Source: Aquimarina sp. MAR_2010_214 (GTDB taxonomy: Bacteria > Bacteroidota > Bacteroidia > Flavobacteriales > Flavobacteriaceae). From it: a stretch of 64,000 nucleotides of DNA. Made by a program: the position numbers and the translations under genes. Positions 1 to 64,000 of this stretch are shown piece after piece; the first letter of the stretch is position 1; each line of letters begins with the position of its first letter. The notes beneath the pieces are model-generated. The model saw only the letters and a program-made list of their open reading frames with translations. It searched no databases and was not told the DNA's origin. The stretch is from positions 434,001 through 498,000 of the forward strand of contig NZ_PJMS01000001.1 in assembly GCF_002846555.1 (NCBI RefSeq). The letters run 5' to 3'.

Positions 1-230
1 ATAAGTTGACGCATACTTTTACTTACTCTAAGTTCTGATGGAAAAAGTACCATTCTTGGATCGGGACTATACCATAAAATAGGTTGATCATCATCATACC
101 AGGGGAAAATTCCATTATGATATGCCTTCAGTAATCTATCGACAGAAAGATCCCCTCCTATAGCCAATAACCCATTAGTATCAGCAAGAGTAATCGGTGG
201 AAATTGTATTGCTTCTGTTAGAATATACAA
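1..230 (-). CDS. aat: Leucyl/phenylalanyl-tRNA--protein transferase, N-terminal part (runs off left edge)
   Basis: Only the first ~76 codons are present; the 3' part lies left of the window. The visible protein reads [20 protein letters not shown], then [24 protein letters not shown] and ELRVSK, which are the conserved N-terminal blocks of Aat. This enzyme adds Leu or Phe to proteins with N-terminal Lys/Arg, marking them for ClpAP. No ATG is available: an in-frame TAA sits ten codons upstream, so the start is most likely the TTG at 228-230, giving M-Y-I-L-T, the usual N-terminus of the family. Identification is firm; the start is inferred. Confidence 0.9.
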
Positions 231-387
231 ATTATACTTATAAAACTTTATACAACGTTAAATATCAGTCAGTTGTTTGAATTGACCAAAAAAATCGCAA
301 TCTTTGTTAAGACCTTTTAAGATAAATTTTGTTCATCATTGCTTTTTTAAGTTTTATTAAGAGGTTAAACCTAAAACCACAATAATG

Positions 388-419
388 AAAAGTCCGATAT
401 AAAATATCGGACTTTTTTC
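388..419. terminator. Intrinsic terminator, probably bidirectional
   Basis: A perfect 10-bp stem (AGTCCGATAT at 391-400 with ATATCGGACT at 404-413) closes a 3-nt loop. It is followed by a T run on the plus strand and by TTTT on the minus strand. It lies downstream of the minus-strand gene at 452-829, which it most likely terminates. Confidence 0.75.
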
Positions 420-451
420 TTTTTATTAAAATATTGTATTGAACAACCTAA

Positions 452-829
452 TTAGAAAGGTAGGTCATCATGTTCTTCTTTAGAAAAATCTGTTGCAGGC
501 TCAAAGGCATCTGCAGGTGGAGTTGGAGGAGCAGAAGCATTCTGAGCTGCAGGTTGCAAACTCTCAATTCTCCATCCTTGAATAGAATTAAAATACTTAG
601 TTTCTCCTTGTGGATTTACCCACTCACGACCACGTAAATTAATACTTATTTTCACATCCTGACCTACTTGAAAAGGGTTTAATAAGTCACATTTATCCTG
701 AACAAACTCTACCATGATATGCTGTGGGTATTGCTCTTCAGTAGTAACTACAACTTCTCTCTTTCTAAAACCATTGCTTCCAAAGGTTTGAGTCTCACCG
801 ATCATCTTTACTTTACCTTGTACTTCCAT
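452..829 (-). CDS. DUF3127 (SSB-like OB-fold) protein with SSB-type C-terminal tip
   Basis: 125 residues. The first ~90 match the DUF3127 family (MEVQGKVKMIGETQTFGSNG start, central REVVVTTEEQYPQ, GREWVNPQGE), predicted to be an OB-fold related to single-stranded DNA-binding protein. A Pro/Ala-rich linker follows and the chain ends EEHDDLPF. That acidic hydrophobic tip is the same as the one on the true ssb in this window (31621-32082), where it docks partner proteins. The gene is followed by the terminator at 388-419 and lies 12 bp after the flavin reductase gene on the same strand, so the two may be cotranscribed. The function in DNA metabolism is inferred. Confidence 0.85.
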   Translation of the reverse strand: MEVQGKVKMIGETQTFGSNGFRKREVVVTTEEQYPQHIMVEFVQDKCDLLNPFQVGQDVKISINLRGREWVNPQGETKYFNSIQGWRIESLQPAAQNASAPPTPPADAFEPATDFSKEEHDDLPF

Positions 830-841
830 CTTATTGAATTA

Positions 842-1714
842 TTATTTTGCTGCTATAATGTTCCATGCTGTATCTATATCATCCTGATCAAGATACTGCT
901 TTGCAAATTTATGAATTTCTATTAGGTTAACCTCCTGAATTTTATCCTTAATATCACTATGGTTATTAACAAACTCTAAAGCCTCGGTTTTTGTTGGCAT
1001 TCCTTCTACATTTCCTAGTTTACCTAAATCATTTCCTGTAAAAACAGTACTGTTTCTTACTTCTTCTGGCAATGCATCTATACCAATCCCTATTGAACTT
1101 AATGGTTTAGGCACTTCAAACATCCCCATATTGGCTCTACTATACCAATTTCCTCCCATACGGGCAACCTGATCTATTTTATGTTGATCTATTCTATTAT
1201 TTTCGTCCATAACATTCTTATTAATATGCATAAGAACTACTTCGCAAATAACAAGATTACCTGCTCCTCCTTCATCTCCCATAGGAACTACCTGATTAAC
1301 TTTGCATTCAAACTGTACCGGAGACTCACCTACACGAAATGGTTTTATTTTTTCTGAAGGAACCATAGTAAGTCCAGATTTCACAAATTCATTAACCCCT
1401 TCAGGATACTCTGTACTTGATAATGACATCTGCTGAACAATATCATAATTCACAATATTAATCACTACTTCTTTGGTAGATTCTGCATTTTCTAATGTAT
1501 GTTTAGTAGTATTATCTCTTACTCGTCTAGCTGGAGAAAAAATAAGAATCGGTGGATTCGCACTAAATACATTAAAAAAACTAAACGGAGATAAATTAGC
1601 ATTGCCATTTACATCCATCGTACTCGCAAAAGCTATAGGTCTGGGACCGATTGCACCAAGAATTAAACCATGTAATTTTCCTGTAGTAACCTCTGATGGA
1701 TCGATTGTAATCAT
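842..1714 (-). CDS. Flavin reductase-like FMN-binding protein
   Basis: About 290 residues. The block IGPRPIAFASTMDVNGNANL followed by SPFSFFNVFSANPPILIFSP is the flavin-reductase-like fold that binds FMN; partners and substrate cannot be told from sequence. The ATG at 1714 (MITIDPSEV) is preferred over the one seven codons upstream because family members begin there. The C-terminal ~80 residues (NVEGMPTKTEALEFVNNHSD onward) form an extra helical tail beyond the core domain. It is transcribed toward the DUF3127 gene. Confidence 0.85.
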   Translation of the reverse strand: MITIDPSEVTTGKLHGLILGAIGPRPIAFASTMDVNGNANLSPFSFFNVFSANPPILIFSPARRVRDNTTKHTLENAESTKEVVINIVNYDIVQQMSLSSTEYPEGVNEFVKSGLTMVPSEKIKPFRVGESPVQFECKVNQVVPMGDEGGAGNLVICEVVLMHINKNVMDENNRIDQHKIDQVARMGGNWYSRANMGMFEVPKPLSSIGIGIDALPEEVRNSTVFTGNDLGKLGNVEGMPTKTEALEFVNNHSDIKDKIQEVNLIEIHKFAKQYLDQDDIDTAWNIIAAK

Positions 1715-1849
1715 AATTTGTTTTATATTGAGCAAATATAACCAAACTTTGGTTTTAGAATCATTAAAAAAACAGGTTTTAGAATCTGTTTTATAAACAA
1801 TAAAATCGTTTTAAAACGTTTATATTTAGGATTTAGTTAACTGGTCTGT

Positions 1850-3037
1850 ATGAATTTTTCTGATGAGCGTAATTTTTCAAGCTATTTCATTATTATAGCT
1901 GTTTTAGTAATAACTGGTCTCGTTTTATGGAATACGTCGTTATTCATGCAACGTCTTAAGGATGATGAACGAACAAAAGTTGAAATATGGGTGCAATCCC
2001 AGAAAGCATTAGACAGTGAACAATCTGATGATTACCTCGAATTATCTATTGTCATAAATACTACAAACAAATCTATCCCTATTATCATTACAGATTCTAA
2101 AGGTGATTTTATTAGAGATTCCTTAGGAAAACCTGATCCTAGTTATTTTAAAAATTTATCTAAAAATGAAATAACAGATGAAGAAAAACTTAAATCATAT
2201 TTAAAAACGTTAAAATCAGAAAATGACCCTATAGAACTCGATCTTAAAGATACGGTTCAATATATTTACTATGGAAATTCGGATATTTTAAATAAACTGA
2301 AATATTACCCAATGACCATTGCCATCATTATATTTCTGTTAATTGGAGTAATCTATTTCTTTTTTACTACCTCTAAAGCCAGTGAACAAAATAAACTTTG
2401 GGCAGGTATGGCTAAGGAAACTGCCCACCAAATCGGTACACCTCTATCCTCCTTAGTAGGATGGAATGAAATCCTTAAAACCGAAAATGTAAACCCCGAA
2501 TATATCGTAGAAATCGAAAAAGATATTGAACGATTAAAGATAATCACAGAACGTTTTTCTAAAATTGGTTCAATTCCCAATCTCGAAGATGTTGATATTG
2601 TAGAAGAAACCCGAAATGCCTATACATATCTTCAATCCAGAAGCTCTAAACTTATTAATTTTTCACTTAACTTACCCGATAATCCTATTCACGTATCTTT
2701 AAACTCCCAATTATATAGCTGGACAATCGAAAATCTTGTAAAAAATGCTATTGATGCGATGCGAGGAAAAGGAGATCTTGAAATTGATCTTGTAGATGAT
2801 GCAAAACGAGTATTTATAAGAATTAAAGATACTGGTAAGGGTATTCCTAAAAGTAAATTTACCAAAATTTTTGAACCCGGTTATACATCTAAGAGCAGAG
2901 GGTGGGGTTTAGGCTTATCATTATCAAAGAGAATTATAGAAGAATATCACTTAGGAAAAATTAAAGTTCTTAGATCAGATATTGGTAAAGGCACTACTTT
3001 TCAAATCACACTTCGTAAGTCTGGAGTTGATTCTTAG
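1850..3037 (+). CDS. Membrane sensor histidine kinase
   Basis: 395 residues. There are two membrane helices (about 12-32 and 153-173) around a ~115-residue periplasmic sensor part. The phosphoacceptor block is KETAHQIGTPLSSLVGW with His near 193, then an ATPase domain with NLVKNAIDAM (N box), DTGKGIP (G1) and GWGLGLSLSKRI (G2). The HQIGTP version of the H box is typical of a Bacteroidota kinase family. No response regulator gene is adjacent, so it is an orphan here. Divergent from the flavin reductase gene. Confidence 0.9.
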   Translation: MNFSDERNFSSYFIIIAVLVITGLVLWNTSLFMQRLKDDERTKVEIWVQSQKALDSEQSDDYLELSIVINTTNKSIPIIITDSKGDFIRDSLGKPDPSYFKNLSKNEITDEEKLKSYLKTLKSENDPIELDLKDTVQYIYYGNSDILNKLKYYPMTIAIIIFLLIGVIYFFFTTSKASEQNKLWAGMAKETAHQIGTPLSSLVGWNEILKTENVNPEYIVEIEKDIERLKIITERFSKIGSIPNLEDVDIVEETRNAYTYLQSRSSKLINFSLNLPDNPIHVSLNSQLYSWTIENLVKNAIDAMRGKGDLEIDLVDDAKRVFIRIKDTGKGIPKSKFTKIFEPGYTSKSRGWGLGLSLSKRIIEEYHLGKIKVLRSDIGKGTTFQITLRKSGVDS

Positions 3038-3116
3038 ATAATAAATTTTCTTAAAGGGTATAACAATATTTTTTTCGAAACGTTATAGAATACCTAGAAC
3101 GCCAAATCGAAACAAA

Positions 3117-3476
3117 GTGAAAACTGAGTATATCATTTTAAAAGAAACAACTCTTAACAATAATTGCCCTGAATGTTATTCTACTGATGGCATGGTACTT
3201 TCTTTCAAACAACAAAGAGTAAAATCAAAACTTCTGGTTAAAACCAAAAGTAATATTGTCGAAAGTATTAACTGCAATAAGTGTGAAAATCAAATTTTTC
3301 CAGGGCAGTGGACCACAGATATAGAGAGAGTATATGATTATCATAAAAAAACAATCTCTCGCCAATCTGGATCATTGCGTTTCACCAAATTGTTTTATCT
3401 GCTAATACTTCTTGCGATAGGTATAGCGGTTTTTGTGTATATCTATCTTTACAGACCAGATCTTTTAGGAATCTAA
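3117..3476 (+). CDS. Small zinc-ribbon membrane protein
   Basis: 119 residues with a GTG start. The N-terminal half has two Cys pairs (CPEC near 18 and CNKC near 53) that look like a zinc ribbon, and the C-terminus has one membrane helix (LFYLLILLAIGIAVFVYIYL). It follows the sensor kinase by 79 bp on the same strand and overlaps the convergent thioesterase gene by 4 bp. I do not recognise a named family; the role is unknown. Confidence 0.7.
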   Translation: MKTEYIILKETTLNNNCPECYSTDGMVLSFKQQRVKSKLLVKTKSNIVESINCNKCENQIFPGQWTTDIERVYDYHKKTISRQSGSLRFTKLFYLLILLAIGIAVFVYIYLYRPDLLGI

Positions 3477-3883
3477 TATTGTTTCATAAGCTGTCGTAAT
3501 TCATCTGTTATCATAAAGGTTTTATCTGTATTAAAATCAAAACAAACTGCTACATCATGACCTTCAGCACAAAGTACTCCTTCATCATTATACAATTTAT
3601 GATGTAATCCAAAACTAGAGTTTTTAATAAATTCAACTTTAGTTTTAATTATTACATTTCCCGGGAAAAACAAAGGATTTTTAAAATCACATTGTGTAGA
3701 AACCAGCATTGGCCCTTTTTTAGTTTCGGCATATAATGTTGCCAAACCGGATACTTCCCAGAATTGAACACGTGCACTTTGCATATATTTCATGAAATTT
3801 ACATTGTTCACATGCTGATAGGTATCCATTTCACTCCAATCAATACGAAGTTGTAGAGATAATTTAAAATCAGATTCTTGCAT
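3473..3883 (-). CDS. Acyl-CoA thioesterase (4HBT hotdog fold)
   Basis: 136 residues, the usual length for single hotdog enzymes. The segment RIDWSEMDTYQHVNNVNFMK contains the D-x-x-x-H-V-N-N catalytic block of the 4-hydroxybenzoyl-CoA thioesterase/YbgC group, which hydrolyse acyl-CoA thioesters. The substrate is unknown. It is 6 bp downstream of the HIT gene on the same strand, so the pair is likely one transcript. Confidence 0.88.
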   Translation of the reverse strand: MQESDFKLSLQLRIDWSEMDTYQHVNNVNFMKYMQSARVQFWEVSGLATLYAETKKGPMLVSTQCDFKNPLFFPGNVIIKTKVEFIKNSSFGLHHKLYNDEGVLCAEGHDVAVCFDFNTDKTFMITDELRQLMKQY

Positions 3884-3889
3884 ATGCCT

Positions 3890-4279
3890 TTATAAATTCG
3901 ATTGAATATCTTCTGCTAGTGTTTTAAAATCTGACTCTGACATAGAAATTTTATGCTGAAAAGTCATTTCTTTCATTTCATTTAATGGAATTAAGTGTAC
4001 GTGTACATGAGGTACTTCTAAACCTACAACGGCAATACCAACACGTTTACACGAGACTGTTTTCTCTAGAGCTTTAGCTACTTTACGAGAAAAGCGCATT
4101 AACTCCAGATACTCATCTTCTTCTAGATCAAATATTTGATCTTCTTCTTTTTTAGGAATACAAAGTGTATGTCCTTTTGCATTTGGACTAATATCCAAAA
4201 AGGCGTAATAATTCTCATCTTCGGCCACTTTATACGATGGAATTTCGCCATTTACAATTTTAGTAAATAGGGTAGACAT
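3890..4279 (-). CDS. HIT family nucleotide-binding protein
   Basis: 129 residues. The signature HVHVHLIP at about 91-98 is the histidine triad (H-x-H-x-H), and CxxVVNGEIP-type N-terminal residues appear as FTKIVNGEIPSYKVAEDE. These proteins hydrolyse nucleotide phosphoramidates or dinucleoside polyphosphates. The FTK in place of FC at the N-terminus means one zinc-site Cys seen in some members is missing, which is common in this branch. Confidence 0.92.
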   Translation of the reverse strand: MSTLFTKIVNGEIPSYKVAEDENYYAFLDISPNAKGHTLCIPKKEEDQIFDLEEDEYLELMRFSRKVAKALEKTVSCKRVGIAVVGLEVPHVHVHLIPLNEMKEMTFQHKISMSESDFKTLAEDIQSNL

Positions 4280-4346
4280 TAATTAAATTTTAGTTGGGTT
4301 ACGGTTTTGGAAATATAGTTTATTTATCTGTAAGTCAAAACCATAA

Positions 4347-4380
4347 AAAAGCCTTTTTTTTAAAATTAAAAAAGGCTTGT
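4347..4380 (-). terminator. Intrinsic terminator after greA
   Basis: AAGCCTTTTTT pairs with AAAAAAGGCTT around a short AT loop. In the minus-strand direction the stem is followed by TTTTTT. It lies 26 bp beyond the greA stop. Confidence 0.8.
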
Positions 4381-4405
4381 AATAAAATCTAATAAATTGC
4401 TTACT

Positions 4406-4882
4406 TTATTCTCTTGTAATCTCTACAACATCAAACTTCATAATCCCATTAGGGACCTGTATTTCGGCTATTTCGCCAACACTTTTCCCTAGGAGGCCTT
4501 TTCCGATAGGAGAATCTACAGATATTTTTCCCGTTTTAAGATCAGCTTCACTTTGTGCTACCAATTTATAAATCATTTCGGCACCATTAGTTTGATTTTT
4601 GATCTTTACAGTAGAATGTATAAGGGCTTTAGACGTGTCTAATTGAGATTCGTCTATTAAACGCGCATTTGAAAGAGTCTCTTCCAATTTAGAAATTCTC
4701 ATCTCTAATAATCCCTGTGCTTCTTTTGCGGCGTCATATTCGGCATTTTCACTTAAATCCCCTTTATCACGTGCCTCAGCTATTGCCTGAGAAGCTTTTG
4801 GACGCTCTATATCCTTAAGTTGACCTAGTTCGTCTCTTAGTTTTTTAAGCCCCTCTGCAGTGTAATAAGATACTTTGCTCAT
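4406..4882 (-). CDS. greA: Transcription elongation factor GreA
   Basis: 158 residues, the standard GreA length. An N-terminal coiled coil (YYTAEGLKKLRDELGQLK...) carries the DLSENAEYDAAKE block whose acidic tip reaches the RNA polymerase active site and stimulates cleavage of backtracked RNA. The C-terminal FKBP-like domain ends in SPIGKGLLGKSVGEIAEIQV. The ATG at 4882 is chosen over an upstream in-frame start because the family begins MSKVSYYT and because the upstream codons overlap the leader hairpin. It has its own promoter, leader hairpin and terminator. Confidence 0.96.
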   Translation of the reverse strand: MSKVSYYTAEGLKKLRDELGQLKDIERPKASQAIAEARDKGDLSENAEYDAAKEAQGLLEMRISKLEETLSNARLIDESQLDTSKALIHSTVKIKNQTNGAEMIYKLVAQSEADLKTGKISVDSPIGKGLLGKSVGEIAEIQVPNGIMKFDVVEITRE

Positions 4883-4908
4883 AACTTCATCGTTTATATA
4901 AATACAAA

Positions 4909-4930
4909 AAATCCCATAAGAATGGGATTT
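4909..4930 (-). promoter_or_regulatory. Stem-loop with U tract at the 5' end of the greA mRNA
   Basis: A perfect 9-bp stem, AAATCCCAT with ATGGGATTT, closes a 4-nt loop. On the minus strand it is followed by a run of six T, so it has the form of an intrinsic terminator. It sits 27 bp before the greA ATG and directly at the transcription start predicted from the promoter at 4937-4969. Confidence 0.6.
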
Positions 4931-4936
4931 GTTATT

Positions 4937-4969
4937 CAAAGATAACAAAAATTTTACTGAAGACTACAA
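4937..4969 (-). promoter_or_regulatory. greA promoter, Bacteroidota type
   Basis: On the minus strand there is TTG (4967-4969), 22 nt, then TATCTTTG (4937-4944), matching the TTG/TAnnTTTG consensus. Transcription should begin near 4930. Confidence 0.6.
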
Positions 4970-5002
4970 ATTTACGTAATTTGCCAATACAATAGTAGTG
5001 TT

Positions 5003-5443
5003 ATGAAAAAGACTTTATTTTTAGCAAGTGTTCTTTTGATTTTATCATGTAGTAGTGATAATAAAGTAGATAATAATCAATTTCTACCTCCGTCAAATGT
5101 TAATTATCAAATCAACCTTAATTTACCTCAATTTAACCCGCTTAAATTTCCGGGTAATCATCTTGTAGATAACACAGAAAATGGGAGTATTAGAGGAATC
5201 ATCATTTATAATATTGATAACACTCAGTATGCCGCTTTTGAACTTAGTGACCCAAACCATTCTCCCAACAACTGTTCCGCTGTAAGTGTTGAAAATCAAA
5301 CATCAATTACTGCTACTTGTGGATGCGATGACGGAAATAGTTACAATATTGTTACAGGGCAGCAAACCTCTGGTGATGGCCAATTTGGATTAAGGCGATA
5401 TAATGTGCGAAGAGAAGGAAATACGTTATTTATCTCTAATTAG
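5003..5443 (+). CDS. Lipoprotein with a degenerate Rieske-like domain
   Basis: 146 residues. MKKTLFLASVLLILSCSS is a signal peptide with a lipobox ending at Cys16. The C-terminal half has a first Cys (NNCSAVSV) and then TCGCDDGNSYNIVTGQ, which lines up with the C-P-C-H-G-x-x-F-D-x-x-T-G block of Rieske [2Fe-2S] proteins, but both ligand His positions are missing (Asp in the second). The fold is inferred; a redox role is doubtful. Divergent from greA, with a 5-bp gap to the next gene end to end. Confidence 0.7.
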   Translation: MKKTLFLASVLLILSCSSDNKVDNNQFLPPSNVNYQINLNLPQFNPLKFPGNHLVDNTENGSIRGIIIYNIDNTQYAAFELSDPNHSPNNCSAVSVENQTSITATCGCDDGNSYNIVTGQQTSGDGQFGLRRYNVRREGNTLFISN

Positions 5444-5447
5444 TACA

Positions 5448-5858
5448 CTACCTTTTTAAATCTTCACTATCTTTTTTTGAAATTACCACCTTAAAAGACA
5501 TATCATCTTCGTGGCCTTTAAATTCAATTTTATACTCTTGCCAAAATGAAGCAGTATATGTATGTTTTGATTTTCCATCTATCCCATGTATAGAAATTTC
5601 TGTTTCACCACAAGCATTCCCTTTAGATAGTGCCAAGTGTATGGTTTCTTTCGTTGGGCCATTAATATAGGGGCGTTTATATGTAAATGATTTTAACAAA
5701 ATAGACAACGAATCTACAAGGTGTACTGGTTCATTGATTTTTAACTTAACAAGCAAAGGATTTTTATACTGTACGGTTTTTATATTCTGTTCTTTTTGGG
5801 AGTAGATTGAATAACTACAAAAAAAGAGAAGAAAAGTTATCGTAATTATCTTATTCAT
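5448..5858 (-). CDS. Secreted protein of unknown function
   Basis: 136 residues from the ATG at 5858, which places a clean signal peptide (MNKIITITFLLFFCSYSIYS) at the N-terminus; an upstream in-frame ATG would put six polar residues in front. The rest looks like a beta-rich domain with two possible strands ending HTYTASFWQEYKIEFKG. No family recognised. It lies downstream of thiH in the same direction, 63 bp away, and might be a tail of the thi transcript. Confidence 0.65.
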   Translation of the reverse strand: MNKIITITFLLFFCSYSIYSQKEQNIKTVQYKNPLLVKLKINEPVHLVDSLSILLKSFTYKRPYINGPTKETIHLALSKGNACGETEISIHGIDGKSKHTYTASFWQEYKIEFKGHEDDMSFKVVISKKDSEDLKR

Positions 5859-5921
5859 ATCAATAAAATCATACATTCTATATTCACAATTGTAATTTTA
5901 AGCGCTTAAAGATATTATAAT

Positions 5922-7034
5922 TTATTTCCAATTATGAGCCCAATCTTTCCAAACTACTTCTAGTCCTTTATTTTTAAGCATCTTCACGACATCTCCTGTA
6001 GAGCGTTCATCCGAAATTTCGAACTGTTCTAATGATTGAGGTGCTACAGCATAACCTCCTGGATTAGTTTTAGACTCGGCACTTATAGAAGTGATTCCGA
6101 GATTTACAATATGTTCTCTAAACACTTCGCTTTCTCGGGTAGACATAGACAATTCTACATCTTCATCTAATAATCGAAAAGCACATATCAACTGTACTAA
6201 ATCTGAATCTGTCATTTCTACTTTTGGTTCTAATCCACCACTATATGGTCTTAACCTCGGAAAGGATATCGAATATTTTGTTTTCCAGTATGTTTTTTGC
6301 AAATAATTAAGATGCAACGCTGTAAAAAAGCTATCTGCTCTCCAATCCTCTAAACCAAAAAGTGCTCCTAACCCTATTTTATGAACTCCTGCTTTACCTA
6401 ATCGGTCTGGGGTTTCTAATCGATAATCAAAATTAGATTTTCTCCCTTTGGGATGATGTTTTTTATACGCTGACTTATGGTATGTTTCCTGGTACACTAA
6501 TACTGCATACAAACCATTCTTGATCAATAGTTCGTACTCAGACTGATCCAACGGTTGCACTTCTATAGTAATATTAGCAAACTTTGATTGTATGAGCTGT
6601 ATTACATTATTAATATAATCTACCCCTACTGTTTTATTTGCCTCACCTGTAACCAAAAGGATATGATCATAGCCTTTGGATTTCAGAAAATCTACCTCTT
6701 TTAGAATTTCTTTATCAGTTAATGTCCTTCTCCGAATTTTATTAGTCATACTAAACCCACAGTATGTACATATATTTTGACATTCATTACTCAGGTACAT
6801 TGGAGTATACATCTGAATGGTGTTGCCAAAACGTTTTTTAGTAGTATAGCTACTCATTTGCGCCATATGTTCTAGATATGGTTTTGCAGCGGGAGAAATC
6901 AATGCTTTAAAATCTTCGAGATCTCTTTTGGGTTTGGCAAGAGCATTCGTAACATCAGCTTCTGTTTTAGAAAAAATACTGGAAAGTGTTTCATCCCAAT
7001 CATATTGTTCGAATGTTTTTTTAAAGGTTTTCAT
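5922..7034 (-). CDS. thiH: 2-iminoacetate synthase ThiH
   Basis: 370 residues. The radical-SAM motif CQNICTYC (Cys 85, 89, 92) binds the [4Fe-4S] cluster. The enzyme cleaves tyrosine to dehydroglycine, the glycine-derived part of the thiazole ring that ThiG assembles. Other family blocks are MYLSNEC, LLVTGEAN and MSTRES. It is the last biosynthetic gene of the thi operon, separated from thiG by a four-helix-protein gene and repeat DNA. Confidence 0.95.
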   Translation of the reverse strand: MKTFKKTFEQYDWDETLSSIFSKTEADVTNALAKPKRDLEDFKALISPAAKPYLEHMAQMSSYTTKKRFGNTIQMYTPMYLSNECQNICTYCGFSMTNKIRRRTLTDKEILKEVDFLKSKGYDHILLVTGEANKTVGVDYINNVIQLIQSKFANITIEVQPLDQSEYELLIKNGLYAVLVYQETYHKSAYKKHHPKGRKSNFDYRLETPDRLGKAGVHKIGLGALFGLEDWRADSFFTALHLNYLQKTYWKTKYSISFPRLRPYSGGLEPKVEMTDSDLVQLICAFRLLDEDVELSMSTRESEVFREHIVNLGITSISAESKTNPGGYAVAPQSLEQFEISDERSTGDVVKMLKNKGLEVVWKDWAHNWK

Positions 7035-7040
7035 TTTTAA

Positions 7041-7087
7041 TGGCTATTAGGTTTTGGGCATCAGCTATTAGCTTTCGGGTATAGGTA
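7041..7087. repeat. Left arm of an interrupted palindromic intergenic repeat
   Basis: Positions 7050-7068 read GGTTTTGGGCATCAGCTAT, matching 18 of 19 bases of 10891-10909 in the intact palindromic repeat between thiC and the thiE-like gene. It then continues into a TTTCGGGTATAGG stretch. It lies between the thiH start and the stop of the four-helix gene. Confidence 0.65.
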
Positions 7088-7095
7088 AAATCAAA

Positions 7096-7446
7096 TTATC
7101 TAAATGACTTAATCAAACCATAAATCATTTTCTTAATACTAATAATACATTCTAAAAGCTCTTTATAGTTATCATGTGAAACAAATCTCAGGTCTTTAGA
7201 TAAAAAAAGTAAATATTCTACTTCTGAGGCTGACCCTGAAGCTATTCCTAAAAAACGAACAAAATTTTTATCTGAATCATATCCACAACCTTCTGAAATA
7301 TTAGTAGGCACTGAAGATGAAGCTCTTCTAATTTGTGATATAAGTCCATATTTTTCTTCTTCAGGGAATTTTTTTGTTATTTCATAAACGAGCAAACACA
7401 ATTCATGACTTTTCTCCCAGACTTTTAGTTCTCTAAAATTTCTCAT
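7096..7446 (-). CDS. Four-helix bundle protein of the 23S rRNA intervening-sequence family
   Basis: 116 residues, typical for the IVP/S23 (Avd-like) family. Landmarks are FRELKVWEKSHELCLLVYEI, then SQIRRASSSVPTNISEGCGY and FLGIASGSASEVEYLL. These small basic helical proteins were first found inside 23S rRNA intervening sequences and are scattered as orphans in Bacteroidota genomes; related proteins accompany diversity-generating retroelements. No reverse transcriptase or variable repeat is present here. It splits thiH from thiG and is flanked on both sides by halves of a palindromic repeat. Confidence 0.9.
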   Translation of the reverse strand: MRNFRELKVWEKSHELCLLVYEITKKFPEEEKYGLISQIRRASSSVPTNISEGCGYDSDKNFVRFLGIASGSASEVEYLLFLSKDLRFVSHDNYKELLECIISIKKMIYGLIKSFR

Positions 7447-7489
7447 AATTCTTTTTATCTAAGCTCTACTCTATGTAAATATATTATAC

Positions 7490-7526
7490 TTAGATATCAG
7501 AAATCTAATACCCGAGACCTGATACC
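7490..7526. repeat. Right arm of the interrupted palindromic repeat
   Basis: AATACCCGAGACCTGATACC at 7507-7526 resembles the right half of the intact repeat at 10928-10967; ACCTGATACC is exact in both. It is inverted relative to the left arm at 7041-7087 and lies between the four-helix gene and the thiG stop. Confidence 0.6.
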
Positions 7527-7531
7527 TTTTT

Positions 7532-8305
7532 TCAGCCTTGTGTTAAAAATGATGTTAACGGGCTACTCGCCTCTGCATGCTCTCGAATAGGGGCTAATTT
7601 TGAATGATACGCCATACGGCCAGCTTCTACGGCCATTCTAAATGCTTTTGCCATCGTTATTGGTTGCTGTGATACTGCAATAGCCGTATTTACCAATACA
7701 GCATCTGCACCAATCTCCATCGCTTGTGCTGCATGAGAAGGGCTTCCAATACCCGCATCTACAATTACAGGAACATTACTTTGATCTATGATAATTTCTA
7801 AAAACTCTAATGTTTTTAATCCTTTATTGCTTCCTATTGGAGCACCTAACGGCATCACACATTGTGCTCCTACTTCTTCTAATCGTTTACACAAAACCGG
7901 ATCTGCATGGATATAAGGCATAATCACAAACCCTTGTTTCACCAATTCTGAAGCTGCTTTTAAGGTTTCAATAGGATCTGGCAATAAATATTTTGGATCC
8001 GGATGAATTTCTAATTTTATCCAGTTAGTTTCTAAAGCTTCTCTTGCTAATTGTGCCGCAAAAATAGCCTCTTTAGCATCACGAACTCCAGATGTATTAG
8101 GAAGTAAATTAATTCGTGGATGATCCAAATGTTTTAATATATCATCGTTTTCATTATCAACATCAACTCTTTTTAAAGCTACCGTTACCAGCTCACTTTC
8201 TGAAGCAAGTAACGCTTCTTTCATTAATAAAGAAGAACTAAACTTTCCTGTTCCCGTAAATAAACGGGATGAAAATTCTTTTCCTGCAATTTTTAATTTT
8301 TCCAT
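7532..8305 (-). CDS. thiG: Thiazole synthase ThiG
   Basis: 257 residues, normal length. It is a TIM barrel that joins 1-deoxyxylulose 5-phosphate, dehydroglycine and ThiS-thiocarboxylate sulfur into the thiazole phosphate. The Schiff-base lysine is in [10 protein letters not shown] (Lys97), and [43 protein letters not shown] and LVNTAIA are conserved. Its start is 3 bp from the thiE stop, so translation is probably coupled. Confidence 0.97.
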
Positions 8306-8308
8306 TTC

Positions 8309-8935
8309 TTAACGATTAGCTAATAGCTTTTTTATAGTTTCTATTTTTTTCTTCAGATCCGTTTGGTTTGTTAACATTCCAGAAATAGCAATTCCCGACA
8401 CTCCTGTTTGCATAAGTATTTCAATATCTTTCTCTGTGATTCCTCCAATTGCAACTACAGGTACTTTTAAGTTTTTGTTTTTAAGCTGACCAAGAATATT
8501 TCTATAACCTTCTACTCCTAATATCGGGCTCAGTTTTTTTTTGGTTACCGTATGTTTATATGGTCCAAGGCCTATGTAATCTACACTATCTTCTAGGTGC
8601 TGTAAGCAGTTTTCTATAGTATTTGCAGTACCACCAATAATAAAGTTATCTCCCAGAATTTTTCGTGCCTCCCGAGGATTCATATCACTTAATCCCAAAT
8701 GTATGCCATCGGCCAGAACAGCTTTTGTCACACTTACATTATCATTGACAATCATAATGGCGTCATATTGATCGCAGATATTTCTACATTGCAATGCTGT
8801 ATTTAAATACGTAGCCATGTCTACATCTTTAAGACGTAATTGTATCCATCTACAACCTGCTTTGCAGGCATTCTCTATATTTTTAAGATGTTCCTGCGGA
8901 GTTCTGCCTTGTGATATATATTGAAGTCTTATCAT
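8309..8935 (-). CDS. thiE: Thiamine phosphate synthase ThiE
   Basis: 208 residues. The HMP-pyrophosphate and thiazole-phosphate binding blocks are visible: CRWIQLRLKD, DAIMIVNDN, DGIHLGLSDM, GGTANT, YIGLGPYKHTVTKKK and VAIGGIT. It couples the pyrimidine and thiazole halves into thiamine phosphate. A second, more divergent ThiE-like protein is encoded at 10268-10870; this copy has the canonical pyrophosphate-binding residues and is the likely synthase. Confidence 0.95.
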   Translation of the reverse strand: MIRLQYISQGRTPQEHLKNIENACKAGCRWIQLRLKDVDMATYLNTALQCRNICDQYDAIMIVNDNVSVTKAVLADGIHLGLSDMNPREARKILGDNFIIGGTANTIENCLQHLEDSVDYIGLGPYKHTVTKKKLSPILGVEGYRNILGQLKNKNLKVPVVAIGGITEKDIEILMQTGVSGIAISGMLTNQTDLKKKIETIKKLLANR

Positions 8936-8997
8936 TAATTTTATGAGGTTATGGAATTAAGAATTGCTTTTACAATACCTGCTTAACATTTTGCTTA

Positions 8998-9459
8998 TTA
9001 TTTTATAGCTAATTCCATAACAGGTAAAAACCTATTAGGGATGCTACTTTCTATTTTACCGACCGTTTTAAATCCAAACTTTATATAAAACTTTTCAGCT
9101 TTCGGCTCTGCATATAATCGAACTTTTTCAAAATTACTTTCTTGTATTTTTTTCAAAAAATCATTCATCAAAACAGAACCGTACCCTTTCCCGATACTAC
9201 TAGGATGAAGAAATATATTATCCAACTCAACTACACTCCCTTCTTTCTCTATATAAGAATAATACCCTTTTATAATATCATCAGAAGTCATTTTATACAC
9301 CTCGTTTTTAATAATATACTCTTTTGTAATCGTAAGATCTTTTTCCCATTTTTTAATTTGTTCATCATCATATCCCCAAAATGCTTTTGATATTTTGGTC
9401 AAGCTAGTTATCTCTTCGGCATCATTAACATTGGCCTCTACTATTATTTCTTTTCTCAT
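8998..9459 (-). CDS. GNAT-family N-acetyltransferase inside the thi operon
   Basis: 153 residues. The acetyl-CoA loop is HPSSIGKGYGSVLMNDFLK (Q/R-x-x-G-x-G/A type), followed by VRLYAEPKAEKFYIKFGFKT, the usual GNAT C-terminal strand-helix. The substrate is unknown. It lies between thiE and thiD, 13 bp after thiD, in the same direction. GNAT genes are not a normal part of thiamine operons, so the role may be unrelated or may concern a thiamine precursor. Confidence 0.85.
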   Translation of the reverse strand: MRKEIIVEANVNDAEEITSLTKISKAFWGYDDEQIKKWEKDLTITKEYIIKNEVYKMTSDDIIKGYYSYIEKEGSVVELDNIFLHPSSIGKGYGSVLMNDFLKKIQESNFEKVRLYAEPKAEKFYIKFGFKTVGKIESSIPNRFLPVMELAIK

Positions 9460-9472
9460 TTTACTAATAACT

Positions 9473-10249
9473 TTAAACCCTGTGGTACCCTAACAAACTA
9501 CTATTAGAACTCAGTATTTTTTCGGTATATCTTTTTCCTCTATAACACGCTTTTATTAATGAAAACCCTAATGCTAAATAGGTAGTAATTGCAGAAGAAA
9601 GCACACAACCACTTCCATGCTTTTCTGATACATTTTGTCTTTTGGGGTTAAACGTAAAATTCTTTCCACTTGTAGTGAATAGTTCATCTTTCCCAACTGC
9701 TTCTTTTCTATGCCCTCCTTTTAGAAAAAGATTAGTTTTACTAGAGATATAAACAATTGTTTCTTCGATAGTTTTACTTGAGTATAACTTTTCTATTTCA
9801 TTATAATTTGGTGTCAAAAGATAGATTTTATCTAATACTTCCTCAAACTGTTTCTCGATGTTATTCTGGTCATCTGAATCGTCGTTAGAAGAATGAAAAT
9901 CAAAATCTGAACTAGATTTCAGTACTGGATCTAAGATTATTTTGATTCCATCATTTTTTTCTAATACAACATCAATAATTGCATTAAGTATTTTCCAATT
10001 CTGAACGATTCCTATTTTTACATATGTTATTGTGAAACGATCAAATAATATATCTACTTGACTTTTTATCACATCAATATCCGTCCAATAACATGTTTTG
10101 AATTCAACATCATTCTGGATCGTATTTGCAGTACAAACAGATAAACCATAGCCCTTTAATGCTTCAATCGTTTTAATATCTGCAGTAAGTCCAGCTCCGT
10201 TTGACGGATCAAAACCTGCAATAGTAAGTACATACGGTCTTTTTACCAT
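9473..10249 (-). CDS. thiD: Hydroxymethylpyrimidine (phosphate) kinase ThiD
   Basis: 258 residues. The ribokinase-like fold starts VLTIAGFDPSNGAGLTADIK, the HMP-binding block, and has LDPVLKSSS, LLTPNYNEIE, LKGGH and the C-terminal HGSGCVLSSAITTYLA with the catalytic anion hole. It makes HMP pyrophosphate, the ThiE substrate. An acidic insert (DSDDQNNIEKQ) near 125 is an unusual lineage-specific loop. Confidence 0.94.
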   Translation of the reverse strand: MVKRPYVLTIAGFDPSNGAGLTADIKTIEALKGYGLSVCTANTIQNDVEFKTCYWTDIDVIKSQVDILFDRFTITYVKIGIVQNWKILNAIIDVVLEKNDGIKIILDPVLKSSSDFDFHSSNDDSDDQNNIEKQFEEVLDKIYLLTPNYNEIEKLYSSKTIEETIVYISSKTNLFLKGGHRKEAVGKDELFTTSGKNFTFNPKRQNVSEKHGSGCVLSSAITTYLALGFSLIKACYRGKRYTEKILSSNSSLLGYHRV

Positions 10250-10267
10250 TCTTATTAAGAATCAACT

Positions 10268-10870
10268 TTAAGTAATTTGTATTGTTTTAAGTTTATCATA
10301 AATCATTTTGAAACTTTGTAATGAATCCTCTGTATTCCATATTCCTCCTAAAACACCAACTCCTCTATATCCCAAATCGAATGTGGCTTGCAATGTATTC
10401 TCATTAATTCCGCCCATCCCTATTACAAATTCATTTAGGTCCGTAACATCAAATCCTTTTCCTTCATACCCTGCTTTAGAAATCGAGCCAAAAACCGGGC
10501 TTAATAAAACATATTCAAAATCAACTGAACAATTTTTAATATCCTCTTTAGAATGAAAAGAGCTACTTACTTTAAAACCTTTCGTTTTATAATTATTGAC
10601 ATACTCTTCTAACTTTTCTTCTAAATCTAGTCGTGGTTGTTCCTGAATATGAATTCCTCTCAAATTAAATTCTTCGCATAATTCATGAAATTGATGTATC
10701 ATAATACAACTATGGTATTTTGCATCAATTTGGTTGAGCAAAGCTCTATATCCTTCTACATCAAATGTTGGTTTGCGAAAATGCAATATCTCCAGACCAT
10801 TATCGAATAGTTTATTGATTTTATTTGCTTCATTTTCTAATTCTCGTTCTGAGGTTAATATGATTAGCAT
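10268..10870 (-). CDS. Divergent ThiE/TenI-like protein
   Basis: 200 residues. The TIM-barrel plan of thiamine phosphate synthase is recognisable from LEILHFRKPTFD, RGIHIQEQPRL, VLLSPVFGSISKAGYEG and GMGGINENTL, but the pyrophosphate-binding TKK stretch of true ThiE is replaced by SISKAGYEG. That is typical of the TenI thiazole-tautomerase branch and of a second ThiE paralogue common in Bacteroidota. It probably tautomerises the ThiG product or acts in salvage. It lies 18 bp before thiD and follows thiC across the palindromic repeat. Confidence 0.85.
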   Translation of the reverse strand: MLIILTSERELENEANKINKLFDNGLEILHFRKPTFDVEGYRALLNQIDAKYHSCIMIHQFHELCEEFNLRGIHIQEQPRLDLEEKLEEYVNNYKTKGFKVSSSFHSKEDIKNCSVDFEYVLLSPVFGSISKAGYEGKGFDVTDLNEFVIGMGGINENTLQATFDLGYRGVGVLGGIWNTEDSLQSFKMIYDKLKTIQIT

Positions 10871-10967
10871 AGATCGGGTTTTGGGTTTCTGGTTTTGGGT
10901 ATCAGCTATCTGGTTTTAGCTATCACGAATACCTGATACCCGATACCCAATAGCTGACACCTGATAC
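10871..10967. repeat. Intact palindromic intergenic repeat
   Basis: About 97 bp of repeated GGGTATCAG-like words in inverted arrangement. GGTATCAGCTAT (10898-10909) pairs with ATAGCTGACACC (10950-10961) with one G-U, and the loop side carries two further copies of CTGATACC. It fills the gap between the thiC stop and the thiE-like start. A disrupted relative flanks the four-helix gene at 7041-7526. Confidence 0.7.
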
Positions 10968-12839
<1,872 letters not shown>

Positions 12840-12904
12840 TCAGGTTTTGATTATACTCTTTGCTATTCGTTTTTTATGATATTCTTAATGATCTATAATT
12901 AATC

Positions 12905-13105
12905 CTATCCGCCTTGAGTAGCTTTTATAATTACTACATCATCATCATTCTGTAATGTTGTTTGTTCCCATTTTTCTTTAGAAACAACTTCATTATTAAT
13001 GGCAATAGCAATTCCGTTAGGAACAATATCTAATTGTTCTAACAACTTTTTTATTGAGCTGTTTTCTAAAATTGCTTGAGATTGATTGTTAACGTTTACG
13101 GTCAT
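12905..13105 (-). CDS. thiS: Sulfur carrier protein ThiS
   Basis: 66 residues with the ubiquitin-like pattern and a terminal IIKATQGG; the GG end is adenylylated and thiocarboxylated to feed sulfur to ThiG. It is the first gene after the TPP riboswitch. The adenylyltransferase ThiF that normally activates it is not encoded in this window. Confidence 0.95.
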   Translation of the reverse strand: MTVNVNNQSQAILENSSIKKLLEQLDIVPNGIAIAINNEVVSKEKWEQTTLQNDDDVVIIKATQGG

Positions 13106-13158
13106 CTTTTTTAGATTAATTCCATAAACTTTAGGTCCTAATTGCCTAAATAGAGAAG

Positions 13159-13184
13159 AAAAATCACATCTATAAAAAATGTGA
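13159..13184 (-). terminator. Candidate terminator in the thi operon leader
   Basis: TCACAT and ATGTGA form a 6-bp stem that on the minus strand is followed by TTTTT. It lies immediately after the TPP aptamer and 54 bp before thiS, where an expression platform is expected. The stem is short, so the call is tentative. Confidence 0.5.
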
Positions 13185-13189
13185 CATTT

Positions 13190-13272
13190 ACTTTTCCCTT
13201 CGTCGGTACTAACCGCATCAGGTTCAAAGGGTATTTCTCAGACCTAACCGAAGTTAAGGACACCCCTAAAGT
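13190..13272 (-). promoter_or_regulatory. TPP riboswitch (thi-box) of the thiS-thiH operon
   Basis: Read on the minus strand it has P1 ACTTT/AAAGT, GGGGTG, then GTCTGAGA, ATACCCTTTGAACCTGAT and CGAAGGGAA, which are the conserved thi-box blocks in order. Binding of thiamine pyrophosphate should shut off the operon. Confidence 0.93.
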
Positions 13273-13285
13273 TTATGTTATAAAA

Positions 13286-13328
13286 GTAATAAAACTCAAG
13301 TTTAAAAATACTTTTAAACTTGAGTTTT
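13286..13328 (-). terminator. Strong intrinsic terminator after the TonB receptor gene
   Basis: A perfect 17-bp stem (13291-13307 with 13312-13328) around a 4-nt loop, centred on AAACTCAAGTTTAAAA, with TTTT after it on the minus strand. It separates the receptor gene from the thi operon riboswitch. Confidence 0.8.
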
Positions 13329-13331
13329 TAA

Positions 13332-15551
13332 TTAAAATTTTAATGTTGCCCCAAGCAAAAAATTAATCCCTGCCTGTGGATAAAAGCCTGCCCCCTCGAC
13401 AGTAGTTACTGTGCCAGGATTAGAAAAATCATCATCAAATGTAAAAAAGTATCCATTAGATACATATTCCTCATCAAAAACATTGTTTACCAACCCTGTT
13501 AGCACAATAGATTTAAAAACAGGAATATTTTTGATTTCATATACTATATTTAAATCATTAATAAAGAAACTATCTAGTTTCGAAGTTTTACTATCAATGT
13601 TCCCCATGTATTGCTCTCCTACAAACTTAGACAGCAACCCTAATTGAAGGTTTTTTATAGGGCGATACATAAACATATTACCTGCTACAATATTAGGTGA
13701 ATATGAGATGTTTGTATCTCCAAGATTGACTAAACCACCATCTCTAGAGGTTACAAAATCTTTATTCTTATTCGTACTTAATGAAACATTGGGTTTAACT
13801 ACAAATTGATCAGAAAGTGTAATATCTGCATCTATTTCGATTCCTAAACGATAGCTTTCTCCACTAGTTGCTCGAATTGGCGCACCTACATCATCCAGTG
13901 CCCCTGTTAACACCAATTGATCTTTATACCACATATAATAAAGGTTGGTATTTACTATTATTTTGTTTTTTGCAAATCGCCATCCTAATTCAATATCATT
14001 AAGTCTCTCTGCTGTATCGATACCATTTTCAAAATCATCTCTTCTTGGTTCTCTATTCGCTCTGGCATAGGATGCATATACATGATTTGCATCATTTACA
14101 TGAAAGGTTGCTCCCATTTTTGGATTAAAGAATGCGTAGTTTTTATCTACTTGAAGCGGAACTCTTTTTGAAGTTAACCCTGTAGTTTCGTAATTTACAA
14201 AACGTCCTTGCAGGTCTAAAAATGCACTCCATTTATCATTGACTCTATAGGTTGTTTTACCAAAAACAGTGTATTCGGTTTTCTTCCCATTTCCATAGTA
14301 ATATTTGTCTCCACTCTGAAAACCGATGGGGTTCTCTGTCCAAATAATTTCACCAAAATGGTCTCCATCATAATAACTATAGAATCCACCAAAATCGATA
14401 TCAAAACTATTATCTTTATAATTTACACTTGCATTTACAACATAAAAATCATTCTTCAACCATCTTTTGCGTAAATAATCAGTTTGCGTAATTTCTTCTC
14501 CGTTAACAGTAACAGGATTTACTCCCAGAAATGCCAAAGTTGCCTGATTAGAAAATAATACATTACTATAATGCCACTCATCTACATATTGCTCAAAGAA
14601 TCCTCGACCATACGTATAATTCAAACCTAAGTTTGTAGACCAATTATTGTTATATTTTTGATTCCAATGCAATTGGTAATGATCTTGTTTATAATTATCT
14701 ACTTCATTCTCATAAAACCCTTGAAGATTTCCATCGGCATCATATTGAAACCCTATTGGATTAAATCGTCTGTCATTTTCTAAAGTAGTCTTATCGATAC
14801 CATTCCATGATTGATATGTAATCTCGTGTCCTCCAAAAGTAATTGCTTTAATCAAAGTGTTATTATCTACATAAGATCCTTGAACGAAATACGATTTTAA
14901 ATCTGAAGAAGCACGGTCGACATAACCGTCTGATGCAATAGCTGATAAACGACCTGCTATTTCTATCTTTTCATTGATCAAACCTGTACTAAATTTCAGA
15001 TTATGTTTTCTGGTACCAAAGGATCCCACAGTATTCGAAATTTCTGCATTAGCTTTTTCAGAAACGGCATCTGTTAATAGGTTTAAACTAGCTCCAAAAG
15101 CTCCCGAACCATTGGTTGAAGTTCCTACACCACGCTGAAGCTGTAGATTTTCGACAGAAGATGCAAAATCAGGAAGGTTAACCCAAAATGTACCCTGGCT
15201 CTCGGCATCATTAAAAGGTATCCCATTTAATGTAACATTTACTCTTGATGCATCACTACCTCTTACTCTAATATATGTATACCCCACTCCTGTTCCTGCA
15301 TCAGTAGTAGTAACTACTCCTGGTAAATAGTTTAATAAAACAGGGATATCCTGACCCAGATTGCGTGATGCCAGTTCCTCTTTAGACAGATTAGAGTGGG
15401 TGATAGGTGAATCTGCTTCTACACGTACAGATTTTACTAAGACTTCATCTAATTTTTCTGTTTTAGTTTGAGTAGAATCTGTTGATTTTTCCTGAGCTGT
15501 GATGTTAATGCTCAATACAGAAAGTGTAAGATAAAATAATACGTTTTTCAT
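13332..15551 (-). CDS. TonB-dependent outer-membrane receptor, TPP-regulated (probable thiamine uptake)
   Basis: 739 residues. There is a signal peptide (MKNVLFYLTLSVLSINITAQ), a plug domain (DIPVLLNYLPGVVTT, YIRVRGSDASRVNVTLNGIP, LQLQRGVGTSTNG) and a 22-strand barrel ending in F (LLGATLKF). The start is preceded by a TPP riboswitch, which ties it to thiamine: in Bacteroidota such receptors are predicted to import thiamine or its precursors across the outer membrane. The substrate is inferred from the riboswitch, not from the barrel sequence. Confidence 0.93.
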   Translation of the reverse strand: MKNVLFYLTLSVLSINITAQEKSTDSTQTKTEKLDEVLVKSVRVEADSPITHSNLSKEELASRNLGQDIPVLLNYLPGVVTTTDAGTGVGYTYIRVRGSDASRVNVTLNGIPFNDAESQGTFWVNLPDFASSVENLQLQRGVGTSTNGSGAFGASLNLLTDAVSEKANAEISNTVGSFGTRKHNLKFSTGLINEKIEIAGRLSAIASDGYVDRASSDLKSYFVQGSYVDNNTLIKAITFGGHEITYQSWNGIDKTTLENDRRFNPIGFQYDADGNLQGFYENEVDNYKQDHYQLHWNQKYNNNWSTNLGLNYTYGRGFFEQYVDEWHYSNVLFSNQATLAFLGVNPVTVNGEEITQTDYLRKRWLKNDFYVVNASVNYKDNSFDIDFGGFYSYYDGDHFGEIIWTENPIGFQSGDKYYYGNGKKTEYTVFGKTTYRVNDKWSAFLDLQGRFVNYETTGLTSKRVPLQVDKNYAFFNPKMGATFHVNDANHVYASYARANREPRRDDFENGIDTAERLNDIELGWRFAKNKIIVNTNLYYMWYKDQLVLTGALDDVGAPIRATSGESYRLGIEIDADITLSDQFVVKPNVSLSTNKNKDFVTSRDGGLVNLGDTNISYSPNIVAGNMFMYRPIKNLQLGLLSKFVGEQYMGNIDSKTSKLDSFFINDLNIVYEIKNIPVFKSIVLTGLVNNVFDEEYVSNGYFFTFDDDFSNPGTVTTVEGAGFYPQAGINFLLGATLKF

Positions 15552-15715
15552 TCGTAAACATTCATTACGAATAAAAGGGGTTATTATTCTGTTATAAAAT
15601 TAGTACTTAAAAAAGCTTGATAACATTAAGAATACATCTTCTACCTGAAGTTTCAGTATTTTCTATAGTGTCATCTCGCATGTTACAAAATAGGCACACA
15701 GTACCTTTTTTGGTT

Positions 15716-15803
15716 CCACAGTCCCTTGGCAACATTACCTGCCCAGGTTCATTGGGTATGATCTCAGCCTTTTACGTTATAAAACTTAAAAAGCACCCCT
15801 TTT
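15716..15803 (-). promoter_or_regulatory. TPP riboswitch upstream of the TonB receptor gene
   Basis: On the minus strand the order is GGGGTGC, a long P3 arm, GGCTGAGATCATACCC, GAACCTGGGCAGG and TTGCCAAGGGA, as in the thi-box. The aptamer ends ~165 bp before the start codon. I see no clear terminator in that leader, so the mode of control is open. The gap 15552-15715 holds no gene. Confidence 0.88.
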
Positions 15804-15815
15804 GAGATTTTGGCG

Positions 15816-15823
15816 CAAAAATA
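15816..15823 (-). promoter_or_regulatory. -7 box for the TonB receptor transcript
   Basis: TATTTTTG on the minus strand matches TAnnTTTG and lies 13 bp upstream of the riboswitch aptamer. No good TTG -33 box is seen. Confidence 0.4.
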
Positions 15824-15920
15824 CTGTGTTTTATTGATTTATTGTACATTTATTTGATTAATATCGAATCTATACTAATACAAAGCAATGCTTTGGGATT
15901 TTTGAAGTTATAAAAGTGTT

Positions 15921-18353
15921 ATGAAGAATACGAAAAGATCGGTTACTTTTAAAATTATTGCAGGTTATTTACTTGCAGGCTTACTTGCTGTAACTGCATT
16001 TTGGGTTATCTATCAGCAACTAGGCAATTATACTCAAATTAACGAAATCAAAAATCAAAATAATGAGAAACTATTCCTGGTTGGTGAAACTATAACAGGA
16101 TTATATGAAGCCGAAAGTTTAACAAGAAATATCATTCAGACTTCTGACGTTAAAAAGTTTATTTCTTATAAAACCAAAATAGATACAATACTAAAAACAA
16201 TTAATCAGGTTTCTGAAATATCTGATGATACGCTACAAACTCGAAAAATAGATAGTATCAAGCATCTTATTGATAGTAAAAATAAAAACCTTGAAGAGCT
16301 TATTAAAATTTATGAACAGCGAAAACAAAAAGGGTTATATGAGACTGCTATTAATGAGTTAGAAAAAGTAAATAAAAGCTTTGGTGGATATACTAAATAT
16401 GATATCCGATTTAAAAAATACGATCCTCGTACTAGAAGAGCACTTATCAATATTTTAGAATTAACCAAACAAGATAATGCAAAACGACTTACCAATCAAA
16501 CTGTCGATTCATTAGCTACTTCTGTAAAACAAGTACTTGCAGAACTTGAGCAAAAGGATAAAAAATATAGGCGTGAAATAACGCTAAAGGAGAACAATCT
16601 TCTCAAAAAGGATCAAATCATTACAAAACAACTAAGAGATTTACTTGCTTCTATTGAACGTAATGAAAGAAATGAATATTTTGCACGTTTAGAAGCTTCA
16701 AATCAAGTTTTAAATAATACCGCCGATATTATTGTAGTAATTGCTGCTATCAGCCTGCTAATAGCAATTATATTTCTGTTTTTGATTACTAAAGATGTCT
16801 CTAAAAGTCAAAAATATCGGAATGAACTCGAGGCCGAAAAAACATATACCGAATCTCTTTTAAAAACACGGGAATCCTTAATTAACACGGTTACTCATGA
16901 TCTTCGTTCTCCTTTAAATACGGTTATTGGATATTCAGATTTATTAGAAAGAACAGGGTTAGACAATAAGCAAAAGCATTATTTGGATCACTTAAAAAAA
17001 TCATCTGACTATATTCTTCATTTGGTAAATGACCTTCTTGATTTATCAAAGCTTGAAGCTGGCCGAATGGTGATTGAAGAACTTCCGTTTTCTCCAAAAA
17101 AATTAATAGAAAATACCATTTCTAGTGTTATTCCCATAAATGACAAAAAAAATATTGATGTCAGAATTATCATAGATAGTCAATTAAAAAAACAATATTT
17201 AGGAGATCCTTTTAGAATAAAACAGGTATTGACAAATTTGATGAATAATGCTTATAAATTTACTAATGATGGTTCTATTACAATTGATAGTAAAATTATT
17301 GAAAACGGTTTATCAGAAAAACAATTAGTTATATCTGTAAAAGATACAGGAATCGGAATTACAAAGGAGCAACAGCATTATATTTTTGAAGAGTTTTCTC
17401 AAGGAGATGATAATACTGAGAAAAAATATGGTGGTTTTGGTTTAGGGCTTGCTATTACCAAAAAAATAATTAAACTCCTAAAAGGTAAAATTGAATTAGA
17501 TAGTGAGCTCAATGTAGGTAGTAAATTCACATTCTACATCCCTCTTAAACTATCTGATATATCAATCCCCGAAGAAGAATCAGAAGTTTCAGAAATACAG
17601 AATTTTACAAATAAGAAGGTTCTGATTGTTGATGATGATCCAAGTCAATTAGCATTAACTAGCGAGGTAGCCACATTGGCCGGCCTAAATTATGATATAT
17701 GTAAAAACGGTATTGAAGCCATCTCATTATTACAAACCAACAAATACGATCTTGTACTCACCGATATTCAAATGCCAAAAATGGATGGCTTTGAACTTTT
17801 AAAATCTATAAAAAGCAATGCAAATCAATCCAACATACCAGTTGTTGCATTATCTGGTAGAACAGATACTTCTTTTATGGAGTATCAAGAAGCTGGATTT
17901 GCTGCAAGCTTACGAAAACCATATGCTCCAAAGGAGTTAATTGATCTTATTGCTCAGGTACTTAGCGTTGATATTACCAATTATAATGGGATAACTCAGA
18001 ACGACCTGAGCCTTTCTGACGAACAATATTCTCTTAGTGATTTAATGCTTTTTGCACAAGGTGATTCTGATTCTCTATATGCTATTTTAGATACATTTTA
18101 TGAAAGTACTATCAACAATGTTAAAGAGTTAAAAACAAGAGCTAGAAAAAAAGAGATATCTCATATTAAAAAGATTGCTCATAAAATGCTTCCCATGTTT
18201 AAGCAAATCAAAGCAAAAGAGGTAATACCTATTCTAGAAAAATTAGAACACCCCGATCAATATGATCTCAGCAAAAAAACTATACTTAATCTAACAGATG
18301 ACGGAATCGAAAAAATTGAAGATTTAATCGATACATTAAAAGTAGAAAATTAA
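15921..18353 (+). CDS. Hybrid sensor histidine kinase with receiver and Hpt-like domains
   Basis: 810 residues. A helix near 13-30 and another near 270-290 bracket a ~240-residue coiled periplasmic sensor. Then come a HisKA domain (NTVTHDLRSPLNTVIGYSDL, His325), an ATPase (LMNNAYKFTNDG, DTGIGI, GGFGLGLAIT), a receiver (KVLIVDDDPSQ; phosphoacceptor Asp in LVLTDIQMPKMDG near 614) and a C-terminal helical part with AHKMLPMFKQ near 754 that resembles a phosphotransfer domain. It ends 4 bp inside the convergent sigma-54 response-regulator gene, its likely partner in a phosphorelay. Confidence 0.93.
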   Translation: MKNTKRSVTFKIIAGYLLAGLLAVTAFWVIYQQLGNYTQINEIKNQNNEKLFLVGETITGLYEAESLTRNIIQTSDVKKFISYKTKIDTILKTINQVSEISDDTLQTRKIDSIKHLIDSKNKNLEELIKIYEQRKQKGLYETAINELEKVNKSFGGYTKYDIRFKKYDPRTRRALINILELTKQDNAKRLTNQTVDSLATSVKQVLAELEQKDKKYRREITLKENNLLKKDQIITKQLRDLLASIERNERNEYFARLEASNQVLNNTADIIVVIAAISLLIAIIFLFLITKDVSKSQKYRNELEAEKTYTESLLKTRESLINTVTHDLRSPLNTVIGYSDLLERTGLDNKQKHYLDHLKKSSDYILHLVNDLLDLSKLEAGRMVIEELPFSPKKLIENTISSVIPINDKKNIDVRIIIDSQLKKQYLGDPFRIKQVLTNLMNNAYKFTNDGSITIDSKIIENGLSEKQLVISVKDTGIGITKEQQHYIFEEFSQGDDNTEKKYGGFGLGLAITKKIIKLLKGKIELDSELNVGSKFTFYIPLKLSDISIPEEESEVSEIQNFTNKKVLIVDDDPSQLALTSEVATLAGLNYDICKNGIEAISLLQTNKYDLVLTDIQMPKMDGFELLKSIKSNANQSNIPVVALSGRTDTSFMEYQEAGFAASLRKPYAPKELIDLIAQVLSVDITNYNGITQNDLSLSDEQYSLSDLMLFAQGDSDSLYAILDTFYESTINNVKELKTRARKKEISHIKKIAHKMLPMFKQIKAKEVIPILEKLEHPDQYDLSKKTILNLTDDGIEKIEDLIDTLKVEN

Positions 18354-19711
18354 AGGCTAATATCGTACTGTTTTAATTTATTGTACAATGTTTTTCGATC
18401 TATTAAAAGCATTCTGGCTGCTTTAGCTTTATTTCCATTTGCTTTTTCTAACGCATCAAGAATCAATTCCTGTTCATTTTGATTTTTAAACAATCCGTAA
18501 GTTTGTTTTGCATTATGAGAAGCATAAGCAATATCATTTGGCAATACATCTAACGTAATCATATCACTTTGAGAAAGAAGAACAGATCGTTTTACCATAT
18601 TTTTTAATTCTCTTAAATTACCAGGCCAATTGTATTTTTTAAATGCTTCTAATACTTCATCAGCAAATCCAACCACATGTTTTTCTAATTCGATATTCGA
18701 TTCTTCAAGAAAGTGATTTGCAAAAAGCATCAGATCTTCAATTCTATCTCGCAATGGTGGTACCTTGATAGAAAATTCATTTAATCTATGATATAGATCT
18801 TCTCTAAACTCCCCTTCTTTTACGGCATGACTAAGATCTTCATTAGTAGCAACTATTACTCTAATATCTACTTCTATTTCTTTATTACTACCTACTGGCT
18901 TAATTTTTCGTTCCTGAAGTGCTCTTAACAATTGAACTTGTAACTCATAGCTTAAATTACCAATTTCATCTAAAAACAGTGTCCCTTTATTTGCAGCCTC
19001 AAAATGACCTACTTTATCATTTACAGCACCAGTAAAGGATCCTTTTATATGACCGAAGAATTCACTAGAGGCTATTTCTTTAGGAATAGCTCCACAATCT
19101 ACTGCTACAAATGGTTTATCAGCTCGCTTACTTGCCTTATGAATACTGCTTGCAACATATTCTTTACCTGTACCACTATCACCTATTACTAAAACAGACA
19201 TACGTGTTGGAGCTACAAGAGCAACATATTCGTTTAGCTTTTTGGAAGCGTCACTAACTCCACGAACAAAAGAATCATTGGTTCTTTTTGAGGTTTTAGA
19301 TACTGTTGCATTCGTTTCTTTTTCTTTAGCTGTTTTGTCTGATATAACTCCTTGTTTGGATAGTGCCTTTTCTATAGTATGGAGTATAGCATCTGGGTTA
19401 AATGGTTTTGAAACATAATCAAAAGCTCCTTGTTTAATGGCACTAACTGCCATATTGATTTCGGCATAGCCGGTCATAATAATCACTTGGGTATCCGAAT
19501 TATGTTTTAAAATTTCGGATAATAAGGTAATACCATCACTATCAGGTAATCTTACATCAGAAAGTACAACATCAAAAGTGTCTTTCTTAATTTTTTGAAT
19601 AGCTTCATCACCAGAAAATGCTGTAAAGACCTCATATTCCTTTTTTTGTAAAAAGGTCTTAAGCATTGTACAAAAAGCCACATCATCTTCAACAATAAGT
19701 ATTTTAGACAT
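18350..19711 (-). CDS. NtrC-type sigma-54-dependent response regulator
   Basis: 453 residues. The receiver domain starts KILIVEDDVAF with Asp52 in LSDVRLPDSDG. The AAA+ part has Walker A GDSGTGKE, the sigma-54 contact loop as GSFTGA (GAFTGA in most members), Walker B TLFLDEIGNL and R-fingers. The Fis-like HTH is GNKAKAARMLLIDRKTLYNKL. It activates sigma-54 promoters when phosphorylated. It is convergent with and overlaps the hybrid kinase gene by 4 bp. Confidence 0.95.
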   Translation of the reverse strand: MSKILIVEDDVAFCTMLKTFLQKKEYEVFTAFSGDEAIQKIKKDTFDVVLSDVRLPDSDGITLLSEILKHNSDTQVIIMTGYAEINMAVSAIKQGAFDYVSKPFNPDAILHTIEKALSKQGVISDKTAKEKETNATVSKTSKRTNDSFVRGVSDASKKLNEYVALVAPTRMSVLVIGDSGTGKEYVASSIHKASKRADKPFVAVDCGAIPKEIASSEFFGHIKGSFTGAVNDKVGHFEAANKGTLFLDEIGNLSYELQVQLLRALQERKIKPVGSNKEIEVDIRVIVATNEDLSHAVKEGEFREDLYHRLNEFSIKVPPLRDRIEDLMLFANHFLEESNIELEKHVVGFADEVLEAFKKYNWPGNLRELKNMVKRSVLLSQSDMITLDVLPNDIAYASHNAKQTYGLFKNQNEQELILDALEKANGNKAKAARMLLIDRKTLYNKLKQYDISL

Positions 19712-19786
19712 ATTTAAAAATTTATTCCCTAAAAAAAGCTATTGTATAAAATTACGATTTAAAATACTTAGTTCGAATAAAAACAT

Positions 19787-19821
19787 AAAAAAAGAGACCC
19801 TTGGGATTGAGTCTCTTTTTT
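19787..19821. terminator. Bidirectional intrinsic terminator
   Basis: AAAAAAGAGAC pairs with GTCTCTTTTTT around a 12-nt loop. It ends transcription of the minus-strand gene at 19883-20218. Confidence 0.75.
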
Positions 19822-19882
19822 AGCACTAAACAACTTTATATCGTCCTTGGTTGCAAAACGATATTCTTTTCTACCCCTAGAT

Positions 19883-20218
19883 TTAAGATTTATTGTCGTT
19901 TGGCTTTATCCATTCGCCATTAGCACTTGCAAATACAACTTTGGTATTACCGTATCTATCTTGTAAGATAATTTTATACGTATTATCCTTAGACATATAT
20001 GCTTGTACAATCCTTAACTTTCCAAAATCTTTGGCAGCTGCTTCTTGGATTGATAATGGCAATTCTACAATATTGATTTCAGTATATTCTTGCTGCTCAT
20101 ATTCATAATCTCTATACTCGAGATCATCGTTAAGGACTGCTAATTCGTCCTGAGCTAACACACCCTGTGCCGAAAAGATACTTACTACAATTGCTACTAT
20201 CATTGGTAACTTTTTCAT
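19883..20218 (-). CDS. Small secreted PepSY-like protein
   Basis: 111 residues with a signal peptide (MKKLPMIVAIVVSIFSAQGVLA). The segment ELPLSIQEAAAKDFGKLRIVQAYMSKD followed by YKIILQDRYGNTKVVFASANGEW resembles one repeat of the PepSY-like periplasmic fold common in Bacteroidota. Function unknown. The ~190 bp upstream contain related GTGTRGAAA words (see findings). Confidence 0.65.
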   Translation of the reverse strand: MKKLPMIVAIVVSIFSAQGVLAQDELAVLNDDLEYRDYEYEQQEYTEINIVELPLSIQEAAAKDFGKLRIVQAYMSKDNTYKIILQDRYGNTKVVFASANGEWIKPNDNKS

Positions 20219-20412
20219 TTTGGGTTACTGAATTATTTCTACAGTTAATAAATAGTAATAATTGTTCCAAAGATGTAACTCAAAACAAAAATAACACAAA
20301 TAACTGTATATCAATAGTTTACAATATTCACACATAAAGACAATTAAGTGTGGAAAATGTAGAATCCACACAAAAGTGTAGAAATATTACACGTTTTTCA
20401 GAAAAGAATAAC

Positions 20413-20814
20413 TCATAAAGAAGGTTTTTTACGATTAGCTTTTTTTAATGAATGCTTTTGTTTGCTATCTAAACGTTTTTTGATAGCTGCCTTAGAAGGT
20501 TTAGTTTGTTTTCTTTTTTTAGTAATATAGAGGTTAGCTTTAAGAATATCCAAAAGTCTTTTTATCACTAGTTCTTTATTTCTATGTTGACTTCTACTAT
20601 CACCGCATTGCAATAATAAAACACCAGATTTGGTTAATCGCGAAGATAATTTCTGGCTCAACCGTAATTTTTCATCATCAGTAAGTCCTGATGATGTCTT
20701 AATATCGAAAGTAAGTTCTATTTTTGAAGATACTTTATTTACATGTTGACCTCCTGCTCCAGAACTTCGAACAGCTTTAAATTTTAATTCATTTATGATT
20801 ACTGCGGTATTCAC
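20413..20814 (-). CDS. arfB: Peptidyl-tRNA hydrolase ArfB (YaeJ-like ribosome rescue factor)
   Basis: 133 residues. The catalytic GGQ is in RSSGAGGQHVNKVSSKIEL, and the C-terminal basic tail (KKRKQTKPSKAAIKKRL... KKANRKKPS) is the part that enters the empty mRNA channel of stalled ribosomes. It frees ribosomes stuck on mRNAs without a stop codon. The start is a GTG overlapping the DUF4301 stop by 4 bp, so translation is coupled. Confidence 0.93.
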   Translation of the reverse strand: MNTAVIINELKFKAVRSSGAGGQHVNKVSSKIELTFDIKTSSGLTDDEKLRLSQKLSSRLTKSGVLLLQCGDSRSQHRNKELVIKRLLDILKANLYITKKRKQTKPSKAAIKKRLDSKQKHSLKKANRKKPSL

Positions 20815-22376
20815 GAAAAAAGAGTTACCTGGTGCGCAGATTTAAGTAAGTCGTTTACTGTTTTTACGGGGTTAAATGTAGTTAATGGTACTTCTATAAA
20901 TACACTGATCCAATTTGCCATTGCACCATTCCATAATCCAGGAAGTTCTAGTGCTTTTAGAATCTTGCCATTCAGCGTTTTTTCTGTAATAAATCCTGCA
21001 TCAGGATCCACAAAATCCAGTAGGTTAAATTTCTTTCCTTTATAGTCCCTTACACCACACACCAAATCAACTGGATTAAAATGAGTGGCATTACCAAGAA
21101 TCTCTTCTTGTCTACGATCTTTCTTATCAATCTGTGGTGCTTCAATAATCTGTAATACTAATCTTCCATTTTCGCGCTTTATCCAAAATGGTCCTCCTCC
21201 TGGTTCCCCTTCATTAATTACCATACCACAAACCCGAATAGGTCGATTTAAGGATTCACGTAAGAATTGAAGTTTATATGTATCAGAGAACTTATCAAAA
21301 TCCAATGGTAACCTAACATTAAGTTGCTTCACCAAAAATTTCTTGATATCCTTTAATTCTGCTTCTGATGGTTTCTTTTCATCAATTGCATTCAATATCC
21401 TAAATACTTCGTCCTGAATCTCGATTAACTTCCCAGCGAGCACTTTTTTATATCCCGAAACTTCATCCTGATATTTACGCACTACTACGTTGTCTATATT
21501 TTTAATGTAAATGATATCACCTTCCAAATCATTTAAGTTTTCGATCAACGCCCCATGTCCTCCAGGCCTAAATAACAAACATCCATTTTCTTTTCTAAAC
21601 GGCTCATTATCCTCTGTCACAGCAATAGTATCTGTTTCTGATTTTTGAAATGAATATGTAATACTAAAATTAGTATTAGTCTTCTCTTCAACTTTTTTCT
21701 TAATTCTTTCAAACTCATCCTTAAAAGCTTCAAGATGTTCTTTAGAAATTGTAAAATGTAATTTAGAATCCCCTTTATCATTAGTATTATAACCTGCTGC
21801 CTCGTATAAATGCTCTTCAAAAGAAGTCGCTATACTAGCATCATATTTATGAAAAGGGAAAAGTCCTTTGGGAAAAGTCCCATAATTCAATCCTTTTTCC
21901 TTTAACATCATTTCTACAAAAATATACAATTGCTTCCCTTCAGATAAGGATCTAAATTTAGGGTATGCACTTTTTACTTTTTCCATAACGACATCATAGA
22001 ATGGGAATTTTTCTAGGCCTATTAAAAAAAGTCGTATTGCATTTGCTTTTTCATGATTCGTATAAGAGTTAAGGCTTTCTTTCTCAAAATCATAATTATC
22101 AAGAAATCGAAATAAATCCTTAAACATTCGTGTAGCTGCACCAGAAGCAGGAACAAACTTTATTGTATCTAGATGTTGCACTCTAGAATCGTATAATTTG
22201 GTAAGTTCTGACTGGTAGTGTTCAGAAAACTTAAGGATTCCATTATCTAGAGTTGCTGCACTTCTTAATGCTACAAAAGGAATTTCATTTTTAAAAATTT
22301 CTATTTGTGAGAGTACTTTATCTACTGTTAATCCTTTTGATTTAATTAACTTAATATCTTTATCTGTTATATTCAC
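20811..22376 (-). CDS. DUF4301 family protein
   Basis: 521 residues, normal for this Bacteroidota family. The conserved block FVPASGAATRMFKDL and the glycine-rich FRPGGHGALIENLNDLEGD suggest a nucleotidyltransferase-like fold, and GMVINEGEPGGGPFW is another family block; no activity is known. The start is GTG, 17 bp inside the upstream kinase gene. Overlaps on both sides place it in one tight operon from 23778 to 20413. Confidence 0.88.
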   Translation of the reverse strand: MNITDKDIKLIKSKGLTVDKVLSQIEIFKNEIPFVALRSAATLDNGILKFSEHYQSELTKLYDSRVQHLDTIKFVPASGAATRMFKDLFRFLDNYDFEKESLNSYTNHEKANAIRLFLIGLEKFPFYDVVMEKVKSAYPKFRSLSEGKQLYIFVEMMLKEKGLNYGTFPKGLFPFHKYDASIATSFEEHLYEAAGYNTNDKGDSKLHFTISKEHLEAFKDEFERIKKKVEEKTNTNFSITYSFQKSETDTIAVTEDNEPFRKENGCLLFRPGGHGALIENLNDLEGDIIYIKNIDNVVVRKYQDEVSGYKKVLAGKLIEIQDEVFRILNAIDEKKPSEAELKDIKKFLVKQLNVRLPLDFDKFSDTYKLQFLRESLNRPIRVCGMVINEGEPGGGPFWIKRENGRLVLQIIEAPQIDKKDRRQEEILGNATHFNPVDLVCGVRDYKGKKFNLLDFVDPDAGFITEKTLNGKILKALELPGLWNGAMANWISVFIEVPLTTFNPVKTVNDLLKSAHQVTLFS

Positions 22377-22941
22377 TTTTATGTTCTATTAATTGGCTAA
22401 TGTGTGTCAATGCTTTTTTAAAACGAGATATTTTATCTCCTTTTACGACTATATATGGAAGGTTATGCTTTTCAAGACATTCTTTAAATCTTAAAAACAT
22501 TTCTTCTCGTTCGTGGGGTTTGTCTCTTAGATCATCGGGAACCCAAGGGATGTCAATATAAGTTAAAAGATATAAATCATAAACATTTTCTAATGAAATT
22601 TTATTTAAGATTTCGGGGACAACTCCATCATAATATACTTCTGAATATACTTTTAATTCTAAAAGGTTCGTATCACAAAATAATAAGGTATCAACTTTTT
22701 GTGCTACCTGATTTTCTAATTTCATCTGACCTTTTGCAATTTGAAGCATGTCATCATATACACATACTTCTTTAGTCTCATCCCATTTTTTTTGCAAATA
22801 TTCTCGCATATATTCAGGAACACACTGGGTGTTATAATACGCTGCCAATTGTCTGGATAATGTAGTCTTGCCAGTACACTCTGGACCAAACAATACTACT
22901 CTTATACAGTTGGAGGATTGTTGTCTAAGGTTTTCTTCCAT
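22360..22941 (-). CDS. NadR-like P-loop nucleoside kinase
   Basis: 193 residues. Walker A is FGPECTGKTTLSRQLA; the following VPEYMREYL, FCDTNLLELKVYSE, YLLTYIDIPWVPDDLRD and YIVVKGDKISRF match the ribosylnicotinamide kinase half of NadR. It overlaps pnuC by 40 bp, the usual pairing for uptake and phosphorylation of nicotinamide riboside. Because a thiamine-binding-type protein starts the same operon, a thiamine-related substrate cannot be excluded. Confidence 0.85.
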   Translation of the reverse strand: MEENLRQQSSNCIRVVLFGPECTGKTTLSRQLAAYYNTQCVPEYMREYLQKKWDETKEVCVYDDMLQIAKGQMKLENQVAQKVDTLLFCDTNLLELKVYSEVYYDGVVPEILNKISLENVYDLYLLTYIDIPWVPDDLRDKPHEREEMFLRFKECLEKHNLPYIVVKGDKISRFKKALTHISQLIEHKSEYNR

Positions 22942-23534
22942 GCGATATATCCAAAAATTGCGATAATAGTAAATAATATATATTGTAAACTCGTAAATGT
23001 AAATCCTTTATAAAAATATAATGGCACCGAAATAATATCTCCAATAATCCAAAATATCCAATTCTCAATTTTCCTCCTTGCCATAAGCCACATTCCAACA
23101 AAGAATATTGCTGTTGTTAATGTATCTACATGTGCTGTCCAATCATTTAGTTTATCAAAAACAACATAAACTCCATACACAAAAACCAAAGTCATCACAA
23201 AGATTATCAATCCTATATTCTTTTCTTCAACAGTCGTTCTGGAAATTGGGGTAACATGGGTGTCATCAACTTTTCGGGTCCAGATATACCATCCATAAAT
23301 ACTCATTATAAAATAATATGCATTGATCATCATATCACCTAGTAATGACCATTGCAATAATAAATACACATAAATCGCAGTACTTATGATACCTGTTGGA
23401 TATACCCAAATCTTATTAAACCAAGCAAAAAGCACACTCAATATTCCAAAAACTACAGCTATAATTTCAAGAGCTATATGCAAATCAGAATATTCTGAAT
23501 ACTGCCCAAATAAAAAATCAAAAATGGGGCTCAT
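22902..23534 (-). CDS. pnuC: PnuC family vitamin transporter
   Basis: About 210 residues with seven predicted helices; KIWVYPTGIISTAIYVYLL and INAYYFIMSIYGWYIW are PnuC core blocks. PnuC proteins carry nicotinamide riboside, and PnuT relatives carry thiamine. An ATG at 23534 is chosen; an in-frame GTG two codons earlier is possible. It overlaps the neighbouring genes on both sides (17 bp and 40 bp). Confidence 0.9.
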   Translation of the reverse strand: MSPIFDFLFGQYSEYSDLHIALEIIAVVFGILSVLFAWFNKIWVYPTGIISTAIYVYLLLQWSLLGDMMINAYYFIMSIYGWYIWTRKVDDTHVTPISRTTVEEKNIGLIIFVMTLVFVYGVYVVFDKLNDWTAHVDTLTTAIFFVGMWLMARRKIENWIFWIIGDIISVPLYFYKGFTFTSLQYILFTIIAIFGYIAWKKTLDNNPPTV

Positions 23535-23778
23535 AATCACTTCTATTACTTTTTACCATTTTCATATACACTAAAACGTGATCCATATCTCCAAATGCAT
23601 TTTTAATTTCTAAAGTCAAAAAAGACATTACTTTATCGTATTCTCCATAGATTTGAGTACTCAAAGGGTTTTCTAAAACTGTAAACTCAGACGCTCGTAA
23701 CCGTTTTATAAAACGAATAATATGTTCTTCAAAATCGGTTTGAAGTGGGGTAAGGGTTAATTCTATTGATATTTGCAT
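23518..23778 (-). CDS. Thiamine-binding-type protein (MTH1187/YkoF-like, DUF77)
   Basis: 86 residues. ISIELTLTPLQTDFEEHIIRF, then LENPLSTQIYGEYDKVMSFLTLEIKNAF, and the terminal SDRSDYEP-like NRSDYEPHF are typical of the small ferredoxin-fold family related to the YkoF thiamine/HMP-binding domain. It leads an operon with pnuC and a NadR-like kinase. No TPP riboswitch is visible upstream of it. Confidence 0.85.
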   Translation of the reverse strand: MQISIELTLTPLQTDFEEHIIRFIKRLRASEFTVLENPLSTQIYGEYDKVMSFLTLEIKNAFGDMDHVLVYMKMVKSNRSDYEPHF

Positions 23779-23837
23779 GTTATCTTTTTATAAATGATAT
23801 TTCCCATAAAATATTCATGTAATCGTGGTTATAAAAT

Positions 23838-24479
23838 TTATATTTCAGAAGCTGGTAAAGCATATACGCAGGTAAACCCTTCAAATTCTATAAATGCCAT
23901 ATCATAATGGGTTATTTCATCTTTATAATTAACAGCACCATACACAAATGGGTATTCTAGTGTAAAAGGAGAAATAAAAATATGTTGCTCAAAACTCAAA
24001 CCTGCCGTTGCATATAACTTGTACAAAGATTCTTTGGTTCCCCAAATTATAGTTAATGCACGAGTTTTATCCAGGTTTTGTTTTTCTAAAGAATCATTCT
24101 CAAATTCATTCACAAACTTATGCGCAATTTTATGAATCTTTTCTCTTTGTTTTTCGATATCGATTCCAACAAGTTTATCACTAATTATGATTCCTGCAAA
24201 TTCGTAGGAATGAGTAATTGAGATTTGTTTTCCATCTTTAAGATGTGGTTTTCCAAATTCATCGTAGTATAGATCATGATCTGTGTATCCAAATACAGCC
24301 AGCAGATGTCGAACGCTCATAAAACCTCTGCGATGCATATCAGATTTCATATTATCTACTCTATTCTGGCAATGTGGTGTTAATTCTATTCCCTGACAGA
24401 GAGCTTCATAAGACTCTTCAATCTTCCAAATCAACACATTAGTACTTTGATCTACTGTTATAGTTTTGTAAAGAGGCAT
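23838..24479 (-). CDS. 4'-phosphopantetheinyl transferase (Sfp type)
   Basis: 213 residues. VGIDIEKQREKIHKIA and IIWGTKESLYKLYATAGL are the Mg- and CoA-binding signatures (G-I-D...W-x-x-K-E). It transfers phosphopantetheine to acyl or peptidyl carrier proteins. FGKPHLKDGKQISITHSYEF is the conserved middle block. It is divergent from ahcY with only 132 bp between starts. Confidence 0.92.
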   Translation of the reverse strand: MPLYKTITVDQSTNVLIWKIEESYEALCQGIELTPHCQNRVDNMKSDMHRRGFMSVRHLLAVFGYTDHDLYYDEFGKPHLKDGKQISITHSYEFAGIIISDKLVGIDIEKQREKIHKIAHKFVNEFENDSLEKQNLDKTRALTIIWGTKESLYKLYATAGLSFEQHIFISPFTLEYPFVYGAVNYKDEITHYDMAFIEFEGFTCVYALPASEI

Positions 24480-24501
24480 TTAAATTCTTAAAGTTATTAT
24501 G

Positions 24502-24509
24502 TACCTTTG
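24502..24509 (+). promoter_or_regulatory. ahcY -7 box with leader stem-loop
   Basis: TACCTTTG matches TAnnTTTG. Downstream, CCGAAAAA (24514-24521) can pair with TTTTTCGG (24537-24544) in the ~100-nt leader. No TTG is found at the expected -33 distance. Confidence 0.45.
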
Positions 24510-24611
24510 CAAACCGAAAAAAGGAATAACATTCAATTTTTCGGGAAACGAATTTAGAACAATTTAGTGCAAAATACCAGAAAGCACTTCATAAACATAA
24601 AATTAACTACT

Positions 24612-25922
24612 ATGAGTACCAAAACTGTACCTTATGTTCCTTACAAGGTGAAAGATATTTCATTAGCTGCTTGGGGAAGAAAAGAAATCGAATTAGCCGA
24701 AGCAGAAATGCCGGGGCTTATGTCTCTTCGTGAAGAATATAAAGATGAGCAACCTCTTAAAGGTGCCCGAATTGCAGGTTGTCTTCATATGACCATCCAG
24801 ACTGCAGTGTTAATAGAAACACTTCAGGCTCTTGGTGCCGAGGTAACATGGAGTTCTTGTAATATATTTTCTACTCAAGATCAAGCTGCAGCTGCTATTG
24901 CAGAAGCAGGTACCCCAGTATACGCTTGGAAAGGTATGAATGATGAAGAATTTGACTGGTGTATCGAGCAAACTCTATTTTTTGGTGAAGATCGTAAGCC
25001 TTTAAATATGATTCTTGATGATGGAGGAGATTTAACTAATATGGTTTTAGATAAGTATCCTGAATTAGTAGAAGGAATTAATGGTTTATCTGAAGAAACA
25101 ACTACTGGAGTTCATAGATTATATGAGCGTATGACAAATGGAACACTTCCAATGCCTGCAATTAATGTAAATGATAGTGTCACTAAATCAAAATTCGATA
25201 ATAAATACGGATGTAAAGAAAGTGCTGTTGATGCTATTCGTCGTGCTACCGATGTAATGCTTGCTGGTAAACGTGTTGTTGTTTGCGGATATGGAGATGT
25301 AGGTAAAGGTACTGCTGCATCGTTTAGAGGAGCTGGTTCTATTGTAACTGTTACTGAAATTGACCCGATTTGTGCTTTACAAGCAGCCATGGACGGTTTT
25401 GAAGTAAAAAAACTAGAAACTGTTGTTGGAAATGCAGACGTTGTTATTACCACTACGGGAAATAAAGATATTGTTCGAGCAGAACACTTTCAAGCAATGA
25501 AAGATAAAACCATTGTTTGTAATATTGGACATTTTGATAATGAGATTGATGTAGCTTGGTTAAATTCGCAAAGTGAGAAAATTGAAATCAAACCTCAAGT
25601 CGATAAGTATAACATTAACGGTAACGATATTATACTTCTTGCTGAAGGTCGTTTAGTAAACCTAGGTTGCGCAACAGGACATCCAAGTTTTGTAATGAGT
25701 AATTCATTTACCAATCAGACTTTAGCACAAATTGAGCTTTGGACCAACATTGAAAATTACAAAAATGAAGTATACATGCTTCCAAAGCATTTAGATGAAA
25801 AAGTAGCAAAATTACACCTTGCTAAAATTGGAGTAGAACTTACTGATCTTAGCAAAGATCAAGCTGAATATATTGGTGTAACTGTTGAAGGACCTTACAA
25901 GCCTGAATATTACAGATACTAA
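24612..25922 (+). CDS. ahcY: Adenosylhomocysteinase
   Basis: 436 residues from the ATG at 24612 ([15 protein letters not shown]), which matches family N-termini; an upstream in-frame start would add 15 atypical residues. Blocks include [41 protein letters not shown] (NAD binding), GHFDNEIDV and the C-terminal PYKPEYYRY whose Lys/Tyr reach the neighbouring subunit. It hydrolyses S-adenosylhomocysteine to homocysteine and adenosine. A terminator follows. Confidence 0.98.
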
Positions 25923-25966
25923 AAAAAAAGATCGCTGTAGTTAAATTAAACTACTTAGCTTTTGGA

Positions 25967-26005
25967 ATAAAAAACCCTTTATCTTTTGATAAAGGGTTTT
26001 TGTTT
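25967..26005. terminator. Bidirectional terminator, copy 1 of a 39-nt inverted pair
   Basis: AAAACCCTTTATC/GATAAAGGGTTTT stem with TTTT loop, T-rich on both sides. The whole 39 nt recurs exactly, inverted, at 27139-27177. It ends ahcY and the minus-strand gene at 26023. Confidence 0.85.
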
Positions 26006-26022
26006 AGAATACCATAGTATTA

Positions 26023-26358
26023 TTACTTCTTTTTCCTAAAGATATAACTCATCCATACCGGATCATTTTCTTCAGATACAATAGATTGCCGATCTACAAA
26101 CTCCCAATTAGCAGCATTCATATAATTCAACAAATCTGAAGTCCTCTCTAGGTCCTCTAGTTGTTTAATGGTTATTTGTTTGCCTACCAAAGATGTCTGC
26201 TCCTCAACCTTAATTCTTTTCACCTTACCTCTATTATTTGCCTTTTGAATTACAATAACCTCAAGATAGTCGTATTTAGGAATATCTTGCGAAGTCGCAT
26301 CAAAGGATATACATAAAAAGAGGATACAACATAATGTTTTAGTCATTAAAGTATTCAT
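26023..26358 (-). CDS. Small secreted protein of unknown function
   Basis: 111 residues with a signal peptide (CCILFLCISFDATSQ). The C-terminal part YDYLEVIVIQKANN... LNYMNAANWEFVDRQSI... VWMSYIFRKK resembles DUF4177-like small domains (strand, helix, W-E-F, strand), but the match is weak. It is 42 bp downstream of the next secreted-protein gene and both lie between identical inverted terminators. Confidence 0.65.
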   Translation of the reverse strand: MNTLMTKTLCCILFLCISFDATSQDIPKYDYLEVIVIQKANNRGKVKRIKVEEQTSLVGKQITIKQLEDLERTSDLLNYMNAANWEFVDRQSIVSEENDPVWMSYIFRKKK

Positions 26359-26399
26359 AGTTTTTCTATTTTTGAGTTACATCAAAGATTAACTAAATA

Positions 26400-27002
26400 T
26401 TACTTTGCCTTTTTAAGGATATATTTTGCCATTTCCTTAGCTAGTTTAGCATAACTCTCGGCTATTCTGTATCCAGAATTATAATCAGCTCCATAAAAAT
26501 TACTTCCTGGTACTTTAAAGTATTTTGTAGAGAATAATATCTTATCAGGATTAGCAGTTTCATATACAATAATCGTTGCATTAACTTTAGATGGCTGTTT
26601 CATAACACCTACATTATACCCTGGATAGATCCACGTTGTTTTAACTTTCATAGTATGGGTAGCACTTTCCAGGCCTTTTTCAACTTTAACAGCCCCACCA
26701 TCAAAACGTTTGTTAAAAGATTCTATATACTTTGGTTCATACAAATTTTCGCGATCAGCAAACCAGGACTTTTTAAATTTTTCACCTTTACCAGCTTCTT
26801 TAGCTTCTCGCTTATCCATTTTATTTTTTAAGAATTCTTCTTCAGTATCAAACTTGTCAACCTTTAGATTTTCATAATCGAAAACCAAATTATATGCTGT
26901 GATACCTTTTAAATTTTTAATACTTCCTTCTTGATCTTTTCTTTTTTGACTAAAAGCAAGAGTAACAGTCATTAACAATGTTAATAATAATAACTTTTTC
27001 AT
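26400..27002 (-). CDS. Secreted protein of unknown function
   Basis: 200 residues with signal peptide MKKLLLLTLLMTVTLAFSQ. A charged middle section (KMDKREAKEAGKGEKFKKSW) precedes a beta-rich half with TTWIYPGYNVGVMKQPSKVN and a final helix SYAKLAKEMAKYILKK. It resembles Bacteroidota periplasmic proteins with no assigned role. Likely cotranscribed with 26023-26358. Confidence 0.65.
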   Translation of the reverse strand: MKKLLLLTLLMTVTLAFSQKRKDQEGSIKNLKGITAYNLVFDYENLKVDKFDTEEEFLKNKMDKREAKEAGKGEKFKKSWFADRENLYEPKYIESFNKRFDGGAVKVEKGLESATHTMKVKTTWIYPGYNVGVMKQPSKVNATIIVYETANPDKILFSTKYFKVPGSNFYGADYNSGYRIAESYAKLAKEMAKYILKKAK

Positions 27003-27138
27003 GATTCGGTTTTTAAATTTGATGATAAATATATTTCTTTTTTTTAAGAATAGGACAAAAGTCTTTTATCTCTATATTCTGAAAAGGTCAAAACAGAAGA
27101 TGCCATAAACTTAAAGTATGTATTAGAGAATTCATAAC

Positions 27139-27177
27139 AAACAAAAACCCTTTATCAAAAGATAAAGGGTTTTTTAT
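27139..27177. terminator. Bidirectional terminator, copy 2 of the 39-nt inverted pair
   Basis: Exact reverse complement of 25967-26005, including the tetraloop and the AT flanks. It lies just beyond the rpmA stop (27197) and ends the rplU-rpmA transcript. Confidence 0.85.
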
Positions 27178-27196
27178 ATTACAAAGGAAAGATCCT

Positions 27197-27457
27197 TTAT
27201 GCTTCAAATGGAACTATAGAAACATAGGATTTATTATCTTTCTTTTTAGTAAATTTCACTAAACCATCTACTTTAGCATGTAGGGTGTGATCTTTACCAG
27301 CGTATACATTTTCGCCTGGTTTGTGGGCTGTACCTCTTTGTCTTACAATGATGTTACCAGCCACGGCAGCTTGTCCACCAAATATCTTCACACCTAAGCG
27401 TTTCGATTCTGATTCTCTACCGTTTTTCGAACTACCAACTCCTTTTTTATGAGCCAT
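27197..27457 (-). CDS. rpmA: 50S ribosomal protein L27
   Basis: 86 residues. [20 protein letters not shown] and [18 protein letters not shown] are diagnostic; there is no N-terminal cleavage extension. The protein sits near the peptidyl transferase centre. It follows rplU by 48 bp, the usual L21-L27 pair. Confidence 0.97.
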
Positions 27458-27505
27458 TTTCTTTCGGTTTTATTGTTAATACTTACAGGGGTTACCTGCC
27501 GTTGT

Positions 27506-28069
27506 TTATTTTCCTTGTAAAGCTTCAATTAATTCTGCTTTCTTCATAGAAGAAATTCCAGAGATTCCCTGAGCTTTAGCCATATCTTTTAATTCAGCTA
27601 CTGTCTTAGTGCTTAAATCTTCTTTACCAGCTTTTGGCTTTGCTGCTTCTTTCTTAGGAGCGGCTGCTTTAGTTTCAGCTTTTGGAGCAGAAGCTTTTAC
27701 TTCTTTCTCTGCTTTAGCTTTTGGTTCAGCTTTTTTAGCTGCTGTTTTCTTAGCTCCAGAAGTTACTATACTTTCGATAACAATTTCTGTAAGAGATTGA
27801 CGGTGACCGTTTTTAACACGGTATCCTTTACGTCTCTTTTTCTTGAAAACAATAACTTTATCACCCTTAAGGTGTCTTGTGATTTTTGCTCCTACTTGAG
27901 CTCCATCTATAGCTGGGGCGCCTAAAGTAACTTTATCTCCATCTGCTGCAAGAAGAACTTTATCAAAAGAGACTTTATCTCCTTCTTCTCCTGCTAAACG
28001 ATGTACAAATACTTTTTGGTCTTTTGCAACTTTAAATTGCTGCCCTGCTATCTCTACAATTGCGTACAT
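27506..28069 (-). CDS. rplU: 50S ribosomal protein L21 with SAP/Rho-N-like C-terminal extension
   Basis: 187 residues against ~103 for ordinary L21. The core (1-102) has MYAIVEIAGQQFKV and KKKRRKGYRVKNGHRQ. It is followed by a ~45-residue Lys/Ala/Pro linker and a final domain, TVAELKDMAKAQGISGISSM then KKAELIEAL, which resembles the Rho N-terminal/SAP nucleic-acid-binding helices. Such tails are found on L21 in many flavobacteria; their role is unknown. Confidence 0.95.
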   Translation of the reverse strand: MYAIVEIAGQQFKVAKDQKVFVHRLAGEEGDKVSFDKVLLAADGDKVTLGAPAIDGAQVGAKITRHLKGDKVIVFKKKRRKGYRVKNGHRQSLTEIVIESIVTSGAKKTAAKKAEPKAKAEKEVKASAPKAETKAAAPKKEAAKPKAGKEDLSTKTVAELKDMAKAQGISGISSMKKAELIEALQGK

Positions 28070-28108
28070 AGCGTAACGTTTAATTAATTATTTTTATAAA
28101 TAAAGAAC

Positions 28109-28136
28109 TGCACCTATTTTTAAATAGGCGGGTGCA
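28109..28136 (-). promoter_or_regulatory. Stem-loop in the rplU leader
   Basis: On the minus strand TGCA-(CCCG bulge)-CCTATTT pairs with AAATAGG-TGCA. It lies 40 bp before the rplU start. It has no T tract, so it looks more like a leader structure than a terminator; control of L21 by it is only a guess. Confidence 0.35.
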
Positions 28137-28169
28137 AATATACTGCTAATTAATTAAATGCCAAATATT

Positions 28170-28643
28170 TTATACCTCTATAGGCTTTGAATTGTGATTT
28201 TTTTTTGGATTCCAACTTTCTTTAAATAATTGCATAAAAGATAATGTGAGCACAAAAGTAGTGGCAAACCCCATGACTGCTGCAACAAACACAACTATTC
28301 CTACTCCCACATGATAATGCGAACTCCAATTTGCCAGCATTTCTGGTAAGAAATCAGTATTGATATTAGTTACATAGATCGCAAAGAAAATAATAAAAAC
28401 AAATGTAGCATTAAACCCGGTAAAAAGCCCTGCCATAAATCCTTTTTGATATTCAAAATCACTTCCTTTTTCCTGCTTGTAGTTTTTCATGGCTTTGTAC
28501 AAACCAAGAGCAACTATAATACCATTTCCTAAACTAAAAACAGGTTCTGTTTGCACACCAATCAAAGAAAGGATTAAAAAATACGCAATAAGTCCAATAG
28601 CAATAAGGAGTCCATATATAACAGGGATAGTTGATTTTTTCAT
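28170..28643 (-). CDS. DUF4199 membrane protein
   Basis: 157 residues with four predicted helices and the family pattern KSTIPVIYGLLIAIGLIAYF, LGLYKAMKNYKQEKGSDFEY, QKGFMAGLFTGFNATF. Function unknown; common in Bacteroidota. It sits upstream of rplU on the same strand. Confidence 0.85.
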   Translation of the reverse strand: MKKSTIPVIYGLLIAIGLIAYFLILSLIGVQTEPVFSLGNGIIVALGLYKAMKNYKQEKGSDFEYQKGFMAGLFTGFNATFVFIIFFAIYVTNINTDFLPEMLANWSSHYHVGVGIVVFVAAVMGFATTFVLTLSFMQLFKESWNPKKNHNSKPIEV

Positions 28644-28741
28644 GGTTTCGCTCTTTAGGATTCTCTCTTAAAAGTAAGAAATTTAAGAGTTTTTTAACCT
28701 TAAAAGCTTGTTAATTTATTGTTTTACAACAACATATGAAG

Positions 28742-29617
28742 TCACCTGTTCCTGTTAGCCAAATATACTCCCAGGATAATAACTCCAGAAGCAAGCACTT
28801 GATAAAATGTAAATTTCTCATTGTCTAATATCCCCCACAGCATAGCTACAATAGGAATAGTATAAGTTACCGAAGTCGCAAATACCGGAGTGCTGATCTG
28901 CACTAATTTATTAAATAATACTTTAGCAATACCTGTACCCACTACTGCAAGTATAGAAACATACATCAAGCTTATATGTACTTTTGAACTAGTTACCACT
29001 TCTGTTTTAAAAAAATCTGAAAAATACAATACAATCAAAGCCGGAATCACCAATACAATAAAATTTCCGTTAGCAATTGCCATAGGTGAGATATGCTGCA
29101 TATATCTTTTTATGATATTTACATTTATTGCATAACATACCGAAGCACAAAGCACCAATACCGCATACCAATAGTTTTGATTCGGATTTACCGAGGCACC
29201 TTCTAATATTAGAGCAACACAACCTATTAGTCCTACAATCACACCAAAAAATTGGTTTTTATTAAATCGAATAGAGAAAATCAACACCCCCAGGATCAAA
29301 GTAACCAATGGGGTGGTAGAATTAAGGATTGATGCTATACCACTATCAATTTCTGTCTCGGCAAAGGCGAATAAAAACGCAGGAATGAATGTTCCTGCAA
29401 AAGCAGATATGATTACCCATTTCCAGTCTGGTGCTGCTATTTTTCTCATACTCCTAAACCCAATCAAGAATAAAAATGTTGCTGCAAACAATGTCCTTAA
29501 TGCACCCAATTGAAGCGGTGTAAGACCAATCAATGATTTTTTGATAAGAATAAATGAACTACCCCAAACCAGAGAAAGCACTGCCAGATATATCCATTTT
29601 AGTTTTGTGTTTTGCAT
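28742..29617 (-). CDS. EamA/DMT family transporter
   Basis: 291 residues, ten predicted helices in two EamA repeats (LVWGSSFILIKKSLIGLTPL in the first; VGTGIAKVLFNKLVQISTPV in the second). These export or import small metabolites; the substrate is unknown. It stands alone, with ~95 bp without features to gldD. Confidence 0.9.
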   Translation of the reverse strand: MQNTKLKWIYLAVLSLVWGSSFILIKKSLIGLTPLQLGALRTLFAATFLFLIGFRSMRKIAAPDWKWVIISAFAGTFIPAFLFAFAETEIDSGIASILNSTTPLVTLILGVLIFSIRFNKNQFFGVIVGLIGCVALILEGASVNPNQNYWYAVLVLCASVCYAINVNIIKRYMQHISPMAIANGNFIVLVIPALIVLYFSDFFKTEVVTSSKVHISLMYVSILAVVGTGIAKVLFNKLVQISTPVFATSVTYTIPIVAMLWGILDNEKFTFYQVLASGVIILGVYLANRNR

Positions 29618-29711
29618 TTTTGCGAAGTAAGTTGCAAAAGTGATAAAATTATAAGTACACAGAATACCTTTTGGAAGAAAATTAACTATTAAAAAACCTA
29701 TTTGAAGTCTT

Positions 29712-30284
29712 TTACTCTTTCCAACGAAGAGTTTCCATAAAATGCCTCATATCATTACGTAAATAATTCGCGGCAGGAAGTATGGAATCATAATTAGGTT
29801 TCACCTTAAAATATATAGACCCCACTATAAAATGCTTGACACTATCGGTTGCATAAAACTGAGATGGAGAAGCAGCATCTCCAGAAACCTCATAAAACAT
29901 ACCATACACCTTGTTTTCGTCATTCACATAAGGCCCTTGCACAATCCCATCTGCCTTGATCACATGTTCCTGAGTTAGATTTTGAGCATCTCTAAGCAAC
30001 GAATTAAGGTTGTTATTGATTTCATAATAAGAAATATACATAGTAGCTCTCAGTTTTTCATACTCTAGATTGTACCAACAATTCTTGTTTCTTCTAGCTC
30101 TACGAAGTTCTGAAAATTCATTCTTTTCAAAAGAATAGGGACACGGCAATACCAGCTCTTTATATTCGGGAGCAGGGTAACTTAATCGAAGCATTCCTTC
30201 TGGCTTAGGCAATACTTCACCCCCACAAGAAAATAGCATACCTACGCTGAATACTAAAAAAAATCTAACTATTTTCATTTTCAT
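29712..30284 (-). CDS. gldD: Gliding motility lipoprotein GldD
   Basis: 190 residues with lipobox FSVGMLFSCGG. LPKPEGMLRLSYPAPEYKEL and CPYSFEKNEFSEL are GldD blocks, as is YATDSVKHFIVGSIYFK. GldD is required for gliding and type IX secretion in flavobacteria. Its start overlaps the gldE stop by 20 bp, matching the conserved gldE-gldD pair. Confidence 0.94.
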   Translation of the reverse strand: MKMKIVRFFLVFSVGMLFSCGGEVLPKPEGMLRLSYPAPEYKELVLPCPYSFEKNEFSELRRARRNKNCWYNLEYEKLRATMYISYYEINNNLNSLLRDAQNLTQEHVIKADGIVQGPYVNDENKVYGMFYEVSGDAASPSQFYATDSVKHFIVGSIYFKVKPNYDSILPAANYLRNDMRHFMETLRWKE

Positions 30285-31596
30285 TAATGGTCAATTTCAC
30301 TTGTTTTATTCGCTTATTATCCAACGATTCTATTTTAAATGCATACTGATCTACTATGATGATTTCTCCTCGTTTCGGAAAACTTCCTGAAATCTCCAAT
30401 AACAATCCTGCTATGGTTTCTGCATCTCCTTTCTTTTCTTCAAAAACACCGTTATTTTCGAGTTTCAGTACTTTATAAAAATCTTTTAAAGCTGTTCTTC
30501 CTTCAAAAACATAGTTTCGATCATCCAATTTTGAGAATATCAAATCTTCATCATCAAATTCATCACTGATATCTCCAACAATTTCTTCTATAATATCCTC
30601 GAGAGAAATCAAACCACTGGTTCCTCCATACTCATCTACAACTATAGCCAGGTGATTTTTTTTATCTTTAAAATCATTAAGTAAATCATCCAATTTTTTA
30701 TTCTCTGGCACAAAATAAGGCGCTCTTAACAAAGATGTCCATTCAAAAGAAGGTGTATTAATATAAGGTAACAAGTCTTTTACATATAGAATCCCAGTTA
30801 CATTATCAATACTATCTTCATATACCGGAATCCTAGAGTATCCTTTCTCAATAATTTCAGGAAGAATTTCCTGATACGCAGTTGCACTATTTAGTGCAAA
30901 AATATCCATACGGGGGTGCATCACCTGCTTAGTATCTGTATTTCCAAAAGACACAATACCCTCTAATATTTTCTTCTCTTCGTCTGTAGTATCCTTGTCT
31001 GAGGTTAATTCTAATGCCTGTGATAATTGATCTACACTCAAATTAGATTTTTGTTTTCCTAACCGATTATGAATCCCAACAGTAATATTACGCATAGGTA
31101 CACTAATTGGTGAGATGAACCAATCTAAAATTGCCAGAGGTCGTGCCATAAACTTGGCAAACTTCACTTTATTTCTACTAGCGTATAGTTTAGGCAAAAT
31201 TTCGCCAAACAATAAAATTAAAAAAGTAGCAACTCCTACTTCAACAACAAATCTTACATTAATCCATCCAAACCAAACATAATCCAAATTACTAAAATAA
31301 ATTTTACCTAATGCATCAAAAAGCAATACTATCGCAATATTGATAAAGTTATTTGCCACTAATATGGTAGCCAATAATTTTTTAGGACTATCTAATAATC
31401 TCGATATAATTCTAAGGTTTTTTGATGTATCCTCATCATCCTTAAGATCTGTTGGGGTTAAAGAAAACAGAGCTACTTCACTACCTGATATCAATGCAGA
31501 AAAAATAAGCAACACCACCAAAACAATTATATTGATAGTTTGCATAATATCAAAAACAAATAATGAAATAAATAACGGTTCAGGATCAGGGTCCAA
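30265..31596 (-). CDS. gldE: Gliding motility-associated protein GldE (CBS/CorC-type membrane protein)
   Basis: 443 residues. A DUF21 membrane part (LIFSALISGSEVALFSLTPT) is followed by two CBS domains (MHPRMDIFALN, YSRIPVYEDSIDNVTGILYV, HLAIVVDEYGGTSGLISLED) and a CorC/HlyC C-terminal domain. The TTG start at 31596 gives MDPDPEPL, typical of GldE; an internal ATG at 31545 would remove it. It supports GldD function and is 24 bp after ssb. Confidence 0.93.
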   Translation of the reverse strand: MDPDPEPLFISLFVFDIMQTINIIVLVVLLIFSALISGSEVALFSLTPTDLKDDEDTSKNLRIISRLLDSPKKLLATILVANNFINIAIVLLFDALGKIYFSNLDYVWFGWINVRFVVEVGVATFLILLFGEILPKLYASRNKVKFAKFMARPLAILDWFISPISVPMRNITVGIHNRLGKQKSNLSVDQLSQALELTSDKDTTDEEKKILEGIVSFGNTDTKQVMHPRMDIFALNSATAYQEILPEIIEKGYSRIPVYEDSIDNVTGILYVKDLLPYINTPSFEWTSLLRAPYFVPENKKLDDLLNDFKDKKNHLAIVVDEYGGTSGLISLEDIIEEIVGDISDEFDDEDLIFSKLDDRNYVFEGRTALKDFYKVLKLENNGVFEEKKGDAETIAGLLLEISGSFPKRGEIIIVDQYAFKIESLDNKRIKQVKLTINENENS

Positions 31597-31620
31597 ATTA
31601 TCTTTGTTTAGTTAGACATA

Positions 31621-32082
31621 TCAGAACGGAAGATCATCGTCTTCTTTCTCTGGCGAATTAGATGAAACCTCCTGCGAATTGCTAGCAGCAGGTGTATTCG
31701 TTTGCGGTGTATTCTGAGGGTTAGACGCAGAAGGTTGATTCTCATTCTTAGGAGTAAGAAAAGTAAAATCGGTACACTGTATTTCTGTACTATACCTGTC
31801 TTTTCCTTGCTCATCTTGCCATTTTCTGGTCTTAAGACGACCCTCAATATATACCTTATCTCCCTTATTAAGATATTTCTCGCAAATTTCTGCTGCTTTG
31901 TTTCTCACAACGATATTATGCCACTCTGTGGTATTTACACGTTCTCCTGTGCTTTTATTCACATATGAATCATTAGTAGCAAGAGGAAATCTGCCTATGC
32001 AACTACCTGCTTCAAAATAATGCATCTTTACCTCATCTCCTGTATGCCCTATAAGCATTACTTTATTTAGTGTTCCAGACAT
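31621..32082 (-). CDS. ssb: Single-stranded DNA-binding protein
   Basis: 153 residues. The OB fold starts LNKVMLIGHTGDEV and contains TEWHNIVVRNKAAEICEKYL, DKVYIEGRLKTRKW. A disordered Asn/Pro/Ser linker ends in EKEDDDLPF, the partner-docking tip. It is placed between mutY and gldE, a conserved flavobacterial order. Confidence 0.96.
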   Translation of the reverse strand: MSGTLNKVMLIGHTGDEVKMHYFEAGSCIGRFPLATNDSYVNKSTGERVNTTEWHNIVVRNKAAEICEKYLNKGDKVYIEGRLKTRKWQDEQGKDRYSTEIQCTDFTFLTPKNENQPSASNPQNTPQTNTPAASNSQEVSSNSPEKEDDDLPF

Positions 32083-32274
32083 TCTAATTTATGATTTGTT
32101 GTTTTGGTTCATCACTACAAAGAAATGACAAACCATACTAAATAACGCTATCCTAATACTTCTTATTTTTCAAAGTAGCTTTAAATAACTTTGTTTATAG
32201 TAAATGTAATAAAAAAATTAATACATAAAAGATCTCCTAATGGTCTTAACTTAGGTTTTAGATCTTTCTAAATA

Positions 32275-33333
32275 TCAATTTTTCTGAAAAAACACATCTA
32301 TAAAATTACCTAACAGAATAGGAACAGGATACGTATGTATTTCTTCATAATCAACGATTTTTTGATCGTGATTCACTTTTGAAGGTGCATCAGATTTAAT
32401 GATATAAAATCGAGTATACAAATGCTGATGAGATAATTTATGTACTATAGGTTCTTCTTGATATGATACAATCTCATATTCTTTATCTTTTATCATTTCT
32501 CTAAAAACAGAATGAGATGCAATAGTATCTGTATTTATAGTTTCACTTTCTATTAAAGGAAATTCATATAATCCTTTCCATATACCACTACCTACTCTTT
32601 GTTGGATAATCGTTTTCTTATTTTCTGTAAAAAACACCAGATAGTTAAAGTAACGTTTTTTGATTTTTAGTTTTTTGATTTTGACAGGCAACTCTTCTAT
32701 TTTTCCATTTTTTAAAGCTTCACAACTATCTCGTAGTGGACATATAATACAATACGGTTTTTTGGGTTTGCATTGTAGTGCTCCAAACTCCATAATTGCC
32801 TGGTTATACTCTGCAGGCTCATCATGATCCATTAAGGTTATAGCAAGTTCTTTAAATTCTTTTACTCCTTTTGCACTATTAATAGGTGTATCGAGTCCAA
32901 AATATCGAGATAATACTCGATATACATTTCCGTCTACAACAGGAACCGCTTCGGCGTAACATATGGAAGCTATAGCACTCGCTGTATAATCTCCAACTCC
33001 TTTTAAATGTAAAAGACCTTTATATGAAGTAGGAAACACACCATTTAAATCATTTGCCACGTATTTTGCAGTTGCATGCAGGTTTCTGGCCCTCGAATAA
33101 TACCCCAATCCCTGCCACAATTTCAGCACTTCCTCTTCACTTGCATTTGCAAGATCAAATACCGTTGAAAAAGTTTCTGTAAATGATATATAATAAGGTA
33201 ATCCTTGCGCCACTCTGGTCTGTTGAAGTATAATTTCACTAAGCCAAATATGATATGGATTTTTAGTTTCTCGCCATGGCATCGATCTTTTGTTTTGTAA
33301 GTACCACGTAATGAGTTTTTTAGAAAATATCAT
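32275..33333 (-). CDS. mutY: A/G-specific adenine glycosylase MutY
   Basis: 352 residues. HhH-GPD fold with MPWRETKNPYHIWLSEIILQ, QGLGYYSRARNLH, LKGVGDYTASAIASICY and VVDGNVYRVLSRYFG. The iron-sulfur cysteines are C-x6-C-x2-C-x5-C in CKPKKPYCIICPLRDSC. The C-terminal part is the 8-oxoG-reading NUDIX-like domain. It removes A opposite 8-oxoG. Divergent from the HU gene; a CAAAATTA (-7 on the minus strand) sits at 33353-33360. Confidence 0.96.
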   Translation of the reverse strand: MIFSKKLITWYLQNKRSMPWRETKNPYHIWLSEIILQQTRVAQGLPYYISFTETFSTVFDLANASEEEVLKLWQGLGYYSRARNLHATAKYVANDLNGVFPTSYKGLLHLKGVGDYTASAIASICYAEAVPVVDGNVYRVLSRYFGLDTPINSAKGVKEFKELAITLMDHDEPAEYNQAIMEFGALQCKPKKPYCIICPLRDSCEALKNGKIEELPVKIKKLKIKKRYFNYLVFFTENKKTIIQQRVGSGIWKGLYEFPLIESETINTDTIASHSVFREMIKDKEYEIVSYQEEPIVHKLSHQHLYTRFYIIKSDAPSKVNHDQKIVDYEEIHTYPVPILLGNFIDVFFQKN

Positions 33334-33392
33334 AGTAAAATTATAAGTTTTACAAAATTAAACGATTAAACATGAAAATATCATCTTAAGTA

Positions 33393-33424
33393 TTGATATT
33401 TTGGATTTTAAATTCTTATATTTG
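33393..33424 (+). promoter_or_regulatory. HU gene promoter, Bacteroidota type
   Basis: TTG (33393-33395), 21 nt, TATATTTG (33417-33424). It fits the TTG/TAnnTTTG consensus and spacing and lies 39 bp before the ATG. Confidence 0.65.
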
Positions 33425-33463
33425 CCCCCTTGAAAATTTAAAAACCCCTAAATAGGTAATATA

Positions 33464-33754
33464 ATGACTAAAGCAGATATTGTAGCAAAAATTTCAGAAA
33501 AATTAGGAATAGAAAAAGGTGATGTTCAGGCAACAGTTGAAACCTTTATGGAAGAGGTAAAAAGCTCATTAGAGAGTGGAGATAATGTATACCTTAGAGG
33601 ATTTGGTAGTTTCATTATAAAAACTAGAGCAGAAAAAACAGGACGTAATATTTCTAAGAACACTACGATCAAAATTCCTGCACACAATATACCTGCGTTT
33701 AAACCTGCAAAAGTATTTGTAGAAGGTGTGAAAACTAACGTAGAAGTAAAATAA
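33464..33754 (+). CDS. HU family nucleoid protein
   Basis: 96 residues. MTKADIVAKISEKLGIEKGD and NVYLRGFGSFIIKTRAEKTG, then GRNISKNTTIKIPAHNIPAF are HU signatures, including the DNA-binding arm. It compacts DNA and bends it. It is followed by the 29-residue basic protein gene, 28 bp later, and then rng. Confidence 0.95.
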   Translation: MTKADIVAKISEKLGIEKGDVQATVETFMEEVKSSLESGDNVYLRGFGSFIIKTRAEKTGRNISKNTTIKIPAHNIPAFKPAKVFVEGVKTNVEVK

Positions 33755-33782
33755 ATAATTATAAATATAAAAAGTATACACT

Positions 33783-33872
33783 ATGCCAAGTGGTAAAAAA
33801 CGTAAAAGACACAAGGTAGCTACGCACAAGCGTAAAAAGAGAAGAAGAGCAAACCGCCATAAGAAAAAGTAG
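33783..33872 (+). CDS. 29-residue, very basic ribosomal-type protein (candidate bL38)
   Basis: The ATG at 33783 opens a 29-codon frame that begins MPSGKKRKRHKVATHKRKKR and ends in three Lys before TAG. About two thirds of the residues are Lys, Arg or His. Near-identical peptides sit between HU and rng genes across Bacteroidota, which argues for a real gene. A small extra ribosomal protein, bL38, was reported in the Flavobacterium johnsoniae ribosome structure; that this is the same protein is my inference. The stop codon lies within the terminator stem. Confidence 0.8.
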   Translation: MPSGKKRKRHKVATHKRKKRRRANRHKKK

Positions 33873-33890
33873 TTTCTAACTACTTTTTTT
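33864..33890 (+). terminator. Intrinsic terminator overlapping the 29-codon gene's stop
   Basis: AAAAAGTAGTT (33864-33874) pairs with AACTACTTTTT (33878-33888) around TCT, followed by T. The TAG stop is inside the left arm, so ribosomes ending translation cover the hairpin. Confidence 0.75.
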
Positions 33891-34038
33891 ATTTAAAAAG
33901 TTAAGTTCTTTGAAATCGAAATAAAACACAATACCCCACTACCGGTATATCTGTTTTGTTTCAATGGAATTGTAAAAATTCCTGTGAAAAAATTGTTTAA
34001 TCCATCTCGATAATTATCGGGATAAAAATCTAATCAGA

Positions 34039-35577
34039 GTGAACAACGAATTGATCATTAGGTCAGGTTCCTCTACGGATTTTGCCTTATTAAAGGATGG
34101 AAAACTAATTGAATTACATAAGGAAGAAGACGACAGTGATTTTGCGGTAGGTGATATTTTTATTGCCAAAATCCGTAAATCTGTCCCAGGTCTAAACGCC
34201 GCATTTGTTAATGTAGGCTATGAAAAAGATGCATTTTTGCATTATCATGATCTTGGTCCTCAAGTATCTTCTTTACTTAAATTCATAAAACGTGTAAGCA
34301 CAGGTAAATTAAAAAATTATTCTCTTAAGGATTTTCCTTTTGAGAACGATATTGATAAACACGGTACTATTACCAATGTGTTAAAATCAAATCAATCACT
34401 ATTAGTACAGATAGTAAAGGAACCTATATCTACCAAAGGTCCTCGAATTAGCTCAGAGCTTTCGATTGCCGGCAGATATATTGTTTTAGTTCCTTTTTCA
34501 AATCGAATTTCTATTTCTCAAAAAATAGAATCCTCAGAAGAAAAAGAACGCTTAAAAAGACTTGTAAAAAGTATTAAGCCAAAAGGTTTCGGAATTATTG
34601 TACGTACAGTAGCAGAAGGCAAAAAAGTAGCAGAACTAGACAAAGATTTAGAAAATCTAATGGGACGATGGCAAAGCATGTGCAAAAAACTGCACAAAGC
34701 TCATCACCCATCAAAAGTACTAGGTGAAATGAATAGAGCATCTTCTATATTAAGAGATGTATTTAACGACACTTTTACTTCTATTGTTGTAGATGATGAA
34801 GATCTCTGCAACCGAATCAAAGAGTATTTGCAAGAAATTGCTCCAAAAAAAGAGTCAATTGTAAAACTTCATAATCCTAAAATACCTGTTTTCGAGAAAT
34901 ACGGTATTGAACGGCAAATCAAAACAAGTTTTGGCAAGACGGTATCTATGAGTAAGGGTGCTTATTTGGTTATAGAGCATACAGAAGCGATGCATGTAAT
35001 CGATGTAAATAGCGGTAACCGATCTAATAAAGCCAAAAACCAAGAAGATACTGCACTAGAGGTAAACCTTATTAGTGCAGCTGAAGTAGCCCGCCAACTG
35101 CGTCTTAGAGATATGGGAGGTATTATTGTAGTTGATTTCATCGACATGAATAATGCTGACAACCGTAGAACTCTCTTCAACCAATTGCGAGAAGAGATGA
35201 AAGACGATAGGGCGAAGCATAAAATTTTACCGCCAAGTAAATTTGGCTTGATTCAAATCACGCGACAGCGTGTTCGACCAGAAATGAATATCAAGACCCG
35301 GGAAGAAGATCCTAATGGAATAAATGGCGAAGTTGAGGCGCCTATAGTATTGGTAGAAAAAATGAAAGTCGAATTAGAAAAATTAATTAAAAAAGATCAT
35401 AAAAAGATAACGCTTAGTGCGCATCCTTTTATTGCAGCTTTTTTAACCAAAGGATTTCCATCCACCCGATCCAAATGGTATTTTAACCATAAACGATGGG
35501 TAAAGATTGTACCTAGAGACGCTTACACGTATTTAGAATATCATTTTCACGATAAAAATGGTGAATTGATAAAATAA
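34039..35577 (+). CDS. rng: Ribonuclease G/E family endoribonuclease
   Basis: 512 residues with a GTG start (VNNELIIRSG). The S1 domain (GDIFIAKIRKSVPGLNAAFV) is followed by the RNase H-like and DNase I-like parts; HVIDVNSGN and GGIIVVDFIDM hold the catalytic Asp residues of the family. The length fits RNase G, without the RNase E scaffold tail. It processes rRNA and mRNA. It is convergent with nothing and ends at a strong terminator. Confidence 0.95.
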   Translation: MNNELIIRSGSSTDFALLKDGKLIELHKEEDDSDFAVGDIFIAKIRKSVPGLNAAFVNVGYEKDAFLHYHDLGPQVSSLLKFIKRVSTGKLKNYSLKDFPFENDIDKHGTITNVLKSNQSLLVQIVKEPISTKGPRISSELSIAGRYIVLVPFSNRISISQKIESSEEKERLKRLVKSIKPKGFGIIVRTVAEGKKVAELDKDLENLMGRWQSMCKKLHKAHHPSKVLGEMNRASSILRDVFNDTFTSIVVDDEDLCNRIKEYLQEIAPKKESIVKLHNPKIPVFEKYGIERQIKTSFGKTVSMSKGAYLVIEHTEAMHVIDVNSGNRSNKAKNQEDTALEVNLISAAEVARQLRLRDMGGIIVVDFIDMNNADNRRTLFNQLREEMKDDRAKHKILPPSKFGLIQITRQRVRPEMNIKTREEDPNGINGEVEAPIVLVEKMKVELEKLIKKDHKKITLSAHPFIAAFLTKGFPSTRSKWYFNHKRWVKIVPRDAYTYLEYHFHDKNGELIK

Positions 35578-35581
35578 AATT

Positions 35582-35614
35582 AAACCCGGCCTGATAACAG
35601 TGCCGGGTTTTTTT
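35582..35614 (+). terminator. Intrinsic terminator after rng
   Basis: AAACCCGGC pairs with GCCGGGTTT around an 11-nt loop, followed by TTTT. GC-rich stem in an AT-rich setting, 5 bp after the rng stop. Confidence 0.85.
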
Positions 35615-35815
35615 ATTGTATTTCATTATTCTTTTATCTCAAAGGCTAAGAATCATCATCTCTTATCACATCCTATAAAATACAACCTCTATTCGAAATT
35701 GATACTCAATTGGGAAAGCATTTACACAAAAGGTGGTTATGGTTATAACAAATAACTCTCCTACCTTCATTAACATTTTTTGCTCATTTTTTAAGCCTCT
35801 TAATCTCTTCCAATT

Positions 35816-36043
35816 TTAGCCAAAGTTTTCATATGCACAATTTTGTGAAGGCCTATTTGTTTGTCCATTACCCCCCAGGTTCGTTTTGGTTAAGGTACAA
35901 GAAAGAACCTCCGATGGCAATTCGATGGGGCCTACCACATGAATACAATATTCACTCCCGCCTCTAATTGTTATCCCATTAGATAGTTTTGTAATCTTTA
36001 ATTTTTCTAAATTTAATTTTTTAGTAATCGACTTTTTTTTCAT
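35816..36043 (-). CDS. RiPP precursor resembling Bacteroidota class I lanthipeptides
   Basis: 75 residues from the ATG at 36043. The leader MKKKSITKKLNLEKLKITKL has the L-x-L-x-K-x-x-I-x-x-L pattern of Bacteroidota class I lanthipeptide precursors and ends with IRGG, a double-Gly-type cleavage point. The following ~46-residue core has three Cys and eight Ser/Thr, possible ring partners. An in-frame start 16 codons upstream would give a non-leader N-terminus and is less likely. A LanB pair is encoded 5-8 kb away on the same strand. Modification and activity are inferred. Confidence 0.75.
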   Translation of the reverse strand: MKKKSITKKLNLEKLKITKLSNGITIRGGSEYCIHVVGPIELPSEVLSCTLTKTNLGGNGQTNRPSQNCAYENFG

Positions 36044-36178
36044 TATTCCTTTTTTGTTTCCGCTTACAAACATAATCAAAATAGCTCCCAAGTTTTATTT
36101 TTTTAAGCAATTACTAACCTGTTTTCCAGAATTGCTTATCACAAACCACTAACAACAAATACATTACAAAGAATCATC

Positions 36179-37897
36179 TCATTGTTGTTTTTCTAATTCA
36201 CGAATAAAATACGAAGGCTGTATCTTTTTTATTTTATAAAAAGATTTAGAAAAAGCATCTGTAGAATTAAATCCAATTTCTCTAGCTATAGCCTTAATCG
36301 TGTATTTCATAAACTTTTTATCTGTTTTAAGTCTATCGATACAATAATCTATTCTTAGCTCATTAATATACATACTAAAACTTTTCTTTCTGTAGAAATT
36401 AACCACTCTAGACAAATATTTTGAGTTTGTATTCATTTTTTTAGCCAAATCATTAGTGGTGATACTTGGTTTTAGATATCCTAAATTTTGTTCAAATTCA
36501 TCTAAATCATTTAAAATTTTATTCACAATATCTTCAGAGATTCCTATTGAATCTATTTCTGTGTAGGGTGATTTTTTTTCATTGTTTTTAACTTTTCCAG
36601 AACTAGAGTAATACAGTTCATCAAACCTTTTCTTATAATTCTTCTTTTTCTGATAATTAAAGATTAAAAAAACAAATGTTACTATACTAACTATAGCTAA
36701 AGAAATGATAATTCTGGTAGATGATTTTTTCGCTACTTGTAACGAATCAATGATTTCTTGTTTTAATGAAACAATAACTTCTTGTTTTTCAGAAAGAAGC
36801 CTTGGAGTATCATAATTCTGAACAACATTCTTGATAAGATATTTGTAATTACTATTTAAAACACTATCAATTTTAATAAGTTTTTCAATATATTTTAATT
36901 GATTATCCTTATCGTTATTGTCTTTATAATAATTAATTAAAACCTCATAACTCTCCCTAATTTCGGGAATAATCTGAGGGTTTTTCTGAAATATTTGATC
37001 TACCTTTTTATGTTCTTCAATAGCCTCTTTTTCAAAACCTAATGAAGATAGTGTCTTACCTAAATAAAAACGAGCTTGTCCTAAATTAGTTTTATCCCCA
37101 TTAATAGTTAATTCGGCAACTGCTTTTGTTAAACTATCTTTTGCTGTATCATAATTTGCTTTACTATATTGATTAATCCCCTCATTTAATACAAAATAAC
37201 ATTTAAAACTTTCTGCTTCAAGCACTATAGATTCTTTATACCCCAATGTATTTATTATAGAAGCAGAATCTAATATTTTATTAAAATTGTAGGATTCTGA
37301 TAATGCAAAAAGTGTGGTTAAATAATCATAAGGAGCTTTTTCTTTATATTTCGAATAAAATGAATAACACTCTCTTAAAGTTACTAACGCCGTTTCATTC
37401 TCCCCTAAAATTGCTTTTAGAATACCAATATTTTTCTTACTAGAATACACCAAGAATATATTATCATATTTTTTTGCTTCTTCATATAACTTTAAATAAT
37501 AATCAAATGCTTTTTTAAAATCTCCTTTATCAAAATAACTAAAAGCCTTATTTAAATATGCAAAAGTTGGATAGTTTTTTGTTTGGTGATTTTTAGTAAT
37601 TGCTATAATACTATCACAATATTTTAGTGATACATCACCTTTGCTTATGCTTGACAAAAAATAGTATCCGTCTGCAATTTTTATTGTATCGTTCTCTTTT
37701 TTTGCTTTAAGAAGATATTGATTAGCATAATTTACAGCAACAACAGAATCTAACTCATTTTCATAAAACTTATTGGTTAAAAACTGATAACTGTTGTCTG
37801 AGGATTCCTGAGTTTTTTGATAAGCAAGAATATCTTGCGTTTGACAAAACCAAAGAATCATTACTACACAAAAACTTCTACACATTATTTTCTTCAA
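36179..37897 (-). CDS. TPR-containing AraC-type transcriptional regulator
   Basis: 572 residues. An N-terminal hydrophobic segment (SFCVVMILWFCQTQDILA), then TPR helices from ~60 to 340 (for example AFSYFDKGDFKKAFDYYLKL and ARFYLGKTLSSLGFEKEAIE), one membrane helix near 395-415 and a C-terminal AraC HTH (AIAREIGFNSTDAFSKSFYK). Such membrane-bound TPR-AraC proteins sense a periplasmic signal and are often next to Bacteroidota RiPP precursors. It lies 136 bp upstream of the precursor, same strand, with a CAAATATA (-7) at 37962-37969. Confidence 0.9.
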   Translation of the reverse strand: MKKIMCRSFCVVMILWFCQTQDILAYQKTQESSDNSYQFLTNKFYENELDSVVAVNYANQYLLKAKKENDTIKIADGYYFLSSISKGDVSLKYCDSIIAITKNHQTKNYPTFAYLNKAFSYFDKGDFKKAFDYYLKLYEEAKKYDNIFLVYSSKKNIGILKAILGENETALVTLRECYSFYSKYKEKAPYDYLTTLFALSESYNFNKILDSASIINTLGYKESIVLEAESFKCYFVLNEGINQYSKANYDTAKDSLTKAVAELTINGDKTNLGQARFYLGKTLSSLGFEKEAIEEHKKVDQIFQKNPQIIPEIRESYEVLINYYKDNNDKDNQLKYIEKLIKIDSVLNSNYKYLIKNVVQNYDTPRLLSEKQEVIVSLKQEIIDSLQVAKKSSTRIIISLAIVSIVTFVFLIFNYQKKKNYKKRFDELYYSSSGKVKNNEKKSPYTEIDSIGISEDIVNKILNDLDEFEQNLGYLKPSITTNDLAKKMNTNSKYLSRVVNFYRKKSFSMYINELRIDYCIDRLKTDKKFMKYTIKAIAREIGFNSTDAFSKSFYKIKKIQPSYFIRELEKQQ

Positions 37898-38104
37898 ATT
37901 TTACAGCTATTATATTAAAATTATTGATGATTTATATTGGACTTCCTTGCAAAAAGAGGAGCAAATATACCATTTTCTGATTTTTTATTAAGGCTTCATC
38001 AAAAACAATATTAAAAACCTTATAGTCAAGTATTTACATTAAAAAATAAAACCTGTGATTCTGAGAATTTATGACGTGTTTTCTGGAATAGCGGATTACT
38101 TCTT

Positions 38105-38136
38105 TTGTTTCTCCCTTGATATTGAAGATATATTTG
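38105..38136 (+). promoter_or_regulatory. Promoter of the interrupted lipoprotein gene
   Basis: TTG (38105-38107), 21 nt, TATATTTG (38129-38136): a good fit to the Bacteroidota consensus, 48 bp before the ATG. The rest of 37898-38183 shows no gene. Confidence 0.6.
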
Positions 38137-38183
38137 CTCCAATCAAAATATAAGTTGCGCAACAAAACTAAAAAATAAATGAA

Positions 38184-38690
38184 ATGAAAAAAATTGGAGT
38201 ATTCATCGTAATATTATTGGCTACATTTTCTTGTTCAGAAGAACTAGATAACCATACCACTCAAGAAAATAGAATTCACGCAAAAGATCTAGAATTTTTA
38301 GGAGTTGAACATAATGAAGGGTTGAGAGATGCGTTCACATTCTTAAAGAAAAGTAAAGGCGCTAAAAACAACTTTGATACAAAAAAAGAATTACAAAGTC
38401 TAGAAGCCTTTTTAATATCAAGAACTAATTCTAACACAAAATACCCTAAAAAATCGAACCAAGTAGGAGTAGACTTGGTGAAAAAAATGTTTAAAAACCA
38501 AACATCTACTACCAAATTAGATTCAAAAGAAAAAAATGTATCTAATGCATTATCTCATGAAGAGAAGATATATTTAAATAAGTTAGATGAAGTATTAAAA
38601 AGTGCTAAAAATAAGGATGCTAATGTGTATAAAAGAATAGAAATCATAGAAGATGAGATAGAAAATAATCAAAAACTTAATAACAATCAA
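38184..38690 (+). pseudogene. Lipoprotein gene, 5' part (cut by an IS1595-family element)
   Basis: The first 169 codons of a lipoprotein: MKKIGVFIVILLATFSCSEE has a lipobox at Cys17. The remainder is helical and charged. The frame runs into the IS: the next codons GGC TAA belong to the left terminal repeat, so the present stop is supplied by the element. Joining codon 169 to 39752 restores one 404-codon frame without a stop. The truncated protein may still be made. Confidence 0.8.
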
Positions 38691-39743
38691 GGCTAAGTTC
38701 TAATTAGAATATGTTTTATCTTTACTTTATAAAAACGGAGAAATGATACCAGAAGATTTTAGAGATTTTTTCATTAGTTCATCGGCTTTGGTTCAATCAG
38801 AAATTGTTTCCACATTATTGGAGATCTCTACTGAGGGTTCAGCCCTGATTGATAGCAATCAGAGTAAAGCCATAAGCTGTCCTCATTGTAAGTGCAATAA
38901 AATTAAGGCTAATGGTAAGCTCAAAGGAGTACAGCGCTATGTTTGTAATACTTGTCATAAAAACTTTAGTGAAACTACCGGTAAGTTCTGGTACAACCTC
39001 AAGAAGAAAGACAAAGTTAATCGTTATTTATTCTGTTTACTCTCTGGATATAGTATTCGCAAGAGTGCCAAAGAAACAGGGATTTCTATTCAGACTTCTT
39101 TTGATTGGAGGCACAAATTACTTGTCTCCTTTGGGAGCGTAAGTGTGGATGAATTCCAAGGAATCCTAGAGAGTGATGATCTTTTCTTTGCTTACTCTGA
39201 AAAAGGGAATCGAAATTTGGATCGTCCTGCTAGAAAACGTGGCGCAAAGGCAAGTAAAGCTGGTCTCAGTAATGAAAAAGTAGCTGTGATAGCCAGTTGT
39301 GACCGATCAGGGAACAAAGATTTCAAAGTAGCTACCAGAGGTCGCATTAGTAAAAGTGACTTGGAGACTATATTACAAGGGAAGTTGGCTAAAGTAGAAA
39401 CCCTTTGTAGCGACAGTCACAGAAGCTATACTGCATTTGCAAAAGACAAGAAGGTAGCACACAAAAAATTTAATGCTTCGAAGGGTCAAAGAGCTGTTGA
39501 CAAAATATATCACGTACAAAATGTGAATAATATGGATATGCGTCTAAGGAAATTTATGGAGCCCTTCAATGGAGTGGCAACAAAATACCTTCAGAATTAT
39601 CTGAATTGGTTTTTAGTCTTAGAAAAAATAAAAAATTCAACCAGTAAAATGGCAACCGTAGCAGCTATAGCCTTTGCTTCCAATACTGCCTGGATGGAAT
39701 TTAAAAACATAGTAGTAAATAATATGCTTTTTAGAACTTAGCC
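38691..39743 (+). mobile_element. IS1595-family insertion sequence, 1053 bp
   Basis: The ends are perfect inverted repeats GGCTAAGTTCT (38691-38701) and AGAACTTAGCC (39733-39743); the similarity continues to ~22 bp with three mismatches. The flanks are acAATCAA and ttAATCAA, a 6-of-8 match for the 8-bp duplication this family makes. It carries one transposase gene. It inserted inside a lipoprotein gene. Confidence 0.88.
38743..39741 (+). CDS. IS1595-family transposase
   Basis: 332 residues. The N-terminal zinc ribbon is CPHCKCNKIKANG and CNTCHKNF; an HTH-like part (SIRKSAKETGISIQTSFDWR) follows, then the DDE domain of the ISXO2-like group, with ESDDLFFAYSEKGNR, CSDSHRSYTAFAKDK and HVQNVNNMDMRLRKFM. 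The stop codon lies inside the right terminal repeat. The frame is intact, so the element may be active. Confidence 0.92.
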   Translation: MIPEDFRDFFISSSALVQSEIVSTLLEISTEGSALIDSNQSKAISCPHCKCNKIKANGKLKGVQRYVCNTCHKNFSETTGKFWYNLKKKDKVNRYLFCLLSGYSIRKSAKETGISIQTSFDWRHKLLVSFGSVSVDEFQGILESDDLFFAYSEKGNRNLDRPARKRGAKASKAGLSNEKVAVIASCDRSGNKDFKVATRGRISKSDLETILQGKLAKVETLCSDSHRSYTAFAKDKKVAHKKFNASKGQRAVDKIYHVQNVNNMDMRLRKFMEPFNGVATKYLQNYLNWFLVLEKIKNSTSKMATVAAIAFASNTAWMEFKNIVVNNMLFRT

Positions 39744-39751
39744 TTAATCAA

Positions 39752-40459
39752 TTACTTGTATTATTTTCTGCAACTCAAACAGCTAAATACTCATACCAAT
39801 ATTGGTCCAAAAATGCACATAATTGGAAAGAATTGATTTCAGGAAAATCAAATTCAAAATCCAGAAAAGGATGGCTAGATGATTTATATACTGTAGTTGC
39901 AGCTGATGCTGGTGGAGCGGTAGGCGGAGCAGTAGGTGCATTAGCCGTTAATCTTATCCCTGGTTTGGGGCAAGTAGCTTACGGAGGTGCTATTGTAGGA
40001 GGTGCTATAGGAGGATCTGCAACTGCTGCTTTTATGATCGTTGCAACTGGTAACGCTGGAAGTTATACACATGGAGCCTTATCAAGTTTCTTCCTAAATA
40101 AACCTGAATATAACGTTGTTGCAAATATAAAAGACTATAGCAAAGTTAAACTTCTAAACACCAATCCTCAACTTTCTCAAACAGATCTCTCTGGAGGGTG
40201 GAATCGTGTAGTATTATATATCGGAACTAGTTCTGACACCAGTATTGGACTTTATGCTTATATATTACAATATGGAGGGTTCATCAAGGGTTATTTAGAA
40301 CATTATCAACATCAAGGTTCTGGAAATCCAATCTTTAAAAGGATAAAAGTAGCGGAAACCACACCCGATAATATCTGCTATAATGTAATTGCATGTTCAG
40401 GAGGTCCTTTAACCACCAATGACGGTCAAATTACCTTTTTTCCTATTCCACAAGAATAA
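39752..40459 (+). pseudogene. Lipoprotein gene, 3' part with glycine zipper
   Basis: The remaining 235 codons of the interrupted gene, open from the IS end. A SWKK-like motif (NAHNWKELISG) precedes WLDDLYTVVAADAGGAVGG and a run of small-residue repeats (GAVGALAVNL, GGAIVGGAIGGS) that forms a long GxxxG glycine zipper, as in membrane-inserting bacteriocins. A ~140-residue C-terminal domain follows. Without the IS it is in frame with 38184-38690. A TTG near 39833 could be an artificial start but is unlikely to be used. Confidence 0.75.
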
Positions 40460-40573
40460 AAAATCAAATTGAATTTATATAGCTCTCCCCTTTGAAATGA
40501 GCATAGGGGAGGGTAAATCAATATGTTTTCATCTCTAAAATCAATTAAGATTTTAAGCCATAAAAAAACTATT

Positions 40574-40897
40574 ATGAAAATCATAACTAAGTACATAAAA
40601 ATCATAGAGCGTATGGATCAGCTTATTCGTTTACAAGCTACAGGTCCTCCAGAAGATTTTGCATCTCGTTTGTGTTTATCAAAAACCAAATTCTATAGAA
40701 TGCTTAAGCTAATGAAAAAATTAGATGCTCCCATAATATATGATATTGATATAAAAAGTTTTGTATATGAAGAACCTGTAGGGTTTTCTTTTGGATTTTA
40801 TGCATATGAAGATACTAAAGTAAATACAGGTGCATTTGCAGAGGACAAAAATATAATAAAACAATCCGACCTTGCAAAAAAGTCAGCAGGGTTCTAA
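40574..40897 (+). CDS. Small HTH protein of a Bacteroidota RiPP-associated type
   Basis: 107 residues from the ATG at 40574 (MKIITKYIKIIERMDQLIRL); a longer frame starts 17 codons earlier but is less typical. EDFASRLCLSKTKFYRMLKL looks like a helix-turn-helix, preceded by LQATGPPEDF, and a C-terminal beta stretch YEEPVGFSFGFYAYED. Small proteins with this plan occur next to Bacteroidota peptide clusters; the function is unknown. Confidence 0.7.
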   Translation: MKIITKYIKIIERMDQLIRLQATGPPEDFASRLCLSKTKFYRMLKLMKKLDAPIIYDIDIKSFVYEEPVGFSFGFYAYEDTKVNTGAFAEDKNIIKQSDLAKKSAGF

Positions 40898-40947
40898 ATT
40901 ATATATTAAGCAAGCACTATTAAAACATACAACATAATGTAAAAATT

Positions 40948-41820
40948 TTATTGATGTAAGTTATAACTAGCTTTTGTTTTTTGGTATCGCATCAAAAAAT
41001 CATAACACACTAACTCATAAAATCGTTGTTTGGATCTAAAGGCACGATTCACCAGCATATGTATATAACTGCTTAGTAAATCGTCTAATGACATTTCTAA
41101 TTGACCGTCCTGATGTACTTTCATGATGTTTTGCACTACTCCTAGTGATTGCTTTGCTTTGTGATCTAGTAAATCATCTAAAACTCCATAGTCTTCCTGT
41201 ATAGATGTTGTCTCTAAAAAAGAAGCAAGCTTGCTTTTTAACCCTCTGTACTTTTTATCTAATTGTTTATTTAATCCCTTATCAGCGTGAAATTCTCTTT
41301 TAAACCCCTTACTGTTTCGGGTAACCAGTTTTAGTTTTTCTTGTTGTTCATAGTTAAAACTGTTTAATAGCCTATCAATCGCTTTTACTACAAACAAAAA
41401 GTACAATTCTTCATCTTCGATCAATGCTATTGCATCCAGCAGCATGGTACTATCATAAAAAAACAAGGTTTCAGAGGCATCTATAGTGTTTGTACCATAA
41501 CGTTCTAATTCTCTTATATAAGTATCAGTTTGTAATTTATATACCACTCGTTGTTCTATATACCGCTGCATTACTGCATTGATATGCAGGATCACAGTTC
41601 CTATAGCATGTATATCGGGCAGATGAAATCGTATCCTGATATGAAAATCAGGATCTCCATAGCGTATAAAAAACCAGGAGTCGATCAGGCCTTTTTCCAG
41701 TAACTGTGATGTAAGTGGTTTTATAGTTTCGGTAAGGAGCACATCAGACGTACGGGCACCACAATATATTTTGTAATATAGCCATTCGTCTCCCAGTATA
41801 TATGTTCTTTTTGTGCTCAT
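40948..41820 (-). CDS. LanB elimination half (thiopeptide-type bacteriocin biosynthesis domain)
   Basis: 290 residues. WLYYKIYCGARTSDVLLTE followed by SWFFIRYGDPDFHIRIRFHL is the SpaB_C/thiopeptide-type domain that eliminates glutamate from glutamylated Ser/Thr to give dehydroamino acids. In full-length LanB it is the C-terminal domain; here it is a separate gene 73 bp downstream of the N-terminal half. Together they total 1051 residues, the size of one LanB. Confidence 0.9.
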   Translation of the reverse strand: MSTKRTYILGDEWLYYKIYCGARTSDVLLTETIKPLTSQLLEKGLIDSWFFIRYGDPDFHIRIRFHLPDIHAIGTVILHINAVMQRYIEQRVVYKLQTDTYIRELERYGTNTIDASETLFFYDSTMLLDAIALIEDEELYFLFVVKAIDRLLNSFNYEQQEKLKLVTRNSKGFKREFHADKGLNKQLDKKYRGLKSKLASFLETTSIQEDYGVLDDLLDHKAKQSLGVVQNIMKVHQDGQLEMSLDDLLSSYIHMLVNRAFRSKQRFYELVCYDFLMRYQKTKASYNLHQ

Positions 41821-41854
41821 GTAATATTCCTTTGTTTTATGCTTTTATTATTTT

Positions 41855-41880
41855 GTCATTCCTGCGTAGACAGGAATCTA
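41855..41880. repeat. REP-like short palindrome between the LanB halves
   Basis: GTCATTCCTGCGTAGACAGG then AATCTA: ATTCCTG (41858-41864) pairs with CAGGAAT (41871-41877). This resembles the dispersed GTCATTCCTGCG-type palindromes of many bacteria. It lies in the gap that separates the two halves of LanB. Confidence 0.7.
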
Positions 41881-41893
41881 AAAGTGACCTTAA

Positions 41894-44179
41894 TCATACC
41901 TCAACTGCTTTTGATGCTTCAGTTTTCTTTCTTTCCTGTTCCAGTTTTTCTTTATTAAACATCGAGATTATAAATTGATTGGTATAACTCATACCTTCTT
42001 GTTGTACAATACCTTTTTGTTCATTAGACTGCACTTCTTCAGCAAATAAAAACTCCTCTAGTCTACATCTCTTTTTATTTTTTATGGTATCTAACCACAT
42101 ATTTACCGAATTGACATTTTCTAGATTGATTAATAAGGTATTATCTCCATCAATCAATTGTACCATCACAGGAATATTATGTTTTGCTCTCCAGGCAACT
42201 ATCATTTCCATTTTGTCTTTTTCATTGTTCTCTTTCAAAAAAGGCAAGTCAGCCGTAGTAATATCCCATCTGGCTTTTTCTATGATAAACTCTTTATATA
42301 CCACTCTGGGTAAAAAGGTATGCTTCTCTAACACTTCTCCCCAATAAAACCCAAGACCTGATCGGCCGCCTTGTTTTTGCATATCACATAAGAAATGATA
42401 TACAGGTAATGCATTGGCACTATAATTATGAGCATTGGTTAGGCGAGGAATAATTTCTTTATTAAGTGTTTTGGAGCGTAATACAATACGACCATATTGC
42501 ACTGATATCATCAAATCTGATATCGCTACTTGTTGCTCTATGGGCACATTAGATTTTCCTAAATATGGAATTTCATAATCCCGTATCGTTGCCCTTCGAA
42601 TCACATTACCCGTTCTGGATTCTGGTAAATGAACGACTTCGGCCAGGATCTGATTTTGATACATTTCTTGTTCTACAGCTGCAATATCCTGTACGTGTTT
42701 TAAAATATTCTTATTTCCGGTAGAAAACCGCCCTAACAGATTTGCCGCAGAGGATCCCCCTATTGAAGAAAATATCATTTTTTCTTCACCATCAATCGTT
42801 GCAATTTGAACGATCGTAGACATAGTATCGGGCAAATCACTCCAATCTAATTCGAGATGCTCAAAATCCTTATCTTCGAGTAATAGTGTATACTGGTTCT
42901 CTTTATGTATATCTTGTAATTTCTTGTTTAGAATTTCTTGTACCGCTGTCCATTGCATTTCTTGTCCTGAAACCGGTTTGGAAGGAATATATAGATCATC
43001 TAAAAAAGAAGTGGAGTCATTGGCATCCTGGTGCTGTAGGTATCCAATACCTACCTCGGTATCTAAGACTGTCGCCAGAGGAATTTCCTGAGTTTCATAT
43101 CGCTTTACAAATGCATCTTTAAACCGTTGCAAATGCGTTTCTGATGAAGCACTACTTATTCTATTTAACAGTTCGAGTGCTCGTGTTAACTTATATCCCC
43201 ATCGTATATTTAATTGATTAGATTGCGCCTGAGTATACATATCGGCCTGAAAAAGATATTTCAACTCAAAAGGAGTTTCCAGCTGTGCTATTCGCTCACT
43301 AAGCCTTAGGTATTCAACAGTTTCATTACCCAGTTTCTGATCTACTTGTTCCAGAAATTTTTTATAGTGCTGAATCTCTGTTAGTATAGCATCGGCACCT
43401 TCTATTTGACTCAAACAATCTTCTAATTGTTCTAAAAAATCATCTCCGGTTACAGAGGGTTCTATCTCACTCACCAGGATTTGATTATCTATCAATTCAC
43501 TTATAAATTCTGAAGCCTCTTCATAGGTAATTTCGTCATCAACCAAGAGGGAAGCTAATTCCTTTATTTTTTTACCAGACCTAGCACTTTCTATTATGGC
43601 TTCAAGATACTCTGCATATGCAACTGCCTCGATAGAATGTTCTCGCCTATTATACTGATTATATTTGTATTCGATATATCGATATTGATCTCCGATTTTA
43701 TAAAGACTGTTATTGGTATACCATAATAATTGTTTTTTGATTGCTTCTTCTTTGGCAAGCTTTTGTGAGAAGGCTACCAAAAAGTTCATATCAAACCGAG
43801 TCTGTCTTTGGTGTTTATCATAATTAGCTAATTCTATAGCGGTAGCTTTACCAAATGTTCCTATACTACAACCGGCAAACAACCCAAAAGGAGTACAACG
43901 AGAACTCATCCTGGATAAATATTTTAATAAAGAAGATTCTAGTCGTTTACTCTTTTTAACATCTTTAAGCTGTCCTGATAGCCATTTCTCAATTTCGGAA
44001 AATAGCTCAGGTGAAGCCAAGAAAATAGCTTCTCTGATGTTGTCATTTTTCCAGACATCTTTAAAGGTTGCTATTGTTATATTCTGTTCTCTTGTAAGAT
44101 CATAATAAAAGTCTAAAGGTAAAATAGGAGTTCTTAGACAAAACTGATCAAAAAAGGTATATGGATTTTTTAGTTTCAA
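41894..44179 (-). CDS. LanB glutamylation half (lantibiotic dehydratase N-terminal domain)
   Basis: 761 residues. The signature SRMSSRCTPFGLFAGCSIG at ~89-107 is the LanB dehydratase block; the domain uses glutamyl-tRNA to glutamylate Ser/Thr in a precursor peptide. Later blocks such as YDKHQRQTRFDMNFLV and RWGYKLTRALELLNR also fit. It ends before the elimination domain, which is encoded separately. The likely substrate is the precursor at 35816-36043. No LanC, protease or transporter gene is adjacent. Confidence 0.92.
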   Translation of the reverse strand: MKLKNPYTFFDQFCLRTPILPLDFYYDLTREQNITIATFKDVWKNDNIREAIFLASPELFSEIEKWLSGQLKDVKKSKRLESSLLKYLSRMSSRCTPFGLFAGCSIGTFGKATAIELANYDKHQRQTRFDMNFLVAFSQKLAKEEAIKKQLLWYTNNSLYKIGDQYRYIEYKYNQYNRREHSIEAVAYAEYLEAIIESARSGKKIKELASLLVDDEITYEEASEFISELIDNQILVSEIEPSVTGDDFLEQLEDCLSQIEGADAILTEIQHYKKFLEQVDQKLGNETVEYLRLSERIAQLETPFELKYLFQADMYTQAQSNQLNIRWGYKLTRALELLNRISSASSETHLQRFKDAFVKRYETQEIPLATVLDTEVGIGYLQHQDANDSTSFLDDLYIPSKPVSGQEMQWTAVQEILNKKLQDIHKENQYTLLLEDKDFEHLELDWSDLPDTMSTIVQIATIDGEEKMIFSSIGGSSAANLLGRFSTGNKNILKHVQDIAAVEQEMYQNQILAEVVHLPESRTGNVIRRATIRDYEIPYLGKSNVPIEQQVAISDLMISVQYGRIVLRSKTLNKEIIPRLTNAHNYSANALPVYHFLCDMQKQGGRSGLGFYWGEVLEKHTFLPRVVYKEFIIEKARWDITTADLPFLKENNEKDKMEMIVAWRAKHNIPVMVQLIDGDNTLLINLENVNSVNMWLDTIKNKKRCRLEEFLFAEEVQSNEQKGIVQQEGMSYTNQFIISMFNKEKLEQERKKTEASKAVEV

Positions 44180-44402
44180 GAGGTATTGGTATTATTCTAT
44201 ACTTATTTAATAGGACATAAATATACTATTTTCTGTTTTAAGGTTTTTTCTAAATGATTACTAGAAAAACACGTATTATTCAGTTAGTTACCGAATTAAA
44301 CTAAAAATTTGAATTCTGCGAATTCTATGTTTGCTTTCAGTAATCATGACTTCCTTCACTTGTTTTTGGGGTAATTACAAAAGTCAGTGTACATTTGTAG
44401 TA

Positions 44403-44879
44403 ATGTATAAGAATCCCATTACATCAATAACTGTAGCTGAAGCATTACGAAAAATGGAACATTATTGTGCTTATCAAGAACGTTGTCATAAAGATGTAGA
44501 GGATAAACTAAGGACGATGAAACTTATTCCTGAGGCTAAAGAAAAAATCATTATACATCTTCTGGATCAAAATTTCCTTAATGAAGAACGTTTTGCCAAA
44601 GCCTTTGCTCGAGGAAAATTTAACATCAAAAAATGGGGTAAACAACGTATAGTTAGAGAACTTAAATTTCGTAACATCTCACCGTATAATGTAAAAACGG
44701 CACTTAAAGAAATACCTGAAAAAGATTATCTTGAGACTTTTCACAAACTTGCCGAAAAAAAATACAATACTCTTACCGAGCAAGACAAAAACAAGAAACG
44801 CAAAAAACTTGTAGATTATCTTTTATATCGAGGCTGGGAAACACATCTGGTTTATGAAAAAGTAAATGAGTTCTTTTAA
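44403..44879 (+). CDS. recX: Regulatory protein RecX
   Basis: 158 residues from the ATG at 44403 (MYKNPITSITVAEALRKMEH); the longer frame upstream has an atypical Cys/Trp-rich stretch. Three-helix repeats, with YCAYQERCHKDVEDKL, FLNEERFAKAFARGKFNIKK and YRGWETHLVYEKVNEF, are typical. RecX modulates RecA filaments. Divergent from the LanB gene; ends at a strong terminator. Confidence 0.93.
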   Translation: MYKNPITSITVAEALRKMEHYCAYQERCHKDVEDKLRTMKLIPEAKEKIIIHLLDQNFLNEERFAKAFARGKFNIKKWGKQRIVRELKFRNISPYNVKTALKEIPEKDYLETFHKLAEKKYNTLTEQDKNKKRKKLVDYLLYRGWETHLVYEKVNEFF

Positions 44880-44881
44880 AT

Positions 44882-44923
44882 AAAAACCTCAAAGGGTTAT
44901 TATAATATCTTTGAGGTTTTTAT
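44882..44923. terminator. Bidirectional terminator between recX and an S41 protease gene
   Basis: AAAAACCTCAAAG (44882-44894) pairs with CTTTGAGGTTTTT (44909-44921) around a 14-nt loop; T tracts on both sides serve the two convergent genes. Confidence 0.85.
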
Positions 44924-44935
44924 TTATAGTGCACT

Positions 44936-46324
44936 CTATTTGTTTAATAATTCTGTCGCCAAGTCTATTCCACTATCTTTTTCATCAATAAAATCACTGT
45001 TCGAGAATAGTGGAACTCTATTCTCTTCACTAGGACCCACCCCAATAGCTTCATAAATTTTTCCATTCGCATCACTATACACTTCATTAGACAACCCTAC
45101 TGAAGCTCCGTTTGGTAAAGTGTGTACTAAAATATCTGAAAAAACTCCATTTGTATTATCACCCATTATAGTTACATACGGTAAATCTTTCATGCAAAGT
45201 GTAAAAATCTCTGCTGCACTTGCCGTTAAAGGGCTTGTAAGTAACATAATATCTCCAGTAAATTGAAAATCACCCTTGGGAGTCACATTTATTGATGTGC
45301 TTTTTGTAAAACCGTCACCTAATCTCGCTTTTTTAGAAAATGCTAATCGCTCTTGGTCCAAAAATCGTGAAGCAATATTCACTGAAACCATATCATACCC
45401 TCCACCGTTAAATCGAACATCAATTATTAATTTAGAAACTGCAGATTTTTTAAGATCATTCATTATTTTATCTAATACTGAGTTTAATGTTTCTAACTCA
45501 TTTTTTGCAGTAGAAGCATAACCTTCCATTCCTAAAATATTGATATATGCAATATCACTACCAATCAACCCCCATGCTATTTTTCCATTTTCATCAACCT
45601 CAACTTTATTATTTAAATATTTTGATACTATGGTTTGTAATTTCTGGCTGTAAAGCATATTATAATCTTCTTGGGATTCAATAATTAGATCTCCGCTTAA
45701 ACCTGAATTTAATCGAGAAATTAAACTAGGCGAACCAGCATCGATCGCAACATTATTAGCCTCATCATCAATAGCGACATGCCCATCCTTCAAAAGAAAA
45801 ACTAGCTCCTCTAGAGTTTCATAAAAATTCTCTGAGGTTACCTGCTCTCTTAAATTCTTGTATTGTGACCAGTCTACATTTCTTGTTTCAAAAAAAGCAT
45901 AATAATCATTAAAAATATTCCAGAAATGATCAAAATTAACTTTTGGATCTTTAGTATTTGCAATCTGATCAGGAAGACAAAACTCATTTTGATTTGACAA
46001 TCTATTGAACTCAATATTTGATGCACTAAGCTCCGGTACTCCTATTAATTTGTCAGGACTAACAAGATTTAGACTTACACCAAAAGATTCTTCTGGCACA
46101 AAATTATCTTCTATAATAGTGCATCCAACCGAATTTACACCATACAACACTTTTTTTTTGTCTGTAATCTCAATGAGATACCCTTTGTCTTCGGCTAACC
46201 AAAAGCCATTTATAGTTTTTTCTGGTTGAGGTTGATCATCATCAGACTGACAGGCCATGAACAAAATCACGGATAAGAATAAAAAACATCTTTTTAAATT
46301 TTTGATACTGCTGTGTAAATTCAT
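44936..46324 (-). CDS. S41 family carboxy-terminal protease, lipoprotein
   Basis: About 462 residues from the ATG at 46324 (an ATG three codons upstream is possible). Lipobox VILFMACQSDD. The S41 core has LIIDVRFNGGGYDMVSVNIA and LLTSPLTASAAEIFTLC, with the nucleophile Ser in TASAAE, and AIGVGPSEENRVP near the end. No PDZ is obvious. It probably processes periplasmic proteins. It faces recX. Confidence 0.88.
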   Translation of the reverse strand: MNLHSSIKNLKRCFLFLSVILFMACQSDDDQPQPEKTINGFWLAEDKGYLIEITDKKKVLYGVNSVGCTIIEDNFVPEESFGVSLNLVSPDKLIGVPELSASNIEFNRLSNQNEFCLPDQIANTKDPKVNFDHFWNIFNDYYAFFETRNVDWSQYKNLREQVTSENFYETLEELVFLLKDGHVAIDDEANNVAIDAGSPSLISRLNSGLSGDLIIESQEDYNMLYSQKLQTIVSKYLNNKVEVDENGKIAWGLIGSDIAYINILGMEGYASTAKNELETLNSVLDKIMNDLKKSAVSKLIIDVRFNGGGYDMVSVNIASRFLDQERLAFSKKARLGDGFTKSTSINVTPKGDFQFTGDIMLLTSPLTASAAEIFTLCMKDLPYVTIMGDNTNGVFSDILVHTLPNGASVGLSNEVYSDANGKIYEAIGVGPSEENRVPLFSNSDFIDEKDSGIDLATELLNK

Positions 46325-46500
46325 ACTAATCATATTTTTAAAAGTTACATTTCATTGACAAATAAAAAATCTATCGGTTGCATTAAAAACGATCGCAATG
46401 AACTACTTGCCACCATCAATTTATAAATAGACCGATATGTGATTTATCATAGTCAAAACTAGATAGGACTCATAAAATCAGCGTTCGATATTATTAAAAT

Positions 46501-47646
46501 TTAAAAATTCGGAACCTTTTTGTTTTTAGATCTAAATTGACTAGGTGTCAATCCTGTTTCTTTTTTGAACGAAGTGTAAAATGTGGTTTTGGATTTAAAT
46601 CCTGCTTCTAGTCCTATGGCTAATAAGCTGTACTTATCAAATTCTGTATTAAGAATCATACACTTAACTTCTTTAACTCTATAGGAATTAATATATATCG
46701 TAAAATTCTTTTTTGTAATATCATTTACAATCTGTGATAAGTAACCCGAACTTATATTTAATAGCTTAGCTATCATTTCTTGACTCAGATTTGGATCACG
46801 ATAAATACAATCTTTTTGAAGAAGGTTTTTTAACTTTTGAAAATATATGTTGTCTTCTGAAAATGAAGTATCTGGATTCGTTAGCTCTTTTTGTTGTCTT
46901 TTATCAAGAATTTCTGTAGGATTAACTAATAAAATATCATTTTTATCATTGGTAAGTTTTAATGTGTAAACTCCATAATACACAACCCAAAAAACAAATA
47001 CTGAAGTACCTGTACATATAATAGATATTCCGATTTCATAACCTATATTAAAAATCATATCAGCAATATCTATTAATATCCAAGATATGATCAGAAGAAA
47101 TATCCAAACACATAATTTTTTCAGCCATTTAGTATTAGGATGAGTTGAATATTTTTTTTCTTTAAGAATCTTATAAGACCAAATAACAAGAATGAAGTTG
47201 AATGAATAATAGCCTAATTCTTGAATATCAAAAATCATTTTGTACACAAAACCCTTATGTTCCCATGTATAAGCATACCATTTATAGGCATATTCCAGAT
47301 TAAAAACCACATTAATGATAACAGAAAGCATAAAAGGTGTGTACAACCAATATAGCTTCTTGCTTTTTTCTAAATCATGATTGATTGATTTTAAAAAATA
47401 AATAAAGAAAAAAACTGGAAATAAAAATATCCATTCGATGTCGTATAATACCTTAACCTTTGGATATTTAATAAACACCGCTATATCATCAAGATAAACA
47501 TTGAGCATCAATAAAGAAACTATCAATATTGCATAGCTCAAATAATTATTGGTTTTGCTTCTAAAAAATGGAGAAATTAAAATAACCAAACCAAAAATGA
47601 CCCCTTGAGAAGCACTAATTATCAATAAAGAACTTACAGCGTTCAT
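46501..47646 (-). CDS. Membrane-anchored AraC-type regulator
   Basis: 381 residues. The N-terminal ~235 have seven to eight membrane helices (for example VSSLLIISASQGVIFGLVIL), and the C-terminus is an AraC HTH (MIAKLLNISSGYLSQIVNDI and GLEAGFKSKTTFYTSFKKET). This domain order is common in flavobacterial AraC regulators thought to sense membrane signals. It follows the S41 gene in reverse order, 177 bp away; targets unknown. Confidence 0.9.
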   Translation of the reverse strand: MNAVSSLLIISASQGVIFGLVILISPFFRSKTNNYLSYAILIVSLLMLNVYLDDIAVFIKYPKVKVLYDIEWIFLFPVFFFIYFLKSINHDLEKSKKLYWLYTPFMLSVIINVVFNLEYAYKWYAYTWEHKGFVYKMIFDIQELGYYSFNFILVIWSYKILKEKKYSTHPNTKWLKKLCVWIFLLIISWILIDIADMIFNIGYEIGISIICTGTSVFVFWVVYYGVYTLKLTNDKNDILLVNPTEILDKRQQKELTNPDTSFSEDNIYFQKLKNLLQKDCIYRDPNLSQEMIAKLLNISSGYLSQIVNDITKKNFTIYINSYRVKEVKCMILNTEFDKYSLLAIGLEAGFKSKTTFYTSFKKETGLTPSQFRSKNKKVPNF

Positions 47647-47771
47647 TGGTCAATATTTACTATTATACCTATAAAAATTCCTTGAGTTTTTGTTTTCATC
47701 TAGACGTATACGCTACGAATCATGTAATCAAAAAACTTCATCGAATTAGGTTTGTTGCAAAAATCAACTAA

Positions 47772-48638
47772 CTAAGCATTTCTTTTATTGGTTTTTCTTA
47801 TTGCTTCATTATTTTTATAATTGATCCACTTTTCTCCTCTGGTTTTTCGCATAAAATTATCCAGATATCTCATAAAAAACACATTATAACAAGCTTTAGA
47901 AAACTGAATAATCCCTTGAGGTGCAGAACGAATACTCATAGAAAACCCTGGAGTTAAATACGTCATCTGATGCCAATATCCTTCGGGCATATACAATGTT
48001 TCACCATGTTTTAAATTTGCAATATACCCTTTGGCATGCTTCAATGCAGGCCATTTTTCAAAATCCGGATTTGTATAATCTATTCCTTGATGAGACAGCA
48101 ATGAGTGTGGCACTTTGTATAAATATTTTGTTTCTGAAGGAGGAAATAATATACATTGTTTTTCTCCATGAAAGTGAAAATGAAGAATGTTTGCTAAATC
48201 TATATCATAATGCATAAACACCTTAGATCCACTACTTCCAAAAAACAAAAATGGAAGTTTTTTCATAAATTTCAATCCTATCTCTACTGGATACCTGAAA
48301 TCCTTTTGAAGCTGAGGCGCTTCTTTTAGTAAATTATATAAAAAAATACGATAATTGGTAGATCCTTTTTCAAGTAGATTAAGATATTCGCTCATTCTCA
48401 TACTGGTATGAGCTTCATTAAATTTATGCTCAGATGAAATCGGTCTGTCATCATATAAAGGAACGGTCTTATCACCTGCTATATCATTGATATAAGAAAG
48501 ATCCCATTTTTCATACGCTGGCCAATCCACAATCAACCTTTCAATTACAACTGGTTTTTGTGGTACAACATATTTCTTAAGAAATTCTTCTTTGGTAATT
48601 GTTTTTACCCTTGGTATTTGTTCTAAATCTAATTTCAC
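47772..48638 (-). CDS. JmjC/cupin-like Fe(II) oxygenase
   Basis: 288 residues. FMHYDIDLANILHFHFHGEK gives the H-x-D iron ligands and PEGYWHQMTYLTPGFSMSIR the distal His with the 2-oxoglutarate-binding region. PVVIERLIVDWPAYEKWDLS is the typical cupin_8 N-terminus. It probably hydroxylates a protein or small molecule; the substrate is unknown. It stands alone between the AraC gene and bioB. Confidence 0.87.
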   Translation of the reverse strand: MKLDLEQIPRVKTITKEEFLKKYVVPQKPVVIERLIVDWPAYEKWDLSYINDIAGDKTVPLYDDRPISSEHKFNEAHTSMRMSEYLNLLEKGSTNYRIFLYNLLKEAPQLQKDFRYPVEIGLKFMKKLPFLFFGSSGSKVFMHYDIDLANILHFHFHGEKQCILFPPSETKYLYKVPHSLLSHQGIDYTNPDFEKWPALKHAKGYIANLKHGETLYMPEGYWHQMTYLTPGFSMSIRSAPQGIIQFSKACYNVFFMRYLDNFMRKTRGEKWINYKNNEAIRKTNKRNA

Positions 48639-48802
48639 TTACTAAAAAATAAGCCATAAAAATTAAGGCAATATCTGCCAAAAGTAGGCGATGGCAATTC
48701 CGTACTGATAGGTATCAGTATAATCTAATGATCAAAAAAATAAAAGATGCAGTTAAAAATTTGTATTCCCTTTATCTAACTTTAAAAAGCTATGATATGT
48801 TT

Positions 48803-49906
48803 CTATTTATCTGCTATTATTCCTTTAGCTTTCTGTTTTGCGGTTTCATTCCTTTCGATAGTATGATCTGGTCTTGACCATTTGGGTTTCTCTTCTAAAG
48901 AATCAAATTTAGAGTTTTCTGCTTCAATCGTTTCTGGCTGAGCCTTTTTAACAAATGGTTTTTGCGGATTAAGTCCTAATGTTTTAAACATCTCCATATC
49001 TTTATTTACATCTGGATTAGGAGTTGTTAGTAATTTATCTCCGGCAAAAATAGAATTTGCTCCAGCAAAGAAACACATTGCTTGTCCTTCTCTACTCATT
49101 TCGGTTCTTCCTGCAGATAATCGTACTTGTGTTTTTGGCATAACAATTCTGGTAGTAGCTACCATTCTAATCATATCCCATATCTCCACAGGCTTTTCCT
49201 CTTCCATTGGTGTCCCTTCTACAGCAACCAATGCATTTATAGGTACCGATTCGGGTTGAGGATTTAATTTTGATAATGCTGCCAACATTCCGGCTCTATC
49301 ACTTATCTCTTCTCCCATACCAATAATACCTCCACTACAGACAGTTACATTAGTTTTACGAACATTATCAATTGTTTTTAAACGATCTTCATAACCTCTT
49401 GTAGAGATTACTTCTTTATAATATTCTTCTGAAGTATCTAAATTGTGGTTATAAGCATATAGTCCTGCCTCTGCTAATCGTTGTGCTTGATTTTCGGTAA
49501 TCATACCCAAAGTACAGCACACTTCCATATCAAGTTTATTGATCGTACGAACCATTTCCAGTACATTTTCAAATTCTGGGCCATCCTTAACATTACGCCA
49601 AGCAGCTCCCATACATACTCTAGAGCTTCCAGAAGATTTTGCACGAAGTGCTTGTGCTTTTACTTGTTGTACGCTCATTAGGTCATTACCTTCAATATCG
49701 GTATGATATCTGGCTGCTTGTGGGCAATATCCACAATCTTCAGGACATCCTCCTGTTTTAATAGATAACAGGGTAGATACCTGTACAACATTTGGGTCAT
49801 GATATTCGCGATGAATAGTTGCTGCTTTATACAGTAAATCCATCATAGGTGTATTGTAAATATCAAGAATCTCTTGCTTGGTCCAATCGTGTCTAATAAC
49901 GCTCAT
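48803..49906 (-). CDS. bioB: Biotin synthase BioB
   Basis: 367 residues. Radical-SAM Cys motif CPEDCGYC (54-61), with ARYHTDIEGNDLMSV, SSGSSRVCMGAAWR and VCSGGIIGMGEE. It inserts sulfur into dethiobiotin. The last ~45 residues (after KPFVKKAQPE) form a charged tail beyond the barrel, as in other flavobacteria. It has its own promoter at 49928-49961. Confidence 0.97.
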   Translation of the reverse strand: MSVIRHDWTKQEILDIYNTPMMDLLYKAATIHREYHDPNVVQVSTLLSIKTGGCPEDCGYCPQAARYHTDIEGNDLMSVQQVKAQALRAKSSGSSRVCMGAAWRNVKDGPEFENVLEMVRTINKLDMEVCCTLGMITENQAQRLAEAGLYAYNHNLDTSEEYYKEVISTRGYEDRLKTIDNVRKTNVTVCSGGIIGMGEEISDRAGMLAALSKLNPQPESVPINALVAVEGTPMEEEKPVEIWDMIRMVATTRIVMPKTQVRLSAGRTEMSREGQAMCFFAGANSIFAGDKLLTTPNPDVNKDMEMFKTLGLNPQKPFVKKAQPETIEAENSKFDSLEEKPKWSRPDHTIERNETAKQKAKGIIADK

Positions 49907-49927
49907 AAATCATCTAAATCTAAAAGT

Positions 49928-49961
49928 CAAATGTAAGAAAATCTGGTTGTATTTATATCAA
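49928..49961 (-). promoter_or_regulatory. bioB promoter
   Basis: On the minus strand TTG (49959-49961), 23 nt, TACATTTG (49928-49935). The start codon is 22 bp downstream. Confidence 0.5.
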
Positions 49962-49989
49962 TTAATACGATAAACTCATATCTCAAAAA

Positions 49990-50952
49990 TTAATGCTTTA
50001 TCTCTAAAAAACGCTCAAACAGTTTAAAAAACTTTTCTGGCTCTTCCAGATATGGGTTATGGCCACTTTTTTCAAACATTACAAACTCGGCCTTAGGCAT
50101 ATAGGTTTTATACTGTATTGCAAATTCTGGAGTAGATACCCCATCATAACGCCCGGCAATGATTAAAGTCGGCGATTGTATTTTTTTTAACTCTCTTCTG
50201 AAATCTATATCTCCCATATCACCCGTAACATGAAAATCAGCATCTCTACCAACAATGGTATAATACACATCAGAGTTCCATGAACGTTTTACTTCTTTAG
50301 GTACAGGTTGTCTTAATTCTGTATTATGATAGTATATATATTTTGTTGGAAAATCTCCATATACTTTCGAAAACTCTGAATCACTAGATACAAATCCCTC
50401 TGATCGTAATGAATCAACTACTTTCCATTTTTCTGGAAAGTGTGTCTTGGCATAATGATTATAACTATCGCAATTTGCCTGCCACATTAACCCACTATGA
50501 AACCCATTAATCAATATCATCTTCTCTGTATATTGAGGGTATTTTAAGGCATAGGCTTGAGCAACTACGGTACCATAAGAATGTCCTACTACTGTCCATT
50601 TAGACAACTGCAACGCTTTTCTAATACCTTCTAGCGTTTCTACATCACCTTGTATAGAATATTCCTTGATATCCTTGGCATCATCAGAAAGTCCTCTCCC
50701 CAAACCATCAAAAAAAACCACTTGTCGATTTTTATGATATTTCCCAAAATTACCCTGCATATAATCATGAGAATTTCCGGGTCCTCCTGCAATAAATACT
50801 ATTGGATTTCCTTTACCTTTAGTTTCTACATTAATCTTGTATCCATTTATATTGATTAGCTGAGATTCAAACTCATCATGAATAGTTTCTTGCGCATGGG
50901 CCGAAAAAAGTAAGATAAGACTTACTAAAAAAAGAGTGGTTTGTGTTTTCAT
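49990..50952 (-). CDS. Secreted alpha/beta hydrolase
   Basis: 320 residues with signal peptide MKTQTTLFLVSLILLFSAHA. VFIAGGPGNSHDYMQGNFG (oxyanion region), VVGHSYGTVVAQAYAL with nucleophile Ser, IAGRYDGVSTPEF (acid) and FEKSGHNPYLEEPEKF (His) give a complete triad, close to the proline iminopeptidase group. Export argues against a cytosolic BioH role although it lies within the biotin region. Confidence 0.88.
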   Translation of the reverse strand: MKTQTTLFLVSLILLFSAHAQETIHDEFESQLININGYKINVETKGKGNPIVFIAGGPGNSHDYMQGNFGKYHKNRQVVFFDGLGRGLSDDAKDIKEYSIQGDVETLEGIRKALQLSKWTVVGHSYGTVVAQAYALKYPQYTEKMILINGFHSGLMWQANCDSYNHYAKTHFPEKWKVVDSLRSEGFVSSDSEFSKVYGDFPTKYIYYHNTELRQPVPKEVKRSWNSDVYYTIVGRDADFHVTGDMGDIDFRRELKKIQSPTLIIAGRYDGVSTPEFAIQYKTYMPKAEFVMFEKSGHNPYLEEPEKFFKLFERFLEIKH

Positions 50953-51037
50953 GTATTATAAATCTTTTTAATTACTCGAGAACGCATATAACCGCATTCT
51001 AATACCAAAAATTTTATATTTCAAATATCGCAAAAAA

Positions 51038-52198
51038 TTAAAGACGCTCGAGCAAAATACTAACAGCATTACCTCCAAAACCAACAGCATTTACTATTAT
51101 TTTATTTAACTGCTTAGGAAGTTTATCATATGTTACAAAGGGTACCGGAATAAATTCCTGATGTTTTAGCATTAGTACTGCAAGCTCCAGACTCAAGATC
51201 CCGCTGGCACCAAAGGTGTGTCCTATTTTCCATTTATTAGTCGTCAAAGCTGGTAATGAATCTTTAAAAACAGCTTTAATAGCATTATATTCTGCCAGAT
51301 CTCCTTTTGCTGTGCCAGGTGCGTGTAATACAATAGCATCCACCTCATCTGCGGGGGTTTTGCCTAAAGCCAATTTCATGGATTTTTGAAAACAATCTGC
51401 CTCTGTAGATATGGATATGTTATGCTTTAGTGGTTCTGTAGCATAACCAATACCTCCTATTAAAGCCAAAGCATTTTCTTTTACTCCTTTTTCTAAACAT
51501 GCAATAGCAGCACCTTCACCAAGAAACATAGAATTTCTTTTTTTATCCCAATTCATTGCCTGGCATGGATATGCCACCTTATCATTCGAAGCATATATCT
51601 TAAGGGCTTTCATTTGTGCAATAGTGAATGGCGTTAATGGGGCTTCGCTTCCGCCTACCAAAAATTGATCTGCCAAACCCGATTGCAACCAGGCAACACC
51701 ATTAAGCACTGCATGTAATGCTGTAGAACATGTAATCGAGTGACTTATCTCTGGTCCGCTGGTTTGTAAATCATGAGCAATCCATGATGAAATATTTCCG
51801 AGTGTAGTCGTAGGAGAACTTAATGTAGACGATTTACCATTTTTCAGAAATTCCTGATGGTATTTTTCAAAAAGCCCTGTTGCACCACGAGAAGAACCTA
51901 TATTAATTCCAAAATTACGATCTCCATGCCATCCAGCATTTTTAACTGCTTGTCTGGCGGCAAAAACACCAAAAAGAACAGAGTCATCCAATGCCTCATA
52001 ATGAGAACTCTCTGCTCTTAATTCTTTTATTTTTTGTTTCGCGTGTTGAGAAAGTAATGCAATCGGGGCTTGTTCTCCTTCAAAATCTTTAAAAGAGATA
52101 CGATGTGATGGATCTTTATATGCTTTCCATATATCGCCAGAAGAAACTCCCAATGGAGATATAGAAGAAATTCCTGTTATTGATATTTTTTGTTGCAA
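51038..52198 (-). CDS. Beta-ketoacyl synthase in the biotin region
   Basis: 386 residues, thiolase fold. The active-site Cys157 is in HSITCSTALHAVLNG, and the two His are in VLHAPGTAKGD and KIGHTFGASG, so the Cys-His-His set is intact. It is shorter than FabF and has a divergent N-terminus (KISITGISSISPLGVSSGDI). Its place between bioB and bioA suggests a part in forming the pimeloyl chain, but that is inference. Its promoter lies at 52213-52243. Confidence 0.88.
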   Translation of the reverse strand: MQQKISITGISSISPLGVSSGDIWKAYKDPSHRISFKDFEGEQAPIALLSQHAKQKIKELRAESSHYEALDDSVLFGVFAARQAVKNAGWHGDRNFGINIGSSRGATGLFEKYHQEFLKNGKSSTLSSPTTTLGNISSWIAHDLQTSGPEISHSITCSTALHAVLNGVAWLQSGLADQFLVGGSEAPLTPFTIAQMKALKIYASNDKVAYPCQAMNWDKKRNSMFLGEGAAIACLEKGVKENALALIGGIGYATEPLKHNISISTEADCFQKSMKLALGKTPADEVDAIVLHAPGTAKGDLAEYNAIKAVFKDSLPALTTNKWKIGHTFGASGILSLELAVLMLKHQEFIPVPFVTYDKLPKQLNKIIVNAVGFGGNAVSILLERL

Positions 52199-52212
52199 TT
52201 TTCAAGTTTTGG

Positions 52213-52243
52213 CAAATGTACTGGTTTGTTCTATCTTGTTCAA
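52213..52243 (-). promoter_or_regulatory. Ketoacyl synthase promoter
   Basis: On the minus strand TTG (52241-52243), 20 nt, TACATTTG (52213-52220). The start codon is only 15 bp from the box, so the mRNA would be nearly leaderless. Confidence 0.6.
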
Positions 52244-52314
52244 TAGTAATATCATTTATCATAAGATTTTAGTAACAAAAAACACATTTTAGATACTTAT
52301 CTTTATAGGATATA

Positions 52315-52776
52315 ATGATAAAAATTATGGAGGATCATATACAACAAAAAAGCTGGTTTGCCAGAAATTGGGGCTGGGCAGTTCCGGTAGGAGGCTGTCT
52401 TACTCTTATTGTCTTATTTTTTATTTTTTTGGGCTCTCTAATATTTGGTGTGAGTGAGTTAATTACTGAGTCTACCCCTTACAAGGATGCTCTTGTTAAA
52501 GTAAATGAAGATGAATATGTGGTAAATATCCTGGGAGAACCTATAGAAACTAATGGCATAATGAATGGTAGTCTTTCTTATAAAAACAACACAGGATCTG
52601 CAGATATATCGATCCCTATAAAAGGACCAGAAGGTGAAGCAAAATTATATGTTGTTGGCACTAAACAGAATGACCAATGGACCTACAGAGAAATGTATGT
52701 GATCATTGATGAAACCAATGAGCAAATTGATTTATTAGGATATCAACAAAATGAGTATGACAACGAAAACCCATAG
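52315..52776 (+). CDS. Coa1-like membrane protein
   Basis: 153 residues. One helix (WAVPVGGCLTLIVLFFIFLG) near the N-terminus is followed by a small beta domain, SLSYKNNTGSADISIPIKGP and AKLYVVGTKQNDQWTYREM, which matches the cytochrome oxidase complex assembly (Coa1) family pattern. A role in oxidase assembly is inferred from family only. It overlaps the next gene by 26 bp and is on the opposite strand to the bio genes. Confidence 0.8.
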   Translation: MIKIMEDHIQQKSWFARNWGWAVPVGGCLTLIVLFFIFLGSLIFGVSELITESTPYKDALVKVNEDEYVVNILGEPIETNGIMNGSLSYKNNTGSADISIPIKGPEGEAKLYVVGTKQNDQWTYREMYVIIDETNEQIDLLGYQQNEYDNENP

Positions 52777-53767
52777 TAATTTGGTAGTATTTGGAGTACC
52801 ATTACTCCTTATTTTAACAGTGATTTTGATCACTAAATCACAAATGTTTGCTACGAATACTAGTGCACTATCTATTGGTATCACTCTTGATCTACTTTTT
52901 ACTATACCTATTGTTTATTTTATATTAATCAAAAAGAAAAATATTCCTAAAACTACAGTCGTTCCTTTTTTTATCTTAGGAATGGTTATCGCTTCTTATA
53001 TTATCCCGCAGGAACATCAGTCTACACTAAATTGGGCAAAAAACTGGATTTTTCCTTTTGTAGAACTAAGTGTTGGTCTTTTTGTGTTTTATAAATTTCG
53101 CCAAACCATAAAAAGATATAAAGCCAATGCAAAACAAGAGTTAGATTTTTTCTCTGCATTAAAGGAAACCTGTAGTGAAATTGCACCTGGTAAAATTGCA
53201 ATATTTCTTACCATGGAGCTTGCGGTATTATATTATGGATTCATATCCTGGAAAAAGAGAATTCTAGCAGAAAATGAATTTACATATCATAAAAACAGTG
53301 GAACCATTTCTTTATTAGCAGCACTTATAGTAATCATAGGCGTTGAAACCTATGTGCTCCACATTCTTTTATTAAAATGGAGTGCAATTGCAGCTTGGAT
53401 TGCAAGTATACTAAGTGTGTACTCTAGTATCCAGATCTTTGGCTTTCTAAAATCTATTACAAAAAGACCCGTTACCATAGAAGGTGATATCTTACATCTA
53501 CGCTATGGTATCCTTAGTGAGACCACAATAAATATTAGCTCCATTGCATCTATCGAAATGACAAACAAAGAGATCGAATTCGATACTAAAACCATAAAGT
53601 TGTCTCCACTTGGTGAGTTAGAAAGTCATAATATGCTAATCACTTTGAAACAAGAAAATATATTTTCCGGACTTTATGGAATGAAAAAGACGTATAAAAC
53701 GATCGCATTTTTTATTGATGACAAAGAGAAATTCACGTCTTTAATAAAAGAAAAGTTAAAGAGTTAA
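52751..53767 (+). CDS. Multi-pass membrane protein of unknown function
   Basis: 338 residues with about six helices in the first 235 and a C-terminal beta-type domain (TKRPVTIEGDILHLRYGILS), reminiscent of PH-like domains in bacterial membrane proteins. No family recognised. Its start is inside the Coa1-like gene and its stop overlaps bioA by 4 bp at the end. Confidence 0.8.
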   Translation: MSMTTKTHSNLVVFGVPLLLILTVILITKSQMFATNTSALSIGITLDLLFTIPIVYFILIKKKNIPKTTVVPFFILGMVIASYIIPQEHQSTLNWAKNWIFPFVELSVGLFVFYKFRQTIKRYKANAKQELDFFSALKETCSEIAPGKIAIFLTMELAVLYYGFISWKKRILAENEFTYHKNSGTISLLAALIVIIGVETYVLHILLLKWSAIAAWIASILSVYSSIQIFGFLKSITKRPVTIEGDILHLRYGILSETTINISSIASIEMTNKEIEFDTKTIKLSPLGELESHNMLITLKQENIFSGLYGMKKTYKTIAFFIDDKEKFTSLIKEKLKS

Positions 53768-55029
53768 ATATTCTCTAACAACTCAATAATAGTATCATAC
53801 ACCTTCTGTAATTGTTCCTGAGTAATCACATAAGGAGGTAAAATATAAACCGTGCTCCCCAATGGTCTTAATGCTACCCCATTTTTCATAAAATGGTCAA
53901 ATATTTCATAACGTTTCTTACCATAACGATCCATTTCGATATCCAGATCTATGGCATAAATTACTCCTTGTTGTCTTGTCTTTTTAATTTTGGGATGATC
54001 CTTAATCTTAGTATCGAAATCCTTATGAGATCTCATGATTCTGTCAATATCACCCTGAATTTCTTCACTCTCTAAAAGCGCTATCGCTGCAAGAGCCACA
54101 GAACAGGCTATGGGGTTAGCAGAATAGGTATGTGCATGAAAAAAGGCTTTACCAATCGAATCATCAAGAAAGGCATCATAGATGTCCTGAGTACAGCTTG
54201 TTACTGCCATAGGTACGAATCCTGCTGTTAAAGCTTTAGACATCGAAATAATATCTGGTTTGGTTTCTACATAATCAGAAGCAAACGTTTTTCCGGTTTT
54301 TCCGAAACCTGTCATTACCTCATCTGCAATGGTAATTATAGTATTGTCTTTACAAATGGTAAGGATTTGATCCAGATATCTCGCTTCGTACATATGCATT
54401 GCATTGGCTCCCTGTACCAGTGGTTCATATATGAAAGCAGCTACTTCATGAGTTGTAATACACTCTTGTAATTCTTTTATTACACTGTCAATATTTTCAA
54501 AATTTGGAGTAGGAATACGTTTAACATTTATAAAAAAATCTTCAAACGGGCCATTATATACTGATAATCCTGAGGCAGACATAGCTCCAAAAGTATCCCC
54601 ATGAAAACCATCTTCAAAAGCGATAATTGTATTTCTTTTTTCACCTCTATTAAAATGGTATTGTAGTGCCATTTTAATTCCTACTTCATTGGCGGTAGAA
54701 CCATTATCAGAAAAGAATATCTTTTCTTGATTATCTGGTAATATTTTGATCAACTCTTCAGATAATTTTATAGCAGGTTCATGTGTAAAACCTGCAAATA
54801 CAATCTGATCCAGCTGCTGCATCTGATATTTTACTTTTTCTAAAATATAATCATTACAATGACCATACATGGCAGTATACCAAGAAGCAATTCCATCGAT
54901 ATATATATTCTCATCTTCATCATAAAGCAAAGCTCCTTTTGCTTTTATAATTGGTAATGCTTCGGGATGTATTTTATGCTGAGTAAGTGGATGCCAAAGA
55001 TGTTTTTTATCTCTTTCTTTTAAAGTCAT
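53764..55029 (-). CDS. bioA: Adenosylmethionine--8-amino-7-oxononanoate aminotransferase BioA
   Basis: 421 residues. LWHPLTQHK and GIASWYTAMYGHC at the N-terminus, DNGSTANEVGIKMALQYH, ITIADEVMTGFGKTG and SMSKALTAGFVPMA (PLP Lys in SKA) are diagnostic. It makes 7,8-diaminononanoate. Convergent with the membrane protein gene. Confidence 0.97.
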   Translation of the reverse strand: MTLKERDKKHLWHPLTQHKIHPEALPIIKAKGALLYDEDENIYIDGIASWYTAMYGHCNDYILEKVKYQMQQLDQIVFAGFTHEPAIKLSEELIKILPDNQEKIFFSDNGSTANEVGIKMALQYHFNRGEKRNTIIAFEDGFHGDTFGAMSASGLSVYNGPFEDFFINVKRIPTPNFENIDSVIKELQECITTHEVAAFIYEPLVQGANAMHMYEARYLDQILTICKDNTIITIADEVMTGFGKTGKTFASDYVETKPDIISMSKALTAGFVPMAVTSCTQDIYDAFLDDSIGKAFFHAHTYSANPIACSVALAAIALLESEEIQGDIDRIMRSHKDFDTKIKDHPKIKKTRQQGVIYAIDLDIEMDRYGKKRYEIFDHFMKNGVALRPLGSTVYILPPYVITQEQLQKVYDTIIELLENI

Positions 55030-55036
55030 ATGTATA

Positions 55037-55057
55037 TCATTTCCGCGAAAGCGAATA
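55037..55057. repeat. Degenerate REP-like palindrome between bioD and bioA
   Basis: TCATTTCCGCGAAAGCGAAT resembles the CATTCCCGCGAAAGCGGGAAT-type palindromes with a GAAA loop; several bases of the arms no longer pair. It lies in the 43-bp gap between the two bio genes. Confidence 0.4.
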
Positions 55058-55072
55058 TTTTTTTAGTGAATA

Positions 55073-55693
55073 TTAAAGTGATTCTAATTTATCTCTAAAT
55101 AATTCTGCATATTCCATCACTACCATTTTATCAAAATAAGGCTCATTATCAATTCTTCCTATAACTGTAACTCCTGTCATTTCTTTTATGATACTTTCTG
55201 TAGTTTTATGTGCTGCTCCATTAAAAATAATAGATACAGTACATCCTTTTTCTTTTAAAATCTGAATGGTCATTAAGGTATGATTAATACTCCCTAAATA
55301 ATGTCTGGAAACTACAATAACATGGTAATCAGAGTGTATTAAATCCAGGATCGTATTGTTATTATTTAATGGTACCAATAATCCCCCGGCACCTTCAATA
55401 ACCAAATGATTATTTGTTTTGGGAAGTGTTATTTTATCAATTTCAATAGAAACCTGGTCAATTTCTGCTGCAGCATGTGGGCTCATCGGGGTTTTTAAGG
55501 CATAGCTATTATTATGAAATTCAGATTTTGAATTAGACACTAACTCCTGTACTTTATCGGTATCCGAATATTCTAAATCCCCTGCCTGTATCGGTTTAAA
55601 GTAATCTGCCTGCAGTGCCTCAACCACAATTGCCGAAGCTATAGTTTTACCTACTTCTGTGCCTATTCCTGTAACGAATATCTTTTTATTCAT
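55073..55693 (-). CDS. bioD: Dethiobiotin synthase BioD
   Basis: 206 residues. P-loop ITGIGTEVGKT in the form VTGIGTEVGKTIASAIV, KPIQAGDLEYSDT, VEGAGGLLVPLN and YLGSINHTLMTI are family blocks. It closes the ureido ring. Its start overlaps the DUF2007 stop by 4 bp. Confidence 0.96.
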   Translation of the reverse strand: MNKKIFVTGIGTEVGKTIASAIVVEALQADYFKPIQAGDLEYSDTDKVQELVSNSKSEFHNNSYALKTPMSPHAAAEIDQVSIEIDKITLPKTNNHLVIEGAGGLLVPLNNNNTILDLIHSDYHVIVVSRHYLGSINHTLMTIQILKEKGCTVSIIFNGAAHKTTESIIKEMTGVTVIGRIDNEPYFDKMVVMEYAELFRDKLESL

Positions 55694-56091
55694 TTTAAGT
55701 AAAATTTGTGATTACAGTCCTTACATCTATATTTCGTTTTTTGATTAATTGGTAACATAAACAATAGAAGAAGAACTAAACTTTTAAGGCTATCGATTGT
55801 CGAATCCAGAACTGTTTTTTCTCCATTACATTTTGGACAACAAATAGATTCTCCCTGATCATCTATAGCATATTCTTGTATACTTTCTATAATCTGCAGT
55901 GCTTTCTGTTCGTCTTCTGCTTTTACTTTCAATTTAACGCCTCCGATAGCATTACTAACCAAAGGATCAGTATCGATGGTATACATATCCATAGTAAAAA
56001 CCTGGATTCCTTCTGATTCTATTCGTCCTTTGATAATCAATGCTTCTGACGAATATTGAAAAACAGCGACAGTTTTAAATATTTCGCTCAT
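55690..56091 (-). CDS. DUF2007 domain protein with zinc ribbon
   Basis: 133 residues. The first ~70 (KTVAVFQYSSEALIIKGRIE, AIGGVKLKVKAEDEQKALQI) match the DUF2007 putative signal-transducing domain; the rest has paired Cys (CCPKC, CKDC) around a hydrophobic segment. It overlaps both bioF and bioD by 4 bp, so it is a real member of the bio operon, but its role there is unknown. Confidence 0.85.
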   Translation of the reverse strand: MSEIFKTVAVFQYSSEALIIKGRIESEGIQVFTMDMYTIDTDPLVSNAIGGVKLKVKAEDEQKALQIIESIQEYAIDDQGESICCPKCNGEKTVLDSTIDSLKSLVLLLLFMLPINQKTKYRCKDCNHKFYLK

Positions 56092-57236
56092 ATGCGTACA
56101 AAAGTAGCAAGTAGTTCTAAGACTTCCGATATTTCTTCTTTAGAATTATAAGAATGTAAACAAAAGCGTAATCGCTCTTTACCTTGTGGCACAGTAGGTG
56201 ACAAAATCGGTTTAACATCAAATCCTTTTTTCTGGATTTCATTTGCTACTTTTTTCACATTTTCATTTCCTGAAATAATACAGCAATGTATTGCAGAATT
56301 ACTTTTAATGAATCTTGATGTTAGATGTTTGGATTTAAGTTCTTGGGTAAAAAAAGTAATATTCTCAATAAGTTTTTTAATTTCTGGTGTACGTTGAAGT
56401 TCTTCATACGCCATTTTGATAGTTGCAATAGAGTGTGGTGGTAATCCGGTAGTATATATAAAACTCCTACAAAAGTTGACTAAGTATGTTTTTAGATCCT
56501 TTGATCCTAAAACCACTGCTCCATGACAACCTAATGCTTTACCAAAGGTATTTATCCTTGCAAAAACCTGATCTTCTATTCCTAATTTCTGGAGTAGCCC
56601 CACGCCATAATCACCAAATACACCGGTCGCATGTGCCTCATCTACAATAAGATGGTAACTGTATTTCTGGCAAAATGCTATTAAAGATTTTAAGTCTGGA
56701 CAATCTCCATCCATTGAAAAAACCGACTCTGTAACGATATATATTTCTTGATCACTTCTCTCTTTTTGATTTCGCTCAATCTGAAACTTTAGATCTTCTA
56801 TATCATTGTGTTTAAACTTATACGATTTTGCATTACTCATCTGCATCCCATCTCTAATAGATGCATGTATTAATTCATCATAAAAAATAACATCTCCTCG
56901 TTGGGGTACAGAAGAAAAAAAGCCAACATTGGCGTCATACCCAGAATTAAAAATCAAAGCTTCTTCAGCATTATGAAAATCCGCAAGCATTTTTTCAGTT
57001 TCTACGTATAATTTATGATTTCCAGAAAGCAAACGAGAACCTGTCGCTCCGTTTTTTTGTATTGTTTTTTCAATCAATAATCGATGAGTCCCATTAAAAA
57101 TTTCCTTTGATGATGTAAATCCCAAGTAATCATTAGACGAGAAATCGATGAGAGTCTTTTGTTCAGAGAGTTTACGAAGAGCATTACTCTTCTCTCTATT
57201 CTTAAATTTTTTATGAAGTTTTTCTGGAAATAGCAT
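56088..57236 (-). CDS. bioF: 8-amino-7-oxononanoate synthase BioF
   Basis: 382 residues. FSSNDYLGFT, GATGSRLLSGNHKLY, FNSGYDANVGFFSSV, VTESVFSMDGD, VDEAHATGVFG and NTFGKALGCHGA (PLP Lys) are the AONS signature. It joins pimeloyl-ACP or -CoA with alanine. It heads the bioF-DUF2007-bioD-bioA operon. Confidence 0.97.
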   Translation of the reverse strand: MLFPEKLHKKFKNREKSNALRKLSEQKTLIDFSSNDYLGFTSSKEIFNGTHRLLIEKTIQKNGATGSRLLSGNHKLYVETEKMLADFHNAEEALIFNSGYDANVGFFSSVPQRGDVIFYDELIHASIRDGMQMSNAKSYKFKHNDIEDLKFQIERNQKERSDQEIYIVTESVFSMDGDCPDLKSLIAFCQKYSYHLIVDEAHATGVFGDYGVGLLQKLGIEDQVFARINTFGKALGCHGAVVLGSKDLKTYLVNFCRSFIYTTGLPPHSIATIKMAYEELQRTPEIKKLIENITFFTQELKSKHLTSRFIKSNSAIHCCIISGNENVKKVANEIQKKGFDVKPILSPTVPQGKERLRFCLHSYNSKEEISEVLELLATFVRI

Positions 57237-57244
57237 AATAATTT

Positions 57245-57252
57245 CAAAAATA
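57245..57252 (-). promoter_or_regulatory. -7 box of the bioF operon
   Basis: TATTTTTG on the minus strand, 9 bp before the ATG. A TTG 16 nt further upstream (57269-57271) is slightly too near for the usual spacing. Confidence 0.4.
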
Positions 57253-57384
57253 AAACAAATACTTCTTACAAGCAGTCAGGTTTTTAATGAATACTAATTT
57301 GACTATAAAACTACTATTTTATTAATTCTGTTTTGGCTTAGTATAGTATCCTGAAACTTCTATAGTATTTAAATACATATCAAC

Positions 57385-57504
57385 TACAGTTGGGGTGAAT
57401 CTTGAAGAAGATAAATTTCCTCAATTGATAGTTTTCCTAGGCTGTTGGCTGATAGAGAAAATTTAGCTAATGAGTATCCTGATTATAAAGATGTAATGAA
57501 GTGA
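57385..57504 (+). pseudogene. Possible remnant of a sulfatase-type gene end
   Basis: With one frameshift the plus strand reads VNLEEDKFPQL and then RLLADRENLANEYPDYKDVM with a stop, like the L-x-x-D-x-x-E-x-x-N-L-A-x-x-Y-P C-terminus of sulfatases. It is short and has no start. The whole gene-free stretch 57237-57609 otherwise holds only the palindrome at its end. Confidence 0.3.
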
Positions 57505-57552
57505 TTTAAACTTTTTAATAACGAATTGAAAAAAGTTTAAATCACTTCATTA
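57494..57552. repeat. Perfect 23-bp palindromic stem-loop
   Basis: Positions 57494-57516 and 57530-57552 are exact reverse complements, built on GAAGTGATTTAAACTTTTT, with a 13-nt loop. There is no T tract after it in either direction. Similar words occur at 61045-61065 and 61386-61406. Confidence 0.8.
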
Positions 57553-57609
57553 AGAAAATTCATCAGAAACTAAAAACACCTAATTATTATTTAAGTATTT
57601 GTTCTATGT

Positions 57610-60600
57610 TTAATTACGTGCTCTTTTAGGATAAGGCGGTCGTACTCGTTTTTTAGGAGGATTGTTTTGTAACTCCTTTAATACTATTTCAATTGCTTTT
57701 TCTAGTTGAGGGTCATTTCCTTTAATAACTTCTGAAGGTAATTGCTCAACCTCAATATCTGGAGCGACTCCCACATTTTCTACTATAAATCCATCTTCTG
57801 TCCAAATGGCAACATTAGGAGCAGTAACACTAGCACCATCAATAAATTCAGGAAATCCTAATATTCCAACCAAACCGCCCCAGGTTCGCTTACCAACAAG
57901 TTGGCCTACCTTAAATTTTCTGAACATCCAAGGCAACATATCACCTCCAGAACCTGCAGTTTCATCAATAAGCATGACTTTAGGACCCTGGATAGAAGCG
58001 CTTGGAGTTTTCAGATCTTTACCGTATCTAAAATTCCAATGAGCTTGATATGGGTTTAATAATAAATTAATATAATAGTCAGCTATCTGACCTCCACCAT
58101 TGAATCGTTCGTCGATAATGATAGCTTTTTTATTCGCCTGAGGAAAAAAGTATCTTTTAAAATATTCATGTCCGGCTGTTGCTGTATTTGGCACATATAC
58201 ATAGGCAACCTGTCCATTAGTGGCTTCGTGAACTTTTTTTAGATTACCCTCAACCCAATCACGATTTCTTAATCTGTATTCGCTTGTTATTGGGGTTGCT
58301 TTAACCACTCTAGAGTCTTTATTATCCGAGCTTGATCCTACAGTTAGCTCTATTATTTTGTCTGCTGTGTTTTCAAAAAAGCTAAATAAATTATCATTAC
58401 TATTTATATTTTTTCCGTTTACAGCTAGTAAATAATCTCCTTCTTTAATTTGAACACCAGGTTCTGTTAGAGGAGATCTAAGTTCTGGATTCCAGTTGAG
58501 ACCACCATATATTTTTTTAAATCGATATCTGTTATTGACAATTTCATAATCTGCTCCCAGAAGTCCTCCAGGTATTTGTTTAGGGATATTCAATCTATCT
58601 CCTCTTCCTTGTAGACGATGGTGTCCTACAGATAATTCGCTACACATCCATTGGATTACTCGATTTAAATCATTTCTAGAAGACAAATGTGATAAAAACT
58701 GTGAGTATTTCTCTTTCATGGCTTTCCAGTCTGATCCGTGCATACCTGGGTCATAGAAATAATCTCTATTGATTCTCCATGCTTCCTCAAAAATGTTCTC
58801 CCATTCCTTAATAGGATTTATTTTTACCTGGATATCATTGATTTTTAAAACCCCTTTACCATCTTTTGGTTTTTTACCAGTTTCGGCAACCCCCCATTTA
58901 TTACCTTTATTGTAAAGCATTTTTTTACCATCAGAAGAAATTACATAATTATCTAATTCCATAACTTCTTCATCTTTTCTTTCTTTTAGGTCATATTGAT
59001 GTAGTTTTGAGGGTTCTTCAGAATCATTATTATTAAATGATATGTATAATATTTTATCATCTTCTCCTGAATTTAAATCATAATAGTTTCCGCCTTTTAT
59101 AGGAAGATCAATAATTCTATTTTGAATTCCATCAATATCTATCTGTAAAGGTTCTTTAGGGTTGTTCTTTTCTTTTCCTGAGTCTTTTTTATCTTTAGTA
59201 GATTCTCCTTTCTCATCTTTTTTAGGTTTTTCTTCATCACTTTCTTTTGCAAATGGAGAGATGATATCTTTTTTCAGCGTTGCTAAATAAATTGAATTAG
59301 TCAGAGACATATCTTGGTTTGATTGATCAAACCAGTTAACTACAGGGCCGGCATCTGTTGAAGCGAAAAAATATAAGTATTTTCCACTGGGATCAAAAAC
59401 AGGGTTACTGGCATTACTTAATCCATCAGATACTGGATAAGATTTAGAATCTTTAATGGAATAAAGGAATACTTGTTCAAAGTTACTGTCAATTATTTTA
59501 GAGTATACAATCCAATTAGAGTCTGAAGACCAATCTCCAAATAGATTTCTGAATGCACCGGGAAAATAGTATTCGTCATTAGCTATTTTAGTAATCTTTT
59601 TTGAGACGACATCTAAAATGTAGAGGTTTCGGCCATTATCTGAAAAACTAATTTTTTTACTATCAGGAGACCAAGTAGTATACGCATAAAACCCTGTTCC
59701 TGATAATTTATATTTCTTAGGTTCTCCTTTTCCATCTTGAGATTTGATATATAACTCATATTCACCAGAAGCATCAGAGAAATATGCGATTTGTTTACCA
59801 TCAGGTGACCAAGCTGGATATTTCTCATGATCACCGGGACTTAATGTAATATTTCTAGGGTTTCCTTTGTTTTCAGGTACAGTAATGATTTCGCCTCTAT
59901 AATCAAATACAACTCTTTTTCCTGAAGGTGATATATCTGCAGAACGAATATATCTATTTCCTTTAATGTAGCGTTCACGTAACTCTAATAAATCTGTAGC
60001 AATACCGATCTTTAGCTTGGTTGATTTTTGTTGTATAATATTATATAAATGAAGATACCCCGCTTGTTCAAAAATAATTTTATCAGAACCAAGTTTAGCA
60101 TTTGTTATTGGGAAATCATTGAATTGTGTAAGTTGATTTATTGCTTTAGATGAGGTATTATAAGAAAATAGATTAAACTCTCCATTTCTATCGCTTAAGA
60201 AAAATACGTTATCTCCTTTCCACATAGGTTGCACATCATTGCTACCTCCTTTTGGTTGTGGAATCTTAACAATAGATTTATCGTTGAAAGAGAACAACCA
60301 AATATTAGCAGTTGTTCCTCCACGGTAATTTTTCCATTGAGAAAAACGCCCACGAATTGGGGTATAAGCCATATTTTTACCGTCTGGAGAATATGTTGCA
60401 TGCCAAGCATTAGGAATCTCTAATTCTTTAGGAAAACCACCATCAATAGAAACTTGATATAATTTTGAATACCTATTGGTATGAACTGCTCTTTGTGAAT
60501 TGAATAAAACTGATTTTCCATCAGGAGAAAAACCAAGCGTAAAATCTCGAACAGGATGCCAAGTAAGCCTTTTAGGTATCCCTCCATTTGTTGGAATGAT

Positions 60601-60888
60601 AAAAACATCTAAGTTACCATCATATTCAGCGCTGAATGCTATAGATTGCCCATCAGGAGAAAAGACAGGGTTGGATTCAATACCTTTATCTATGGTAAGT
60701 CTTTTTGGTTCTGACCCATCAATATTGGCAATCCACAAATCATCTGCATATATAAATGCAATATGATTTTTTCCTATAGCAGGTTGCATCATCATTCTTG
60801 TGTCTATTGGATCGATAGAGAACAATTGAAATGGAATAAAAAATAAAATAAATAGAATAAGGGTAAGTGCTGAATTTAGTTTTTTCAT
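57610..60888 (-). CDS. Tricorn-like S41 protease
   Basis: 1092 residues, full tricorn-type length. After a signal peptide there are two WD/TolB-like propellers with repeated SPDGKxxxF words, an acidic/Lys-rich linker (EKPKKDEKGESTKDKKDSGK), a PDZ-type domain (GGLLGADYEIVNN... VNGKNINSND) and the C-terminal S41 core: AIIIDERFNGGGQIADYYIN and MLIDETAGSGGDMLPWMF with the nucleophile Ser near 975. It degrades peptides in the periplasm or at the surface. Alone in its strand. Confidence 0.93.
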   Translation of the reverse strand: MKKLNSALTLILFILFFIPFQLFSIDPIDTRMMMQPAIGKNHIAFIYADDLWIANIDGSEPKRLTIDKGIESNPVFSPDGQSIAFSAEYDGNLDVFIIPTNGGIPKRLTWHPVRDFTLGFSPDGKSVLFNSQRAVHTNRYSKLYQVSIDGGFPKELEIPNAWHATYSPDGKNMAYTPIRGRFSQWKNYRGGTTANIWLFSFNDKSIVKIPQPKGGSNDVQPMWKGDNVFFLSDRNGEFNLFSYNTSSKAINQLTQFNDFPITNAKLGSDKIIFEQAGYLHLYNIIQQKSTKLKIGIATDLLELRERYIKGNRYIRSADISPSGKRVVFDYRGEIITVPENKGNPRNITLSPGDHEKYPAWSPDGKQIAYFSDASGEYELYIKSQDGKGEPKKYKLSGTGFYAYTTWSPDSKKISFSDNGRNLYILDVVSKKITKIANDEYYFPGAFRNLFGDWSSDSNWIVYSKIIDSNFEQVFLYSIKDSKSYPVSDGLSNASNPVFDPSGKYLYFFASTDAGPVVNWFDQSNQDMSLTNSIYLATLKKDIISPFAKESDEEKPKKDEKGESTKDKKDSGKEKNNPKEPLQIDIDGIQNRIIDLPIKGGNYYDLNSGEDDKILYISFNNNDSEEPSKLHQYDLKERKDEEVMELDNYVISSDGKKMLYNKGNKWGVAETGKKPKDGKGVLKINDIQVKINPIKEWENIFEEAWRINRDYFYDPGMHGSDWKAMKEKYSQFLSHLSSRNDLNRVIQWMCSELSVGHHRLQGRGDRLNIPKQIPGGLLGADYEIVNNRYRFKKIYGGLNWNPELRSPLTEPGVQIKEGDYLLAVNGKNINSNDNLFSFFENTADKIIELTVGSSSDNKDSRVVKATPITSEYRLRNRDWVEGNLKKVHEATNGQVAYVYVPNTATAGHEYFKRYFFPQANKKAIIIDERFNGGGQIADYYINLLLNPYQAHWNFRYGKDLKTPSASIQGPKVMLIDETAGSGGDMLPWMFRKFKVGQLVGKRTWGGLVGILGFPEFIDGASVTAPNVAIWTEDGFIVENVGVAPDIEVEQLPSEVIKGNDPQLEKAIEIVLKELQNNPPKKRVRPPYPKRARN

Positions 60889-61446
60889 GATTTATGTGAT
60901 AAATAATTTTGAAAATAAAGAACCTCGTGAAAGTACAGTTTTTGTGGAAAAAGTTTTGTTAATCAAATTCTAAATTCCTAAAAACATTCTTTGTTATAAA
61001 GATTGTAAAATCGATACTTTTATGGAATGCTATTGCTTACTAAATGAAGAGCTTTAAACTTTTTTGAAAATAAAAAAAGGTTGTGGATATTTGTGTTGCA
61101 AAACACTAAAAAAACAATCTATTATACACTTGACACTCAACAAAAATACAATAGAAGTGGAAATTATAAATGTTATTCTCTTTAAGTTAAAGACTGACGC
61201 GCAATAGAGGTATTTAGTGATAAAATCTTTACCAAGAAAGGTAAGCTGTAGAACTCACTAATGCTTGGAAAAATAGTAGTTTCAGATCATTATAAACAGA
61301 TCCGATATAATTGTAGAACACTGGAAAAAGTCTAACTATTTGTCATTCATCGTGATAACATTAAAAAAATCAAAAGAAAGAAGATAAAAAAGTTTAAACC
61401 ACTTTAAGGTTAAATTTATTTTATATTGAATTTAAACACTGTACAT
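60889..61446. other. Gene-free stretch with degenerate repeats
   Basis: 558 bp between the tricorn start and the GNAT start without a credible gene. TGAAGAGCTTTAAACTTTTTT (61045-61065) and its diverged inverted partner (61386-61406) flank about 320 bp, and both resemble the palindrome at 57494-57552. The interior has a few short coding-like scraps. A decayed mobile element is possible but not shown. Confidence 0.4.
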
Positions 61447-61986
61447 ATGAATATAACGTATACTGTAATCACTTCTGAAGTAGAATTACAGCAGGTTTTA
61501 GTCCTTCAACAAAATAATTTACCGATTTCAATTTCACAAAAAGAAAAAGAAGCAGAAGGCTTTGTTTCTGTGCAACATGATCTTGATATTCTAAGAAAAA
61601 TGAATAGCAAACAACCTCATATCATTGCAAAGGATGGTGATAAAGTAGTTGGATATGCACTGTGTATGCTAAAAGATTTTAAAGATGATATAGAATTACT
61701 AAAACCTATGTTTTCTATAATCGAAGATCACTTAGATTCTTCTATATCTTATGTAATAATGGGGCAGGTATGTATTGATAAAGCCTATCGTAAACAAGGA
61801 ATTTTTAGAGGCCTATACCAAACTATGAAAATCGAATTACAAGACAGTTATAACGTATTAATCACCGAAGTAGCCTCAAATAACTCTCGTTCTTTACAGG
61901 CACACTATGCTATTGGTTTCAAAACATTACTCACTCATGAGTCTGATGGTACAGAATGGCATCTTATTCATTGGGACTGGGCATAG
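61447..61986 (+). CDS. GNAT-family N-acetyltransferase
   Basis: 179 residues from the ATG at 61447 (MNITYTVITSEVELQQ). The acetyl-CoA loop is VCIDKAYRKQGIFRGLYQTM (R-K-Q-G-I-F) and the C-terminal block EVASNNSRSLQAHYAIGFKT is typical. Substrate unknown. Its 3' end overlaps the convergent S9 peptidase gene by 23 bp. Confidence 0.87.
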   Translation: MNITYTVITSEVELQQVLVLQQNNLPISISQKEKEAEGFVSVQHDLDILRKMNSKQPHIIAKDGDKVVGYALCMLKDFKDDIELLKPMFSIIEDHLDSSISYVIMGQVCIDKAYRKQGIFRGLYQTMKIELQDSYNVLITEVASNNSRSLQAHYAIGFKTLLTHESDGTEWHLIHWDWA

Positions 61987-64000
61987 TACTTGATGATCTC
62001 GTATTCTCTAAACCATATCCTAAGTCCTTTCCTTTTTGTACTCTAGGAACACCTTTTGTCATCCACACAGGAGCAGGCTCTCCTTTTAAGTAATAATCAA
62101 AAAATTGCATCATTCTGATAGAAAGATCCTGTTTGTTTTTTACTTTTTTCAAATTATGAGCTTCCTCATTATATACTAGCAACCATACTGGTTTTTGCAA
62201 TCTTCGCATTCCCATAAACATCTCTATACCTTGATAATAAGGTACTGCTCCATCATTATCGTTATGCATCATTAGTAATGGGGTTTCTATTTTTGGGATA
62301 CCAAAAAGCGGTGAATTTTCAATATATAGATCAAATCCATCCCATAGGTTTTTTCCTAATCTGCTTTGTGTTCTTTCGTATTGAAATGCTCTGCTCAATC
62401 CCGATTTCCATCTGATTCCACCATAAGCAGAAGTCATATTACTTACCGGAGCACCAGCCATCGCTGCTTTAAACTTATTAGTAACGGTTACCAGATATGC
62501 TACCTGATATCCTCCCCAGCTTTGTCCTTGTATCCCTATATTATCTCTATCTATATATCCCAATTCTCCCAAAGCTTCTACTCCCGAGACTATACAATTG
62601 TATGCACTGGCTCCAGGCTTACCTTCATCGTATACAATATCAGGAATAAACATGATATAATCATTACTTACCAAATACGAAGGATTTACAATAGAAGCAC
62701 TGGGTTTAGGTATATGATAATTACGGTAGCTATCAGATCGTTTTTCATAAAAATAAGTGATCAAAGGATATTGCCTGGAAGGGTCAAAATCTTCCGGTTT
62801 ATAAATAATTCCCTCTAGTTTTTTACCATCATATGTTTTCCAAGAGAATAACTCTGCAGTTCCCCATTTAAAATCTTTTTGATGTGGATTTATTGCTGTT
62901 ATTCTATCTGAGTTTTGAAATGTATTCGTTGTTACATAAAGGTCAGGAAATGTAGTAAAGTTTTGTTTTCTATAGCTATAAACCTCGGCATTCTTTGCTT
63001 TTTGATAGGAGTTGATACGAAATTCTGAAGGCCGGATTTTTTCTATCAATTTTCCTTTTCTTAAAGTATATACTCCAGAAATTTTTGTCACCTTATCAAA
63101 ACTGATAATCAATAATTCCTTATTACAATATGTTGCTTTATTTTTTTGTTCAGGATCCAACATTTTTGTTCTATACTCAACATTGTTTTTCCTTCCATTT
63201 TGTGTAAGATTTATTGGTTTTTCTTTCCCAGAAAGAGAAACTCGCCAAATATCAAATTTATCATAAATCAATGCATTTCCTTTCGAATCAAAACCTCCAA
63301 AACCATAAGGAGAAGGTAATGAAGGGTGATCATCATCCTCATCATAAAATGCTATATCTAAATTTTTGGTAAGATTAACTTTTTTTACTGTAGATAAATG
63401 AACTGAGAACCAATGCTTTTCCTTCATGTCATAATACAAAGCATACTGCCCATCTGGAGAAAGAACGGGTTTTAACCCTTTATTTTTCAAAATTAAATGC
63501 TTATGACCAGTATAGGTGTCGATGGCATAAAAATCTTTTGCCCATGGATAATCCCAGGAACGTTCGATTTCATATGGCGCAGCTACAGAACCCAATATAA
63601 ACTGTTGCTCTTTTTTTCTATCAAAACTCAAGTCTTCAATAGTACTATCCTGAATATGTACATACTGATTAGACACTGTATTATAATAAGATACAAATGC
63701 TTTTTTGTTAAGTTTTTCTAATTTTGATTTTTGTTCTGGCTGAATTAGTTTATCCTGCCAGTTCCATACATCGACCTGTGGTATTTCATCTTTTAATAAT
63801 GTGGTATCTTTTGAGTATACTGCTTTTGGTTTTGAGTAAAAATATAACCTATCTCCATTATCAGCGAAAAAAGGTGTTTGATCTTTACTCAATTCCCAGT
63901 TTTCTCTAAGGTTCTTATCTGGTGTGTTTACAAGTTTTTGTAGCTTCTTATTTTTATAATAATACAATTCATACTTTAGGGAGTCTATTGCTGTAGAATC
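61964..64000 (-). CDS. S9 family prolyl oligopeptidase-like protein (5' end beyond right edge)
   Basis: 679 codons are visible and the frame is open to the last base, so the start lies outside the window; a TTG at 63967 is not a convincing start. A beta-propeller part (for example KPVLSPDGQYALYYDMKEKH) precedes the hydrolase: GIQGQSWGGYQVAYLVT holds the nucleophile Ser, HNDNDGAVPYYQGIEMF the Asp and YNEEAHNLKKVKNK the His. It is probably a secreted dipeptidyl- or oligopeptidase. Confidence 0.92.
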   Translation of the reverse strand, partial: DSTAIDSLKYELYYYKNKKLQKLVNTPDKNLRENWELSKDQTPFFADNGDRLYFYSKPKAVYSKDTTLLKDEIPQVDVWNWQDKLIQPEQKSKLEKLNKKAFVSYYNTVSNQYVHIQDSTIEDLSFDRKKEQQFILGSVAAPYEIERSWDYPWAKDFYAIDTYTGHKHLILKNKGLKPVLSPDGQYALYYDMKEKHWFSVHLSTVKKVNLTKNLDIAFYDEDDDHPSLPSPYGFGGFDSKGNALIYDKFDIWRVSLSGKEKPINLTQNGRKNNVEYRTKMLDPEQKNKATYCNKELLIISFDKVTKISGVYTLRKGKLIEKIRPSEFRINSYQKAKNAEVYSYRKQNFTTFPDLYVTTNTFQNSDRITAINPHQKDFKWGTAELFSWKTYDGKKLEGIIYKPEDFDPSRQYPLITYFYEKRSDSYRNYHIPKPSASIVNPSYLVSNDYIMFIPDIVYDEGKPGASAYNCIVSGVEALGELGYIDRDNIGIQGQSWGGYQVAYLVTVTNKFKAAMAGAPVSNMTSAYGGIRWKSGLSRAFQYERTQSRLGKNLWDGFDLYIENSPLFGIPKIETPLLMMHNDNDGAVPYYQGIEMFMGMRRLQKPVWLLVYNEEAHNLKKVKNKQDLSIRMMQFFDYYLKGEPAPVWMTKGVPRVQKGKDLGYGLENTRSSSTMPSPNE

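Follow-up and report, generated by a model that had tools for sequence, protein, structure and literature searches.

Passages of Walker et al. 2020 (PMC7268733) report class I lanthipeptide clusters of Bacteroidetes with a split LanB and precursor leaders ending in GG, and state that precursors were sought within seven genes of LanC. If mining is anchored on LanC with such a limit, dispersed systems and LanB systems lacking LanC would be missed. In the open-access literature, covered by titles and opening abstracts among the matches listed, we found no dispersed class I system and no TPR-AraC-linked LanB without LanC. Here we analyzed a stretch of 64,000 nucleotides from the genome of Aquimarina sp. 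MAR_2010_214 (G000), referred to as the window. It contains a locus which probably represents the dehydrating half of a class I lanthipeptide system dispersed over the genome, with rings closed in trans by an unlinked LanC.

The locus spans positions 35816-44179 of the window (Table 1). On the minus strand, the LanB glutamylation part is followed by the elimination part, a TPR-AraC regulator and, last, a precursor of 75 aa. Approximately 3 kb between elimination part and regulator carry plus-strand genes, namely a lipoprotein-like frame, an IS1595 element, a Gly-rich frame and an HTH-like protein.

Table 1. Features of the window locus and its flanks.
Feature	Position	Strand	Evidence
RNase E/G gene, flank, one edge of the LanB site	34039-35577	+	PF10150, 338 bits
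Precursor peptide (LanA-like), 75 aa, leader end GG	35816-36043	-	Counterparts next to related regulators (G006, G024); leader shared
TPR-AraC one-component regulator	36179-37897	-	PF12833, 44 bits; TPR_12, 28.7 bits, just below the cut-off of 30.1
Lipoprotein-like frame, runs into the IS end	38184-38696	+	Lipobox by eye; no family above cut-off
IS1595-family element, 1053 bp, inverted ends	38691-39743	+	Transposase 38743-39741; NF033547, 168 bits
Gly-rich frame, 208 aa	39833-40459	+	G000 only, 1 of 57 genomes searched
Small protein	40574-40897	+	HTH-like by eye; 0 family matches
LanB C-terminal (elimination) part, separate protein	40948-41820	-	PF14028, 232 bits; TIGR03891, 228 bits
LanB N-terminal (glutamylation) part	41894-44179	-	PF04738, 512 bits
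recX, flank, other edge of the LanB site	44403-44879	+	PF02631, PF21981

The regulator and both LanB halves, proposed in an earlier note made from the sequence alone, were confirmed by PF12833, PF04738 and PF14028. The N part of LanB aligns with MadB (9g04, E 1.1e-50) and NisB (4wd9, E 1.2e-32), and the C part with residues 767-1019 of MadB. The alignments show that the RTP (MadB), R-x3-R, D and GRFS positions are kept, which we take to be catalytic in MadB and NisB. By these matches, the window LanB has both parts of a class I dehydratase, for glutamylation and for elimination. A broken LanB gene was ruled out, since the split LanB is a known form and two separate frames were present in all 19 loci listed. 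The earlier note had missed the IS1595 element, and also that a LanB of two proteins is a normal form. As for the small HTH protein that it listed, the frame is present, the HTH was seen by eye only, and its relatives by BLAST are found close to several loci of the TPR-AraC or GG-peptide kind. The Gly-rich frame is perhaps the remainder of a gene cut by the IS element. A link between the lipoprotein-like frame and the peptidases of other modules was rejected: the BLAST identities of 28-34% were obtained with composition correction off, and Pfam found no peptidase.

As the earlier note had stated, the locus contains neither LanC nor a C39 gene; all LanC and C39 profile matches in the genome fall outside the window. 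The genome consists of one contig of 5,982,454 bases, and at E<=0.001 we found two matches each to LanB (PF04738), LanC (PF05147) and C39 peptidase. One LanB and one LanC belong to a pinensin-family locus at 5.33 Mb, with a precursor leader that scores 46.7 bits against NF038180. At 4.155 Mb, a second locus (locus 2) comprises LanC, a C39 exporter (identified by Pfam), HlyD, a TPR-AraC protein and three precursors carrying a leader of the window type; the genome search with PF04738 found no LanB there. Locus 2 lies 3.68 Mb from the window LanB in one direction and, if the chromosome is circular, 2.30 Mb in the other. The description of the cluster as incomplete therefore holds locally but not genome-wide. 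All six LanCs read at the corresponding site, including that of locus 2, carry the motifs WCYG and CHG, presumably the zinc ligands. A graspetide reading of a further locus, at 4.71 Mb (L017), found no support, as the protein considered for it gave no match in Pfam.

The surroundings of LanB were compared in 15 other genomes with a LanB of at least 70% identity (window-type). Within the stretches fetched, RNase E/G was located on the same side of LanB in 12 of the 15. As to the exceptions, G055 has the pair elsewhere, the contig of G032 ends first, and that of G036 is only 3.3 kb long. In four genomes (G058, G022, G008 and G019) recX is directly upstream of a bare LanB pair. The seven nearest relatives and G006 have HlyD-like and exporter genes upstream of LanB, and in all eight the elimination part shares a 4-base overlap with a TPR-AraC gene; none of this is seen in the window. 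The C39 domain of the upstream exporters was confirmed in all three of the eight that were tested (L082, L086 and L089). Among the relatives, exporters, S9 peptidases and elimination parts were first labeled by BLAST against our own reference set, which included L241's own protein as one S9 reference; Pfam confirmed those tested. Against the earlier note's pairing of this LanB with the window precursor, the LanB pair occurs with other precursors in the nearest relatives, and none adjoins it in G058, G022, G008 and G019.

The site of the locus-2 LanC, fetched from 16 genomes, is likewise conserved. The release-factor/metallopeptidase side is common to 16/16, and the PLP-lyase side to 11/16, the other stretches ending before it. 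In five genomes (G058, G006, G008, G022 and G021) no precursor or C39 exporter is annotated directly beside LanC. G008 has several unrelated genes on one side of LanC, and G021 a 220-aa ABC-ATPase-like frame approximately 6.6 kb away. Measured against G017, dN/dS was 0.094 for LanB, 0.109 for the elimination part, 0.078 for LanC and 0.038 for the locus-2 exporter, 0.104 for a MutY-like neighbor and 0.006 for RNase E/G. Gene order in the relatives and these ratios show that LanB and LanC each keep a site of their own, and that both are under purifying selection.

The linkage of the two enzymes was counted in 66 genomes of the genus with LanC protein queries (E<=1e-10, within 10 kb of LanB). Only one of the 16 window-type LanBs had a LanC within this distance, 6.4 kb away and only 26% identical; a LanC of the locus-2 type was found beside 0/16. 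Linkage was seen for 3/11 LanBs at 52-70% identity, 27/32 at 40-52% and 6/11 below 40%. Among the 58 genomes that are at least 90% complete, 43 have LanB and LanC, five LanB only, none LanC only and ten neither (Fisher p 6e-8, overstated like all our co-occurrence p-values, as genomes of one genus are not independent). In two of the five LanB-only genomes, G010 and G019, the broader PF05147 model does detect LanC domains, within long open frames (1002 and 654 aa); it had no match in G012, G030 and G059, nor in the incomplete G036, all of which have LanB. The site LanC is present in 14 of the 16 genomes with a window-type LanB (absent from G019 and the incomplete G036), and G004, G001 and G021 keep it without a LanB of at least 70%. 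G058 and G022 each yielded a single LanB and a single LanC, both bare and without adjoining precursors. Leader peptides (E<=1e-4) lie on other contigs in these genomes (four in G058, one in G022) and in G008 (three); no LanB or LanC was found in the 5-10 kb stretches around these eight peptides, six of which adjoin TPR-AraC genes.

The window precursor has the GG leader that the earlier note described and a core of 46 aa with three Cys and eight Ser/Thr. Its frame is kept in G006 and G024, which counts for that claim. In G006 the counterpart lies beside a 77%-identical regulator and all three Cys are aligned; G024 has two counterparts beside a 57% regulator, with only one of the three Cys invariant. 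Queried without its first Met, the window precursor matched no family in the Pfam and NCBIfam searches, including the pinensin leader NF038180 in NCBIfam at E up to 0.1. Against the class I lanthipeptide family NF038153 (cut-off 22), it scored 16.7 bits and one G024 copy 25.8 bits. A leader profile (A1) was built from 18 leaders, replacing a regular-expression search which missed the window precursor. It matched in 18/18 chosen genomes, a partly circular result, as 17/18 of the model leaders come from those genomes. A cleaner test was provided by 40 further genomes, one of which (G020) had supplied a model sequence: at E<=1e-4, the profile matched in 28 of 30 genomes with LanB, all except G011 and G042, vs 0/10 without LanB (p 8e-8).

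In G000, whose own leaders are in the model, the profile gave nine matches at E<=0.3. A precursor at 1.71 Mb, flanked by a gene of the Asp/Glu racemase family and one for a LytTR response regulator, has four Cys and no adjoining modification gene; synteny and the four Cys are kept in eight relatives, and dN/dS against two of these was 0.04-0.09. The window precursor is 61% identical to that of G006 with a dN/dS of 0.11, which is weak evidence because dS is saturated. For the regulator-linked precursor of L018, compared with G064, dN/dS was 0.50, and for its regulator 0.21. With one candidate modifying set and many distant precursors of the same leader type, the layout of the genome resembles that of the prochlorosin hub.

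The TPR-AraC regulators accompany these peptides in many places. Such a peptide was found within 900 bp downstream of 42 of 65 TPR-AraC frames longer than 100 aa (8/12 and 34/53, in the given loci), and genomes with LanB had 6-16 TPR-AraC matches (five genomes) vs 0 in three genomes without LanB. The regulator of the window locus has a hydrophobic N terminus, TPR helices at residues 37-326, one TM segment at 396-414 and a C-terminal HTH_18. An AlphaFold model of the window regulator (mean pLDDT 87, pTM 0.61) shows a TPR superhelix at 37-326, a long helix at 330-430 that holds the TM segment, and an HTH bundle at 455-571. In all 12 TPR-AraC proteins checked, the TM segment starts at residue 380-397, with a further candidate at 437 in one protein; the hydrophobic stretch of the N terminus passes the TM limit in two of the 12 and was seen by eye in the others. 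Among solved folds, LGN TPR domains complexed with partner proteins come closest, and Rap receptors, some of them pheromone-bound, follow at lower scores. Because LGN and other eukaryotic TPRs score higher, the Rap match reflects a general TPR likeness.

To place the window LanB among its relatives, we used a tree of 62 rows (the window, L082-L100, L168-L175 and 38/47 named loci), made with a quick method and rooted at the midpoint; not included were L246 and L253, which yielded no usable LanB, L226, which duplicates L098, and the short L249. The window LanB fell into a 29-row branch (SH-aLRT 100). In it are all 19 LanBs that have TPR-AraC but not LanC within 10 kb, eight that have neither, and 2/30 LanC-linked ones. 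The first split of this branch sets apart four Flavobacterium operons consisting of LanB, the elimination part, TPR-AraC, a short precursor and an S9 peptidase, with a C39 exporter and HlyD next to them in L241 and L242. Cys is absent from the precursor cores of all four, that of L257 being below the profile score limit and read by eye. PF05147 had no match in three of these four genomes, whose completeness is not given, and two matches in F. cupreum. In total, six LanB genomes and the incomplete G036 are without a LanC match, and the profile-found cores beside their regulators have 0-2 Cys. The eight core peptides beside TPR-AraC in LanC-less genomes have 0, 0, 0, 0, 1, 1, 2 and 2 Cys vs a median of 3 for 40 peptides in genomes with LanC (p 2e-4; related peptides are not independent, 3/40 of the latter are also Cys-free, and F. 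cupreum's Cys-free peptide is not among the 40).

The occurrence of same-clade LanBs in genomes without a LanC match counts against ring closure in trans, as do the genomes that have only the site LanC or only the window-type LanB, and the two genomes with LanB in which the leader was not matched. The TPR-AraC-linked branch, the Cys-free Flavobacterium operons, the lack of a LanC match in G012, G030 and G059 within the genus Aquimarina, and the low Cys counts in LanC-less genomes speak for a product made independently of LanC, a linear peptide with Dha/Dhb whose Cys are free or form a disulfide, and which would possibly act as the signal for the neighboring TPR-AraC receptor. For the window, we consider this unlikely: its core has three Cys that are all aligned in G006, the genome contains a conserved LanC with same-leader precursors adjoining, and the LanB of G059 lies outside the branch, on a long line. 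A dehydrated but unringed peptide, one of the options in the earlier note, is plausible for relatives with LanB, without LanC and with Cys-poor cores, and less supported here. A bolder reading is that the clade evolved as a LanC-independent dehydratase with TPR-AraC receptors, Flavobacterium having short, Cys-free linear pheromones with dehydroamino acids and Aquimarina a hub for many precursor-receptor modules in which ring closure was regained via the unlinked LanC; we put this forward only tentatively, as the less probable course. Closure by an enzyme elsewhere is the best supported of the earlier options, as LanC and a C39 exporter reside at an unlinked, conserved locus without LanB.

Decay had also been suggested, in the sense of a formerly complete cluster that lost exporter, regulator and cyclase. 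Over its 1053 bases, the window IS1595 matches two further copies in the fetched G000 loci without a difference and must therefore be recent; those two have perfect 8-bp target duplications, and the flanks of the window copy agree in 6/8 bases. In favor of decay, the LanB pair and the regulator have this insertion and a frame restricted to G000 between them, and the window lacks the HlyD and exporter genes and the overlapping TPR-AraC gene of its seven nearest relatives and G006. For the enzymes decay is not supported: LanB and its C part are intact with dN/dS of about 0.1, and the bare pair persists in four other species. Moreover, no window-type genome has a locus-2-type LanC within 10 kb of LanB, and the absence of LanC here is therefore not a recent loss. 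We regard a decaying remnant as improbable. The IS element was ruled out as the reason why LanB and LanC lie apart, since they do so throughout the clade and the insertion is recent. It is very improbable, finally, that the LanB pair serves precursors elsewhere only, and that the window precursor and regulator are a separate module which landed at the same site. G024, with a related regulator and precursors beside recX and its LanBs elsewhere, and G006, with a window-type module plus another overlapping the C part, would fit such a landing; yet the window precursor shares its leader type with the other precursors, so the same enzyme should bind it.

In the dispersed system that we favor, the LanB pair at the recX-RNase E/G site would dehydrate Ser/Thr of GG-leader precursors, both neighboring and scattered. 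The locus-2 LanC, with its zinc-ligand motifs intact, would then close rings on Cys, and the C39 exporter of locus 2 would cut after GG and secrete the peptide. We infer that the two enzymes share one peptide and act in this order; in principle, the LanC of the pinensin locus could take the place of the locus-2 enzyme. The TPR-AraC protein probably detects the secreted peptide on the periplasmic side and regulates the module to which it belongs (autoregulation). If this is true, Aquimarina and Flavobacterium genomes hold unrecognized modified peptides and more products each than is currently estimated, and Bacteroidota would possess a peptide-signaling family based on dehydroamino acids, for which candidate receptors can already be named. 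Two questions can now be tested, namely whether class I enzymes act as a shared hub in trans, and whether LanB alone yields a functional product.

Among described systems, the Bacteroidota class I clusters, as presented in passages of PMC7268733 (pinensin, and precursors with an LxLxKx5L GG leader), share with the present one a split LanB, an LxLxK leader ending in GG, a C39 exporter that is often in the cluster, and cores with Cys and Ser/Thr. They differ in that here LanB, LanC and precursors are apart and TPR-AraC regulators accompany the modules. The prochlorosins, a class II family, are described in parts of PMC7268733 and PMC12328550 as one ProcM acting on many distant precursors with a common leader, as we propose here. 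In contrast to them, our system is of class I, with two enzymes at two unlinked sites, an unrelated leader and precursors that often have their own regulator. We know of no LanC in the goadsporin and thiopeptide systems. Sections of PMC10676384 describe these as having a split LanB-type dehydratase, as found here, but theirs stands beside YcaO azole chemistry; in incidental reading of the present LanB loci no YcaO was noticed. The regulator, in turn, resembles the Rap-type (RRNPP) receptors in its TPR sensor, Rap proteins being recovered by both sequence and fold comparison of the TPR part, and differs from them as a membrane protein with an AraC HTH.

The IS1595 copies in the window and at L015 and L199 are identical over 1053/1053 bases. 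All three loci lie in the genome of the window, which holds at least three copies, and each is a TPR-AraC or lanthipeptide locus. Separate from the window locus, the same genome carries a pinensin-family lanthipeptide locus (L016). In A. longa (G016; L092 / L224), two distinct LanB pairs were found adjacent to each other, the second accompanied by a LanC of its own (26% identical) and by an exporter-like gene.

Features and their positions (local to each locus unless stated)
Feature	Locus	Position	Length or relatives
IS1595 copy	window	38691-39743	
IS1595 copy, transposase gene	L015	15866-16864	
IS1595 copy, transposase gene	L199	6554-7552	
Pinensin-family locus	L016	G000:C1:5322000-5341000	
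LanB frame	L016		901 aa
Additional PF14028 protein	L016		
Frame containing LanC	L016		652 aa
Orphan GG-leader precursor, four conserved Cys	L021	4174-4389	relatives' loci L158-L164, L280
Class II bacteriocin-like GG-leader peptides	L015	10180-10763	

According to Pfam, modules of TPR-AraC and precursor are adjoined by genes for prolyl oligopeptidases (S9; L092, L098-L100, L213, L217, L173, L241, L242, L257, L264, L278, L281) or subtilases (S8; L168, L177, L215), and the cores at these modules are mostly Cys-poor. Such peptidases are candidate processing or degrading enzymes.

The orphan four-Cys precursor is flanked by a LytTR response regulator gene and an Asp/Glu racemase-family gene, a synteny retained in 8 relatives. 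When one of the class II bacteriocin-like GG-leader peptides was tested, its sole match was to TIGR03949, at 9.2 bits, under the cut-off of 21.5 bits. These peptides, found near LanC and exporter genes at L015 and L103-L107, resemble class II bacteriocins (MRxLxxxEVxxVNGG).
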